The notes under the pieces: generated by a model | The model's input: the letters and a program-made list of their open reading frames with translations, nothing else | Databases searched by the model: none | Told to the model about the DNA's origin: nothing | Program-made: the position numbers and the translations under genes | Shown here: positions 1 to 49,287 of the stretch, piece after piece | How positions within the stretch are numbered: the first letter of the stretch is position 1 | Layout of the letters: the number at the start of each line of letters is the position of its first letter | Assembly: GCA_903901915.1 (NCBI GenBank) | Contig: CAIUSV010000025.1 | Location: 1 to 49,287 of the forward strand | Source: an uncultured Rhodospirillaceae bacterium | GTDB lineage: Bacteria > Pseudomonadota > Alphaproteobacteria > Rhodospirillales > Magnetospirillaceae | DNA: 49,287 nt | Direction of reading: 5' to 3'

Positions 1-141
1 CGCCACCCCCGAACGCTCAACCGCCGACCGGATCGCAACCGCACCCAATTGCGGCCCCGCCAGACCGCTCAGATCCCCCTGGAAGCCCCCAAGCGGTGTG
101 CGCGCGGCGCCGACGATGACGACGGGATCGGATGTGGTCAT
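1..141 (-). CDS. Thiolase (acetyl-CoA acetyltransferase family), N-terminal 47 residues only
   Basis: The gene starts with ATG at 141 on the minus strand and leaves the window at base 1, still open. The 47 visible residues contain the thiolase N-terminal signature: a hydrophobic VVIVGAARTP strand, then LGGFQGDLS. The active-site Cys and His lie outside the window, so the substrate class cannot be told: a biosynthetic acetoacetyl-CoA thiolase and a degradative 3-ketoacyl-CoA thiolase begin alike. Given the CoA ligases and acyl-CoA genes downstream, a role in acyl-CoA breakdown is a reasonable inference. A long non-coding region separates it from the aldehyde dehydrogenase gene on the same strand, so it probably has its own promoter. 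Confidence 0.85.
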   Translation of the reverse strand, partial: MTTSDPVVIVGAARTPLGGFQGDLSGLAGPQLGAVAIRSAVERSGVA

Positions 142-178
142 GGCTGGTGGTCCTTCTCTTGGATGGCGTTGGTACGTC

Positions 179-208
179 CCCCGTCTTTAGCGAGAACGGG
201 AGACGGGG
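179..208 (-). promoter_or_regulatory. Leader hairpin with an alternative pairing ahead of the thiolase
   Basis: CCCCGTCT (179-186) and AGACGGGG (201-208) form a perfect 8-bp inverted repeat with a 14-base loop. Within it, CCCGT (180-184) can instead pair with ACGGG (196-200). The two stems share the left arm and exclude each other. The element ends 37 bases before the thiolase start codon, so it would lie in the mRNA leader if transcription starts near 280. A switch is possible but unproven. Confidence 0.3.
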
Positions 209-292
209 AGGAAGACCGGCAAGGTTTGTCCTCCACCCGCCCCTCCGGGTCGCCCGTTTCTCAGGGACGAGGGAAGATGATCACTTCATATT

Positions 293-310
293 AAAGTGGT
301 TAGACACTTT
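293..310. promoter_or_regulatory. Dyad AAAGTG-N6-CACTTT, candidate operator
   Basis: A perfect 6+6 inverted repeat with a 6-base spacer, placed just upstream (minus-strand sense) of the -10-like TAATAT at 293-288. Its geometry suits a dimeric regulator acting on the thiolase promoter. No regulator family is assigned. Confidence 0.35.
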
Positions 311-366
311 TGCTCTAACAAAAACATGCAAAAACAATAGGTTATGTTTCCGCAATCCGTCGAAAT

Positions 367-548
367 ATGCACAAAGCATGCACAAAATTCCCCTGCAAAA
401 TTTTACACGCAATACAATTTCAGATTCGCATTACACCACCTAATACGCGCTGCTGGTCCTTGTGTATGTGGTTTGTGTATATTTCAGGCCTACCAAGCAT
501 TATTCCCATCCCAAAACATACACAAAACCAGCGCAAAACATACACACG
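367..548. repeat. Cluster of TTGTGYAT octamers, helically phased pairs
   Basis: Exact copies of TTGTGYAT occur at 367-374 and 378-385 (minus), 460-467 and 473-480 (plus) and 519-526 (minus). Near copies occur at 541-548, 326-333 and 572-579. Two copies sit in a perfect 13-bp direct repeat, CAAAACATACACA, at 512-524 and 534-546, start-to-start 22 bp (two helix turns). The pair at 367/378 is 11 bp apart (one turn). Such phasing suggests several protein dimers bound on one DNA face. Some copies contain TGCA, a feature of BzdR/BoxR-type operators, but no such regulator is in the window. Confidence 0.55.
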
Positions 549-581
549 ATACTGATAGCGCATTGATTTTGTTGTGTTTGC

Positions 582-2072
582 TTAGCGCATATTAAAGATG
601 ATGGTCTTCTTGTGGGTGAAGTGCTCCAGCATGGATTCCAGCGAGGCTTCGCGGCCGAGGCCCGAGGTCTTGACGCCGCCATAGGATAGCCCCGGCTGTA
701 CCACCAGGTTCTGGTTGACCTGGACGAAGCCGGCCTCCAGCCGCCGCGTGGCGTCCATGGCGATCTTGATGTCACGGGTCCAGATCGAGGCGGCAAGGCC
801 GTATTCGCTGTCGTTGGCCTGATTGATCACCGATTCGTAATCGCTCCATTTGATCACGGCGCAGACCGGGCCGAAGATCTCTTCCCGGCAGATGCGGTCG
901 GCGTTGGTGACGCCGGTGAAGATCACCGGCTGGACGAAGCGGCCGTTGGTCAATTTGGCGTCCTTGGGCATGGCCGAGCAGACGTGCTTGGTGGCGCCCT
1001 TGGTTTCCTCGCCCAGCTTGATGTAGCTGTTGACCCGCTCGAACTGGCCGTCGGAAATGATGGTGCCGATGTCGGTCTTCTCGTCCAGCGGATCGCCCAT
1101 CACCATGGCATCGACCTTGGCCTTCACCTTGGCGACGAACTCGTCGTGGATGCTTTCGTGGACGAAAATGCGCGAGGACGCGGTGCAGCTCTGGCCCTGG
1201 CGGGTGAAGCGCATGCCGGCCAGGGCGCCGGCCACCGCCTGATCCATGTCGGCGTCGGCGCAGACGATCATCGGGCTTTTGCCGCCCAGTTCCAGGGTGA
1301 CCGGAATCAGCTTTTCGGCGGCGGCCTTGTAGACGATGCGGCCGGTGTCGACGCTGCCGGTGAAGCTGACCTTGCCGACGTCGGGGTGTTCCACCAGCGG
1401 GGCGCCGCATTCGGGGCCGAAGCCGGACAGGATGTTGAAGACGCCGTGGGGCAGCACGGTGTTCATGATTTCGGCGACGCGCAGCACGGTCAGCGGCGCT
1501 TCCTCGGCCGACTTGACCACCACGGCGTTGCCGGCCACCAGGGCGGCGGCGGCTTTCATCGCCATCAGCAGCAGCGGCACGTTCCACGGAATGATGCAGG
1601 CGACCACGCCGACCGGCTCGCGCACGGTGACGGTCAGCATGTCGGGGTTGAAGGGGATGGTCTCGCCCTTCAACTCGCTGCCCAGGCCGCCAAAGAACAC
1701 GAACATGTCGGCTAGCACCCCGGCCTCGACCCGGCTTTCGGTGCGCAACGCCTTGCCGGTTTCCAGCGCCACCAGCCGGCCCAGTTCCTCGACGTGAGCG
1801 GACAGCACCCGGCCGCACTCGGCCACCAGCTTGCCCCGGCTGCGGGCGGACAGCTTGGCCCACTCCTTTTGCGCCGCCTTGGCCGCCGCCACGGCGGCAT
1901 CCACGTCCGCCTTGGTGCCGAAGGCGGCGGTGCCGATCTCCGCCAGGGTGGCGGGATTGTCCACCGGGAAGGTCTTGCCCGACTTGGCCGGCACGAAGGC
2001 GCCGCCGATAAGGTGCTTGCCCGACAGGGTCTTGGCCAGCTTGAAGGGATCGAGTTCCGGGGTGAGGGTCAT
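582..2072 (-). CDS. NAD(P)-dependent aldehyde dehydrogenase
   Basis: A 496-residue aldehyde dehydrogenase of normal family length, which oxidises an aldehyde to its acid. The active-site motifs are intact: LELGGKSP carries the general-base Glu (about residue 259) and GQSCTASSR carries the nucleophilic Cys (about 296). The PWN and FTGS nucleotide-binding motifs are also present. I chose the ATG at 2072 over the longer open frame because it begins the conserved domain, has an AAGAGAG ribosome site, and lies two bases after the stop of the upstream PaaK-like gene. It is the last gene of the Liv-ligase operon. The resemblance is to phenylacetaldehyde/benzaldehyde-type enzymes, but substrate cannot be read from sequence. 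It is not the CoA-acylating methylmalonate-semialdehyde type by general look. Confidence 0.9.
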   Translation of the reverse strand: MTLTPELDPFKLAKTLSGKHLIGGAFVPAKSGKTFPVDNPATLAEIGTAAFGTKADVDAAVAAAKAAQKEWAKLSARSRGKLVAECGRVLSAHVEELGRLVALETGKALRTESRVEAGVLADMFVFFGGLGSELKGETIPFNPDMLTVTVREPVGVVACIIPWNVPLLLMAMKAAAALVAGNAVVVKSAEEAPLTVLRVAEIMNTVLPHGVFNILSGFGPECGAPLVEHPDVGKVSFTGSVDTGRIVYKAAAEKLIPVTLELGGKSPMIVCADADMDQAVAGALAGMRFTRQGQSCTASSRIFVHESIHDEFVAKVKAKVDAMVMGDPLDEKTDIGTIISDGQFERVNSYIKLGEETKGATKHVCSAMPKDAKLTNGRFVQPVIFTGVTNADRICREEIFGPVCAVIKWSDYESVINQANDSEYGLAASIWTRDIKIAMDATRRLEAGFVQVNQNLVVQPGLSYGGVKTSGLGREASLESMLEHFTHKKTIIFNMR

Positions 2073-2074
2073 GA

Positions 2075-3304
2075 TCAGGCTCTCTTGTCGTGGATGACGA
2101 TGCCGTCGTTGGGAAGGTTGCCGGGGGTATCGAACGCCACCGTGGTCTTCAGTTTGCACAGCGAATGGAAGCTGTCCTGGATGGCGGCCGCCAGTCCCGG
2201 CTGGGCGACGGCGCTTTCCACCATCAGGGTCAAGGCGTCGGATTCGCCGTCGCGGGTGACCACCAGCCTGACACGGCCGATCTCGGCGTGGCGTTTGGTC
2301 AGTTCGGCGATCTGGCGGGGATGGATGAACATGCCCTTGACCTTGGTGGTCTGGTCGGCGCGGCCCATCCAGCCCTTCAGGCGCAGATTGGTGCGGCCGC
2401 AGGGGCTTTGCCCCGCCAGCACCGCCGACAGGTCGCCGGTGGCGAAGCGGATCAGCGGGTAGTCGGGGTTGAAGCTGGTCACCACCACCTCGCCGACCTC
2501 GCCGTCGGGGACCGGGTCGCCGGTGCCGGGGCGCACGATCTCGACGATGACGCCCTCGTCGACGATCAGTCCCTGGCGGGCCGGGCTTTCATAGGCGATC
2601 AGGCCGAGATCGGCGGTGGCATAACATTGGGTCACCTCCACCCCCAAATCCTTCAGCCCCTGGCGCAACGGCGGCAGCAGCGCCTCGCCCGAGACGCAGG
2701 CCTTGGTCAGGGAGGAATGGTCGAGACCCATCTCCTCGGCCTTTTCCAGGATGATCCGCAGGAACGAGGGCGTGCCGCCATAACCGGCGGGGCGCAGGTC
2801 GGCCACCGCGCGGGCCTGCTGCTCGGTATTGCCGACCCCGGCCGGGAACACCGGGCAGCCCAGGGCGTGGGCGCCGGTCTCGAACATCACGCCGCCGGGA
2901 GTGAAGTGGTACGAGAAGGCGTTGTGCATCAGCTCGCCCCGGCGGAAACCGGCGGCGAACAGGGCGCGGGCGACGCGCCACCAGTCGTTGTCCCAGCCCT
3001 CGGGGTCGTAGATCGGTCCCGGCGAGGCGAAGACGCGGCGCAGCTCGCTTTTCGGCGTGGCGATCAGCGAGGCGAAGGGCGGATCGGCCTGCTGGGCGTC
3101 GATCAGTTCTGACTTGCGGGTTACCGGCAGCCGGGCCAGGGCGGCGCGGTCGGTGACGGTGGCCGGGTCGACGCCGGCCAGCAGCCGGCCGAAGGCGGGG
3201 GCGTCGGCCTGGGCCAGCGCCACCTGCTCGGGCAGGGCGGCGAACAGGGCCGTCTCGCGCTCGTCGGCCGAGCGGGTTTCCAGGGAATCAAAGTACTCGG
3301 TCAT
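2075..3304 (-). CDS. PaaK-like (phenylacetate-CoA ligase family) protein with degenerate active site
   Basis: A 409-residue member of the phenylacetate-CoA ligase branch of adenylate-forming enzymes. Family features are visible: GGTPSFLR, a VSGEALLPP segment, a YATADLGL segment in place of the usual aromatic-Gly-x-Thr-Glu motif, and IRFATGDLS plus GRADQTTKVKG near the C-terminus. Two key elements are not recognisable: the Ser/Thr/Gly-rich phosphate loop (SSGTTG-like) is replaced by ASPGPIYDPEG, and the C-terminal motif with the catalytic Lys (SEGK-like) reads NLPNDGIVIHDKR. The ATG at 3304 overlaps the livF stop codon (TAATG), supporting this start over a GTG nine bases upstream. It may be inactive, use a partner, or be an unusual ligase or CoA transferase. 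The operon also encodes a complete acyl-CoA synthetase. Confidence 0.8.
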   Translation of the reverse strand: MTEYFDSLETRSADERETALFAALPEQVALAQADAPAFGRLLAGVDPATVTDRAALARLPVTRKSELIDAQQADPPFASLIATPKSELRRVFASPGPIYDPEGWDNDWWRVARALFAAGFRRGELMHNAFSYHFTPGGVMFETGAHALGCPVFPAGVGNTEQQARAVADLRPAGYGGTPSFLRIILEKAEEMGLDHSSLTKACVSGEALLPPLRQGLKDLGVEVTQCYATADLGLIAYESPARQGLIVDEGVIVEIVRPGTGDPVPDGEVGEVVVTSFNPDYPLIRFATGDLSAVLAGQSPCGRTNLRLKGWMGRADQTTKVKGMFIHPRQIAELTKRHAEIGRVRLVVTRDGESDALTLMVESAVAQPGLAAAIQDSFHSLCKLKTTVAFDTPGNLPNDGIVIHDKRA

Positions 3305-4128
3305 TACAGCCACCGCTTGCGCCGCTTGTAGGATTTCAGGTTCTTGAACGACTTCCGCTCCTTGTCGCCGCCCAGGTAGAATTCCTTGACGTCCTCGTTG
3401 TTGACCAGATCGTCCTTGGCGCCGTCCAGCACGATCTTACCCGATTCCATGATGTAGCCGAACTCGGCGATTTTCAGCGCCATGCGGGCGTTCTGCTCGA
3501 CCAGCAAGATGGTAACGCCGGTGTCCCGGCACAGCTTCTCGATGATGGCGAAGACCTCCTTGACCAAGAGCGGCGACAGCCCCATCGACGGCTCGTCCAG
3601 CAGGATCATCTTGGGCCGGGCCATCATGGCGCGGCCGATGGCCAGCATCTGCTGCTCGCCACCGGAAAGATAGCCGGCGAGACCGACGCGTTCGCGCAGG
3701 CGGGGGAAATAGTCGAACACCATCTCGATATCGTTGCGGATGGCGGCGGCGCCGTCCTTGCGGGTGAAGGCGCCGAGCCGCAGGTTCTCGGTGACGGTCA
3801 TGTCCTCGATGATGCGGCGGCCCTCCATCACCTGGAAGATACCGCGCCGCACGATCTCCTCCGGGGCGCGATTGGCGATCTCTTCGCCCATGAAGGTGAT
3901 GTTGCCGCGGGTGACTTCGCCGTCCTCGGTCCCCAGCAGGCCGGAAATCGCCTTGAGCGTGGTCGATTTGCCGGCGCCGTTGGGACCCAGCAAGGTGACG
4001 ATGCGGCCTTTGGGCACGTCGAGGCTGACGCCGCGCAGCACCAAGATGACGTCGTCATAGACGACCTCGATATTGTTGACCGAGAGAATGATCTCGTCGG
4101 CGGCGGGTTTGACGGCGGGTTCGGCCAT
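3304..4128 (-). CDS. livF: Branched-chain-type ABC transporter ATP-binding protein LivF
   Basis: A 274-residue ATPase of a LivFGHMK-type importer, acting on the cytoplasmic face of the inner membrane. The Walker A motif GPNGAGKST, signature LSGGEQQML, Walker B ILLDEPSMGLSP and switch histidine region VEQNA are all seen. A basic C-terminal tail (KSYKRRKRWL) extends past the usual LivF end; such tails are common in versions from aromatic-acid operons. It follows livK after a hairpin-containing gap and overlaps the PaaK-like gene by one base. The transported compound is unknown: a branched-chain amino acid or, given the ligases, an aromatic acid. Confidence 0.93.
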   Translation of the reverse strand: MAEPAVKPAADEIILSVNNIEVVYDDVILVLRGVSLDVPKGRIVTLLGPNGAGKSTTLKAISGLLGTEDGEVTRGNITFMGEEIANRAPEEIVRRGIFQVMEGRRIIEDMTVTENLRLGAFTRKDGAAAIRNDIEMVFDYFPRLRERVGLAGYLSGGEQQMLAIGRAMMARPKMILLDEPSMGLSPLLVKEVFAIIEKLCRDTGVTILLVEQNARMALKIAEFGYIMESGKIVLDGAKDDLVNNEDVKEFYLGGDKERKSFKNLKSYKRRKRWL

Positions 4129-4154
4129 GCTGGCATCCCTATCAGCAGAAGGAA

Positions 4155-4181
4155 ACGGGCGGCGGACCGGCCGCCGCCCGT
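4155..4181 (-). terminator. Strong GC hairpin between livK and livF
   Basis: ACGGGCGGCGG (4155-4165) and CCGCCGCCCGT (4171-4181) are a perfect 11-bp inverted repeat with a 5-base loop. On the minus strand it is followed only by TTTCCTTCT, a poor U-run, so full termination is unlikely. Hairpins after a binding-protein gene often stabilise the upstream mRNA or cut downstream expression, raising binding protein over ATPase. Confidence 0.5.
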
Positions 4182-4188
4182 GGGTCGC

Positions 4189-5430
4189 TTACCAGCCCAG
4201 CCATTCCTTGCGGCGGGGGATGTCGGCGGTATAGACCAGCTTCATGCCGATGGTGCCGCCCTTGGTCGACGCCTGATAGGCCCGGACCGTGGTGGTGCCG
4301 CGATGGTCGTCGGCGGTCCAGGTCGAGGGCAGGCAGACGCCGTCCAGTCCGGCCGGTACCCAATCCTTCTTGCCGGCTTCCATGGCCTTCTTAATGTTGG
4401 GGCCGGTGATGCCGCCTTGCATCTTGTCGGCGGCCTCCATGGCCTCCTTCATGTAGTAGACCGAGCAGACGGCGCGGATGTAGTGCACCGGCCGGGCCTC
4501 GGTACCGCTGGCGTCGGAGACCTTGGAGATTTCGCGCACCAGCTTCATGCCGGCGACGTCGTCGGTCCAGGTGGCGGCGCCCACCACCCACACCAGCTTG
4601 TCCGAGGCTTCGCCGGCGGCCTTCAGCGAGCCCTCGTCGGTGCCCCAGATGTTGGCCAGGAACTGGACGTTGACGCCCACCGTCTCGCACGACTTCAGCA
4701 GCGAGATGGTCGACCCCGAGGTGTTGGCGAGATAGGCGTAATCGGCGCCCGATTCCTTGAGGCTCAGGCACTGGGCCTTGAAGTCGCCCGGCTTCAGCGA
4801 ATACTGGATCTCGTTCAGGACGTCGAGGCCCAGTTCCTTGGCATAGGCGCCGCAGGCCGCCTTGGGGGCGTTGGGATAGGGGTGGTTGTCGCCCATGTGG
4901 ACGAACTTGGCCTTGCCCTTGCCGCCCTTCTTCTTCCAGTCCTCGGCCGCCCATTGCACCAGGCCGCGGCAGGCGTCGGAATAGCTGGGGCCGTAGAAGA
5001 AGTTGTAGGGCGCGCCCTTGACCGAGGTCACCCCCTTGGGGTCGGTCAGGTGGCCGGAATAGGAGGCCGAGAAATAGGGAATCTCGTCCTTGGCCACCGA
5101 GGTGACCAGCGCCTCGGTATCGCCGGTGCCCCAGCCCTGGATGGCGACCGCCCGGTCCGATCCGGTCAGCTTCTTGTAGGCCGCCATGGCGCGCGGCACC
5201 TCGTAGGCGTAGTCCACGGTCTCGAAGATGATCTTCTTGCCGGCCACGCCGCCATGGGCGTTGATGTAGTTCATGGCATCGGCGATGCCTTGGCCATAGG
5301 GCTTGCCCACCGCCGAGGTGGCGCCGGTGATGTCGGCGATGTGGCCGACCAGGATGCCGTCGGCGGCGGTGGCGCTGCCGGCGGCGGCGATGGCGGCCAC
5401 GGTGGCGCCCGCGATCAGGATCTGCTTCAT
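4189..5430 (-). CDS. livK: Periplasmic substrate-binding protein, LivK type
   Basis: A 413-residue periplasmic binding protein of the type-I fold used by Liv-family importers. It begins with a signal peptide (MKQILIAGATVAAIAAAG, probable cut after SATA near residue 23), then ILVGHIADITGATS, the usual first strand and ligand loop. The ATG at 5430 follows a GGGAGGT ribosome site. The frame stays open far upstream only because GC-rich DNA has few stops; the signal peptide fixes the start. The length suits the aromatic/amide-ligand group better than classic leucine-binding proteins (about 370), which is weak evidence for a non-amino-acid ligand. Confidence 0.92.
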   Translation of the reverse strand: MKQILIAGATVAAIAAAGSATAADGILVGHIADITGATSAVGKPYGQGIADAMNYINAHGGVAGKKIIFETVDYAYEVPRAMAAYKKLTGSDRAVAIQGWGTGDTEALVTSVAKDEIPYFSASYSGHLTDPKGVTSVKGAPYNFFYGPSYSDACRGLVQWAAEDWKKKGGKGKAKFVHMGDNHPYPNAPKAACGAYAKELGLDVLNEIQYSLKPGDFKAQCLSLKESGADYAYLANTSGSTISLLKSCETVGVNVQFLANIWGTDEGSLKAAGEASDKLVWVVGAATWTDDVAGMKLVREISKVSDASGTEARPVHYIRAVCSVYYMKEAMEAADKMQGGITGPNIKKAMEAGKKDWVPAGLDGVCLPSTWTADDHRGTTTVRAYQASTKGGTIGMKLVYTADIPRRKEWLGW

Positions 5431-5468
5431 GGTTGTGGTACCTCCCAGTATGTTTTTTGCGTTTCTGC

Positions 5469-6539
5469 TCAGTAGGAGAACGGGTACAGCTTCCAATAGG
5501 ATTTGATCAGACGCCAGCGGTGAACCAGCCCGTCCGGCTCGAAGATGAGGAACAGCACGATGGCCAGGCCGATGGCCGCCTCCTTGATGTAGGCCAGGGC
5601 GCTGGTGACCGCCGGAATGTCGCCGATGACGTGCTTGATGGTGCTGACGGCGGCCTCGGTGGCCTCGGGCAGCAGCACCATGAAGGCGGTTCCCATCAGC
5701 GTTCCCATCACCGAGCCCATGCCGCCGATGATGATCATGCCGAGAAACTGGATCGACAACAGGATGGTGAATCCCTCGGCCGAGACATAGCCGAGATAGT
5801 GGCCGTACAGCGCCCCGCCCACTCCGGCGTAGAACGACGAGATGCCGAACGACAAGATGCGGTACTTGGTGAGGTTGATGCCCATCACCTCGGCCGACAG
5901 GTAGTGGTCGCGCACCGCGACGAAGGCGCGGCCGTCGCGGGTGCGCAGCAGGTTGGTGCCCAACAGGAACATCACCACCACGAAGGCCAGCACCACGTAG
6001 AAGAAGGCGCGGTCGCCGCTGACCTCGTAGCCGAGCAGGTTGATCGGCCCCGCCATCGCCCCCGACGAGCCGCCGGTGAACCAGTTGGCGCGCGAAAAGA
6101 AGTCTTCCAGGATGAACTGCGAGGCGAAGGTGGCGATGGCGAGATACAGCCCCTTCAGCCGGCCTGCCGGAATGCCGAACAGCAGCCCCAGCAGGGTCGT
6201 CATCACCCCGGCCAGCGGAATCGCCAGCAGCACCGGAATGCCGAAGATGTTGTTCAGCCATGCCGAGGCGAAGGCGCCGAAGCCGAAGAAGGCGGCGTGG
6301 CCCAGCGAGATCTGTCCGGTGCAGCCCACCAGGATATTGAGGCCCAGCGCGGCGATGCCGAAAAAGCCGATCTGGATCAGCAGCGATATCAGGTAGTTGG
6401 ACAGAACCCACGGCGCCGCCATCGCGACGACGAGGCCGAGAATGCAGAAATTGCGCGACGCCGGGGTCAGGAAGATGGTGGTGTCCCTGGCATAGCTGGT
6501 CTTGAACTGGCCGCAGGGAATGAGGCTGCTGGAGATCAT
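5469..6539 (-). CDS. livM: Branched-chain-type ABC transporter permease LivM
   Basis: A 356-residue inner-membrane permease. After a hydrophilic N-terminal segment of about 30 residues come eight or more hydrophobic segments. The LivM landmark NILVGCTGQISLGHAAFFG is present near residue 85, as is the cytoplasmic coupling region around AVRDHYLSAEVMGIN that contacts the ATPase. The C-terminus, from EPDGLVHRW onward, carries a short hydrophilic tail ending in YPFSY. It sits between livH (six-base gap) and livK (38-base gap) in the same direction, so the two permease subunits are made together. Confidence 0.93.
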   Translation of the reverse strand: MISSSLIPCGQFKTSYARDTTIFLTPASRNFCILGLVVAMAAPWVLSNYLISLLIQIGFFGIAALGLNILVGCTGQISLGHAAFFGFGAFASAWLNNIFGIPVLLAIPLAGVMTTLLGLLFGIPAGRLKGLYLAIATFASQFILEDFFSRANWFTGGSSGAMAGPINLLGYEVSGDRAFFYVVLAFVVVMFLLGTNLLRTRDGRAFVAVRDHYLSAEVMGINLTKYRILSFGISSFYAGVGGALYGHYLGYVSAEGFTILLSIQFLGMIIIGGMGSVMGTLMGTAFMVLLPEATEAAVSTIKHVIGDIPAVTSALAYIKEAAIGLAIVLFLIFEPDGLVHRWRLIKSYWKLYPFSY

Positions 6540-6545
6540 GGCGCG

Positions 6546-7439
6546 TCACACCCTCTCGATGGTCTTGGTGCCGAACAGGCCGTAGGGCTTGATCATCAAG
6601 ATGATGACCAGGACGTAGAACGGCGCCACGGTATAGAGGTTCCCCAGGTGGAGGAACTGGCCGTCCGCGTACTCGGCCAGATTTTCCAGCAGGCCGATGA
6701 TCAGCCCGCCGATGATGGCACCGACGATGGAATCCAGTCCGCCGACGATCACCGCCGGGAACACCTTGATGCCGAAGAACGACAGCGCCGACGACACGCC
6801 GTTGACCATGCCCACCACCACGCCGGCCAGGGCCGAGACCATGGCCGAGATCGCCCAGGCCATGGCGAACACGTTCTTGACCGAAATGCCCAGGCTTTGC
6901 GCCACCTGCTGGTTGAAGGCGGTTGCGCGCATCGCCAGGCCCATGCGCGAGTATTTGAAGAACCAGGCGAACGCCACCATGATCACCAGCGACACCACCA
7001 GACTCATGAGATAGGCCGGCTGCACCGCCAGTCCGAACACATCCACCGATTTGACCGGGAAGATTTCGGGGAAGGGCTGGGCCCAGACGCCGAAGATCGA
7101 CTTGATCACCGCCTGGAAAAAGATCGACAGCCCGATGGTGACCATGATCACCGAGATCACCGGCTCGCCGATCAGCGGGCGCAGCACCACCATCTGCAGG
7201 ACGATGCCGAACACCATCATGAACACGAAGGTCATGGGGAAGGCGAACCAGAACGGCAGTTCCATGCTGGTGACCAGCCACCAGCAGGTCCAGGCGCCGA
7301 TCAGCAGGAACTCGCCCTGGGCGAAGTTCACCACCTGGGTCGATTTGTAGATCAGCACGAAGCACATGGCGACGACGCCGTACAAGGTGCCGACGATCAG
7401 GCCGTTGATGATCAGTTGGAGCAGCAGCGAGGACGTCAT
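6546..7439 (-). CDS. livH: Branched-chain-type ABC transporter permease LivH
   Basis: A 297-residue membrane permease, the LivM partner. Family landmarks are the N-terminal LLIINGLIVGTLYG-like helix, VNFAQGEFLLIGA, and the coupling segment AFNQQVAQSLGISVKNVF near residues 180-195. It ends with IKPYGLFGTKTIERV, typical of LivH. The ATG at 7439 has a good AGGAGAG site and follows the acyl-CoA synthetase stop by 12 bases. With LivM it should form the heterodimeric channel. Confidence 0.94.
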   Translation of the reverse strand: MTSSLLLQLIINGLIVGTLYGVVAMCFVLIYKSTQVVNFAQGEFLLIGAWTCWWLVTSMELPFWFAFPMTFVFMMVFGIVLQMVVLRPLIGEPVISVIMVTIGLSIFFQAVIKSIFGVWAQPFPEIFPVKSVDVFGLAVQPAYLMSLVVSLVIMVAFAWFFKYSRMGLAMRATAFNQQVAQSLGISVKNVFAMAWAISAMVSALAGVVVGMVNGVSSALSFFGIKVFPAVIVGGLDSIVGAIIGGLIIGLLENLAEYADGQFLHLGNLYTVAPFYVLVIILMIKPYGLFGTKTIERV

Positions 7440-7451
7440 GGGGGCTCTCTC

Positions 7452-9383
7452 CTACTCGGCGGCCAGTTGCCGGGCGGTGTCGTTGATCAGCGTCACCACC
7501 CGCAGCTCGGTCTTGACCCGGGTGGTGGTGCCGTCCTGGAAGGTGATGACCGCGTCCACCGGCACCATGTCGCGGTCGGCGTAGACCGCGTCGATGATGT
7601 CGCCGTACTTGTCGTTGATGACCCCGCGCCGCACCTTGCGGGTGCGGGTCAGCTCGCCGTCATCGGCATCGAGTTCCTTGTAGAGCAGCAGGAACTTGCG
7701 GATGCGCTGCGGTTCGGGCAGCGTCTGGTTGACCTTTTCGACCTCGGCGCGCAGCAGCTCGTAAACCTGGGGGATCGCCGACAGGTTGGTGTAGTTGGTG
7801 AACGAGATGCCCTTGTTCTCCGCCCATTTCGACACGATGGAAAAGCGGATGCAGATGATGGCCGACAGGAACGGCTTGGCGTCGCCCAGGATCACCGCTT
7901 CGGCGATGAAGGGCGAGAATTTCAGCTTGTTCTCGATGAATTGCGGCGAGAAGCGCACCCCGGCCGAGGTGGTGGCCAGATCCTTGATCCGGTCGATCAC
8001 CACCAGATGGCCATTGGCCGGCTTGATGTAGCCGGCGTCGCCGGTCTTCAGCCACACCTCGTCGATGATGTCGGCGGTGGACCCTTCGGGATTCTTGTAA
8101 TAGCCGGTGAACATGCCGTCGGTGCGCGCCACGATCTCGCCGACGCCGTTGACGTCGGGATTGTCGATGCGCACGGCGGCATCGTCGAACGGAATGCCGA
8201 CGCTGTCGAAGTCGATGTCGCCGGCGCGGTGGACGGTGTAGGCGCCGGCCAGCTCGGTCTGGCCATAGATCTGGCGCAGCGGCACCCCCATGGCGAGGAA
8301 GAAGCGGAAGGTTTCCGGCCCCAGCGCGGCGCCGCCGGTGGCGGCCGAGCGTACGAAGGAAAAGCCGATGCGGTCACGCAGCGCCGAGAACAAGATGAAG
8401 TCGGCAAGCCGCGAGCGCCGCCCCTGGTCCAGCGCCTTCATGCCCAGCTTCATGCCGAGGTCGAACATCCATTGCTTGAAGCGGGTGGAATCCATCATGC
8501 GCGAGCGAACATCGGCGGCGATGGCTTCCCACATGCGTGGCGCCAGCAAGATGAAGTTGGGGCCGATTTCGCGCATATCGGCCATCATCGTCTCGGGTTC
8601 CTCGACGAAGTTGACGATGTTGCGGCAGACCAGCGGCTGCGCCACGGCATAGATCTGTTCCATGATCCACGGCAGCGGCAGCACCGAGACATAGTTGTCG
8701 CCGGCCTGCTTGGGGTCGGCGCGCAGATAGGCGGTGGCGTGGCGCAGGAACGGCCCGGCCTGAAGCATGGCCAGCTTGGGGTTCGAGGTGGTGCCCGAGG
8801 TGGTGCACAGCACGGCGACGTCGTCGCCCCGGCCCTTGGCAACCTCGGCCTCGAACAGTCCCGGACTGCGCATGGCCAGCTCTTCGCCGCGGGTGCGCAG
8901 GTCATCGGCGGCGATCAGGCGGTCATCCTTGTATTTGCGCATGCCGCGGGGATCGAAATAGACGATGTGCCGGAGCGAAGGCACCTCGGCCGAGATTTCC
9001 AGCAGCTTGTCCACCTGCTCCTCGTCCTCGGCCAGCACGGTGGTGGCCTCGGTGTAGGACAGCAGGTAGGCGACCTCCTTGTTCATGGAATCGTGGTAGA
9101 TGCCCAGCGACATCGCGCCGATGGCATGGGCGGCGACCTCGCCCCACACGCCCTCGGGGCGGTTCTTGCCCAGGATCGCCACCACCTCGCCGCGCCGGAC
9201 CCCAAGCGCGTGCAGGCCCAGAGCCAGCAGCTTGACCTGTCGCAGGTAGTGGCCCCAGGTGAAGCTGTTCCAGATGCCGAATTCCTTTTCGCGCATGGCG
9301 ATGTCGTCGGGCCAGCGGTCGGCGTTGTGGATCAACGCCTTGGCGAAGGTGTCGTGGATCGCGGTATCGAGCATCACGGTCAT
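7452..9383 (-). CDS. AMP-dependent long-chain-type acyl-CoA synthetase
   Basis: A 643-residue adenylate-forming ligase of the FadD15/long-chain branch, making an acyl-CoA from an acid, ATP and CoA. The phosphate loop reads TTSGTTSNPK (about residue 198), with Ser for the usual second Gly. YGQTELAGAY is the adenine-binding motif, and LKTGDAGYI and IDRIKDLATTSAG are the hinge region. ELTRTRKVRR near the C-terminus carries the conserved basic motif that includes the catalytic Lys in this branch. ATG at 9383 has AGGA just upstream; an ATG nine bases later is possible. It lies between livG and livH, so activation is encoded inside the importer operon. Chain length or aromatic preference cannot be told. 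Confidence 0.9.
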   Translation of the reverse strand: MTVMLDTAIHDTFAKALIHNADRWPDDIAMREKEFGIWNSFTWGHYLRQVKLLALGLHALGVRRGEVVAILGKNRPEGVWGEVAAHAIGAMSLGIYHDSMNKEVAYLLSYTEATTVLAEDEEQVDKLLEISAEVPSLRHIVYFDPRGMRKYKDDRLIAADDLRTRGEELAMRSPGLFEAEVAKGRGDDVAVLCTTSGTTSNPKLAMLQAGPFLRHATAYLRADPKQAGDNYVSVLPLPWIMEQIYAVAQPLVCRNIVNFVEEPETMMADMREIGPNFILLAPRMWEAIAADVRSRMMDSTRFKQWMFDLGMKLGMKALDQGRRSRLADFILFSALRDRIGFSFVRSAATGGAALGPETFRFFLAMGVPLRQIYGQTELAGAYTVHRAGDIDFDSVGIPFDDAAVRIDNPDVNGVGEIVARTDGMFTGYYKNPEGSTADIIDEVWLKTGDAGYIKPANGHLVVIDRIKDLATTSAGVRFSPQFIENKLKFSPFIAEAVILGDAKPFLSAIICIRFSIVSKWAENKGISFTNYTNLSAIPQVYELLRAEVEKVNQTLPEPQRIRKFLLLYKELDADDGELTRTRKVRRGVINDKYGDIIDAVYADRDMVPVDAVITFQDGTTTRVKTELRVVTLINDTARQLAAE

Positions 9384-9414
9384 TTGTTCCTGTCCCTCAG
9401 CCGCCGGGCGCTCA

Positions 9415-10215
<801 letters not shown>

Positions 10216-10234
10216 CGGCCTTGCTCCCGGATCG

Positions 10235-10257
10235 GGCCGGCGCTTTTTTGGCCGGCC
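10235..10257 (-). promoter_or_regulatory. Leader hairpin upstream of livG
   Basis: GGCCGGC (10235-10241) and GCCGGCC (10251-10257) form a 7-bp stem with an A-rich (minus-strand) 9-base loop, ending 20 bases before the livG start codon. A second, weaker stem (CGCCCC 10277-10282 with GGGGCG 10292-10297) lies upstream. Both would be in the leader of the operon mRNA. There is no following U-run, so this is not a simple terminator. Confidence 0.35.
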
Positions 10258-10312
10258 TCGATTTCCACCCTGTCGTCGCCCCTCTTTAGCGGGGGCGTCC
10301 TATTCAGAAACG

Positions 10313-10340
10313 AGCATACGTTTTTTTAATCGCGAGGCAA
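10313..10340 (-). promoter_or_regulatory. Candidate promoter of the liv-ligase operon
   Basis: On the minus strand TTGCCT (10340-10335), a 16-base spacer containing a run of A, and TATGCT (10318-10313) give a sigma-70-like match of four out of six at each element. It would start transcription near 10306, about 90 bases before livG. It overlaps the 3' edge of mmsB, so read-through from mmsB is also possible. Confidence 0.4.
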
Positions 10341-10346
10341 GAGACT

Positions 10347-11237
10347 TCACGCCTTGCCGCGCAGCATGTGGATGATGCCGGAGAAATCGAGACCGCCCTG
10401 GCCGGCGCCGGCCATCAGGTTGTAAAGCTGGGCCGCTTCGGCCCCCAGCGGTACGCTGGCCCCGGCGCCCTGGGCGGCCTCGACCGCCAGCTTGAGGTCT
10501 TTCAGCATCATGGCGGCGGCGAAGCCTGCCTTGTAATCGCGATTGGCGGGCGACGTCGGCACCGGCCCCGGTACCGGGCAATAGGTGGTCATCGACCAGC
10601 ACTGGCCCGACGATTTCGAGGCGATGTCGAACAGCTTCTGGGCGTCGAGGCCCAACTTCTCGGCCAGGGCGAACGCCTCGCAGGTGCCGATCATCGAGAT
10701 GCCCAGCAGCATGTTGTTGCAGATCTTGGCGGCCTGACCGTTGCCGGGTCCGCCGGCATGGACGATGGTCTTGCCCATGGCCTCCAGGAACGGCTTGGCG
10801 CGGGCGAAGGCGGGGTCGGGGCCGCCGACCATGAAGGTCAGCGTTCCGGCCTCGGCGCCGCCGACGCCGCCCGACACCGGCGCGTCGATCATCAGGTGCC
10901 CGGCCTTGGCGGCCTCGTCGGCGACGGCCCGCGCCGAGGCCACGTCGATGGTCGAGGAATCGATGAACAAGGTGCCCTTGGCGGCGGCGGCGAACAGCCC
11001 GCCCTCACCCAGGGTCACCGATTTGACATGGGCGCCGGCCGGCAGCATGGTCACCACCACCTCGACCCCCTGGGCGGCCTCGCGGGCGGTGGTGACGGCG
11101 GTGGCGCCGGCATCGGCGGCGGCCTTGCGGGCGGTGTCCGCCAGGTCGAAGGCCTTGACCGCGTGTCCGGCCTTGATCAGGTTGCGCATCATCGGCGCGC
11201 CCATGTTGCCGAGACCGATGAATCCGACGCTCGCCAT
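10347..11237 (-). CDS. mmsB: 3-Hydroxyisobutyrate dehydrogenase
   Basis: A 296-residue NAD-dependent dehydrogenase that oxidises 3-hydroxyisobutyrate to methylmalonate semialdehyde in valine breakdown. The N-terminal Rossmann motif GFIGLGNMGAPM, the substrate loop DAPVSGGVGGAEAGTLT (near residue 120) and the catalytic Lys in GQAAKICNN (about 170) are intact and in the usual order. Length is typical. The ATG at 11237 has a GGGAGG site and lies 18 bases after the acyl-CoA dehydrogenase stop, so the two form an operon. No methylmalonate-semialdehyde dehydrogenase follows. Confidence 0.94.
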   Translation of the reverse strand: MASVGFIGLGNMGAPMMRNLIKAGHAVKAFDLADTARKAAADAGATAVTTAREAAQGVEVVVTMLPAGAHVKSVTLGEGGLFAAAAKGTLFIDSSTIDVASARAVADEAAKAGHLMIDAPVSGGVGGAEAGTLTFMVGGPDPAFARAKPFLEAMGKTIVHAGGPGNGQAAKICNNMLLGISMIGTCEAFALAEKLGLDAQKLFDIASKSSGQCWSMTTYCPVPGPVPTSPANRDYKAGFAAAMMLKDLKLAVEAAQGAGASVPLGAEAAQLYNLMAGAGQGGLDFSGIIHMLRGKA

Positions 11238-11255
11238 TGCTCTGCCTCCCGTTCG

Positions 11256-12392
11256 TTATCCCGTCAGCGACCGGCCGACGATCATCCGCATGATCTCGTT
11301 CGACCCTTCGAGAATCTGGTGGACCCGAAGGTCGCGCAGATAGCGTTCGATGGGATATTCCTTGATGTAGCCGTAGCCGCCGTGCAGTTGCAGCGCCGCG
11401 TCCACCACCTGAAAGCCCACATCGGTGGCGAGGCGTTTGGCCATGGCGCAATGCATCGTGGCGTCCGGCGACTTGCGGTCCAGCGAATCGGCGGCGCGGT
11501 GGATCATCAGCCGCGCCGCATCGAGTTCGGTGGCCATGTCGGCAAGGCGGAACTGGGTGGCCTGGAAGGCGTTGATCGGCTGGCCGAACTGCTGGCGCTG
11601 GCCGGTGTAGTCGATCGCCAGCTCCAGGCAGCGTCGGGCGCCGCCCAGCGAACAGGCGCCGATGTTGATGCGGCCGCCGTCCAGGCCCTTCATGGCGATC
11701 TTGAAGCCGTCGCCCTCGGCGCCGATCAGGTTGGCCGCCGGCACGCGGCAATCCTCGAAGATCACCGAGGAGGTGGGCTGGCTTTTCCAGCCCAGCTTCT
11801 TTTCCTGCTTGCCGAACGACAGGCCGGGCGTGCCCTTTTCCACCACCATGCACGAGATGCCCTTGGGGCCGGGGCCGCCGGTGCGCACCATCACCACATA
11901 GATGTCCGAGCGGCCGCCGCCGGAGATGAACGCCTTGGTGCCGTTCAGCACATAATGGTCGCCGTCGCGCTCGGCCCGGGTGCGCAGGCTGGCGGCGTCG
12001 GAACCGGCATTGGGCTCGGTCAGGCAGTAGCTGGCGAAGGTCCGCATGGCGGCGAGGTCGGGCAGCCAGCGTTGCCGCTGGTCCTCGGCGCCGAAGGTAT
12101 CGATCATCCACGACGCCATGTTGTGGATGGAGATATAGGCGGCGGTGGAGGGGCAGGCGGCGGCCAGTTCCTCGAAGATCAGGGCGGCGTCGAGGCGCGA
12201 CAGCTGCGAGCCGCCGACATCGTCGCGCACATAGATGCCGGCGAAGCCCAGTTCGGCGGCCTGACGCAGGCAGTCCTCGGGGAAAATCGAATCCTCGTCC
12301 CAGCGCGCGGCGTGGGGCGCCATCTCGCCCTCGGCGAAATCGCGGGCGGCGCGGCGAAAAGCTTCCTGGTCCTGGGAAAGGCCGAAATCCAT
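11256..12392 (-). CDS. Acyl-CoA dehydrogenase, probably isobutyryl-CoA dehydrogenase
   Basis: A 378-residue FAD flavoenzyme that introduces the 2,3 double bond into a short branched acyl-CoA. The order of elements is typical: [12 protein letters not shown] (FAD/substrate loop), GGGRSDIY, and at the C-terminus [19 protein letters not shown] followed by [10 protein letters not shown], whose Glu is the usual catalytic base. Its pairing with mmsB, and with the hydrolase on the other side of the regulator, points to isobutyryl-CoA in valine breakdown. The ATG at 12392 (MDFGLSQDQ) begins the family domain, so the longer upstream frame was not used. Confidence 0.9.
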
Positions 12393-12506
12393 CACCTGTC
12401 CATCCCTGCTCCGGAATCTGATGTCCCGGTTTGGTGTCAACAAGGGTACCGATCATTGCGACCGATGGGTACGGAATTATCACATCGGACGCCGACGGTC
12501 CACCTC

Positions 12507-12541
12507 TCGTATACGAAAACACAATTTTTGTATCCAAATTG
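12507..12541. promoter_or_regulatory. Candidate GntR operators in the divergent promoter region
   Basis: Two palindromic elements lie between the divergent dehydrogenase and regulator genes: TCGTATACGA (12507-12516, perfect) and CAATTT-N8-AAATTG (12522-12541), whose core reads TTGTATCC. The core TTTGTATCCAAA resembles FCD-type GntR sites (TTG-N4-CAA). The same TTGTATCCA word recurs, inverted, after the regulator gene at 13269-13300. The site lies just upstream of the regulator promoter, so autoregulation is likely. Confidence 0.6.
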
Positions 12542-12552
12542 CGGTTCGCCCT

Positions 12553-12580
12553 TAGACATATTCCGGCAAGCATGTATACT
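12553..12580 (+). promoter_or_regulatory. Sigma-70-like promoter of the GntR regulator
   Basis: TAGACA (12553-12558), a 16-base spacer and TATACT (12575-12580): five of six consensus bases at each element. The start point would be near 12587, followed by a CTAGGAGAG ribosome site and ATG at 12607. The -10 is within CATGTATACT, which also resembles the operator core GTATAC. Confidence 0.65.
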
Positions 12581-12606
12581 CGGCGCCGTCCTAGGAGAGT
12601 GGCGGG

Positions 12607-13266
12607 ATGAACGAGCAGAAGCGGCCGGCGACGCGGGCGGAAGAGATCCGCCAAGCCATCGAGGGCGAGATCTTCCAGGGAAGCCTGCGCCCCGGCAGCC
12701 GTCTCGACGAGGAAAGCCTTGCCGCCCGCTTTGGCCTGTCGCGCACTCCGGTGCGCGAGGCCATCCTGCAGCTGGTTCATTCCGGGTTGGTGGTGAAGAA
12801 GCCGCGCCAGGGGGCGGTGGTGGCGCCGCTGGATCTGCACCGTATGGTCCAGTTGTTCGAGGTGATGAGCGAGATCGAGGGTCTGTGCGCCCGCTACGCC
12901 GCGCGGCGCATGTCGCCCGACGAAAAGGGCCGCCTCGCCGAGTTGCACGCCGGCGGGGTGTCGTTGCGCGAGGCCCATGACCTCGACGGCTATTACGCCC
13001 TCAACCGCGCCTTCCACGATGCCATCTACGACGGCAGCCACAATGATGTCCTGCGCGAGATGGCGCGTTCGCTGTTCGCGCGGCTGGCGCCCTATCGCCG
13101 CTATCAGCTCAACCATCCCCGCCGCATCGAAGGGTCGTATGCCGAACATGGCGAGGTGCTGGCCGCCATCCAGGCCGCCGACCCCGATCAGGCCCAGGCC
13201 GCCATGCGCAAGCACCTGACCATTCAGGCGGATATCTTCGCCGAATTCGTGTCCATCATGTCGTAG
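12607..13266 (+). CDS. GntR-family transcriptional regulator, FCD (FadR/VanR-like) type
   Basis: A 219-residue regulator. Residues 10-75 are the winged helix-turn-helix, with the hallmark LAARFGLSRTPVREAI recognition region and the KKPRQGAVV wing. Residues 80-215 are the all-helical FCD ligand domain; its metal-binding set is visible as N133/H137, H181 and H203, so it probably holds a metal that coordinates an organic acid or acyl ligand. It stands between divergent halves of a valine catabolic cluster, with TTGTATCCA sites before and after it, and probably represses both until an intermediate appears. The ligand is unknown. Confidence 0.92.
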   Translation: MNEQKRPATRAEEIRQAIEGEIFQGSLRPGSRLDEESLAARFGLSRTPVREAILQLVHSGLVVKKPRQGAVVAPLDLHRMVQLFEVMSEIEGLCARYAARRMSPDEKGRLAELHAGGVSLREAHDLDGYYALNRAFHDAIYDGSHNDVLREMARSLFARLAPYRRYQLNHPRRIEGSYAEHGEVLAAIQAADPDQAQAAMRKHLTIQADIFAEFVSIMS

Positions 13267-13268
13267 GA

Positions 13269-13300
13269 TTGTATCCAGAACCTATGCATTCTGGATACAA
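13269..13300. promoter_or_regulatory. Perfect 12-bp inverted repeat, candidate GntR operator for matB operon
   Basis: TTGTATCCAGAA (13269-13280) and TTCTGGATACAA (13289-13300) are a perfect inverted repeat around an 8-base spacer. It begins three bases after the regulator stop codon and lies 70 bases before matB. Each arm contains TTGTATCCA, also present at 12528-12536 in the regulator's own control region. An RNA hairpin is possible, but there is no U-run, and the shared word favours a DNA operator. Confidence 0.65.
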
Positions 13301-13370
13301 AACGGTGGAATCCCGGTGCCCGGTGTGCTATCGCCGGACTCCATCGCAGGCAAGATTGGGAGAGCGCCGC

Positions 13371-14900
13371 ATGACCGACAACCTCTACGACCTGTTCCGT
13401 TCGCGCTTTCCCGCCGACCGCTCGCGCCCGTTCATCGAGGTTCCCGACGGCGTCACCATCAGCTTCGCCGAGTTGGAGGCCGCCAGCGCCCGTTACGCCC
13501 ACGCCCTGGTCGCCGCCGGGGTCAAGCCGGGCGACCGGGTGGCGGTGCAGGTGGACAAGTCGGCCGAGGCGGTGGTGCTGGTGCTGGCCTGCCTGCGCTC
13601 GGGCGCCATCCTGTTGCCGCTCAACACCGCCTATCAGGCCGGCGAACTGGAATACTTCCTGTCCGACGCCGCCCCCGCCGCGGTGGTGTGCCAGCCGCAC
13701 CGTCTGGCCGAACTGGAGGCGGTGGTGGCGACCACCGGCATCGGCGCGCGGGTGCTGACGCTGGGGACCGCCGGGGATGGTTCGCTGCCCGACACGGCCA
13801 CGGGCAAGGCCGACAGCTTCGCCAGCGCCGCGCGCGGCGGCGACGACATCGCCGCCATCTTGTATTCGTCGGGCACCACCGGGCGGCCCAAGGGCGCCAT
13901 GCTCAGCCACACCAACCTTGCCGCCAACGCCGGCACGCTGCACAAGCTGTGGGGGTTCCGGCCCGACGACGTGCTGTTGCACTGCCTGCCGATCTTCCAC
14001 ACCCATGGCCTGTTCGTCGCCATCAACTGCGTGCTGATGAACGGCACCGGCATGATCTTCTGCCCCAAGTTCGACGCCGAGCAGGCGATCGGGCTGTTCG
14101 CGCGGGCCACCGTGTTCATGGGGGTGCCGACCTTCTATACCCGCTTCCTCGCCAGCCCCAACCTGACCCCAGAAGCCTGCGGCCACATCCGGCTGTTCAT
14201 TTCGGGTTCGGCGCCGTTGCTGGAGGAAACCTTCAACGCCTTCAAGGACCGTACCGGCCACACCATCCTCGAACGTTACGGCATGACCGAGGGCGGGATG
14301 TTCACCTCCAATCCGCTGGACGGCGACCGTCGCGCCGGCACCGTCGGCTTTCCGCTGCCCGACGTGAGCCTGCGCATAACCGGCGAGGATGGCCGGGTGC
14401 TGCCCCAGGGCGAGATCGGCATCATCGAGGTCAAGGGCCCCAACATCTTCAAGGGCTACTGGAACATGCCGGAGAAGACCAAGGCCGAGTTCACCGATGA
14501 CGGCTTCTTCCAAAGCGGCGATGTCGGCGTCGTCGACGAGCGGGGTTACGTCTCGATCGTCGGCCGCGCCAAGGACCTGATCATCTCGGGCGGCTACAAC
14601 GTCTATCCCAAGGAAATCGAGGATGTCATCGACCGCATGGACGGCGTCGTCGAATCGGCAGTGGTCGGCATGCCGCACCCCGATTTCGGCGAGGCCGGGC
14701 TGGCGGTGGTGGTCACCGCTCCGGGCGGCGGCGGACTGACCGCCGACGGCGTGCTGGCCGGGCTGAAGGGAAGGCTGGCCAACTACAAGGTGCCCAAGCA
14801 GGCGGTACTGGTGAGCGAACTGCCGCGCAACGCCATGGGCAAGGTCCAGAAGAACGTGCTGCGCGATCGTTATGCCGCCGAGTGGAAGGCCAAGCTGTGA
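13371..14900 (+). CDS. matB: Malonyl-CoA/methylmalonyl-CoA synthetase (MatB type)
   Basis: A 509-residue adenylate-forming ligase. The MatB-characteristic stretch LPIFHTHGLFVA, the phosphate loop YSSGTTGRPKG (about residue 165), GVPTFYTRFLA, ERYGMTEGGM and the catalytic-Lys motif GKVQKN (about 490) are intact. MatB enzymes activate malonate; the Rhodopseudomonas enzyme is known also to accept methylmalonate. The ATG at 13371 has a GGGAGAG site. It overlaps the next gene (TGATG), so the three plus-strand genes are translated together. In a valine pathway lacking a visible methylmalonate-semialdehyde dehydrogenase, methylmalonate activation is an attractive but unproven role. Confidence 0.87.
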   Translation: MTDNLYDLFRSRFPADRSRPFIEVPDGVTISFAELEAASARYAHALVAAGVKPGDRVAVQVDKSAEAVVLVLACLRSGAILLPLNTAYQAGELEYFLSDAAPAAVVCQPHRLAELEAVVATTGIGARVLTLGTAGDGSLPDTATGKADSFASAARGGDDIAAILYSSGTTGRPKGAMLSHTNLAANAGTLHKLWGFRPDDVLLHCLPIFHTHGLFVAINCVLMNGTGMIFCPKFDAEQAIGLFARATVFMGVPTFYTRFLASPNLTPEACGHIRLFISGSAPLLEETFNAFKDRTGHTILERYGMTEGGMFTSNPLDGDRRAGTVGFPLPDVSLRITGEDGRVLPQGEIGIIEVKGPNIFKGYWNMPEKTKAEFTDDGFFQSGDVGVVDERGYVSIVGRAKDLIISGGYNVYPKEIEDVIDRMDGVVESAVVGMPHPDFGEAGLAVVVTAPGGGGLTADGVLAGLKGRLANYKVPKQAVLVSELPRNAMGKVQKNVLRDRYAAEWKAKL

Positions 14901-15937
14901 TGGACGCCGAAATCCAGTTCCATCGTAGCGGCAGCCTGGGGCGCATCGTCCTTGACCGGCCCAAGGCGCTCAACGCCCTGACGCCCGATCAGATTCACGC
15001 CATGCATCCCCGGCTGGAGGCGTGGGCCGCCGACCCGGCGGTGGTGTCGGTGACCATCGAGGGGGCGGGTGAGAAGGCGTTCTGCGCCGGCGGCGACATC
15101 AAGCTGTTGCACGACGCCTGCAAGGCCGGCGATCGCGCGGCCGTCGCCACCTTCTACCGCGAGGAATACCGTCTCAACCGTCGCATCAAGACCCTGCCCA
15201 AGCCCTATGTCGCCTTGATCGACGGCATCGTCATGGGCGGCGGCGTCGGGGTCTCGGTCCATGGCGCCTTCCGCGTCGCCACCGAACGCACCCTGTTCGC
15301 CATGCCGGAAACCGGCATCGGCTTCTTCCCCGATGTCGGCGGCAGCTTCTTTCTGCCGCGCCTGCCCGGTGCCGTCGGCATGTATCTGGGCCTTACCGGG
15401 GCGCGGCTGGGAGCGGCCGACGCCCTGCATGTCGGCGTCGCCACCCATTTCGTCGACAGCGCGCGGCTGCCGGCGCTGTCCGAGGCGCTGGCCCAGGCCG
15501 GCGATGCCGTCGGGGTCGAGGCGGTCCTGGCCCGCTTCCACCAGGAGCCGGGGCCGGCACCCATCGACGGTCGCCGCGCACTGATCGACCGGTGCTTCGG
15601 CGGCGCGACGCTGGCCGAGGTGACGGCGGCGCTGGAGGCCGAGGCCGATCCCTGGGCGGCCGAGACCCTGATGGCGTTGCGCCGTAAGTCGCCCCATCTG
15701 GTCGCGGTCAGTTTCGAGATGATCCGGCGCGGCGCCACTTTGTCGTTCGATGAATGCATGCGCATGGAATTCCGTCTGGCCATGGCGCTGGCGCCGGCCC
15801 ACGACTTCATCGAGGGCATTCGCGCCCTGCTGATCGACAAGGACAACAAGCCCCAGTGGCGCTCGTCGGGTGACGCCGCCGAGGTGCTGGCGACGTTCGA
15901 CGCCGTGCCGGATTGCGGCGACCTGATCTTCGAGTAG
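14900..15937 (+). CDS. 3-Hydroxyisobutyryl-CoA hydrolase (crotonase fold)
   Basis: A 345-residue crotonase-fold enzyme of the ECH_2/HIBCH group, longer than plain enoyl-CoA hydratases (about 260). The oxyanion segments GAGEKAFCAGGDIK and IDGIVMGGGVG, and the HIBCH motif MPETGIGFFPDVGGS with its acidic residues, are present; so is the C-terminal SFDECMRMEFRLA helix. It frees 3-hydroxyisobutyrate from CoA, producing the substrate of MmsB. The ATG at 14900 overlaps the matB stop codon; a further upstream in-frame ATG inside matB lacks support. Confidence 0.9.
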   Translation: MDAEIQFHRSGSLGRIVLDRPKALNALTPDQIHAMHPRLEAWAADPAVVSVTIEGAGEKAFCAGGDIKLLHDACKAGDRAAVATFYREEYRLNRRIKTLPKPYVALIDGIVMGGGVGVSVHGAFRVATERTLFAMPETGIGFFPDVGGSFFLPRLPGAVGMYLGLTGARLGAADALHVGVATHFVDSARLPALSEALAQAGDAVGVEAVLARFHQEPGPAPIDGRRALIDRCFGGATLAEVTAALEAEADPWAAETLMALRRKSPHLVAVSFEMIRRGATLSFDECMRMEFRLAMALAPAHDFIEGIRALLIDKDNKPQWRSSGDAAEVLATFDAVPDCGDLIFE

Positions 15938-15949
15938 GGGGATATCGAG

Positions 15950-16711
15950 ATGAACATCAACGGTCTGGCCGCCATCGTCACCGGCGGAGGTTCGGGATTG
16001 GGGCAGGCGACGGCGCGGGCGCTGGCGGCGGCGGGGGCCAAGGTGGCGGTGTTCGATATCGATGCCGCCAAGGCCGAGGCTACCGCGAAGGCGATTGGCG
16101 GCGTGTCCGCCGGCTGCGACGTCACCGACGAGGCGTCCACCGTGGCGGCGCTGGCCACGGCGCGCGACGCCCATGGCGTCGCCCGCATCTGCGTCAACTG
16201 CGCCGGGGTGGTGACGCCGGGCAAGGTGGTGGGGCGCAAGGGACCTATGCCGCTGGCCACCTACGCCCGCGTCATTCAGGTCAATCTGGTGGGAACCTTC
16301 AACGTCATGCGGCTGGCCGCCGCCGACATGGCCGGGCTGGAGGCGCTGGACGGCGGCGAACGCGGCGTGGTGGTCAACACCGCCTCGATCGCCGCCTGGG
16401 ACGGCCAGATCGGCCAGTGCGCCTATGCCTCGTCGAAAGCCGGGGTGGCGGGGCTGTCGCTGCCGGCGGCGCGCGAGCTGGCGCCGCTGGGCATCCGCGT
16501 CGTCGCCATCGCGCCGGGCTATTTCGGCACCCCCATGCTGGACGGCATGCCCGACGAGGTGATGGAGGGGTTGGTGGCCTCGACTCTGTTCCCCCATCGT
16601 CTCGGTAAGCCCGACGAGTTCGCCCGCATGGTACTGGCCATCTGCGACAACCCCATGCTCAACGGCAGCGCCATCCGCCTCGACGGCGCGGTCAGGATGC
16701 CGCCCCAGTAG
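15950..16711 (+). CDS. Short-chain dehydrogenase, HSD10-like (2-methyl-3-hydroxyacyl-CoA dehydrogenase)
   Basis: A 253-residue short-chain dehydrogenase. The NAD motif TGGGSGLG, the NCAG motif, catalytic Ser in [14 protein letters not shown] and Tyr/Lys in YASSKAG are intact. The insertion around [11 protein letters not shown] and the C-terminal IRLDGAVRM match the HSD17B10-like type, which oxidises 2-methyl-3-hydroxybutyryl-CoA in isoleucine breakdown and other 3-hydroxyacyl-CoAs. It follows the hydrolase by 12 bases, completing a three-gene operon that joins valine and isoleucine steps. Confidence 0.88.
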
Positions 16712-16769
16712 TAATGTCGCTCCACTAGTAATGCCGCCATGGGATTGCCATATTGCTGGGGAGAATGAC

Positions 16770-16805
16770 GGGGGTGTCACGGAACCTTCGCTTGTAGACG
16801 CCCCC
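16770..16805 (+). terminator. Possible terminator hairpin after the matB operon
   Basis: GGGGGTGTC (16770-16778) can pair with GACGCCCCC (16797-16805): nine pairs with one U-G wobble and an 18-base loop. No U-run follows, so termination is doubtful. The rest of 16712-16820 holds a short imperfect direct repeat (TAGTAATG followed by YCGC, twice, about 18-20 bp apart) and no gene. Confidence 0.3.
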
Positions 16806-16820
16806 ACCAGAGTTTAGGCA

Positions 16821-17045
16821 ATGGCCACCAGCAACAGTCACGATCCGCTTTCCATGATCCATCCTCACGACGACTTCCGCCACTGTCCCCATTGCGGACG
16901 CCGCACCCGCCATTCCATCGTCCGCGAGCGGGTGTTGGCACCGGTGCTGTGGTGCATGGGATGTTTCCGCACCCGGACGGGTGACGACGAATCGCATGCC
17001 GCCGCCGCTCCGGCGGTTCGCCCCGCCCTGCGGCTGGCCGGCTGA
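16821..17045 (+). CDS. Small CxxC...CxxC zinc-ribbon-like protein
   Basis: A 74-residue open frame with HCPHCGRRTRHS near residue 21 and WCMGCFRTRTG near residue 44: two CxxC pairs about 20 residues apart, a zinc-ribbon arrangement. The tail after residue 55 is Ala-rich and probably disordered. An AGG four to five bases before the ATG is a modest ribosome site. It ends one base before the convergent murI stop. I do not recognise a family; zinc ribbons of this size often bind nucleic acid or a protein partner. Confidence 0.6.
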   Translation: MATSNSHDPLSMIHPHDDFRHCPHCGRRTRHSIVRERVLAPVLWCMGCFRTRTGDDESHAAAAPAVRPALRLAG

Positions 17046-17046
17046 G

Positions 17047-17871
17047 TCAACCGAGGTCGATGGTCTCGACCTCGGCCGCTTCCAGCGTCCACGGTACGAA
17101 CACGCCGGACACCCGGGCGAAGCGCTCGGGGTCGTCGGTGGCGAGATAGCGGATGGTGCCGGGACGGCCGCTGCGATTGGTCAACCGGCGCAGCGCCAGC
17201 AGGTCCTCGATCACCATGGCGGTGGTGGTGGCGGAATCGACCACCGCCACCTGTGGCCCCAGCAGGCGGGCGAACAGCGGCGCCAGCGGCGGGAAATGGG
17301 TGCAGCCCAGCAACAGGCAGTCGGCGGCGGCGTCGCCGCTGAAAGAGGCGTCCAGGTAGTGCCGGGCGATCTGCTCGGCGATGGTGCCTTCCACCAGTCC
17401 TTCCTCGACCATGGAAACGAACAGCGGGCAAGCCAGTTGGGTGACCCGGGCATTGGGGCGCGAATGCAAGATGGCGCGAGGATAGATGCCGGCCTGCACC
17501 GTGCTTTCGGTGGCGGCGACGACGATGCGGCCGTGGGCCGAGGCGGCGGCGGCGGCGGCGGCGCCCGGTTCGACCACGCCCACCACCGGCAGGCCGGGGA
17601 ACTCGGCGCGCAGGGCGTCGAGCGCATGCGCCGACGAGGTGTTGTCGGCCACCAGCAGCGCCTTGATGCCGAATGACACCAGCCGCCGCGTTGCCGCCAG
17701 GGCATAGGCGGCGACCGTCTGGGCGCTTTTGGTGCCGTAGGGCAGCCGGGCGGTGTCGCCGAGGTAAAGCAACGACTCGCCGGGCAGGCGCTCGCGTACC
17801 GCCCGCAGTACCGTCAGGCCGCCGACGCCGGAATCGAAGATTCCGATGGGCATATGCGCTGTGTCGTTCAT
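17047..17871 (-). CDS. murI: Glutamate racemase homologue with Cys-to-Asp change in active site
   Basis: A 274-residue member of the Asp/Glu racemase family, nominally making D-glutamate for peptidoglycan. The N-terminal IGIFDSGVGGLTVL, LYLGDTARLPYG and C-terminal LLLGCTHFPPL (Cys about 190, His about 192) are conserved. The first catalytic Cys, normally in ACNT(A/S), is an Asp here: residues 74-80 read VADNTSS, and the codon is clearly GAC. Canonical two-Cys racemisation would then be impaired or altered. Length and fold motifs are otherwise normal with no frameshift. It faces a CRP/FNR regulator gene divergently (64-base gap). Confidence 0.85.
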   Translation of the reverse strand: MNDTAHMPIGIFDSGVGGLTVLRAVRERLPGESLLYLGDTARLPYGTKSAQTVAAYALAATRRLVSFGIKALLVADNTSSAHALDALRAEFPGLPVVGVVEPGAAAAAAASAHGRIVVAATESTVQAGIYPRAILHSRPNARVTQLACPLFVSMVEEGLVEGTIAEQIARHYLDASFSGDAAADCLLLGCTHFPPLAPLFARLLGPQVAVVDSATTTAMVIEDLLALRRLTNRSGRPGTIRYLATDDPERFARVSGVFVPWTLEAAEVETIDLG

Positions 17872-17935
17872 GGCGCACTTTTTAGCCTGGATATTCTACA
17901 CTGTCATCAGCCCAACGGATTGGAAGGGGAGAGGA

Positions 17936-18637
17936 ATGACGGCGGCCCTTGACCGGGAGGTTCTGCTGCAACTGCAATTCGCTCCGCTGTTCGCCGGGGT
18001 GGCGGAAAAAGACGTCCGCGCCTTGCTGGACGGCGCCGAGCTGTTGCGCCTGGGGCACGAGGCCTATCTTTACCGCGAGGGCGAGCCGGTCGAGCGGTTC
18101 TATGTCGTGCTGGACGGCCATGTCGAGTTGTCGGTGGACTCGGATGGGCGGCGCAGCGTCGTCGAGGTGGCGCGGCGCCCGGCCGTTCTGGGCGAGGCCG
18201 CCATGTTCGGCGCCGGTCGTTACCTGATGACGGCGCGGGTGCTGACCGGGGCGACCCTGCTGGCCATTCCGGCGGCGGCGTTCCGCGCCCGGCTGGAGGA
18301 ACGGATCGACATCCTGTTCCACATGCTGACGACCATGTCGCTGCGCCTGCGGCTGCTGGTGCGCCAGATCGCCGAGTTGAAGCTGAAGACCACCGCCCAG
18401 CGCCTGGGCAGCTTCTTGCTGACGATGGTGGAGGAAAACGTCGGCGGCAGGATCGAATTGCGCTTTCCCTACGACAAACGGCTGGTGGCCGATCAGTTGG
18501 GGATGAAGCCGGAAAGCCTGTCGCGCGCGTTGGGCAAGCTGGCGAAGGTCGGTGTCGAGTCCCGGCCCGATAATCTGGTGATGATCGCCGATGTGGATCG
18601 CCTGCGGGCGTTCTGCGCCGAGGATGAGGGGGGCTGA
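17936..18637 (+). CDS. CRP/FNR-family transcriptional regulator (first of tandem pair)
   Basis: A 233-residue regulator: a cyclic-nucleotide-binding-type sensor domain (about 10-130), a dimerisation helix (about 125-150) and a winged helix-turn-helix (about 165-220). The recognition helix PESLSRAL (192-199) has the E-x-x-S-R pattern that in FNR/DNR proteins reads TTGA half-sites. There is no N-terminal cysteine cluster, so it is not an iron-sulfur FNR; it fits the heme/NO-sensing DNR/NNR class or a similar one. The start at 17936 has a strong GGGGAGAGGA site. The next gene, a paralogue, begins four bases after its stop. Confidence 0.9.
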   Translation: MTAALDREVLLQLQFAPLFAGVAEKDVRALLDGAELLRLGHEAYLYREGEPVERFYVVLDGHVELSVDSDGRRSVVEVARRPAVLGEAAMFGAGRYLMTARVLTGATLLAIPAAAFRARLEERIDILFHMLTTMSLRLRLLVRQIAELKLKTTAQRLGSFLLTMVEENVGGRIELRFPYDKRLVADQLGMKPESLSRALGKLAKVGVESRPDNLVMIADVDRLRAFCAEDEGG

Positions 18638-18641
18638 ACCG

Positions 18642-19334
18642 ATGGCCGCACTTTCCGTCGCCGATCTCGATATCGTCGCCAAGGCGCCGCTGCTGGCTGG
18701 GCTGGCGCGCCCGGAACTGGCGCTGCTGATGGATGGCGCCCACATTGTCGCCTATCCCGAGATCGAACTGCTGTTCAGCCAGGGTGATCCGGCCGATCGC
18801 TTCTTCGTGGTGCTGGAGGGCCGGGTCAGCCTGTTCGCCCTGACCGAGGCCGGCGATCAGTCGATCATCGAGGTGTTCGATCCGGTGTGCAGCTTTGCCG
18901 AGGCGGCGATTCTGTCGGGTGGCGTCTTTCCCCTCAATTGCGAAGTGGCGGCGGGGTCGCGTCTGGTGCACATGCCGGCGGCGGCGTTCCTGAAGCGTCT
19001 GTCCGATCGCCCGGCGCTGGGCTTGACCCTGCTGTCGGGGCTGGCGCTGTGGCAAACCCGGCTGATCCACGAAATCGCCGAGCTGAAAAGCAAGTCGCCC
19101 GCCCAGCGTCTCGCCACCTTTCTGCTGGCGCTGGCGGCCAAGTCGGGGCAGACCGGACGGGCGCGATTGCCGTTGACCAAGGCGGTGTTGGCCAGCCGTA
19201 TCGGCATCGCCCCGGAAAGCCTGTCGCGTGCGCTCAACCGCCTCAGAGCCTGGGGGGTCGAGACCCGAGGCCGCGAGGTCGAGATCACCGACATCGAGGC
19301 GTTGCGCCGACTGGTCCGCGAGGGCGGAGAATAG
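18642..19334 (+). CDS. CRP/FNR-family transcriptional regulator (second of tandem pair)
   Basis: A 230-residue paralogue of the preceding gene with the same domain order. The recognition helix PESLSRALNRL (191-201) keeps E-x-x-S-R. The two proteins share the dimer-helix pattern IAELK(L/S)K(T/S), so they arose by duplication, yet their sensor domains differ greatly. It also lacks a cysteine cluster suited to an iron-sulfur centre. It lies 94 bases before a DUF2249 gene, with a perfect FNR/DNR-type palindrome between, so one or both proteins probably drive that operon. Confidence 0.9.
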   Translation: MAALSVADLDIVAKAPLLAGLARPELALLMDGAHIVAYPEIELLFSQGDPADRFFVVLEGRVSLFALTEAGDQSIIEVFDPVCSFAEAAILSGGVFPLNCEVAAGSRLVHMPAAAFLKRLSDRPALGLTLLSGLALWQTRLIHEIAELKSKSPAQRLATFLLALAAKSGQTGRARLPLTKAVLASRIGIAPESLSRALNRLRAWGVETRGREVEITDIEALRRLVREGGE

Positions 19335-19357
19335 ACCCGCCGCCCCGGTCCGCCATC

Positions 19358-19375
19358 CCTTGACGGGCGTCAAGG
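19358..19375. promoter_or_regulatory. FNR/DNR-type box, TTGAC-N4-GTCAA
   Basis: CCTTGAC-GGGC-GTCAAGG is a perfect palindrome with 7-bp arms, matching the FNR-superfamily pattern TTGAN-N4-NTCAA in the TTGAC form favoured by NNR/DNR regulators. Its centre (19366.5) is about 41 bases before 19408; a -10-like CACTAT lies at 19396-19401. That is class II spacing for the DUF2249 gene starting at 19428. Confidence 0.75.
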
Positions 19376-19427
19376 TCCGCCGCCCATGCCGGAACCACTA
19401 TCCCCTCAACGACTTTCGAGGCGAACG

Positions 19428-20003
19428 ATGCCGAGTAACCATTGCGACACCAGTGAGGGGGGCGGGCCGCCGGAATGGCTGACCCTGGCCTTGGAAGTGC
19501 CGCCGCTTGACGTCCGTCCGATTCTGGCCGACGGCACCGATCCCTATGCCACCGTCATGGCCTCGGCCGATGGGGTCATCCTGGGCGGTTCCCTGGTGAT
19601 CGACGCTCCGTTCAATCCGTCGCCGCTGCGCCGGGTGATGGCGGGGCGCGGCTTTTCCTCCTACGGGCGCAAGCTGGCCGAGGGCCATTGGCGGGTGTTC
19701 TTCCATCTCGATGGCGGAACCGATTGGGAAAGCGGCGCCGAGGTCGAGGTGCTGCCCGAGGGCGCCATGATCTGGCGCGAGGAAGACGGCATTCATATCG
19801 ACGTGCGCAAGCTGCCGCCGCCTGATCCGCTGCGCGCCATCATCCGCCTGATCGAAAGCCTGAAGGGGGCCGAGACCGTGGTGGTCCACCACGAGCGCGA
19901 GCCGCATTTCCTTGCCCCCGAACTGGCCGAGCGGGGCTGGCGCATCGCCCGCATGGCCAGCGAGGTCGTCAACGTCCGCCTGTGGCTGGAGCGCGAATCC
20001 TGA
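19428..20003 (+). CDS. Protein with two DUF2249 domains
   Basis: A 191-residue protein with two tandem DUF2249-like (TusA/SirA-like fold) units: about residues 25-95, starting LDVRPILADG, and about 122-190, starting IDVRKLPPPDP. DUF2249 proteins recur beside hemerythrin-like, NnrS and denitrification genes, but no reaction is established. I chose the ATG at 19428 because it has GAGGCGA upstream and lies downstream of the transcription start implied by the DNR-type box; an in-frame ATG at 19386 would precede it. It overlaps the next gene (TGATG), so expression is coupled. Confidence 0.85.
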   Translation: MPSNHCDTSEGGGPPEWLTLALEVPPLDVRPILADGTDPYATVMASADGVILGGSLVIDAPFNPSPLRRVMAGRGFSSYGRKLAEGHWRVFFHLDGGTDWESGAEVEVLPEGAMIWREEDGIHIDVRKLPPPDPLRAIIRLIESLKGAETVVVHHEREPHFLAPELAERGWRIARMASEVVNVRLWLERES

Positions 20004-21313
20004 TGTTTCCCGGCAGTCTGATGCTGGGCGCCAACGAGCGCCTGCTTCCCCCCTCGGTTCCCTATCGCTTCTTCGCCGCCGCCGTTGTGTTCCACATCGC
20101 CGCCTGGGCGGTGCTGGTGGCGGCGGGGCCGGACGAAGTAGCCGGCTTCGTCGGCGGTGCCGGTCCGGTGCTGGCGGCGCTTCACCTGATCACCCTGGGC
20201 ACCCTGGCGATGACCGCGCTGGGGGCGGCGATCCAGTTGTTGCCGGTGGCCACCCGCCGGCCGCTGGGGCCGGTGTGGGCCTGCCGGCTGATGTTCTGGC
20301 TGTACGCGCCGGGGGTGGCGGTGCTGGCCGCCGGCTTCGCCGTGATGGTGCCATGGATGCAGCATCTGGGGGGGACCCTGACGGTGTTGGGTTTGGCGGT
20401 ATTCGTCTGGCTGGTGGCCGCCAACCTGCGGCAGGTATCCGATCTGCCGGGCATGACCCGTCACGCCTGGCTGGCGCTGGCGGCGCTGGTGCTGCTGGCG
20501 GCGCTGGGGCTGGCCCTGGTGGTGGATTTCACCACGGGGTTCCTGGGCGGCTTTCTGCCTGATCACGCCGCCGTCGCCGCCGCCCACGCGGTGTTGGCGG
20601 GGTACGGTTTCATGGGGATGCTGGCGCTGGGGTTCTCCTATGTGCTGATCCCGATGTTCGTGCTGGGATCGGCGGTGCCCGACGCGGTGGGGCGGCGGAC
20701 CGCCCTGGTGTCGGGACTGGCCCTGGTGCTGGGGGCCGGCGGTGCCGTCCTCGGCCTGGGCTGGCTGGCGGCGGCGGGCGCGGTGATCGGTCTGGCGGCG
20801 GTGGCGGTCTATCTGCGCGGCATGGCGGCGACCTTGAAGACCCGGATGAAGAAGCGGCTGGAGCCGTTCTTCCGGCTGGTATGGCTGGCCTGGGCGATGC
20901 TGCCGGCCAGCCTGCTGGCGGCGCTGGCGCCGGCGCTGGGGGCGCCGCTCGACCCATGGGCGACGCTGTGGGGCTTCCTGCTGGTGTTCGGATGGCTGCT
21001 CAGTTTCGTCACCGCCATCTTGCAGCGGATCATGCCGTTCCTCGCCTCGATGCATTCGTCGGCCCTGGGCGGCAAGCCGGCGCTGCTGTCCCATCTGGCG
21101 CCGCGGCGGCCGGTGGATATTCACTTCGGCTGCCACCTGGCGGCGTTGGCGCTGATCGCCGCCGCCATTCTCGGCGGTGGTTCCTGGCCGATGCGGCTGG
21201 GGCTTTACGTCGGCCTTGCCGGCTCCGTTTCGTTTGGCGTCTTCGCCGTGCTGGTGTTGCGCCGCTATCGTTCCCACATGAAAGCGGCTGTCGCCGCCAA
21301 CCACAAAGGATAG
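20003..21313 (+). CDS. Polytopic membrane protein, NnrS/heme-copper-like
   Basis: A 436-residue, highly hydrophobic protein with about twelve predicted membrane helices. Conserved-looking elements include LHLITLGTLAMTALGA followed by QLLPVATRRPL, HAVLAGYGFMGMLALGF and LQRIMPFLASMHSSA. Histidines inside or at the ends of helices (in ALHLIT, AAHAVL, IHFGCHL) could bind heme or metal. NnrS proteins are heme-copper membrane proteins of denitrifiers that relieve NO stress; the sequence also recalls stand-alone relatives of heme-copper oxidase subunit I. Context supports a NO-related role, but the exact family is uncertain. Start overlaps the DUF2249 stop. Confidence 0.75.
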   Translation: MFPGSLMLGANERLLPPSVPYRFFAAAVVFHIAAWAVLVAAGPDEVAGFVGGAGPVLAALHLITLGTLAMTALGAAIQLLPVATRRPLGPVWACRLMFWLYAPGVAVLAAGFAVMVPWMQHLGGTLTVLGLAVFVWLVAANLRQVSDLPGMTRHAWLALAALVLLAALGLALVVDFTTGFLGGFLPDHAAVAAAHAVLAGYGFMGMLALGFSYVLIPMFVLGSAVPDAVGRRTALVSGLALVLGAGGAVLGLGWLAAAGAVIGLAAVAVYLRGMAATLKTRMKKRLEPFFRLVWLAWAMLPASLLAALAPALGAPLDPWATLWGFLLVFGWLLSFVTAILQRIMPFLASMHSSALGGKPALLSHLAPRRPVDIHFGCHLAALALIAAAILGGGSWPMRLGLYVGLAGSVSFGVFAVLVLRRYRSHMKAAVAANHKG

Positions 21314-21317
21314 TTCC

Positions 21318-21809
21318 ATGCAGACCCAGACCGGCGCCCTGTTGCATCAGGCCCACATGACCACCATCGAGGCATTGCAGTCGCTGGAGGAATACCTCGG
21401 CGCCAACCGCAAGACTCCGGCGGTGGACGAACTGGCCGGACGGCGGCTGAAGCAGCTTTCGGCCATTCTGCGCTCCGAGGTGGAAAGCCATTTCGGCTTC
21501 GAGGAGAACCACCTGTTCAAGGTCTTCATCGAGCAGGGCGAGACCGGCATCGTCACCATGCTGACCCACGAGCACCGTTCTATTCTGCCGCTGGCGTTGC
21601 AGGTGGCCGATCTGGCCGCCGCCGCCGCTCAGAGCGGCTTCACCGACGCCACCTGGAGCGAGTTCAAGGACGCCGGCGCCGAACTGGTCGAGCGCGAAAT
21701 CTTCCACATCCAGAAGGAAGAGATGGGGTTGCTGTCGGCGATCTCGGCGCTGGTCGATCCCGAAGCCGACGCCGAACTGGCCGAGGTCTACCGCCGCGAG
21801 GTGGGGTGA
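21318..21809 (+). CDS. Hemerythrin-like di-iron protein
   Basis: A 163-residue four-helix protein with a hemerythrin-like metal set: H10/H13, H58 and E62 in SHFGFEENH, H84/H86 in THEHRS, H130 and E134 in FHIQKEE. Relatives include regulators of iron-sulfur repair and NO- or oxygen-binding proteins, but this one lacks the N-terminal ScdA domain of YtfE/RIC proteins. It starts four bases after the membrane-protein stop, closing the operon. An iron-based NO or O2 sensor or scavenger is a fair inference. Confidence 0.87.
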   Translation: MQTQTGALLHQAHMTTIEALQSLEEYLGANRKTPAVDELAGRRLKQLSAILRSEVESHFGFEENHLFKVFIEQGETGIVTMLTHEHRSILPLALQVADLAAAAAQSGFTDATWSEFKDAGAELVEREIFHIQKEEMGLLSAISALVDPEADAELAEVYRREVG

Positions 21810-21815
21810 GGGCGC

Positions 21816-22163
21816 CTATTCCCCGTCCATCACCACGGCCGAGGCCGGCATCACGGTGACGCCCGTGCCGTCCTCGGCCTCGAACACCGCGATGTCGCCT
21901 TCGATACGGTCGTCGCCTTCGACGATGTGGTTGAAGTAGTGCCATAGGAAGGCGACGGCGACCCCCTGGTCGAACTCGTCGTCCTCGTCCAGTTCGTCAT
22001 CGGCGAGGACGGCGAGGTCGCGCAGGATTTCCAGCGACTCGTTGAACGCCTCGGTCAGGTCGGTGGTGCCGTCCAGCACGTTCTTGATGATCTCGTCGTA
22101 TTCGGCGTCTTCCAGTTCGTATTTCCACTGGGCCTTGCCCGAGTCGTAGTAGACCGCGATCAT
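21816..22163 (-). CDS. Acidic 115-residue protein of unknown function
   Basis: The frame starts MIAVYYDSGKAQW at 22163 (in-frame longer extensions are not supported) and ends at 21816, six bases from the convergent hemerythrin stop. About one residue in four is Asp or Glu, with a run ADDELDEDDEFD near the middle. The N-terminal YYDSGKAQWKYEL and C-terminal GTGVTVMPASAVV look like beta strands of a small domain. I do not recognise a family. AGGGAGAG upstream of the ATG is a good ribosome site. It diverges from purU. Confidence 0.75.
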   Translation of the reverse strand: MIAVYYDSGKAQWKYELEDAEYDEIIKNVLDGTTDLTEAFNESLEILRDLAVLADDELDEDDEFDQGVAVAFLWHYFNHIVEGDDRIEGDIAVFEAEDGTGVTVMPASAVVMDGE

Positions 22164-22289
22164 CAAGTCTCTCCCTGCCGGGCCGCAATTGGCGGGACCT
22201 TCGGCGATTTGTCGGAAAAACGCAAGGCCGAGATTGCCCGGCCGGGGCAGGTCGATTATGACTCCCCCTGGGTCCAGAGGAGAGGAAAC

Positions 22290-23150
22290 ATGGCCGACAA
22301 GCAGGTTTGGGTGCTGACCATCACCTGCCCGGATACCGTCGGGATCGTCGCCACGGTCTCGGGGTTTCTCAGCCAGAACGACTGCTTCATCACCGAGGCG
22401 GCACAGTTCGGCGATCCCCTGTCCAACCGCTTCTTCATGCGCATCGTGTTCAACGCCGGGGCGATGACGCCGCCCCGGGGCGAATTCGAGAAGCTGTTCA
22501 CCGGCGTCGCCGCCCGTTTCCAGATGATCTGGAAACTGCACGACGCCGGCCGCAAGGCCCGGGTGGTGATCCTGGTGTCCAAGTTCGGCCACTGCCTCAA
22601 CGACCTGCTGCACCGCTATCGCACCGGGTCGCTGGCGGTGGAGATTCCGGCGGTGATCTCCAACCACCCCGAGATGCGTTCCATCGTCGAATGGCACGGA
22701 ATTCCCTACCACCACCTCGCGGTGGACCGCCATGACAAGGAGGCCCAGGAAGCCAGGGTGATGGAGGCCATCGACCGCGCCGACGCCGATCTGGTGGTGC
22801 TGGCGCGCTATATGCAGATTCTGTCCCAGGATATGTGCGTGCGGTTGCAGGGGCGTGCCATCAACATCCATCACTCGTTCCTGCCCAGTTTCAAGGGCGC
22901 CCGGCCCTACCACCAGGCCCATGCCCGCGGCGTCAAGATCATCGGCGCCACCGCCCACTACGTCACGCCCGACCTGGACGAGGGGCCGATCATCGAGCAG
23001 GGGGTGGAGCGGGTCGACCACACCCACACCCCCGATGATCTGGTGGCCATCGGCCGCGATATCGAGAACGTGGTGCTGGCCCGCGCCGTACGCTGGCATA
23101 TCGAGCATCGGGTGCTGCCCAATGGCTCGAAAACCGTGGTGTTCCGCTAG
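22290..23150 (+). CDS. purU: Formyltetrahydrofolate deformylase
   Basis: A 286-residue enzyme that hydrolyses 10-formyl-tetrahydrofolate to formate and tetrahydrofolate, balancing one-carbon pools. Residues 1-85 form an ACT regulatory domain (TITCPDTVGIVATVSGFL); residues 90-286 are the formyltransferase-type catalytic domain, with INIHHSFLPSFKGARPYHQA and ATAHYVTPDLDEGPII carrying the Asn-His-Asp catalytic set. The ATG at 22290 follows AGAGGAGAGGAA; the 27 residues upstream in frame are not part of the family. Confidence 0.95.
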   Translation: MADKQVWVLTITCPDTVGIVATVSGFLSQNDCFITEAAQFGDPLSNRFFMRIVFNAGAMTPPRGEFEKLFTGVAARFQMIWKLHDAGRKARVVILVSKFGHCLNDLLHRYRTGSLAVEIPAVISNHPEMRSIVEWHGIPYHHLAVDRHDKEAQEARVMEAIDRADADLVVLARYMQILSQDMCVRLQGRAINIHHSFLPSFKGARPYHQAHARGVKIIGATAHYVTPDLDEGPIIEQGVERVDHTHTPDDLVAIGRDIENVVLARAVRWHIEHRVLPNGSKTVVFR

Positions 23151-23519
23151 ATGCGCCCGTGGGTCGCGTTGGCCGGGATCAACGGCGTCATGGCCATCGG
23201 CTTTGCCGCCTATGGCGCCCACGGGGTCGATCCCGCCATGGCGCCGCTGATCGATCGCGCCAGTCAGTTCCAACTGGTTCATGCCGTGGTGTTGCTGTCC
23301 ATCGATCGTCTTGCCGGCGACGGTCGCCGGCTGGCGGCGGTCGCCGGGGGGCTGTTCGTCGCCGGCATCGCGCTGTTTTCCGGCTCGCTCTACCTCAAGG
23401 CGCTGGCTGGGCCGCTGCCGGTTCCGCTGGTGACTCCCGGCGGTGGAATCGCCCTGATGCTGGGGTGGCTGGTGCTGGCATTTTCGTCTTTCGGCCGCGG
23501 CGGTTGGGGGCGGCGATAG
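23151..23519 (+). CDS. DUF423 family small membrane protein
   Basis: A 122-residue protein with about four hydrophobic helices, beginning immediately after the purU stop codon. N-terminal AINGVMAIGFAAYGAHG-type and C-terminal VTPGGGIALMLGWLVLAF segments are the DUF423 (YgdD-like) hallmarks. Function is unknown. The abutting stop and start imply translational coupling to purU, but this pairing may be only local. Confidence 0.85.
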   Translation: MRPWVALAGINGVMAIGFAAYGAHGVDPAMAPLIDRASQFQLVHAVVLLSIDRLAGDGRRLAAVAGGLFVAGIALFSGSLYLKALAGPLPVPLVTPGGGIALMLGWLVLAFSSFGRGGWGRR

Positions 23520-23531
23520 CCGTCCGACCGT

Positions 23532-23560
23532 TTGACTTGGCCCAGCGAATTCGTGATGAT
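23532..23560 (+). promoter_or_regulatory. Candidate divK promoter
   Basis: TTGACT (23532-23537), a 17-base spacer and GATGAT (23555-23560): five of six and four of six matches to sigma-70 elements. It would start transcription near 23567, about 50 bases before divK. Confidence 0.45.
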
Positions 23561-23619
23561 AGCCGCATGGCAGGGCCATCCGTCGGCCGAGGGTCTAGGG
23601 AAGGGTATTGAGGAGTATC

Positions 23620-23985
23620 ATGGCCAAGGTTGTGCTGATCGTTGAAGATAACGATCTGAACATGAAGCTGTTCAACGATCTTCTTCAGGCCAACGGTTAT
23701 GAAACCTTGCAGACCAAGGACGGTCGCGAGGTGGTGGGCATCGCCCGGCGGCATCGCCCCGACCTTATCTTGATGGATATCCAGTTGCCGGAGATTTCCG
23801 GCCTGGAGGTCGCCCGGATGCTGAAGGAGGATGGCGAGTTGAAGGCCATTCCGGTGATCGCGGTGACGGCGTTCGCCATGAAGGGCGACGAGGAGAAGAT
23901 CCTTGGCGGCGGCTGCGAAGGCTATATCGCCAAGCCGATCTCGGTTACCACCTTCCTACAGACCGTCGCCCGCTTCCTGGAATAG
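23620..23985 (+). CDS. divK: Single-domain response regulator DivK
   Basis: A 121-residue receiver domain with no output domain. The phosphorylation Asp is D53 in [10 protein letters not shown], with T83 and K105 completing the site. The N-terminal [17 protein letters not shown] and C-terminal [16 protein letters not shown] segments match alphaproteobacterial DivK, which works with PleC/DivJ-type kinases in cell-cycle and polarity control. GAGGAG precedes the chosen ATG. In many alphaproteobacteria pleD follows directly; here the next gene is a convergent rpmG. Confidence 0.9.
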
Positions 23986-23987
23986 AA

Positions 23988-24011
23988 AAGGGCGTCCCAG
24001 CGGACGCCCTT
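23988..24011. terminator. Bidirectional terminator between divK and rpmG
   Basis: AAGGGCGTCC (23988-23997) and GGACGCCCTT (24002-24011) form a perfect 10-bp stem with a 4-base loop, between two convergent genes. On the minus strand the stem leads into TTTTCTATT, a fair U-run for rpmG; on the plus strand TTGCCTTGTCTT is weaker. Confidence 0.75.
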
Positions 24012-24062
24012 GCCTTGTCTTGATCGTGAAAAGACCGGCGCGGCCCAGACCGCGCCCGCGCC

Positions 24063-24230
24063 CTACTTGATCTTGGCTTCCTTGAACTGAACGTGCTTGC
24101 GCACGACCGGATCGTACTTGCGGAACTCAAGCTTCTCGGTCGTCTTGCGAGGGTTCTTCTTCGCCACGTAGAAGAAGCCCGTGCCGGCGGAGCTCAGCAG
24201 TTTGATGAGGATGGTGGCAGGCTTGGCCAT
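24063..24230 (-). CDS. rpmG: 50S ribosomal protein L33
   Basis: A 55-residue protein starting [20 protein letters not shown] and ending [11 protein letters not shown], matching bacterial L33, a large-subunit protein near the E site. It lacks the CxxC zinc pairs of the C+ form, so it is the zinc-free type. It is flanked by a promoter (24315-24342) and the shared terminator after divK. Its place beside divK and near rnr is a common alphaproteobacterial arrangement. Confidence 0.96.
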
Positions 24231-24314
24231 GGCGAAAATCCCGAAACACGTTGCTGACTGAATTCGATCGGGCCGACCCGCGACGGACGCCGCAGGCAGG
24301 ACACCAGGGCGCGC

Positions 24315-24342
24315 ACCATAGCGATACCGCCAACAGAGTCAA
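24315..24342 (-). promoter_or_regulatory. rpmG promoter
   Basis: On the minus strand TTGACT (24342-24337), 16 bases, TATGGT (24320-24315). It lies in the 118-base gap upstream of rpmG and just after the GGDEF stop codon, giving a leader of roughly 75-80 bases. Confidence 0.6.
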
Positions 24343-24348
24343 GCGCAA

Positions 24349-25353
24349 TCAGGCGCCCAGCGAGCCATTGGCCAGCAACTGCTCATAGGATTGGACCTGA
24401 TCGCGGCCATTGGCCTTGGCGAAATAAAGTGCCTTGTCGGCGCTGCCCATGGCCACCGACGGCAGATCCTCGGGCTGGATGCGGACGAAGCCGATACTGA
24501 CCGAGACACTGCCTACCTGGGGAAAGGGGTAGCCGGCAACGGCCGCGCGGAAACGCTCGAACACCAGCGCGGCATTGGTGAAGGTGGTGGGGGCCAGCAG
24601 CACGACGAATTCCTCGCCACCAAAACGGAACAGCAGGTCGACGCCCCGGAACGCCTTGCGCATCAGCGCCGCCAGCAGCAGCAACACCTCGTCGCCGAAG
24701 ACATGGCCGTAGGTGTCGTTGATCCGCTTGAAATTATCGATGTCGATCATCGCCAGCCAATGGTGCTCGCCGTCGAGGTGGCCGGTACGGCGGTTGCCGG
24801 CGAACGAAATTTCCAGATGGCGGCTGCTGGCGACGATCTGGGCAAAGTTCTCGTCGAAGGTCTTGCGGTTCTTCAGTCCGGTCAGTGTATCGCGGGCGGC
24901 ATCGCGCAGGATTACCAGATAATTGCGGTAGATGGCGGCGAAGCTGTCGATCAGGGCCAGGCGGTCGAGCGCGCCGCTGGACGACAGTGTCACCAGGAAG
25001 GCGCAGACGGCGCCTCGGTCATCGATGATGGGCTGGGCGCGGCGTAGGCTTCCGTCGGCCAGGACTTCGGAGCGCCCGGTGGCCATGGTCATGCAGTCCA
25101 GCAGCAGCGGGTCCGAGCCGATGTCCACCATCTCGGTGGGGGCGGTATCGGCCGCGGATCCGGCCGCCGAGACGTAATCGAGGAATATGCCTTTGGCGGT
25201 AGGCGTGGGGCGGCAGATGGCGCAGAACGGCAACCCGGCCAAGCCGGCCAGGGTAGAGGCCAAGCAGTCCTCAAGATGCTGCTGGCTGCGCTGCTCGGTG
25301 ATCTGAACCACCGAGGACAGTACCGATTCCGGAGTTATCGACACCACACCCAC
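24349..25353 (-). CDS. GGDEF-domain diguanylate cyclase
   Basis: A 334-residue cytoplasmic protein. Residues 1-165 form an unassigned sensor-like region (possibly GAF-like); residues 165-325 are a GGDEF domain with DTLTGLKNRKTF, DIDNFKRINDTYGH and the active-site FRFGGEEF (about 243). The site is the active GGEEF form, so it should make cyclic di-GMP. I see no RxxD inhibitory site directly before it. There are three in-frame GTG starts within nine bases (25353, 25347, 25344); GGAG spacing favours 25347 or 25344. Unlike PleD it has no receiver domains. Confidence 0.88.
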   Translation of the reverse strand: MGVVSITPESVLSSVVQITEQRSQQHLEDCLASTLAGLAGLPFCAICRPTPTAKGIFLDYVSAAGSAADTAPTEMVDIGSDPLLLDCMTMATGRSEVLADGSLRRAQPIIDDRGAVCAFLVTLSSSGALDRLALIDSFAAIYRNYLVILRDAARDTLTGLKNRKTFDENFAQIVASSRHLEISFAGNRRTGHLDGEHHWLAMIDIDNFKRINDTYGHVFGDEVLLLLAALMRKAFRGVDLLFRFGGEEFVVLLAPTTFTNAALVFERFRAAVAGYPFPQVGSVSVSIGFVRIQPEDLPSVAMGSADKALYFAKANGRDQVQSYEQLLANGSLGA

Positions 25354-25401
25354 TCCAAAGCTGCCTTCCCGTCGCCGGTATGGCCGATAGTATGGGGTGA
25401 G

Positions 25402-27024
25402 TCAATGCTGCCCCTGTTCTCCCTCGGTGCCGGGGTGGGTCTGGAGCGCCTCCAGCGTTCGGGATGGCGCGGACAGGGACAGGGCGCGGGCGAACACGGC
25501 CCGGTTGGACAACAGCTTTTCCGCCAGTTGCAGGTCTGCCTTGGCGTCGGTGCGCCGCGCCGGCGGGCAGGTCTCGCGCAGCTTGTAGCGCAGTTCGGAC
25601 TCCTCCAGTCCGGCATGACGCCATACCGCCAGGGTCTCGGCCACCTTGGTCGTCGGAGTGCCGCCACGCGCCAAGCTGTCGATCATGGCCGACGGCGACG
25701 GTGACTCGGCGGTGGCGCAGAAGGTCGGCAGCACCCCCAGTCCATGCAGGGCGTAGCCCGAAGGGGTGTGGAAGCGCGACCAGGTCAGGGTGATCTCGCC
25801 GTCGTTGGGCAGGCGGATGACGGTCTGGACGGTGCCCTTGCCGTAGGAGTTGGTGCCGATCACCACCGCCCGCCCGGCATCTTGCAACGCCGAGGCGACG
25901 ATTTCGGCGGCCGAGGCCGAGCGGCCGTCCACCAGCACCACCACCGGCAGATCCTCGCCGATGTCGCCGGCATGGGCGTCGAACGCGTTGTTGGCGGCGG
26001 GGTTGCGGCCCCGGGTCGAGACGATGGGGCCGTCGGCGACGAACAGATCGACCACCGCCACCGCCTTGTCCAGCAGGCCGCCGGGGTTGCCGCGCAGATC
26101 GAGCACCACCCCCTGTAGTCCGCTGCCCAGCCGGGCGCGGGCCTCCTTGAGCAGGTTTTCCAGGCTGTAGGCGGTGCGCTGGTTGAAGCTGGAAATCTTG
26201 AATTCGGCGATGCCGCCGGCCAGGGTCATGGTCACGGTGCGCGGCACGATCAGCGAGCGGCGCATGGTCACCTGCACCGGTTGGCCGGCACGGCGCAGCG
26301 TCACCGCCACCTCGCTGGCGACGGCGCCGCGCAGGCGGTTGGAGATATCGGCGCGGTCCAGTCCCTGGATCGCCTGCCCCTCGATCAGCATGATGACGTC
26401 ACCCACCTGCAAGCCCGCGCGGGCCGCCGGGGTGTCTTCGATCACCTCGACGATGCGCGGGTCGCCGCCGTCGATGTCGAAGCGGATGCCGATGCCGCCA
26501 AAGCCGTTACGGCTGGCGCGGTGTTCGCGGGCATCCTTGGCCCCGGCATAGCGGGAAAACAGATCGGCCTTGCCCAGCGCGCCCTCGAAGACCGCCTGAT
26601 ACAGGCGCTCGATATCGGCGTCGCGCAACCGCTCGGAAACCTCGCCGGCGTCCACCGCCGCCGTCACCACCATCCGCGCCCAGCCCTCGGAATCGTCGGC
26701 CGCGGGCAACGGATAGTCCGCCACCAGCTTATCGGCGGTGGACAGCCGCAGCCGTTCACCTTGGATGGCGATGGCAATCTGGGGGTCGATGTCGGCCAGT
26801 CCGCGCATGCCGTCCACGGCGATGGTCGCGGCGGTGACCGGCTGAAGATGGCGCTCGACGATGGCGGCGATGCCGAAGGCAATGGTCCGTTCGGCCTCGG
26901 AGGGGCTCCAACTGGGCGCCGGGGCGGCGGCCGAGGCATGGACCGGTGGGGCGCAAGCCCCCGCAACGACCGTCAGGGTCGCCAGGACGCGGCGCAGGGC
27001 CAGGTTGTGCGTGAGCGCGCTCAT
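25402..27024 (-). CDS. S41-family C-terminal processing peptidase (CtpA-like)
   Basis: A 540-residue exported serine protease. It has a signal peptide (about 1-30), a helical region, a PDZ domain (about 175-255, with AGLQVGDVIMLIEGQ) and an S41 catalytic core (about 265-440). The Ser-Lys dyad is visible as S369 in GRSASAAEI and K396 in SYGKGTVQ, and VLDLRGNPGG marks the core strand. Such proteases trim C-termini of envelope proteins. The ATG at 27024 starts the signal peptide; the longer open frame upstream is out-of-gene. The C-terminal 90 residues are a helical extension of unknown role. Confidence 0.9.
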   Translation of the reverse strand: MSALTHNLALRRVLATLTVVAGACAPPVHASAAAPAPSWSPSEAERTIAFGIAAIVERHLQPVTAATIAVDGMRGLADIDPQIAIAIQGERLRLSTADKLVADYPLPAADDSEGWARMVVTAAVDAGEVSERLRDADIERLYQAVFEGALGKADLFSRYAGAKDAREHRASRNGFGGIGIRFDIDGGDPRIVEVIEDTPAARAGLQVGDVIMLIEGQAIQGLDRADISNRLRGAVASEVAVTLRRAGQPVQVTMRRSLIVPRTVTMTLAGGIAEFKISSFNQRTAYSLENLLKEARARLGSGLQGVVLDLRGNPGGLLDKAVAVVDLFVADGPIVSTRGRNPAANNAFDAHAGDIGEDLPVVVLVDGRSASAAEIVASALQDAGRAVVIGTNSYGKGTVQTVIRLPNDGEITLTWSRFHTPSGYALHGLGVLPTFCATAESPSPSAMIDSLARGGTPTTKVAETLAVWRHAGLEESELRYKLRETCPPARRTDAKADLQLAEKLLSNRAVFARALSLSAPSRTLEALQTHPGTEGEQGQH

Positions 27025-27088
27025 TGGCCGGATTATGCGCAAGGCGGTGGGTCCGGGTACAGGGTTTTCGTTGTCGCCGTCCCTGGGA

Positions 27089-27763
27089 TTAGCCCCCGAG
27101 CTGGGCCAGAAACGCCTCGACGTCGACGATGGGCAGAGTGCCGAGGGACGCCATGTCGCGGGTCCACCATTGCGAGGCCAGCAGTCGGGCGACGATCTCC
27201 GGCGGAAAGCGGTAGCGGATGATCCGTCCCGGATTGCCGGCGACGATGGCATAGGGTGGAACGGTCCTGGTGACGACGGCATGGGCGCCGATCACGGCTC
27301 CGGTGCCGATGGTAACGCCATTGCGGATGAAGGCGCGGGTGCCGATCCAGACGTCATGGCCGATGGCGATCGGCTCGATACCGTTGAAAGGACGCTTTTT
27401 TACCTCCCGCATCGCCGGCCAATGGTCCAGCGGCAGGGTGCCCCAGGGAAAGGGATGGGTGGTTGCCCAGTTGGTCGGATGCTCGGTGCCGCCGATGTCG
27501 CAATTATGGGCGATCGAGCAATAGCGGCCGATGGTGGTCGGAACCGACAGGCGGGTTCCCTCGGAGATATAGCTGTAGGCGCCGATGCTCAGGGGACCCT
27601 CGGCCAGGACGTTCGGCCGGATTTCCACCGGGCTTTCGGAGCGGAAATGCGGCAGCCGGGCGGTGTGGTGGACGCGGACCCCCCGCTGGAGCAGTTCCCG
27701 GAAATAGCCGCTTTCATCGATATTCCGGCGCGGGCCGTCACCAACCTCATGCGGCCTGGTCAT
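27089..27763 (-). CDS. Hexapeptide-repeat acyltransferase (CatB/Vat-like)
   Basis: A 224-residue left-handed beta-helix acyltransferase. Hexapeptide strands run from about residue 55 to 170 (GAYSYI, IGRYCSI, IGHDVWIG, VTIGTGAVIGA), with the catalytic-type His in GTEHPTNW and the loop HPFPWG typical of the CatB xenobiotic-acetyltransferase group. It ends with the usual YAIVAGNPGRIIR and a C-terminal helix. Its ribosome site overlaps the rnr stop codon, so it is co-transcribed with rnr. Members acetylate drugs, sugars or cell-surface molecules; the acceptor here is unknown. Confidence 0.88.
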   Translation of the reverse strand: MTRPHEVGDGPRRNIDESGYFRELLQRGVRVHHTARLPHFRSESPVEIRPNVLAEGPLSIGAYSYISEGTRLSVPTTIGRYCSIAHNCDIGGTEHPTNWATTHPFPWGTLPLDHWPAMREVKKRPFNGIEPIAIGHDVWIGTRAFIRNGVTIGTGAVIGAHAVVTRTVPPYAIVAGNPGRIIRYRFPPEIVARLLASQWWTRDMASLGTLPIVDVEAFLAQLGG

Positions 27764-27777
27764 GGGTTCCGCTCTCC

Positions 27778-30018
27778 TTACCGCCCCTTGCGCCGCACCG
27801 GTCGCACCGGCCGCCCCGGTGGTCCGCCGCGTGGCGGGCGGGGGCTTCGTCCGGCTTCACCTTCCAGGTTGAACACCATCGAGCCGGTCAGCGTGTTGGC
27901 TTCGCGCAGCGTCACGTCCAGGCGCTGCCCCAGTTGGAAAGTGCGGCGCGACCGTTTGCCCACCAGACAATGGTGGGTCTCGTCGTGGACATAGAAATCC
28001 TCGGGCAGCGACGAGATCGGCACCAGCCCGTCGGCACCGGTGGTTTCCAGGGTGACGAACAGGCCGAAGCGGGTGACTCCCGACACCTTGGCCTTGAAGC
28101 TGGCGCCGACCCGGTCGGCGAGGAAGGCGGTGACGTACCGGTCCACCGCTTCGCGCTCGGCGGTGGCGGCGCGTCGTTCCGTGACCGAAATATGTTCGCC
28201 CCATTCGGCGAATTCCGCAACCGCATCCGCAGGCAGCGCCCCTTCGCCCAGCTTCAGCCCCCCCACCAGGGCGCGGTGAACCAGCAGATCGGCATAGCGG
28301 CGGATGGGCGAGGTGAAGTGGGCGTATTTGGCCAGCCCCAGGCCGAAATGGCCGATGTTCTCGGGCTGGTACAGCGCCTGGGCCTGGGCGCGCAGGATCA
28401 CTTCGCTGACGAGGTGGGAATTGGGGGTGTCGGCCACCGCCTCCAGGATGCGGTTGAAGTGGGCGGGGCGCAGCACCTGGCCCTTGGCCAGCTTGAGGTC
28501 CAGGCTGGAGAGGAACTCGCGCAGGCCCTCCAGCTTTTCCTGTCCGGGCAGGTCGTGGACCCGGTACATGCAGGGCTGGTGGATCTTCTCCAGGGTTTCG
28601 GCGGCACACACATTGGCGGCGATCATGAAGTCCTCGATCAGCCGGTGGCTGTCGAAACGCTCGCGCTCGTCGATGCTGGCGACCTTGCCGTCGGGGGTGA
28701 TGGTAACCTTGCGCTCGGGGATGTCCAACTCCAGCACGCCGCGTTCCTTTCGCGCCAGGAACAAAGCGTTCCAGGCGCCGTACAGCGGCTCGATCACCGG
28801 CGCCAGCAGCGGCGCCGTGGTGTCGTCGGGCTTGCCGTCCTTGGCCGCCTGCACCTGGGTATAGGTCAGCCGGGCGACCGAGCGCATCATTGCCCGAACG
28901 AAACGATGCCGCAGCTTGTTGCCCAGCTTGTCGATCCAGAAATGCACCGCCATGCACGGGCGGTCCTCGGCCGGCTTCAGCGAGCACCAGCCGTTGGACA
29001 GCTCTTCGGGCAGCATGGGCACCACCCGGTCGGGGAAGTAGACCGAGTTGCCGCGCTTGAACGCTTCCTTGTCCAGGGCGTCGCCGGGGCGGACGTACCA
29101 TGACACGTCGGCGATGGCGACCAGACAGTGCCAGCCGCCGGAATTGGCGGGATCGGGATCGGGTTCGGCGAACACGGCGTCGTCGTAGTCCCGCGCGTCC
29201 TCGCCGTCGATGGTGACCAGCGGCACGGCGCGCAGGTCGGTGCGGTCGCCCAGCGGTGCCGGTCCCTCGGCGGCGGCCTGCTTCAGCGCCGCCTCGGGAA
29301 ACTCGAACGGAATGTCGTTGCCGTAGATGGCGACCAGACTGACCGAGCGCGGCGCCCCCAACAGGCCCATCTTTTCCTTGACGCTGGCGGTGCGCAGGCC
29401 ATAGAGGCGGCCGGGCATGATGTCGGCCAGCACCAGTTCGCCGGCCTTGGCGTCCATGCTTTCGCCGCGCGGAACCATGTATTCGGCCTTCTCGCGCCGG
29501 CTGGTGGGGCGCAGGCGGCCCGAGCCGTCGGGGTTGGGCTCGAACACGCCCAGGACGGTGGCGCGGGCCTCGCCGATGATGCGGATCGGGCGGCCCTCGT
29601 AGGTGTCGTCGCCGAGACGGCGCAGCTTGCACAGGACCCGGTCGCCGACGCCCACCGCCGCTTGGCCGGGGCGGAACGGCGTCATGAACACCCGTGGCGG
29701 CCGTCCGTCCTGCTCCCAGGCCAGCGGCCGGGCCAGCAGTTCGCCGTCGCTGTCGCTGCCGGTGATTTCGACCACGCCGACGTCGGGCAGGGCGCCGGGG
29801 CGGGCGAAGCGGCGCTGATGACCGCGCTCGACGGCGCCGTCCTTCTCCAGTTCCTTGAGAATGGCCTTGAGGTCGATCTTGTCGGCGCCACGTAACGAGA
29901 AGGCGCGGGCCAGTTCGCGCTTGCCGACCCGGCCGGGGCTGGAGCGGATGAAGTCGAGGATTTCCTGCTTCGACGGAATAGGGACGTGCTTGGGGGCTTT
30001 GTGCGGGGGCTTTGTCAT
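27778..30018 (-). CDS. rnr: Ribonuclease R
   Basis: A 746-residue 3'-5' exoribonuclease. The order is an N-terminal helix-turn-helix (about 12-70), cold-shock domains (about 75-235), the RNB catalytic domain (about 250-590, with the metal-binding GEDARDYDDAV motif near 270) and an S1 domain (about 630-715), then a short Arg/Pro/Gly-rich tail (GRPVRPVRRKGR). It degrades structured RNA. It diverges from ettA with a 173-base gap. Length and motif order are normal. Confidence 0.96.
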   Translation of the reverse strand: MTKPPHKAPKHVPIPSKQEILDFIRSSPGRVGKRELARAFSLRGADKIDLKAILKELEKDGAVERGHQRRFARPGALPDVGVVEITGSDSDGELLARPLAWEQDGRPPRVFMTPFRPGQAAVGVGDRVLCKLRRLGDDTYEGRPIRIIGEARATVLGVFEPNPDGSGRLRPTSRREKAEYMVPRGESMDAKAGELVLADIMPGRLYGLRTASVKEKMGLLGAPRSVSLVAIYGNDIPFEFPEAALKQAAAEGPAPLGDRTDLRAVPLVTIDGEDARDYDDAVFAEPDPDPANSGGWHCLVAIADVSWYVRPGDALDKEAFKRGNSVYFPDRVVPMLPEELSNGWCSLKPAEDRPCMAVHFWIDKLGNKLRHRFVRAMMRSVARLTYTQVQAAKDGKPDDTTAPLLAPVIEPLYGAWNALFLARKERGVLELDIPERKVTITPDGKVASIDERERFDSHRLIEDFMIAANVCAAETLEKIHQPCMYRVHDLPGQEKLEGLREFLSSLDLKLAKGQVLRPAHFNRILEAVADTPNSHLVSEVILRAQAQALYQPENIGHFGLGLAKYAHFTSPIRRYADLLVHRALVGGLKLGEGALPADAVAEFAEWGEHISVTERRAATAEREAVDRYVTAFLADRVGASFKAKVSGVTRFGLFVTLETTGADGLVPISSLPEDFYVHDETHHCLVGKRSRRTFQLGQRLDVTLREANTLTGSMVFNLEGEAGRSPRPPRGGPPGRPVRPVRRKGR

Positions 30019-30191
30019 GGCCGAGAGGGTAAAGGGTGTCGCGGCCCCTGTCAGCTTTTCTCGGCGAAGCGGGGGCCAGGGCTATTATTAACGTAATGGC
30101 CGGGGGGTGGAACGGTTCCCCGCGCTTGACGCCGCCGCCGCCGCCGTCTACTCAATCGCCAACACCCAAGCCGCCCGACCGGAGAAGCCCG

Positions 30192-31871
<1,680 letters not shown>

Positions 31872-31876
31872 GACGG

Positions 31877-32839
31877 ATGTCCAGGCAGACGGTGGTCGCG
31901 GGTGCCGTGGCGTTGCTGACCGCGGCGGGGGTGGGGGCATGGTGGCTGTCGGGCCACCTGCCGTCGCCGGCCGCCGAGGACCTGTCGGCGGTGCCGGGCG
32001 ATGCCCTGGTCACTTTCGCCCGCATCCAGACCGAGATGAACCGCGCCGCCGCCGGCCGTCCCGCCGGCCCCGCCGATCCGGCGGCCGATCCACTGGAGGC
32101 GCTGGGCCAGGCGCTGCGCGAATTCCTTGCCGGCAACACCGTCAAGGCGTCGCGTCTGCTCGACGACATCGACGCCGAGATCGACAGCCGGGTTCCCACC
32201 GACGAACAGGTTGCCGCCGATCCGATGCTGGCGGACAAGGAGGAGTGGCTGGTCAGCTATTTCGAGCTGCTGCCCGAACCGCCGTCGGGTAAGGGGGTCA
32301 AGGCCGATACCTTCGTGTTCGTCCGGCTGGCCGAGACCCTGCGCAAGATTGATGCCGTGCTTCTGGCTGACCTGCTGCCGACGCTGAAGGGATATGATCT
32401 GGTGGCGCGGCGCTCGTCTCCCGACGCTTCGGTGTTCGACGGGCTGGTGCTGCGGCTGCCTTGCCGACTGGCGGCCAGTCATCGCGCGCTGCTGGAAGAG
32501 GCGGCCAGGGTGCTGGGGCCTTTCGCCGGGCCGCTGACCGATTGCCCCGCCCCCAAGGGGCGCGAGGCTGATTTCGTCTTGCTTGAACGCATCGCCCGCG
32601 ATCCCACCACCGCGTTGACCGGCGCGGTCGAGGTCGAGGCGGTGACGCCGCGCGATCTTCGGACCCGGCTGATGACCGCCGCCGCCAAGGGTAGCCTGGG
32701 TGACATCGACACGGCGCTCAAGGCCGGCGCCGATCCGCAGCGGGCCGACGCGCGTGGCCGTACCGCACTGCATTACCTGCTGGCCAATCCGGCGGTTTCC
32801 GCCGCCGACCGGCCCCAGGCCATCCGGCTGCTTTATTGA
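31877..32839 (+). CDS. Exported or anchored protein with short C-terminal ankyrin motif
   Basis: A 320-residue protein starting six bases after ettA. Residues 1-25 form a hydrophobic signal or anchor (VVAGAVALLTAAGVGAWWL). The body is acidic and helical with no recognised domain. Residues 270-305 contain ankyrin-like repeats (LMTAAAKGSLGDIDTALKAG, then GRTALHYLL), and the protein stops at AIRLLY, where another repeat would be expected to continue. Either the ankyrin part is a short capped unit or the gene has lost its end. Function unknown. Confidence 0.7.
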   Translation: MSRQTVVAGAVALLTAAGVGAWWLSGHLPSPAAEDLSAVPGDALVTFARIQTEMNRAAAGRPAGPADPAADPLEALGQALREFLAGNTVKASRLLDDIDAEIDSRVPTDEQVAADPMLADKEEWLVSYFELLPEPPSGKGVKADTFVFVRLAETLRKIDAVLLADLLPTLKGYDLVARRSSPDASVFDGLVLRLPCRLAASHRALLEEAARVLGPFAGPLTDCPAPKGREADFVLLERIARDPTTALTGAVEVEAVTPRDLRTRLMTAAAKGSLGDIDTALKAGADPQRADARGRTALHYLLANPAVSAADRPQAIRLLY

Positions 32840-32924
32840 TCTCCCCTTGAACGGAGCGGGCCGCCCCCCCTTATGAAGGGAGCAGGCGGATCGTAATCCG
32901 CGCAGAGAACGGGAGGCCAAGACC

Positions 32925-33365
32925 ATGATCGTCAAGAGCATTCTCAAGAGCAAGGCCCGAGGGGCCGGAATCGTGACGGTGTCGCCCGACGCCTCGGTCG
33001 GTGAAGCCGCCAGCCTGTTGGCCGCCCACCGCATCGGCGCCCTGCTGGTCATGGAAGGCGGCGCCGTCGCCGGTATCTTGTCCGAACGCGACATCGTTCG
33101 CGGCTTGGCCGATGCCGTGGATGTCTGCACCACCGCCCGGGTCCGCGACCTGATGACCCCCGAGGTATTCATCTGCCACGAGGGCGATACCGTCGAACTG
33201 CTGATGCAGATCATGACCGCCAAGCGCATCCGTCACCTGCCGGTGATCGGCGAGGACGGCGCGGTGGCGGGGATCGTCACCATCGGCGACGTGGTCAAGT
33301 CCCGCCTGGATGAAACCAAGATGGAGGCGGAGTCGCTGCGCGACTACGTCATGGCGGGGCGGTAG
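32925..33365 (+). CDS. Two-CBS-domain protein
   Basis: A 146-residue protein made of a pair of CBS domains (about 10-65 and 75-135), with the typical ends VAGILSERDIVRGL and VAGIVTIGDVVKSRL. Stand-alone CBS pairs bind adenosine nucleotides or similar ligands and act as energy sensors on partner proteins. It has a GGGAGG ribosome site. The 85 bases before it include a small hairpin (GCGGAT 32886-32891 with ATCCGC 32896-32901). A second such protein is at 40109. Confidence 0.9.
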   Translation: MIVKSILKSKARGAGIVTVSPDASVGEAASLLAAHRIGALLVMEGGAVAGILSERDIVRGLADAVDVCTTARVRDLMTPEVFICHEGDTVELLMQIMTAKRIRHLPVIGEDGAVAGIVTIGDVVKSRLDETKMEAESLRDYVMAGR

Positions 33366-33404
33366 GCGGGCCGGTATACTCCATTGCCGCGGAGGTGGTG
33401 GAGT

Positions 33405-33638
33405 ATGCCGATGTCGAAGACCGTTCTGGACGTGAAGGGGCTGGCCTGCCCGTTGCCGATCCTGCGGGCCAAGAAGGCGATCAAGGACCTCGTCCCCGGC
33501 GCGGTGCTGGAGGTGCTTGCCACCGATCCCGGTTCGGTGAAGGATTTCGACGCCTTCTGCCGCCAGACCGGCCACCAGCTGCTCGGCCATACCGAGAGCG
33601 GCGGCGTCTATACCTTCGAGATCAGGAAGGTGGTCTAA
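33405..33638 (+). CDS. tusA: TusA/SirA-family sulfurtransferase
   Basis: A 77-residue protein with the family motif GLACPLPILRAKKAI; Cys15 is the sulfur-carrying residue. TusA relays persulfide sulfur for tRNA thiolation and other pathways, and relatives act in sulfur oxidation, so the exact partner is open. ATGs at 33405 and 33411 both have suitable Shine-Dalgarno spacing (GGAGG and GGAG). It is convergent with ampD, overlapping by four bases. Confidence 0.85.
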   Translation: MPMSKTVLDVKGLACPLPILRAKKAIKDLVPGAVLEVLATDPGSVKDFDAFCRQTGHQLLGHTESGGVYTFEIRKVV

Positions 33639-34312
33639 CGCAGAATCCGCAACAGCGACCGCAATCGGCCGGTGCTTTCCTCGTCGATGTGGCCGTCCAC
33701 CTTCCACGGGCGGAAATGGCGCTGGAAGGCGGTCAGCGCCGCCTTGGGGTCGTGGATGTCGTAGCCGACATGGGCGAGGCCGGCCAGGATCACATGCTCG
33801 GGCGGCAGCGGCGTCGCCTCGCCGCAGGGCCACAGGCCGATGCCGTGGGTCTCGGCCAGGTCCCGCCACGGGAACAGTTCGCCGGGGTCCTGCTTGCGCG
33901 ACGGCGCCACGTCGGAATGGCCGACCACGTTGCGGGCCGGGATGGGGTGGCGGCCGATGATATCGGTGGCCAAATCGATCAGGGCGGCGATCTGCGCCGG
34001 CGGAAAGGGGCGATAGCCGAATTCGTGGCCGGGGTTGACCAGCTCGATGCCGATAGAGCGTGAGTTGATGTCGCTTTCGCCCCGCCACGATGACGCCCCG
34101 GCGTGCCAGGCCCGCCTGGATTCCTCGACCAGGGTGAAGATCCTGCCGTCCTCCTCGATCAGGTAATGGGCGCTGACCTTGGCCTCGGCGTCGCACAGCC
34201 GCGCCAGCGCCGAGGCTCCATCGGCCATGCCGGTGTAGTGCAGCACCAGCATGTCGATGACGTCGGCGCGGCGCGCCTCGAAATTGGGCGAGGGATGGGC
34301 GATGGCGGTCAT
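33635..34312 (-). CDS. ampD: N-acetylmuramoyl-L-alanine amidase, AmpD/AmiD type
   Basis: A 225-residue zinc amidase cutting the bond between muramic acid and the stem peptide. The zinc ligands appear as H25 in VLHYTG, H132 in VGHSDVAPSRKQDPG and D142 in the same motif, with E90 in SIGIELVNPG. The C-terminal 50 residues (around FQRHFRPWKVDGHID) look like a peptidoglycan-binding helix bundle. No signal peptide is seen, suggesting cytoplasmic AmpD-like recycling. The ATG overlaps the EamA gene stop (ATGA), the third coupled gene of an operon with uup. Confidence 0.9.
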   Translation of the reverse strand: MTAIAHPSPNFEARRADVIDMLVLHYTGMADGASALARLCDAEAKVSAHYLIEEDGRIFTLVEESRRAWHAGASSWRGESDINSRSIGIELVNPGHEFGYRPFPPAQIAALIDLATDIIGRHPIPARNVVGHSDVAPSRKQDPGELFPWRDLAETHGIGLWPCGEATPLPPEHVILAGLAHVGYDIHDPKAALTAFQRHFRPWKVDGHIDEESTGRLRSLLRILR

Positions 34313-35208
34313 GTTCCCGGTTCCGGCTCCTCGGCGACGTGGACGGTGGGGCCGGGCAGCAATTGCACCACCGCTACTCCCAGCACGGTCAGCGCCCCGC
34401 CGACCATCTTGTGCCAGGTCAGCGGCTCGCCCAGCAGCATCACGCCGCCGGCCAGTCCCACCACCGGCCCCAGCAGGGTAAACGGCACCACCTGATTCAT
34501 CGGGTGGCGGGCGATCAGACGATACCACAATGTATAGGCGATCAGGGTCGAGCCGATCACGGTGTAGGCGACCCCGCTCCAGCCGCTGACGCCGGTGGCG
34601 GCCAGCGCCGCCGTCTGGTCGTGCTCGAACGCGACCGAGCATGCCAGCAGCAGCGGCGATGCGAACAGTGCCATCCAGCCGTTGAGCGCCAGCGGCTCGA
34701 TGGTGCCCAGACGCTTGATCGCCACCTGGGCCAGTGCCCAGGCGAAGCCCGAGACCACCACCGCCGCGAACGGCGCCATGCCGGGCAGGTGGGGTTCGCC
34801 CGCCAGCAGGGCGACGCCGACGAAGGCGACCACCATGCCCACCGTGCGGCCGGTCCCTAAGATTTCGTTGAAGAAGAACCGGGCCAGCAGCGCCGAGAAC
34901 GGAATCGCCAGTTCCACCGCGATGGCGGCGGTGGCGGCATCCATGCCGGCGACGCCGTAGAACAACAGGCCGAAATGGCCGATGCCCAGCACCAGCCCGA
35001 CCAGGGCGATGGCGGGAATCTGTTCGCGCCGGGGACGGAAGAACGGGGCGAGGACAAAGGCGGTGATGGCGAAGCGCAGGCTGGTCAGCAGGAACGGCGG
35101 CAGGGTGATCAGCGCTGTCTTCACCGCGACGAAATTAAGCCCCCACAGCACCACCACCAGGGTGGCGGAGGCCCAATCGAGGGGGGAGAGGCGGGAGGCG
35201 GCGGTCAT
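34309..35208 (-). CDS. EamA/DMT-family transporter
   Basis: A 299-residue membrane protein with ten predicted helices in two EamA repeats. WGLNFVAVK at the first helix, FALRFA-like residues and the second repeat's GSTLIAYTLWY segment match the RhaT/YdcZ-type drug/metabolite exporters. It overlaps uup and ampD by four bases on each side (ATGA), so all three are translated in series. The substrate, likely an amino acid or metabolite, cannot be inferred. Confidence 0.88.
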   Translation of the reverse strand: MTAASRLSPLDWASATLVVVLWGLNFVAVKTALITLPPFLLTSLRFAITAFVLAPFFRPRREQIPAIALVGLVLGIGHFGLLFYGVAGMDAATAAIAVELAIPFSALLARFFFNEILGTGRTVGMVVAFVGVALLAGEPHLPGMAPFAAVVVSGFAWALAQVAIKRLGTIEPLALNGWMALFASPLLLACSVAFEHDQTAALAATGVSGWSGVAYTVIGSTLIAYTLWYRLIARHPMNQVVPFTLLGPVVGLAGGVMLLGEPLTWHKMVGGALTVLGVAVVQLLPGPTVHVAEEPEPGT

Positions 35209-37019
35209 TTGCCCGCCGCTTCTTCGCGTTTGGCTTCCAGTTCCAGCCAGCGTTCCTCGGCGGCTTCCAACTCGGCGCGGGCCGCTTCGGCGCGGCTGGC
35301 GGCGACGGAGAAGCGGATGGCATCGCGGGCGTAGAGGCCGGGATCGGCCAGTTCGGCTTCCAGCCGGGCGATCTCGGCGACCAGTCCATCGATGCGGCCG
35401 GGCAACTGGTCCAGCTCGCGCGTTTCGTTGTAGGACAGCCGGGTCCGCGGGCTTTGCGGTCGGGGCGCCGCTTGGGGCTTTGGGGCGGGGCGGGGGGCAG
35501 CGTTGTCGTCCCTGGCCGGGCGTTGCCGCAGATAGTCGGAGTAGCCGCCGACGTATTCGGCGACCTCGCCGTCGCCTTCGACGGCGATGACGCTGGTCAC
35601 CAGCCGGTCGAGGAAGTCGCGGTCATGGCTGACCACCAGCAAGGTGCCGTCGTAATCGGCCAGCACCTCTTCCAGCAGGTCCAGGGTATCCATGTCCAGG
35701 TCGTTGGTGGGTTCGTCCAGGATCAGCAGGTTGGACGGCTTGGCCAGCAGTTTGGCCAGCAGCAGCCGGTTGCGCTCACCGCCGGACAGGGCGCGGACCG
35801 GCGTACGGGCCTGAGCCTCGCTGAACAGGAAGTCCTTCATGTAGCCGACCACGTGCTGTGGTCGCCCGCGAACCCAGACGTTGTCGCCGCGTCCGTCGGT
35901 CAAGGTGTCCCACACGCTTTTTTCGGGGTCGAGCGCGGCGCGGCGCTGGTCGAAATAGGCGGCTTCGAGGTTGGTGCCCAGCCGCACGGTACCGCTGTCC
36001 GGTTCCAATTCGCCGGTCAGCAGCCGCAGCAGGGTGGTCTTGCCGGCGCCGTTGGGGCCGATCAGCCCGACCCGGTCGCCGCGCAGGATGCGGGTGGAGA
36101 AGTCCTCGACGATGCGCTTGTCGTCGAAACGTTTGGTGACGCCGTCGGCCTCGATGACCAGCCGGCCGGATATCTCGCCCGATTCGGCGGCCAATGCCGC
36201 CTGGCGTCCGGCGGCCAGCACCGCCGACTTGCGTTCGGCGCGATCGTGGCGCAGGTGCTGCAACGCCCGCAGCCGCCCCATGTTGCGTTTGCGCCGGGCG
36301 GTGACGCCGCGCGACAGCCAATGCAATTCCTGGCGCATGCGGGTGTCCATGCGGCCCAGCTCGGCCTCCTCGGCGGCCAGGGTCTCTTCCTGCCAGGCGG
36401 GAAAACCGGTGAAGCCGAACTCGGCCCGGCGCACCACGCCGCGCTCCAGCCATAGGGTCTGCCTCGACACGGTATCGAGGAAGCGGCGGTCGTGGCTGAT
36501 CATCACCAGGGCGCCGCCATAGGCGGCCAGCCACTGCTCCAGCCACAGAATGGTCGGCAGATCGAGATGATTGGTGGGCTCGTCCAGCAGCAGGGCGTCG
36601 GGCTGTCCCACCAGGGCGCGGGCGAGGGCGGCGCGGCGGCCCTCACCGCCCGACAGCGCCACCGGGTCGCGGGTGCCGTCGATGCCGACGGCATCCAGCA
36701 CGGCATCGACCCGGAACATCTGGTCGCGCTCGGCCGGCGGCAGCCCCTGGGCGACGTAATCGGCGACCGAGGCGGCGATGATGATGGGATCTTGCGGCAG
36801 CACCGCGATGCGGGCGCCGGGCTGGACGAAGCGCTCGCCCGAATCGGGGGCGATCTCGCCGGCCAGCACCTTGAGCAGGGTGGATTTGCCCGAGCCGTTG
36901 CGGCCCACCAGGCAGGTCTTGTCACCTTTGGCGACCCAGGTGGTGACACCCTCGAACAGAGGCGTGCCGCCGAAGGTCAGGCGGACATCGCGCAGGGCAA
37001 GGAGCGGGGGAGGAGCCAT
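35205..37019 (-). CDS. uup: ABC-F ATPase Uup
   Basis: A 604-residue soluble ABC-F protein with two ATPase modules: Walker A GRNGSGKS (about 40) and GPNGAGKT (about 323), signatures LSGGEGRRA and LSGGERNRL, Walker [12 protein letters not shown] and [11 protein letters not shown]. The C-terminal 90 residues are a charged coiled coil, the DNA-binding element of Uup, preceded by a Pro/Ala/Arg-rich linker. Uup is linked to ribosome function and transposon excision. The ATG at 37019 has AGGAG upstream. Confidence 0.92.
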   Translation of the reverse strand: MAPPPLLALRDVRLTFGGTPLFEGVTTWVAKGDKTCLVGRNGSGKSTLLKVLAGEIAPDSGERFVQPGARIAVLPQDPIIIAASVADYVAQGLPPAERDQMFRVDAVLDAVGIDGTRDPVALSGGEGRRAALARALVGQPDALLLDEPTNHLDLPTILWLEQWLAAYGGALVMISHDRRFLDTVSRQTLWLERGVVRRAEFGFTGFPAWQEETLAAEEAELGRMDTRMRQELHWLSRGVTARRKRNMGRLRALQHLRHDRAERKSAVLAAGRQAALAAESGEISGRLVIEADGVTKRFDDKRIVEDFSTRILRGDRVGLIGPNGAGKTTLLRLLTGELEPDSGTVRLGTNLEAAYFDQRRAALDPEKSVWDTLTDGRGDNVWVRGRPQHVVGYMKDFLFSEAQARTPVRALSGGERNRLLLAKLLAKPSNLLILDEPTNDLDMDTLDLLEEVLADYDGTLLVVSHDRDFLDRLVTSVIAVEGDGEVAEYVGGYSDYLRQRPARDDNAAPRPAPKPQAAPRPQSPRTRLSYNETRELDQLPGRIDGLVAEIARLEAELADPGLYARDAIRFSVAASRAEAARAELEAAEERWLELEAKREEAAGK

Positions 37020-37105
37020 GGCCGATGGCTACACCCCCAGGGCGCGGAAGTCAAACCGAGGGAGACGGTGCTTCAATTCGCCGGGGTCATGGGTTAGTAT
37101 TATAT

Positions 37106-37126
37106 CCAATGGGTGCATTCCATTGG
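37106..37126. promoter_or_regulatory. Dyad CCAATGG-N7-CCATTGG in uup/kinase intergenic region
   Basis: A perfect 7+7 inverted repeat with a 7-base spacer in the 217-base gap between divergent uup and the histidine kinase gene. A TATTATATCC tract just before it (37098-37107) resembles a -10 element on the plus strand. Could be an operator for either gene. Confidence 0.35.
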
Positions 37127-37236
37127 CCCACGCCGAATCGCGGGTTTGTGATCCGTGGCGTGGGGGGCGGGCCGTTGCGATGGATATCCCCGGCCGCGCC
37201 GCGTTCTCGGCGCGGGAGTCGAGGGGAATGGAAACA

Positions 37237-39621
37237 ATGCCCGTCCGACCCCGCTTTTCCGGTTTTCTCGTTGGCAATGGCGCGGAGTTGCGCTTGGCCG
37301 TCGTTGCTGTGGCCGTGATGGCGCTGGTGGCCGTTACCCTAGCATGGCGGGGTAGCGCGCTGTGGTATGAGCGCGCGGTGGACGATGTGCTGGCGGATGG
37401 CCGACGGGCGGCGCAGACCAAGCTCGACCACATGCTGCAGTTCGTTACCGGCAGCTTCATTCCCATGGGTGGAATTCCCCAGGTGCTGGCCGTCGATGGG
37501 GTGTTCCGCAAGGCGGCGGAGTCGTCGGACGGCGACCCGGTGCGGGCCGAAGCCAACACCAGACTGGCCTATTTCGCCGAGCGGCTTGGTGTTGATGTCG
37601 CTTGGATACTTGATCGCGAGGGCACGTGTGTATCGGCAAGCAACTATAACAAGGAAGAAAGTTTTATAGGAACGAAATATACTGACAGAATATACTACAT
37701 AAACGCTAAGGACGGGAAGCCAGGACGGCAATTCGCCGTCGGCAGGCGGACAAATATCCCTGGTCTTTTCTTTTCGTCTCCGATCGTTGCCGATGGAAGT
37801 TTTCGCGGTGTCGTCGTCATCAAGTCCAATCTACCCCGGGTGGCTGATCATCTTCTTCAACCAGGAACCTTCATCGTCGATTCCCAGGGGGTGGTGATCC
37901 TGGCCCGGGATGACGCGCTCGCCCTGCGAACCATTCCGGGCGCGCCGGTGGCCAAGCTTTCGCAGCAGGATCGGCGGCGGGTGTACCTGACCGAGACGCT
38001 CGATCCGTTGCCGATCGCGTCCGCCGGCGTCGACGGTCATCCCGAGGTCATTCTTTTCGGCAGCAACGCTACCCCGGCGGTTCTGTCGAGCATGACGGTG
38101 CCCGGCGAAGGGCTGACGCTGTTCGCCGTGGTCGAAGTGCCGCACATATCCGCCTTGCGGCGAGACAGCGAGCGGTTGTTTGCCGCCAGTGCCGTCACGG
38201 GCATTCTGCTCGGCTGGGCGCTGACAGGGTTCGTCGTGGGGCGCAAGCGTTACCGGCGCAAGCTGAGGCGGGCGGAGGACGAGGTCGCGGCCATGAGGTC
38301 GCGCTATGAACTTATCCTTCGCTCGGCCGGCGATGGCATCATCGGTGTCGGTGCCGACGAGGTCGTCACCTTCGCCAATCCGGCCGCATGCCGCATGCTG
38401 GCGGTCGAATGCCATGCGCTGGAAGGCCGTCGCTACCGGGAGGCTCTGTGCGGCGGCGGCAGGGGGATTTGCGCTCTGCCGGAGTTTCCCCTTCCGGCCG
38501 GTTGGGCCGACGCCCGCGCGCAAAGTTTCATCCGGGGCGACGGCGGCACCTTCGCCGCGGAATACATCCTGGCCCCCATGTGGCGGGACGGTGTCTTCGA
38601 GGGTGCCACCCTGGTGTTCAGGGATGTCTCGCTACGCAAGCGTTATGAAGAGCATATCGCCAACCACCAGCGCGAGCTCGAACGTCAGGTGGCCGAGCGG
38701 ACGCAGACCGTTCTGGACGAGATCCGGCGGCGCACGTTGACCGAAGAGGCGATGAAGCAGGCCCAGATCCAGGCGATGCAGGCGTCCAAGCTGGCCAGCG
38801 TCGGCCAGTTGGCGGCAGGTATCGCCCACGAGATCAATACCCCGGTGCAGTATGTCGGCGACAATCTGCGGTTCATCGGCGAGTCCCTGAACAGCTTGCT
38901 GACGGCGATCAAGGTCGCCGAGGACCTGCTGACGCATGCCGATGCCGCCCTGGCCGCCCGCTTCGCCGAGGAAGTGAAGATTTCCAAGCTGCAGTTTCTG
39001 CGCACCGAAATGGAGATGGCGGTCCGCGAATCGCTCGACGGCGTGGCCCAGATCGGGCGGATCGTACTGTCCATGAAAGAGTTCTCCCATCCCGGCGCCC
39101 ATGCCAAGACCATGACCGATATCAATCGGGCGCTGGAAAACACCCTGACCGTGTCGCGCAATGTCTGGAAGCACGTGGCCGAGGTCGAACGGCGGTACGA
39201 TCCGGCGCTGCCGCCGGTGCTGTGCCACGCCGGCGAGATGAATCAGGTGTTCTTGAACCTGATCGTCAACGCCGCCCAGGCCATCGAAGCCTCGGGCAAG
39301 GAACTTCCCGGCCGTATCGTCATCACCACCGGCCAAGAGCGGGGTCACGTGACCATCAGCGTGTCGGACAACGGTACCGGGGTGCCGGCTGCGATCCGCG
39401 AAAAGATCTTCGATCCATTCTTCACCACCAAGGAGGTCGGCAAGGGCACCGGCCAGGGGCTGGCCATCTGCTATGACGTGGTGGTGGGCAAGCATGATGG
39501 CAGCCTTGACGTGGGCGGTCGGGAGGGCGAGGGCGCGGTCTTCATCGTTCGCCTGCCCATGGAAGCCGACGACGACTTGTCCGATGATGCCGCCGATGAC
39601 AGCATGGGAATTCCCAGCTAG
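37237..39621 (+). CDS. Cache-PAS sensor histidine kinase
   Basis: A 794-residue membrane kinase. It has a membrane helix (about 20-40), a periplasmic Cache-type domain (about 45-310), a second helix (about 315-335), a PAS domain (about 355-470), a coiled coil, HisKA-type dimer helices with [14 protein letters not shown] (phospho-His about 531), and a HATPase domain (about 665-775, [25 protein letters not shown]). It ends with an acidic tail. The AHEINTP motif is of the family-4 type. Of two nearby ATGs, 37237 has the better spacing from GAGGGG. No cognate response regulator is adjacent. Part of the Cache domain has unusual base composition. Confidence 0.9.
37641..37710. other. AT-rich patch inside the Cache sensor domain
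   Basis: By direct count 21 of 70 bases are G or C (30 percent) inside an otherwise GC-rich gene. The codons include three ATA, AGA, AAA and AGT, which neighbouring genes avoid. The reading frame continues unbroken and the encoded part (near residues 136-158) is the ligand-binding region. Confidence 0.7.
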
Positions 39622-39673
39622 CCATATTCGTGATTATCTGTCTGGGGTATCTGCAACGAAAAGGGGTTCCCGC

Positions 39674-40015
39674 ATGCCTTATGTCAGCCGCGATTCCGCC
39701 GGCAAGGTCGTGGGGTTGTCCGACGCCCCATCGGATCAGGCGGTCGAAAGTCTGCCGGCCAGCCATCCCGACGTGCTGGACTTCCTGTTTCGCGATACCG
39801 GTGCCGAGCGGGCCTCGGCGCGCTTTCTCGCCTCGGATCTCGCCTTCATCCGGGTGGTCGAGGATCTGGTGGCGCTGCTGGTGGAAAAACGCGCCATCGC
39901 GTTCACCGACTTGCCCGCGGCCGCCCAGGACAAGCTGCTCGACCGCCGGTCGTTGCGCTCGTACCTGTCGGGGGTCTCCGGCGTATTCGAGGGCGGCGAG
40001 GGCAAGATCATTTGA
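39674..40015 (+). CDS. Conserved small protein of unknown function
   Basis: A 113-residue soluble protein beginning MPYVSRDSAGKVVGLSD. The start, followed by ESLPASHPDVLDFL, resembles a proteobacterial family often given the misleading name tryptophan synthase beta-like; it shows no tryptophan synthase features. The C-terminal half is helical (residues 55-105) and ends GEGKII. It lies 52 bases after the kinase gene on the same strand, so it may be co-transcribed. I cannot assign a role. Confidence 0.75.
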   Translation: MPYVSRDSAGKVVGLSDAPSDQAVESLPASHPDVLDFLFRDTGAERASARFLASDLAFIRVVEDLVALLVEKRAIAFTDLPAAAQDKLLDRRSLRSYLSGVSGVFEGGEGKII

Positions 40016-40108
40016 CCGGCCGACGCCGCATTCCCGGTTTGCAGCCTGTCGGCAATTATGATTACCATTGACGCGGGCGCTCCACCGGTCTTGGGCAGGA
40101 AACGGGTC

Positions 40109-40492
40109 ATGCGAGTCGAAGAGGTTCTTGCCCGCAAGGGCGACGGAGTCCATGCGGTCAGCCCCGAGGCGACCCTGCGTGAGGCGGCGGAACTGCTGCT
40201 GGACAAGAACATCGGCGCACTGGTCTGCACCGATCCCAGCGGCGGAATCGTCGGGCTGATCGGCGAGCGCGAGCTTGCCCGCGCTCTGGCCCGGTTCGGC
40301 GCCGACGTCGGGTCTCGACCGGTGTCCCAGGTCATGACCCGCGACGTGTTCGCCTGTGCCTCGGACGACGAGGTCGATTATCTGCTGGCGGTGATGACCG
40401 AGACCCGCTGCCGCCATATTCCGGTGGTCCGCGAGGGCGAGGTCATCGGGTTGGTTTCCATCGGCGATCTGGTCAAGGCCCGCCAGTCCTAG
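40109..40492 (+). CDS. Two-CBS-domain protein
   Basis: A 127-residue pair of CBS domains (about 8-60 and 70-122), ending VIGLVSIGDLVKARQ. It parallels the protein at 32925 but is shorter and more divergent, so they are not recent copies. The ATG at 40109 follows AGGA at good spacing; an ATG at 40058 lacks one. Its last 20 bases overlap the 3' end of the convergent SGNH gene. Confidence 0.85.
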   Translation: MRVEEVLARKGDGVHAVSPEATLREAAELLLDKNIGALVCTDPSGGIVGLIGERELARALARFGADVGSRPVSQVMTRDVFACASDDEVDYLLAVMTETRCRHIPVVREGEVIGLVSIGDLVKARQS

Positions 40493-41531
40493 GCGGCAGT
40501 TCGCACAGCCGTTCCGCCAGCCATGTCCCCACCTTGGCGGCACCGGCCGGGGTGTTGTGGACATAGTCATAGAAGTCGCCATCGCCCAACGGCAGTCCGT
40601 GGGCGAGGTCGAGGCAGGTCACCCCCTGCTCGGCGCATATCGCCAGGGTCACCGCGTTGAATTCGGCCAGCAGACGCCACTGATCGACGCCGTTCAGCCC
40701 GTCCTTGGCCACCATGCCCAGGACCTTGCCGTCCACCACCTTGAAATCGCCGCGGCTCTGGGTGACGAACACCGGAACCGCCCCCATGGCGCGAATCCTT
40801 GCCGCCAGTTGCCGCAGCCGCTCGCCATAGGCCACCGGGTCGGCAACCGAACGGGCCTGACGGTTGTCGGCGGTATTGGGTTTGTCGGTCCACTCGGCAT
40901 GGGCGAAATCGACGGCGGTGTGGGAGAGGTTGGCCCGTCGTGCCTCCAGTGCCCCCATCACGGTACGGCCAAGGCGGAACAGCGCCGAGTTGTGGCGGAA
41001 CCATTTGAAGAAACTGGAAAATCCCAGGGTGTCGGTGACGTTGACGCCGATCATGGCGTCATTGATGCCGACATACAGCAAGACGACGCGCGGTCTCAGG
41101 CCGGGAACGGCGGGAAACCACGCATCGAAATCAAACAGGTTGCCGACCGTGCTCTGGCCGTCGATACCGGCGTTGGCGACGGTGGCGGGCTGGCCGCGCG
41201 CGGCCAGGGCACGCGCCATGGCCGCTTGCCAGGTGGCCTCGTCCGGCAGGTAGAGCTGGTTGGTGGTGCTGCCGCCGACGGTCAGGATATCGATGGCGGC
41301 GGGATCGACGCCGCCGCCGCGAAAGCCCCAGGCATCGCGACGATAGGTGAAGGGAGCGCCGCCGGGATAAAGTCCGGTGGCGTCGATCCGGATGGCACTC
41401 GATCGTTGGAGATTGAGGCGGTCGAGCGGGTCATGGCCAAGCCAGCCGCCGAACAGCAGTTCAACCGCCAGCAAACCGGCGAGCAGAAGGGCGACGTTGA
41501 CGGCGGCGATGCGGACGATGCGCAGGAACAT
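40473..41531 (-). CDS. Membrane-anchored SGNH/GDSL-fold hydrolase
   Basis: A 352-residue protein with an N-terminal membrane helix (about 5-28) and a periplasmic SGNH-like domain. Block I reads VGGSTTN (nucleophile S88), with Gly in place of Asp of the GDS motif; block III is YVGINDA (about 155); the catalytic Asp/His block is DYVHNT near 330. The family includes esterases and polysaccharide O-acetyl-handling proteins. It is divergent from the HD-GYP gene. The substrate is unknown. Confidence 0.8.
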   Translation of the reverse strand: MFLRIVRIAAVNVALLLAGLLAVELLFGGWLGHDPLDRLNLQRSSAIRIDATGLYPGGAPFTYRRDAWGFRGGGVDPAAIDILTVGGSTTNQLYLPDEATWQAAMARALAARGQPATVANAGIDGQSTVGNLFDFDAWFPAVPGLRPRVVLLYVGINDAMIGVNVTDTLGFSSFFKWFRHNSALFRLGRTVMGALEARRANLSHTAVDFAHAEWTDKPNTADNRQARSVADPVAYGERLRQLAARIRAMGAVPVFVTQSRGDFKVVDGKVLGMVAKDGLNGVDQWRLLAEFNAVTLAICAEQGVTCLDLAHGLPLGDGDFYDYVHNTPAGAAKVGTWLAERLCELPPRTGGP

Positions 41532-41682
41532 ATCATTGTGTATAGCCGAGCCTCAGCATTTCGTCTACGTGGCAGGGCCGCGCTGTCCGCTCTGGTAATG
41601 CGACTCGTTCAAAAGTAAAGTGTACCGGCATGGCGCCTTGCATTATCGCAGGCGCCGTTTTCGTGTGTTGGGGGAAAGCGGA

Positions 41683-44600
41683 ATGGTGGCAAGGCCGCGT
41701 CTGGGGTTGCAGGTCAGCATCGTGCTGATCATCGTCTTCGTTGCCGCCTGTCTGACGGTGGCTACCGCCGCCAGCATCTTCCTGGCCAGCACCCGGGCGG
41801 CGGAGGAGGGGGCCGAGCGTCTATTTTCCGAGATCACCGAGCGCGTGGGCGAGCGCGTCGACGGTCAGATCGGCGATCTGCTTGATCTGGCCGGATTGGG
41901 GGCCTCGTTGACCGCTGTCGCCGAGCCGGTCCGGGGCGACGCCATTTCCCATCCGTTGGTTCCCTTCCTGGTGCGGGCGCTGGAGCAGGACGGCAATCTG
42001 TATTCCGCCTATGTCGGCCAGGGTGACGGCAGCTTCTTGCAGGCCATCGCCACCCGGGACGATGCGCGCATCCTGTCGGCCAATGGCGCCCCGCCCGGCA
42101 GCCGCCTGATCCTGCGGGCGATTGCCGTCGGCGATGACGGCGTCCGGCGCGAAAGTTGGACCTTTCTCGGCGACGGGCTGGCGGTCCTGGGTGGGGTGGT
42201 CAAGGACAACCCCGGCTACGATCCCCGTCAGCGGCCGTGGTATCAGGCGGCTCGGGCGAGTGCCGCCAGCACCTTGTCCGAGCCCTATGTCTTTTCGTCG
42301 CTTCAGGCGCCCGGCCTGACCGCGTCGCGCCGGGCCGCCGCCGAAGGGGTGGTGTTCGGCGTCGATATCACGCTACGCGGCCTGTCCGACTTCATCGGCC
42401 GTCAGGTCATCTCGCCGGGCGGCGGCGTGGCGCTGCTGGATCAGAGACGCCGGGTGCTGGCCGCTTCGCCGGGGCTGCTGGCCGCCGCCGGGGGCGAGGT
42501 GGGGCCGTTGACCGCCCTGTCGGAGATCAATTCGCCTTTGCTGCGGGTGCTGTACGGTGTGGAGAGCGGGCGTCCGGCCGGGCTGGTGACGACCCCCGGG
42601 GGTGATACCCTGGCCCAGATGACCGACCGGCGCGACCGCAACGGTCAGGTCATCTCCATCGGCATCGCCTCGCCGTTCACCGACTTCACCGGGCCGATCG
42701 ACGACATGCAGCGCCGCATTCTCCGGGCCGCCGGGGTGGTGCTGATGGTGGTGTTGCCGCTGGCCATGCTGTTGGCCCGCAATATCGCCCGGTCGGTGCG
42801 GCATCTGGTCGTCGAGGCCGAACGGGTGCGCAATTTCGATTTCTCCGGCCAAGTCCCCTCGGGGTCGTTCATCCGCGAGTTCCACGATCTCGGCGATGCC
42901 TTCGCCATGATGAAAGGCACCATCGCCAGCCGTACCCGCGACCTGGCGGCGGCGCAGCGGCGGCTGGAACGGCTGGTCGATCTTGGCATCGCCATGGCGG
43001 CGGAGCGCGAGTCCGCCAAGCTGATGGACATGATCCTGATGGGGGCCAAGGAACTGTCCAACGCCGATGGCGGCACGCTGTACATCCGCGACGGCGACGC
43101 CCTTCGTTTCCAGATCATCCGCAACGACACCCTGGGCGTCCGGATGGGTGGCGAAGGCGAGCCGTTGCCGTCGCTGCCGCCGGTGGTGCTGTTCGATGCC
43201 GATGGCGCCGCCAACCACAGGAACGTGGTCAGCCATTCGGTTCACCAGCAGGCCACGGTCAATATCGCCGATGCCTATGACGAGGGCCGTTTCGACTTCG
43301 CCGGGACCAAGGTCTTCGACCAGCGCAACAACTACCATTCCACCTCGTTCCTGACCGTGCCGCTGAAGCCGCGCGGCGGCGACGTCATCGGCGCGGTGCA
43401 ACTGATCAACGCCCGACCCGCCGACGGCGACGGCATTGTCCCGTTCTCGGCCGAGATTCAGCGCTTTGTCGAGGCGCTGGCGGCCCAGGCGGCGACGGCG
43501 CTTTACAACCGCGACTTGCTCGACGCCCAGGAACGGCTGATGGACGCCATGATTCAGATCATCGCCGGTGCCATCGACGCCAAGAGTCCCTATACCGGCG
43601 GTCATTGCGAGCGGGTGCCCGAGCTGTCGGTGATGCTGGCCGAGGAGGCGTGCAAGGTCACCGCCGGTTCGCTGGCCGATTTCGCCTTCACCACCCCCGA
43701 CCAGTGGCGCGAATTCAAGATCGGGGCCTGGCTGCATGATTGCGGCAAGGTCACCACCCCGGAATACGTGGTCGACAAGGCGACCAAGCTGGAGACCATC
43801 TACAACCGCATCCATGAGATCCGCACCCGCTTCGAGGTACTGCTGCGCGACGCCCGCATCGCCATGCTGGAGGCGGTGGCGGCAGGGATGCCCGCCGTCG
43901 AGGCCGAGGCCGGGTTCGAGGCCGCCAAGGCCGCCCTGATCGACGATTTCGCCTTCGTCGCCGAATGCAACCTGGGCGGCGAGTTCATGGCCCCGGAACG
44001 GGTGGAGCGGCTGAAAGGCATCGCCACCCGGACCTGGATCCGGCATTTCGACGACCGCTTGGGGCTGTCGCACGAGGAATTACGGCGCTATGGCGAGGCG
44101 CCTTCCGGCGCCGCCGCCCTGCCGGCGACGGAACCGCTGCTGGCCGACAAGCCCCACCACGTCATTGCCCGCCCGGCCAATGCCGAGGTGTTCGATCCCG
44201 CCTACGGCTTCAAGGTCAAGATCCCGGAAAATCTCTATAATTTCGGCGAGTTGTACAATCTTGCCGTCAGCCGCGGCACGTTGACCGAGGAAGAGCGGTT
44301 CAAGATCAACGAGCACATCATCCAGACCATCATCATGTTGCGGCGCCTACCCTTTCCCAAGCACCTGTCGCGGGTCGCCGAGTACGCCGGTGCCCATCAC
44401 GAGACCATGATCGGCACCGGCTATCCCTGCCGCCTGGGCGAGGCCGAACTGTCGATCCCGGCGCGTATCACCGCCATCGCCGATATCTTCGAGGCGCTGA
44501 CGGCTTCGGACCGGCCCTACAAGAAGGCCAAGACCCTGTCGGAATCGGTGAAGATCCTCAGCTTCTTCAAGAAGGACCGCCACATCGACGGCGATCTGTT

Positions 44601-44700
44601 CGATCTGTTCCTGACGTCCGGGGTCTATCGCCGCTATGCCGAGAAATATCTGCTGCCGGAACAGATCGACGAGGTCGAGATCGAGCGGTACCTGGGGTAG
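41683..44700 (+). CDS. Cache-HAMP-GAF-HD-GYP signalling protein, probable c-di-GMP phosphodiesterase
   Basis: A 1005-residue membrane protein: N-terminal helix (about 10-35), periplasmic Cache domain (about 40-345), second helix and HAMP (about 350-415), GAF (about 430-610) and an HD-GYP domain (about 620-1000). The metal-binding HD is in WLHDCGK (about 685), with AHHE near 904 and GTGYP following. About 160 residues are inserted between the HD motif and the next conserved His (INEHI, about 877), and the usual Asp of DGxGYP is Ile (MIGTGYP). I chose ATG 41683 for its GGGGAAAG site. It probably degrades cyclic di-GMP in response to a periplasmic signal. Confidence 0.88.
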   Translation: MVARPRLGLQVSIVLIIVFVAACLTVATAASIFLASTRAAEEGAERLFSEITERVGERVDGQIGDLLDLAGLGASLTAVAEPVRGDAISHPLVPFLVRALEQDGNLYSAYVGQGDGSFLQAIATRDDARILSANGAPPGSRLILRAIAVGDDGVRRESWTFLGDGLAVLGGVVKDNPGYDPRQRPWYQAARASAASTLSEPYVFSSLQAPGLTASRRAAAEGVVFGVDITLRGLSDFIGRQVISPGGGVALLDQRRRVLAASPGLLAAAGGEVGPLTALSEINSPLLRVLYGVESGRPAGLVTTPGGDTLAQMTDRRDRNGQVISIGIASPFTDFTGPIDDMQRRILRAAGVVLMVVLPLAMLLARNIARSVRHLVVEAERVRNFDFSGQVPSGSFIREFHDLGDAFAMMKGTIASRTRDLAAAQRRLERLVDLGIAMAAERESAKLMDMILMGAKELSNADGGTLYIRDGDALRFQIIRNDTLGVRMGGEGEPLPSLPPVVLFDADGAANHRNVVSHSVHQQATVNIADAYDEGRFDFAGTKVFDQRNNYHSTSFLTVPLKPRGGDVIGAVQLINARPADGDGIVPFSAEIQRFVEALAAQAATALYNRDLLDAQERLMDAMIQIIAGAIDAKSPYTGGHCERVPELSVMLAEEACKVTAGSLADFAFTTPDQWREFKIGAWLHDCGKVTTPEYVVDKATKLETIYNRIHEIRTRFEVLLRDARIAMLEAVAAGMPAVEAEAGFEAAKAALIDDFAFVAECNLGGEFMAPERVERLKGIATRTWIRHFDDRLGLSHEELRRYGEAPSGAAALPATEPLLADKPHHVIARPANAEVFDPAYGFKVKIPENLYNFGELYNLAVSRGTLTEEERFKINEHIIQTIIMLRRLPFPKHLSRVAEYAGAHHETMIGTGYPCRLGEAELSIPARITAIADIFEALTASDRPYKKAKTLSESVKILSFFKKDRHIDGDLFDLFLTSGVYRRYAEKYLLPEQIDEVEIERYLG

Positions 44701-44703
44701 ACC

Positions 44704-47274
44704 TCAGGCTTCCGCCGCCGCCGGCAGGGTGAACGAGAAGGTCGATCCCCGGCCGGGAACGGACTCCACCCGGATCTGACCACCGTGGCGTTCCACGATC
44801 TTCTTGCAGATGGCCAGCCCGATACCGGTGCCTTCGTAGCAGTTGCGGGTGTGCAGCCGCTGGAAGATGCGGAAGATCCGCTCGAAATACTGATCCTCGA
44901 TACCGATGCCGTTGTCGGCCACCCGGAACTCCCAGCCGCCGCCATGACGGACGCACGAGACCCTGACCTCGCTTACGCGCTCCGCCGCCCGATACTTGAC
45001 GGCATTGCCGATCAGATTCTGGAACAGCCGGGTGATCTGGGTGGCGTCGCCCATCACCATCGGTGGCGGCGTCGTCTCTTCGACCACGACCTGAGCGCCG
45101 CTTTCCTCGATGGTGGGGGTGAGGTGGCGGACGGCCTGACGAATCGCCGGCAGCACCGCAATTCTCGTCATCGCCGAGCCAAGGCGGTCCACCCGCGAGA
45201 ATTCCAGCAGATCAAGCACCAGTTGATCCATGCGCAGCGCGCCCTCGCGGGCGTATTCCAGGAATTCGTGACCGTCGGCATCGAGGCGATCGCCGTAGCG
45301 CCGGGCCAGGAGCGAGAGATAACTGCTGATCATGCGCAGCGGTTCGCGCAGATCGTGGCTGGCGACATAGGCGAACTGCTCCAGTTCCGAGTTGGAGCGT
45401 TCGATCTCGTCGATGGTGCTGGCGATCCTGGCTTCGGCCTTTTTCTGGTCGGTGATGTCGCGGGAATATACCGCCGCCTTGTCGGTGATGCCGTCGGCCC
45501 CGGCCACCGGATAGATGTGGTTGTCGTAGTGGAGGTCGCCGCGCCGGTCGATGTAGTGGAAGGGAATGCCGGTTTCCAGCACCTCGACCAGCGCCGCCTT
45601 GCGGCCGGCGGCCACCTCAGGGGGGAACAGGTCCCACAGGCAGGTGCCGGTGAGTTCCTCGGCGGTGCGGCCGAACCGCGCCGCCAGTACCGCATTGACC
45701 GCCAGCAGGGTGCCATCGACCGGAAGCAGCATGATGGCGTCGGCCGAGGCATTGAGCAGCGCCCGGATCAGCGCCTGGCTTTCCCGCAGGTTGGTCTCGA
45801 ACCGCTTGCGTTCCTCGATCAGGCGGATGATGCCTTCGGTTCCGGCGGGGTGGCCCTGGTCGTCGTAACGGACATGGGCGCTGATCGCCACCCAGACCGG
45901 GTGTCCGTCCTTGTGGCGCATGCGGAATTCCGAATCGGAGATCGATCCGCCGCCGGCCTGTATTGCCGCCAGCAAGGCCTCCCGGCCGTCGGGGTCGTAG
46001 AAGAACTCGACGGTGCAGCGGCCCAGCACCTCGTCGACGGTGTATCCCAGCAGCTTCTCGGCCGAGCGCGACGCCATCAGCAACCGGCCGGTGGTGTCGT
46101 TGCGATAGAAGATATCGGTCATGTTGTCGAGGATGGCCCGCAGGTCGGCCTCGGATCGCGCCAGATTCTCGGCGACGCGAAGCTGATCGGTGATGTCGGT
46201 CATGGTGCCGACGAGACCGACGACATTGCCGTCGGCGTCACGATAACCGGCCTTGCCGCAAAGCATCTGGTGGATCGAGCCGTCGGCGAACAGGGCTTCG
46301 ATCCGGTAGGTTTCCGGCTCTCCGCCCGCCAGCAGGCGCTGGTCCGCCGCGGCATGGACCGCGGCTCGATCCGGCGGGCAGATCTGGAAGGCCGACTGCC
46401 CGACCAATTGCTTGCGGGTGACGCCGAAATGACGCTCGAACGCCCGGTTGCAGGTCAGGTAGGCACCGGCGGCATCCTTGACGAAAACCGGATTCGGCAC
46501 CGTGTCGAACAGGGCGTCCTGGAACGCCAGTTGCGTCTTGATCGCCCGGCGGGCGGCGGCGTGCTGACGGACCTGACGCTCCAGCGCTTCGGTCTGCTGC
46601 GCTACCCGGGCGGCGAGTGCCCTGGTCATCTGACCGGCTTCCCGCCGCAGCAGGGCGATGGCGATGGCGACGTAGCCCAGGGCCGGGGCGCCGAAATACA
46701 TGGCAGGAATGCCGGCCAGATCGATGAGGTCGTGGATGGGGCCTTGGGCCACCACGGTTCCGACGCCACGCACCAGCAGCAGGGCCGCCCAGGCGCCGAA
46801 GACCCATTCCAGCAGCAGGCTTCCGTCACTGCGCTCGGTCCGGCGGCTGGAATGAAGGATGACTGCGGCGTGGGCGAACAGCGGCGCGCGGGCCAGCGAT
46901 ATCACCGCGACGCGGGCATTGATGCTGTCTTCGGCGGCGAGGAAATAGTATTCGCCGATCAGGGCCGCTGCGGCGAGACTGGCGTATAATCCCGGATTGC
47001 CGGGCCGTCCCAACAGCAGGCACAGTCCGGCGTGGGCGGCGATGGCCGAAGCCATGACCAGAAGGCTGCCGATCATGGTGGCCGGCATGGCCGGCATGGC
47101 GCCACGGAAAATGATGACCAGCACGCCGATGCCGTAGAGGGCGGCCGAGGCGGCGAACACCTCCCAGCTGCGTTTCCGGACGTGGAAATCACCATAGGCG
47201 ACGATCACCAGCGCGCTGGCCAGCGACGCGATCGCGGCCGAAAACGCCAAGGTGCCGGCGTCCAGTCTCAGCAT
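44704..47274 (-). CDS. Membrane sensor histidine kinase with three PAS domains
   Basis: An 856-residue kinase. Residues 1-215 form about seven membrane helices of a MASE-like sensor; three PAS domains follow (about 255-365, 375-490, 505-625), then HisKA helices with YVASHDLREPLRMI (phospho-His about 640) and a HATPase domain (about 735-850, NLIGNAVKYR, DNGIGI, GTGIGLAI). The SHDLREPL motif groups it with phytochrome-like kinases. Its stop lies three bases from the convergent HD-GYP stop. No response regulator is next to it. Confidence 0.9.
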   Translation of the reverse strand: MLRLDAGTLAFSAAIASLASALVIVAYGDFHVRKRSWEVFAASAALYGIGVLVIIFRGAMPAMPATMIGSLLVMASAIAAHAGLCLLLGRPGNPGLYASLAAAALIGEYYFLAAEDSINARVAVISLARAPLFAHAAVILHSSRRTERSDGSLLLEWVFGAWAALLLVRGVGTVVAQGPIHDLIDLAGIPAMYFGAPALGYVAIAIALLRREAGQMTRALAARVAQQTEALERQVRQHAAARRAIKTQLAFQDALFDTVPNPVFVKDAAGAYLTCNRAFERHFGVTRKQLVGQSAFQICPPDRAAVHAAADQRLLAGGEPETYRIEALFADGSIHQMLCGKAGYRDADGNVVGLVGTMTDITDQLRVAENLARSEADLRAILDNMTDIFYRNDTTGRLLMASRSAEKLLGYTVDEVLGRCTVEFFYDPDGREALLAAIQAGGGSISDSEFRMRHKDGHPVWVAISAHVRYDDQGHPAGTEGIIRLIEERKRFETNLRESQALIRALLNASADAIMLLPVDGTLLAVNAVLAARFGRTAEELTGTCLWDLFPPEVAAGRKAALVEVLETGIPFHYIDRRGDLHYDNHIYPVAGADGITDKAAVYSRDITDQKKAEARIASTIDEIERSNSELEQFAYVASHDLREPLRMISSYLSLLARRYGDRLDADGHEFLEYAREGALRMDQLVLDLLEFSRVDRLGSAMTRIAVLPAIRQAVRHLTPTIEESGAQVVVEETTPPPMVMGDATQITRLFQNLIGNAVKYRAAERVSEVRVSCVRHGGGWEFRVADNGIGIEDQYFERIFRIFQRLHTRNCYEGTGIGLAICKKIVERHGGQIRVESVPGRGSTFSFTLPAAAEA

Positions 47275-47353
47275 CCGCGGGTTCCCCCCTTACCCTTTCG
47301 CTCCAGGATAGAGGGGGGCTTGGTTAGCGTCCAGCGTTGCGAGATGGGGGCTG

Positions 47354-47566
47354 TCAAGCGGCTTCGGCGCAGATGTCGGAAAACCGCGAGGCCTCGCACC
47401 ATTCCCGGCTGACCGGGGCGCCGGTCGCGCCCAGGACGGAGTACCAGACGATGTCGTCGGCAACCCGGATAATCTCGCAGATGGCACGTTTCTCCTCGCC
47501 GGCTGCGCGGGAGTCCTCGCAGTAGCGACTGGCATGGACAAAACGAAGGCCAAATGAAGGTTTCAT
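47354..47566 (-). CDS. Small Cys-containing protein of unknown function
   Basis: A 70-residue frame beginning MKPSFGLRFVHASRYCED, with GGAG seven bases before the ATG at 47566; an ATG 18 bases upstream has a poorer site. It carries four cysteines (about positions 16, 29, 60 and 66) and reads like a small soluble alpha/beta protein. I do not recognise a family. The 79 bases to the kinase gene and the 135 bases upstream to yajQ hold no other gene. Confidence 0.6.
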   Translation of the reverse strand: MKPSFGLRFVHASRYCEDSRAAGEEKRAICEIIRVADDIVWYSVLGATGAPVSREWCEASRFSDICAEAA

Positions 47567-47701
47567 TGCAAGCTCCGGCTTCATATCGCCACAGAGGCGA
47601 AGACTGCTTGCTCTCTTGGTGACGCAGTGCAGCATAGCATGTCAAGTCTTACCATCCGGTTGATGGCGCCGGAAGGGCGTCATGCCGAAACCGCATGGCT
47701 C

Positions 47702-48187
47702 TCAGTCGCGGAAGTTGACGTATTGCAGCGGCAGATCGACGTCGAGCTTCTTGACCACGGCGATGGCTTCCTGAAGATCGTCGCGCTTCTTGCCGCTGAC
47801 CCGCAATTCGTCGCCCTGGATGGCGACCTGGACCTTGACCTTGCTGTCCTTGATCGCCTTGACCAGGGTCTTGGCCAGTTCCTTGTCGACGCCCTCCTTG
47901 ACAACGACTTCCTGGCGGACGGAGTTGCCCGCAGCCTTTTCCACCGTCTTGAAGTCCAGCGCCTTGGGATCGACGCTGCGGCGGGTGAAATAGACCTTCA
48001 GGAGTTCATGCATCTGTTTCAGCTTGGCGTCGTCATCGGCCAGCACGGTGATGACCTGCTCCTTGCGATCGACCGAGCACTTCGCTCCCTTGAAGTCGAA
48101 ACGCTGGGCGATTTCACGGGTGATCCCGGCCAGGGCGTTATCGACCTCGGCCATGTTGGTTTTGGAGACGATGTCGAAGGACGGCAT
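47702..48187 (-). CDS. yajQ: YajQ-family nucleotide-binding protein
   Basis: A 161-residue protein beginning MPSFDIVSKTN and ending PLQYVNFRD, both hallmarks of the YajQ/UPF0234 family. Members have two ferredoxin-like domains; a Xanthomonas relative binds cyclic di-GMP and affects transcription, and E. coli YajQ binds nucleotides. Context among c-di-GMP and sensory genes makes a signalling role reasonable but unproven. The 22 in-frame residues upstream of this ATG are not family sequence. Confidence 0.94.
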   Translation of the reverse strand: MPSFDIVSKTNMAEVDNALAGITREIAQRFDFKGAKCSVDRKEQVITVLADDDAKLKQMHELLKVYFTRRSVDPKALDFKTVEKAAGNSVRQEVVVKEGVDKELAKTLVKAIKDSKVKVQVAIQGDELRVSGKKRDDLQEAIAVVKKLDVDLPLQYVNFRD

Positions 48188-48224
48188 GGAGCAACCCCTT
48201 GATTTCCCGTGGACCAGGCCACGG

Positions 48225-48253
48225 ATATCACACGGGGCCGGCGTTGCTGTCAA
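48225..48253 (-). promoter_or_regulatory. yajQ promoter
   Basis: On the minus strand a perfect -35 TTGACA (48253-48248), a 17-base spacer and TGATAT (48230-48225). The -35 begins directly after the stop codon of the chemoreceptor gene. A small dyad, CCGTGG (48207-48212) with CCACGG (48219-48224), lies at the expected transcription start. Confidence 0.6.
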
Positions 48254-49287
48254 TCATACCGCCGCCCGCTTCATGTCGGAGCAGACCCGGCCCACGAAGG
48301 CATCGATGTCGTCGTTCATGCCGACGGTGCGGGCCGCCAGATCGCCGGCGGCGACCAGCACCTGACCGGCGGCGTCGGTGGCGGTGCCGGCGGTGCTGGC
48401 GACTTCGCCGATGGTGTTGGCCACGGTCTGGACGTTGGCGGCAACGCCGCGGATGTTGCGGCTCATGTCGGCGACGGCGGCGCTTTGCTGTTCGGTGGCG
48501 GCGGCGATGCCGGTGGCGTTGTCGTTGATCTCGCGGATCTTGCCGGCGATGTTGCGCACCGCGCTCACCGCCTGCTGGGTCGCCTGGCGCATGCCGGCGA
48601 TCTGGTTGGAAATCTCCTCGGTCGCCCTGGCGGTCTGGTTGGCCAGGGTCTTGACCTCGTTGGCGACCACGGCGAAGCCTTTGCCGGCCTCGCCCGCTCG
48701 CGCCGCCTCGATGGTGGCGTTGAGGGCCAGAAGGTTGGTCTGGCTGGCGATGTCGGTGATCAGGTTGACCACCTCGCCGATCTTCTGGGCCGCCTGATTA
48801 AGTCCCATGATGGCGGAATCGGTCTCATCGGCCACCCGCATGGTGTCTTGGGCCATGTCGGCCGAACTCTGGATGCGCAAGGCCACTTCGCGGATGCCGC
48901 CCGAAACCTGTTCGGCGGCGGCGGCTACGGTCTCGACATGGGCCGAGGCGTCCTCGGCGGCGGCGGCGACCCTGGAGGACTGGTCGCTGGTCTGGGTGGC
49001 GATGGCCGACATCTGTTGCGCGGTGGCTTCAAGCTCGGTGGCGGTGGCGGCGACCACGCCGGTCACGTGCTTGATGGTGTCGCCGACGCCGGTGGCTTCG
49101 GTGGCGAAGGTCCTGGTCCGGGTCTCCATCTCGGTCAATGCCCGGTTGATCAGGCGGGCATGGTCGCCGAATTCGCCGGCCATGCCCTCGGTGCGGATGT
49201 GGCGGAAATAGCGTCCCTCGGCGGTCAGCGCCATGGCGGCGTCGGCCTCCTTGGTGAAGACCTCGGTGAGGTCGAGCAGGCGGTTGA
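48254..49287 (-). CDS. Methyl-accepting chemotaxis protein, C-terminal part
   Basis: The last 344 residues of a chemoreceptor; the frame is open through the right edge, so the sensor domain and start are missing. The signalling hairpin tip is seen as [30 protein letters not shown]-type sequence with [13 protein letters not shown], the region that binds CheA and CheW. Heptad coiled coils flank it. The gene ends MKRAAV with no CheR/CheB-docking pentapeptide. Upstream residues ([15 protein letters not shown]) look like a linker from a HAMP or soluble sensor. Confidence 0.93.

Follow-up and report, generated by a model that had tools for sequence, protein, structure and literature searches.

A PaaK-like protein with an S-P-G turn at the site of the phosphate loop, encoded in a Liv-type transporter operon beside an acyl-CoA synthetase

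A window of 49,287 nt from an uncultured Rhodospirillaceae bacterium (contig CAIUSV010000025.1), the whole stretch analysed here, contains a Liv-type transporter operon that also encodes an acyl-CoA synthetase (ACS) and a PaaK-like protein, designated PaaKx, with no phosphate loop. 

The gene, its operon and its family

PaaKx and the genes around it (Table 1) lie on the minus strand, in the transcriptional order acyl-CoA dehydrogenase-like gene, 3-hydroxyisobutyrate dehydrogenase gene, livG, ACS, livH, livM, binding protein gene, livF, PaaKx, and aldehyde dehydrogenase gene. The plus-strand reading of nt 2075-3304 was interrupted by a stop. The gene is the minus-strand ORF of 409 codons, full-length, in frame and coupled to livF as originally predicted, the stop of livF and the start of PaaKx sharing one base (TAATG). 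Divergent from the operon, on the plus strand at nt 12607-14900, lay a malonyl-CoA synthase-like gene scoring above its NCBIfam cut-off and a gene for a regulator, presumably of the GntR family, that matched TIGR03338 weakly and could regulate the PaaKx operon.

Table 1. Features of the PaaKx locus in the window
Feature	Position (nt)	Strand	Remarks
Aldehyde dehydrogenase	582..2072	-	Starts 2 nt after PaaKx stop
PaaKx (409 aa), PaaK-like, phosphate loop absent	2075..3304	-	ATG at 3304, stop at 2075
PaaKx Ile402, position of the C-terminal catalytic Lys	2099..2101	-	
PaaKx residues 311-326 (hinge/A8 region, GWMGRADQTTKVKGMF)	2327..2374	-	Clade-invariant W312, R315, D317, Q318, K321, F326
SPGPIYDPE, PaaKx residues 94-102	2999..3025	-	At site of PaaK loop SSGTTGKPT
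livF-type ATPase	3304..4128	-	Stop overlaps PaaKx start
Substrate-binding protein (Peripla_BP_6)	4189..5430	-	Start codon chosen by us
livM-type permease	5469..6539	-	
livH-type permease	6546..7439	-	
Acyl-CoA synthetase (ACS), 643 aa	7452..9383	-	Adenylation motifs intact
livG-type ATPase	9415..10215	-	
3-Hydroxyisobutyrate dehydrogenase	10347..11237	-	Above TIGR01692 cut-off
Acyl-CoA dehydrogenase-like protein	11256..12443	-	Start uncertain; below all NCBIfam cut-offs

The predicted kinship with PaaK was borne out by a sequence search, which matched PaaK1 (2y27) with an E value of 3.2e-42, and by an AlphaFold model (mean pLDDT 87.8), whose closest structures in the PDB were PaaK2/PaaK1; PaaKx is similar in fold and overall alignment to PaaK1/PaaK2 of Burkholderia cenocepacia (PDB 2y27, 2y4n, 2y4o). 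The Pfam model AMP-binding (PF00501, ANL superfamily) gave 40.4 bits against a gathering score of 29.9, and 26 of 26 members of set A1 matched it at an E value of 0.01. Against TIGR02155 the score was 152.6 bits, under the cut-off of 646.3, and none of the curated NCBIfam models reached its cut-off with PaaKx. Fold and homology of the TIGR02155 family were present in the window protein, and the loop SSGTTGKPT and C-terminal Lys of that family were absent. PaaKx differs from the PaaK phenylacetate-CoA ligases in having no phosphate loop, a C-terminal Lys that is not fixed, and new invariant residues. The 2-hydroxyisobutyryl-CoA synthetase (PDB 6hdw and related entries) has a similar PaaK-like fold (E value of 1.1e-34 by sequence, and a Foldseek match); it is, however, a solved ligase with adenylate-bound states. 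In the annotated plasmid records examined, PaaKx was named only 'AMP-binding protein', and a literature search of open-licence papers found none naming the protein or its module.

Conservation of the loop site, the C-terminal lysine and the active site

Twenty PaaK paralogues, hand-picked from the matches listed in relatives' genomes, all possessed a canonical loop (SSGTTG, SSGSTG or TSGTTG) and a C-terminal Lys, versus Ile402 in the window PaaKx and, at the loop site, SPGPIYDPE, which is about 5 residues shorter. Relative to these paralogues, P95 stood against Ser, I98 against Thr and Y99 against Gly in 20 of 20, and P97 against Thr in 19 of 20, in agreement with the original prediction that the loop is unrecognizable. 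A clade alignment of 161 sequences was composed of the window PaaKx, 80 sequences that we chose from neighbourhoods at about one per family, and the best 80 of 590 named loci; a few genomes occur in it twice (e.g., L114 and L167). S94-P95-G96 was invariant in all 161 sequences and SPGPI was present in 128, so that the motif suggested earlier as a clade signature is conserved in its S-P-G core and not letter for letter. A displaced but intact loop was rejected, since the alignment placed the SPG turn at the loop site and, in the AlphaFold model, the strands 90-94 and 98-102 flanked this turn.

At position 402 the 161 sequences had K (136), I (10), L (5), R (4), V (3), A (2) and Q (1), with approximately 18 changes, gains included, by parsimony on one tree. 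The predicted absence of the C-terminal Lys therefore holds for the window protein, but as a property of the clade it was rejected, 136 of 161 members keeping K; Ile402 is typical of the window's genus and of scattered others. The main role of the A10 Lys is in adenylation. About 18 changes are as expected if adenylation were no longer needed, whereas retention in 136 sequences is more than expected of a useless residue. In the portion of a comparison of aryl-CoA ligases available to us (PMC11497795), six residues were invariant, including loop glycines and a Lys; we interpret this Gly and Lys as the loop and C-terminal ones. Lacking the loop, a PaaK protein would be unable to bind the phosphates of ATP in the established manner.

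The pattern at the former active site is one of re-use rather than decay, as the old motifs are the most conserved columns and carry new invariant residues. The 81 adenylation-motif positions, with boundaries that we set from motif names, had lower entropy than the other 328 positions of PaaKx (p 1.7e-15). Y228, E255, D291, R315 and G324, among others, were common to PaaKx and the 20 paralogues, the ribose Asp (D291) and the hinge Arg (R315) thus being retained, while residues newly invariant in the clade included H133, P136, A231, G234, E250, W312, Q318, K321 and F326. H133 and K321 may correspond to residues with a catalytic role elsewhere in the ANL superfamily. The pockets were judged by motif, and a profile alignment of PaaKx with three ACS-type proteins spanned residues 176-348 only.

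PaaKx is a distinct clade, with a support of 0.84 and a long stem of 1.46 substitutions per site in one tree with five paralogues as the outgroup. Among 60 relatives, the source genome included, 25 had an orthologue (at least 494 bits), the next match scoring 160 bits; the gene was absent from two of the 17 genomes of the window's genus, and the nearest named relatives were from Paramagnetospirillum (83% identity). In broader samples, which overlap in part, the clade was found in 106 of 385 genomes of the class (E value of 1e-70) and 67 of 398 genomes of the phylum (E value of 1e-60). Orthologues were also observed in 27 plasmid records, 13 of them from Azospirillum and two predicted to be conjugative.

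A clade member sharing 62% identity was carried by a Desulfuromonadales MAG (L174), owing to either horizontal transfer or a binning error, and a second one was observed in the same phylum (L332). In this phylum, 92 of 247 genomes matched the clade profile at 1e-62 and two carried the clade itself, the weakest matches (about 211-221 bits) including ordinary PaaK proteins. The 39 loci retrieved had 43 matching ORFs, of which 32 (260-500 bits, from 30 loci) entered the count of homologues; the 11 excluded ORFs were a clade member, two weaker proteins of the SPG type, six ordinary PaaKs with an intact loop and two poor matches. P95 with G96, K or R at 321, and F326 were each present in 32 of 32, H133 in 25 and K at 402 in 13, the C-terminal alignment at this last position being uncertain. 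By our reading by eye, 19 of the 30 loci also had LivF and ACS, and in 16 of these 19 the PaaKx homologue immediately followed livF in the same orientation; the remaining 11 of the 30 did not have both within the fetched stretch. At two loci of this phylum (L305 and L315), a tandem pair of loop-less PaaK-like genes adjoined Liv and ACS genes. The two weaker proteins (L323 and L328) were more distant, with an SPGPI turn at the loop site and a different hinge region, hinting at a still broader loop-less group.

Association with the synthetase and the transporter

The genes livF, livM, livH, livG and ACS were all located upstream on the same strand in 118 of the 132 loci whose upstream sequence extended to 7.5 kb or more, and a LivF start lay within 1.2 kb upstream of PaaKx in 127 of the 157 loci where it extended to 0.9 kb or more. 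Two gene orders, livG-ACS-H-M-K-F and ACS-livG-H-M-K-F, were dominant; in 43 loci the binding protein was too diverged from that of the window to yield a match. The synthetase of the operon was predicted to be complete, and its loop Lys203 and C-terminal Lys583 were indeed present in all 119 aligned sequences (that of the window and those from 118 of 160 loci). Long-chain synthetases generally have a fixed residue pair at the positions matching ACS 476-477; these hinge positions vary freely among the 119 operon synthetases.

Among the 385 class genomes, 99 had both PaaKx and ACS, one had ACS only, seven had PaaKx only and 278 had neither at an ACS cut-off of 1e-122, the corresponding numbers at 1e-90 being 102, 11, four and 268. 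As only a few first-look candidates were scored per genome and the genomes are related, Fisher p-values exaggerate the strength of this co-occurrence. Several of the PaaKx-only genomes were incomplete, but one (G288) was listed as 100% complete. Where a PaaKx copy was located away from Liv genes, ACS was found elsewhere (1.5e-147 or better) in 15 of 15 genomes searched, and the predicted ORFs beside such copies, read by eye, had no common theme. Together, operon order and co-occurrence support a functional tie to the synthetase. No fusion of PaaKx to LivF or to the other queried genes was present among the ORFs of the 160 loci at 1e-60, and a search of PHROGs gave no match.

In the 118 complete operons, pairwise distances of LivF, LivG, LivH and LivM were intercorrelated with r 0.91-0.97, values due in part to a split into two transporter lineages, and ACS correlated with the Liv subunits at r 0.78-0.82. 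For PaaKx, r was 0.31-0.38 with the Liv subunits (0.38 with LivF) and 0.37 with ACS. PaaKx was paired with both diverged transporter lineages; 12 lineage changes were required on its tree versus a mean of 33 in 200 shuffles, indicating that it follows the transporter lineage in part. The earlier proposal of a subunit of, or a tether to, the importer was not supported, as the divergence of PaaKx did not track that of the Liv subunits, and the two lineages as well as the copies with no adjoining Liv genes speak against it too. The weak distance coupling favours action by way of a common small molecule over an interface specific to one partner. The correlation of PaaKx with ACS being no better than that with the transporter, there is no sign of a specific interface between the two, and a physical ACS-PaaKx complex receives no support from the distances. 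ACS of one lineage stood beside permeases of the other in seven of the 118 operons. Five hybrid operons (L103, L104, L110, L111 and L153) combined an ACS like that of the window's lineage with permeases of the other lineage.

Possible functions of PaaKx

The reading that we tentatively prefer is that PaaKx is a PaaK-fold protein dead in adenylation that acts in trans on acyl-AMP or acyl-CoA made by the operon ACS. The Liv-type transporter would import a hydrophobic or branched-chain acid, ACS would activate it with ATP, and PaaKx would bind the acyl-AMP or acyl-CoA so formed and process it, so that the thioester step is completed or gated. With the short S-P-G-P turn in place of the loop, PaaKx would have lost the ability to form an acyl-adenylate from ATP, its adenylate/acyl/CoA pocket being kept and rebuilt. 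In this scheme the absence of adenylation, the nature of the ligand, the chemistry and the class of substrate are all inferred. Retention of D291 and R315, together with the remodelled pocket, suggests a ligand of the adenylate or CoA type; since the operon ACS makes ligands of this type, most weight was placed on handling of its product, with a sensor and a ligase as rivals. Counted in favour of the preferred reading were loop loss in 161 of 161 clade members and in 32 of 32 second-phylum homologues, the constraint on the old active-site columns, the repeated changes at position 402, the intact ACS, the operon order and the co-occurrence with ACS, also where PaaKx lies away from the Liv genes. 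The Lys retained in most of the clade, the PaaKx-ACS distance correlation being no better than that with the transporter, and PaaKx without ACS in seven of 385 genomes (four at the looser cut-off), the complete G288 included, count against it. A role other than ordinary ligation, as originally predicted, is supported by the clade-wide loop loss, the frequent Lys loss and the new invariant active-site residues.

A pseudoenzyme that senses its ligand, binding acyl-CoA or AMP with no catalysis and regulating ACS or the LivF/LivG ATPases as feedback on import, is a rather unlikely alternative that has the position of PaaKx directly after livF, with the one-base overlap in the window and the frequent proximity of LivF elsewhere, and the conserved pocket with its adenylation loop gone on its side; the weak coupling to LivF and ACS, the pairing with two transporter lineages and the copies away from the operon speak against it, and the new invariant polar residues of the pocket are as compatible with catalysis as with binding. 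We regard as unlikely a split acyl-CoA ligase, in which ACS makes the acyl-adenylate and PaaKx, dedicated to the second half-reaction, transfers the acyl moiety to CoA or another acceptor; if true, the two enzymes would form an activation relay that follows import by a Liv-type transporter, in two phyla or more. That PaaKx ligates CoA in the ordinary manner through an atypical ATP site, its S-P-G-P turn still binding ATP in another way, would be consistent with the PaaK fold, several retained PaaK active-site residues and the Lys in 136 of 161 sequences, but is very unlikely given a loop shortened and altered throughout the clade, a Lys lost about 18 times versus its presence in all 20 paralogues, and an intact ACS already in the operon. 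The view of PaaKx as a degenerating passenger of the operon, to which the missing catalytic motifs and the two genomes of the genus lacking PaaKx might point, is scarcely credible, as no internal stops were present among the clade matches listed, conservation peaks in the old active site with S-P-G in every member, and homologues occur in two phyla; a pseudogene was likewise rejected on the orthologues across relatives and the strong constraint on the active-site columns.

PaaKx is the marker of a conserved, predicted import-and-activate module present in two phyla. It also provides an experimentally accessible example of an ANL protein with no ATP loop and a retained active site, and a warning that CoA-ligase names given by homology are unsafe for genes of this type.

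As to the substrate, the accessible text of a study of Rhodopseudomonas palustris (PMC3223731) states that its Liv-type binding proteins often bind hydrophobic acids and not branched-chain amino acids; the p-coumarate and pim clusters described there resemble the PaaKx operon in having ABC importer genes beside a gene for a hydrophobic-acid CoA ligase, and differ in that the same text mentions no loop-less PaaK protein for them. Within the sequence covered around each of the 160 loci, branched-chain catabolic genes were present at 11. Such flanking genes, among them the 3-hydroxyisobutyrate dehydrogenase gene of the window and the leucine/valine catabolic genes next to the Azospirillum brasilense operon, suggest that branched-chain acids are the substrate in some species. 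Searches of solved structures gave no match at 1e-20 with ACS and, with the binding protein, two binding proteins with no named substrate. On an Azospirillum brasilense plasmid (L337), the operon was flanked by genes for 3-hydroxyisobutyrate dehydrogenase, isovaleryl-CoA dehydrogenase, acyl-CoA carboxylase and HMG-CoA lyase.
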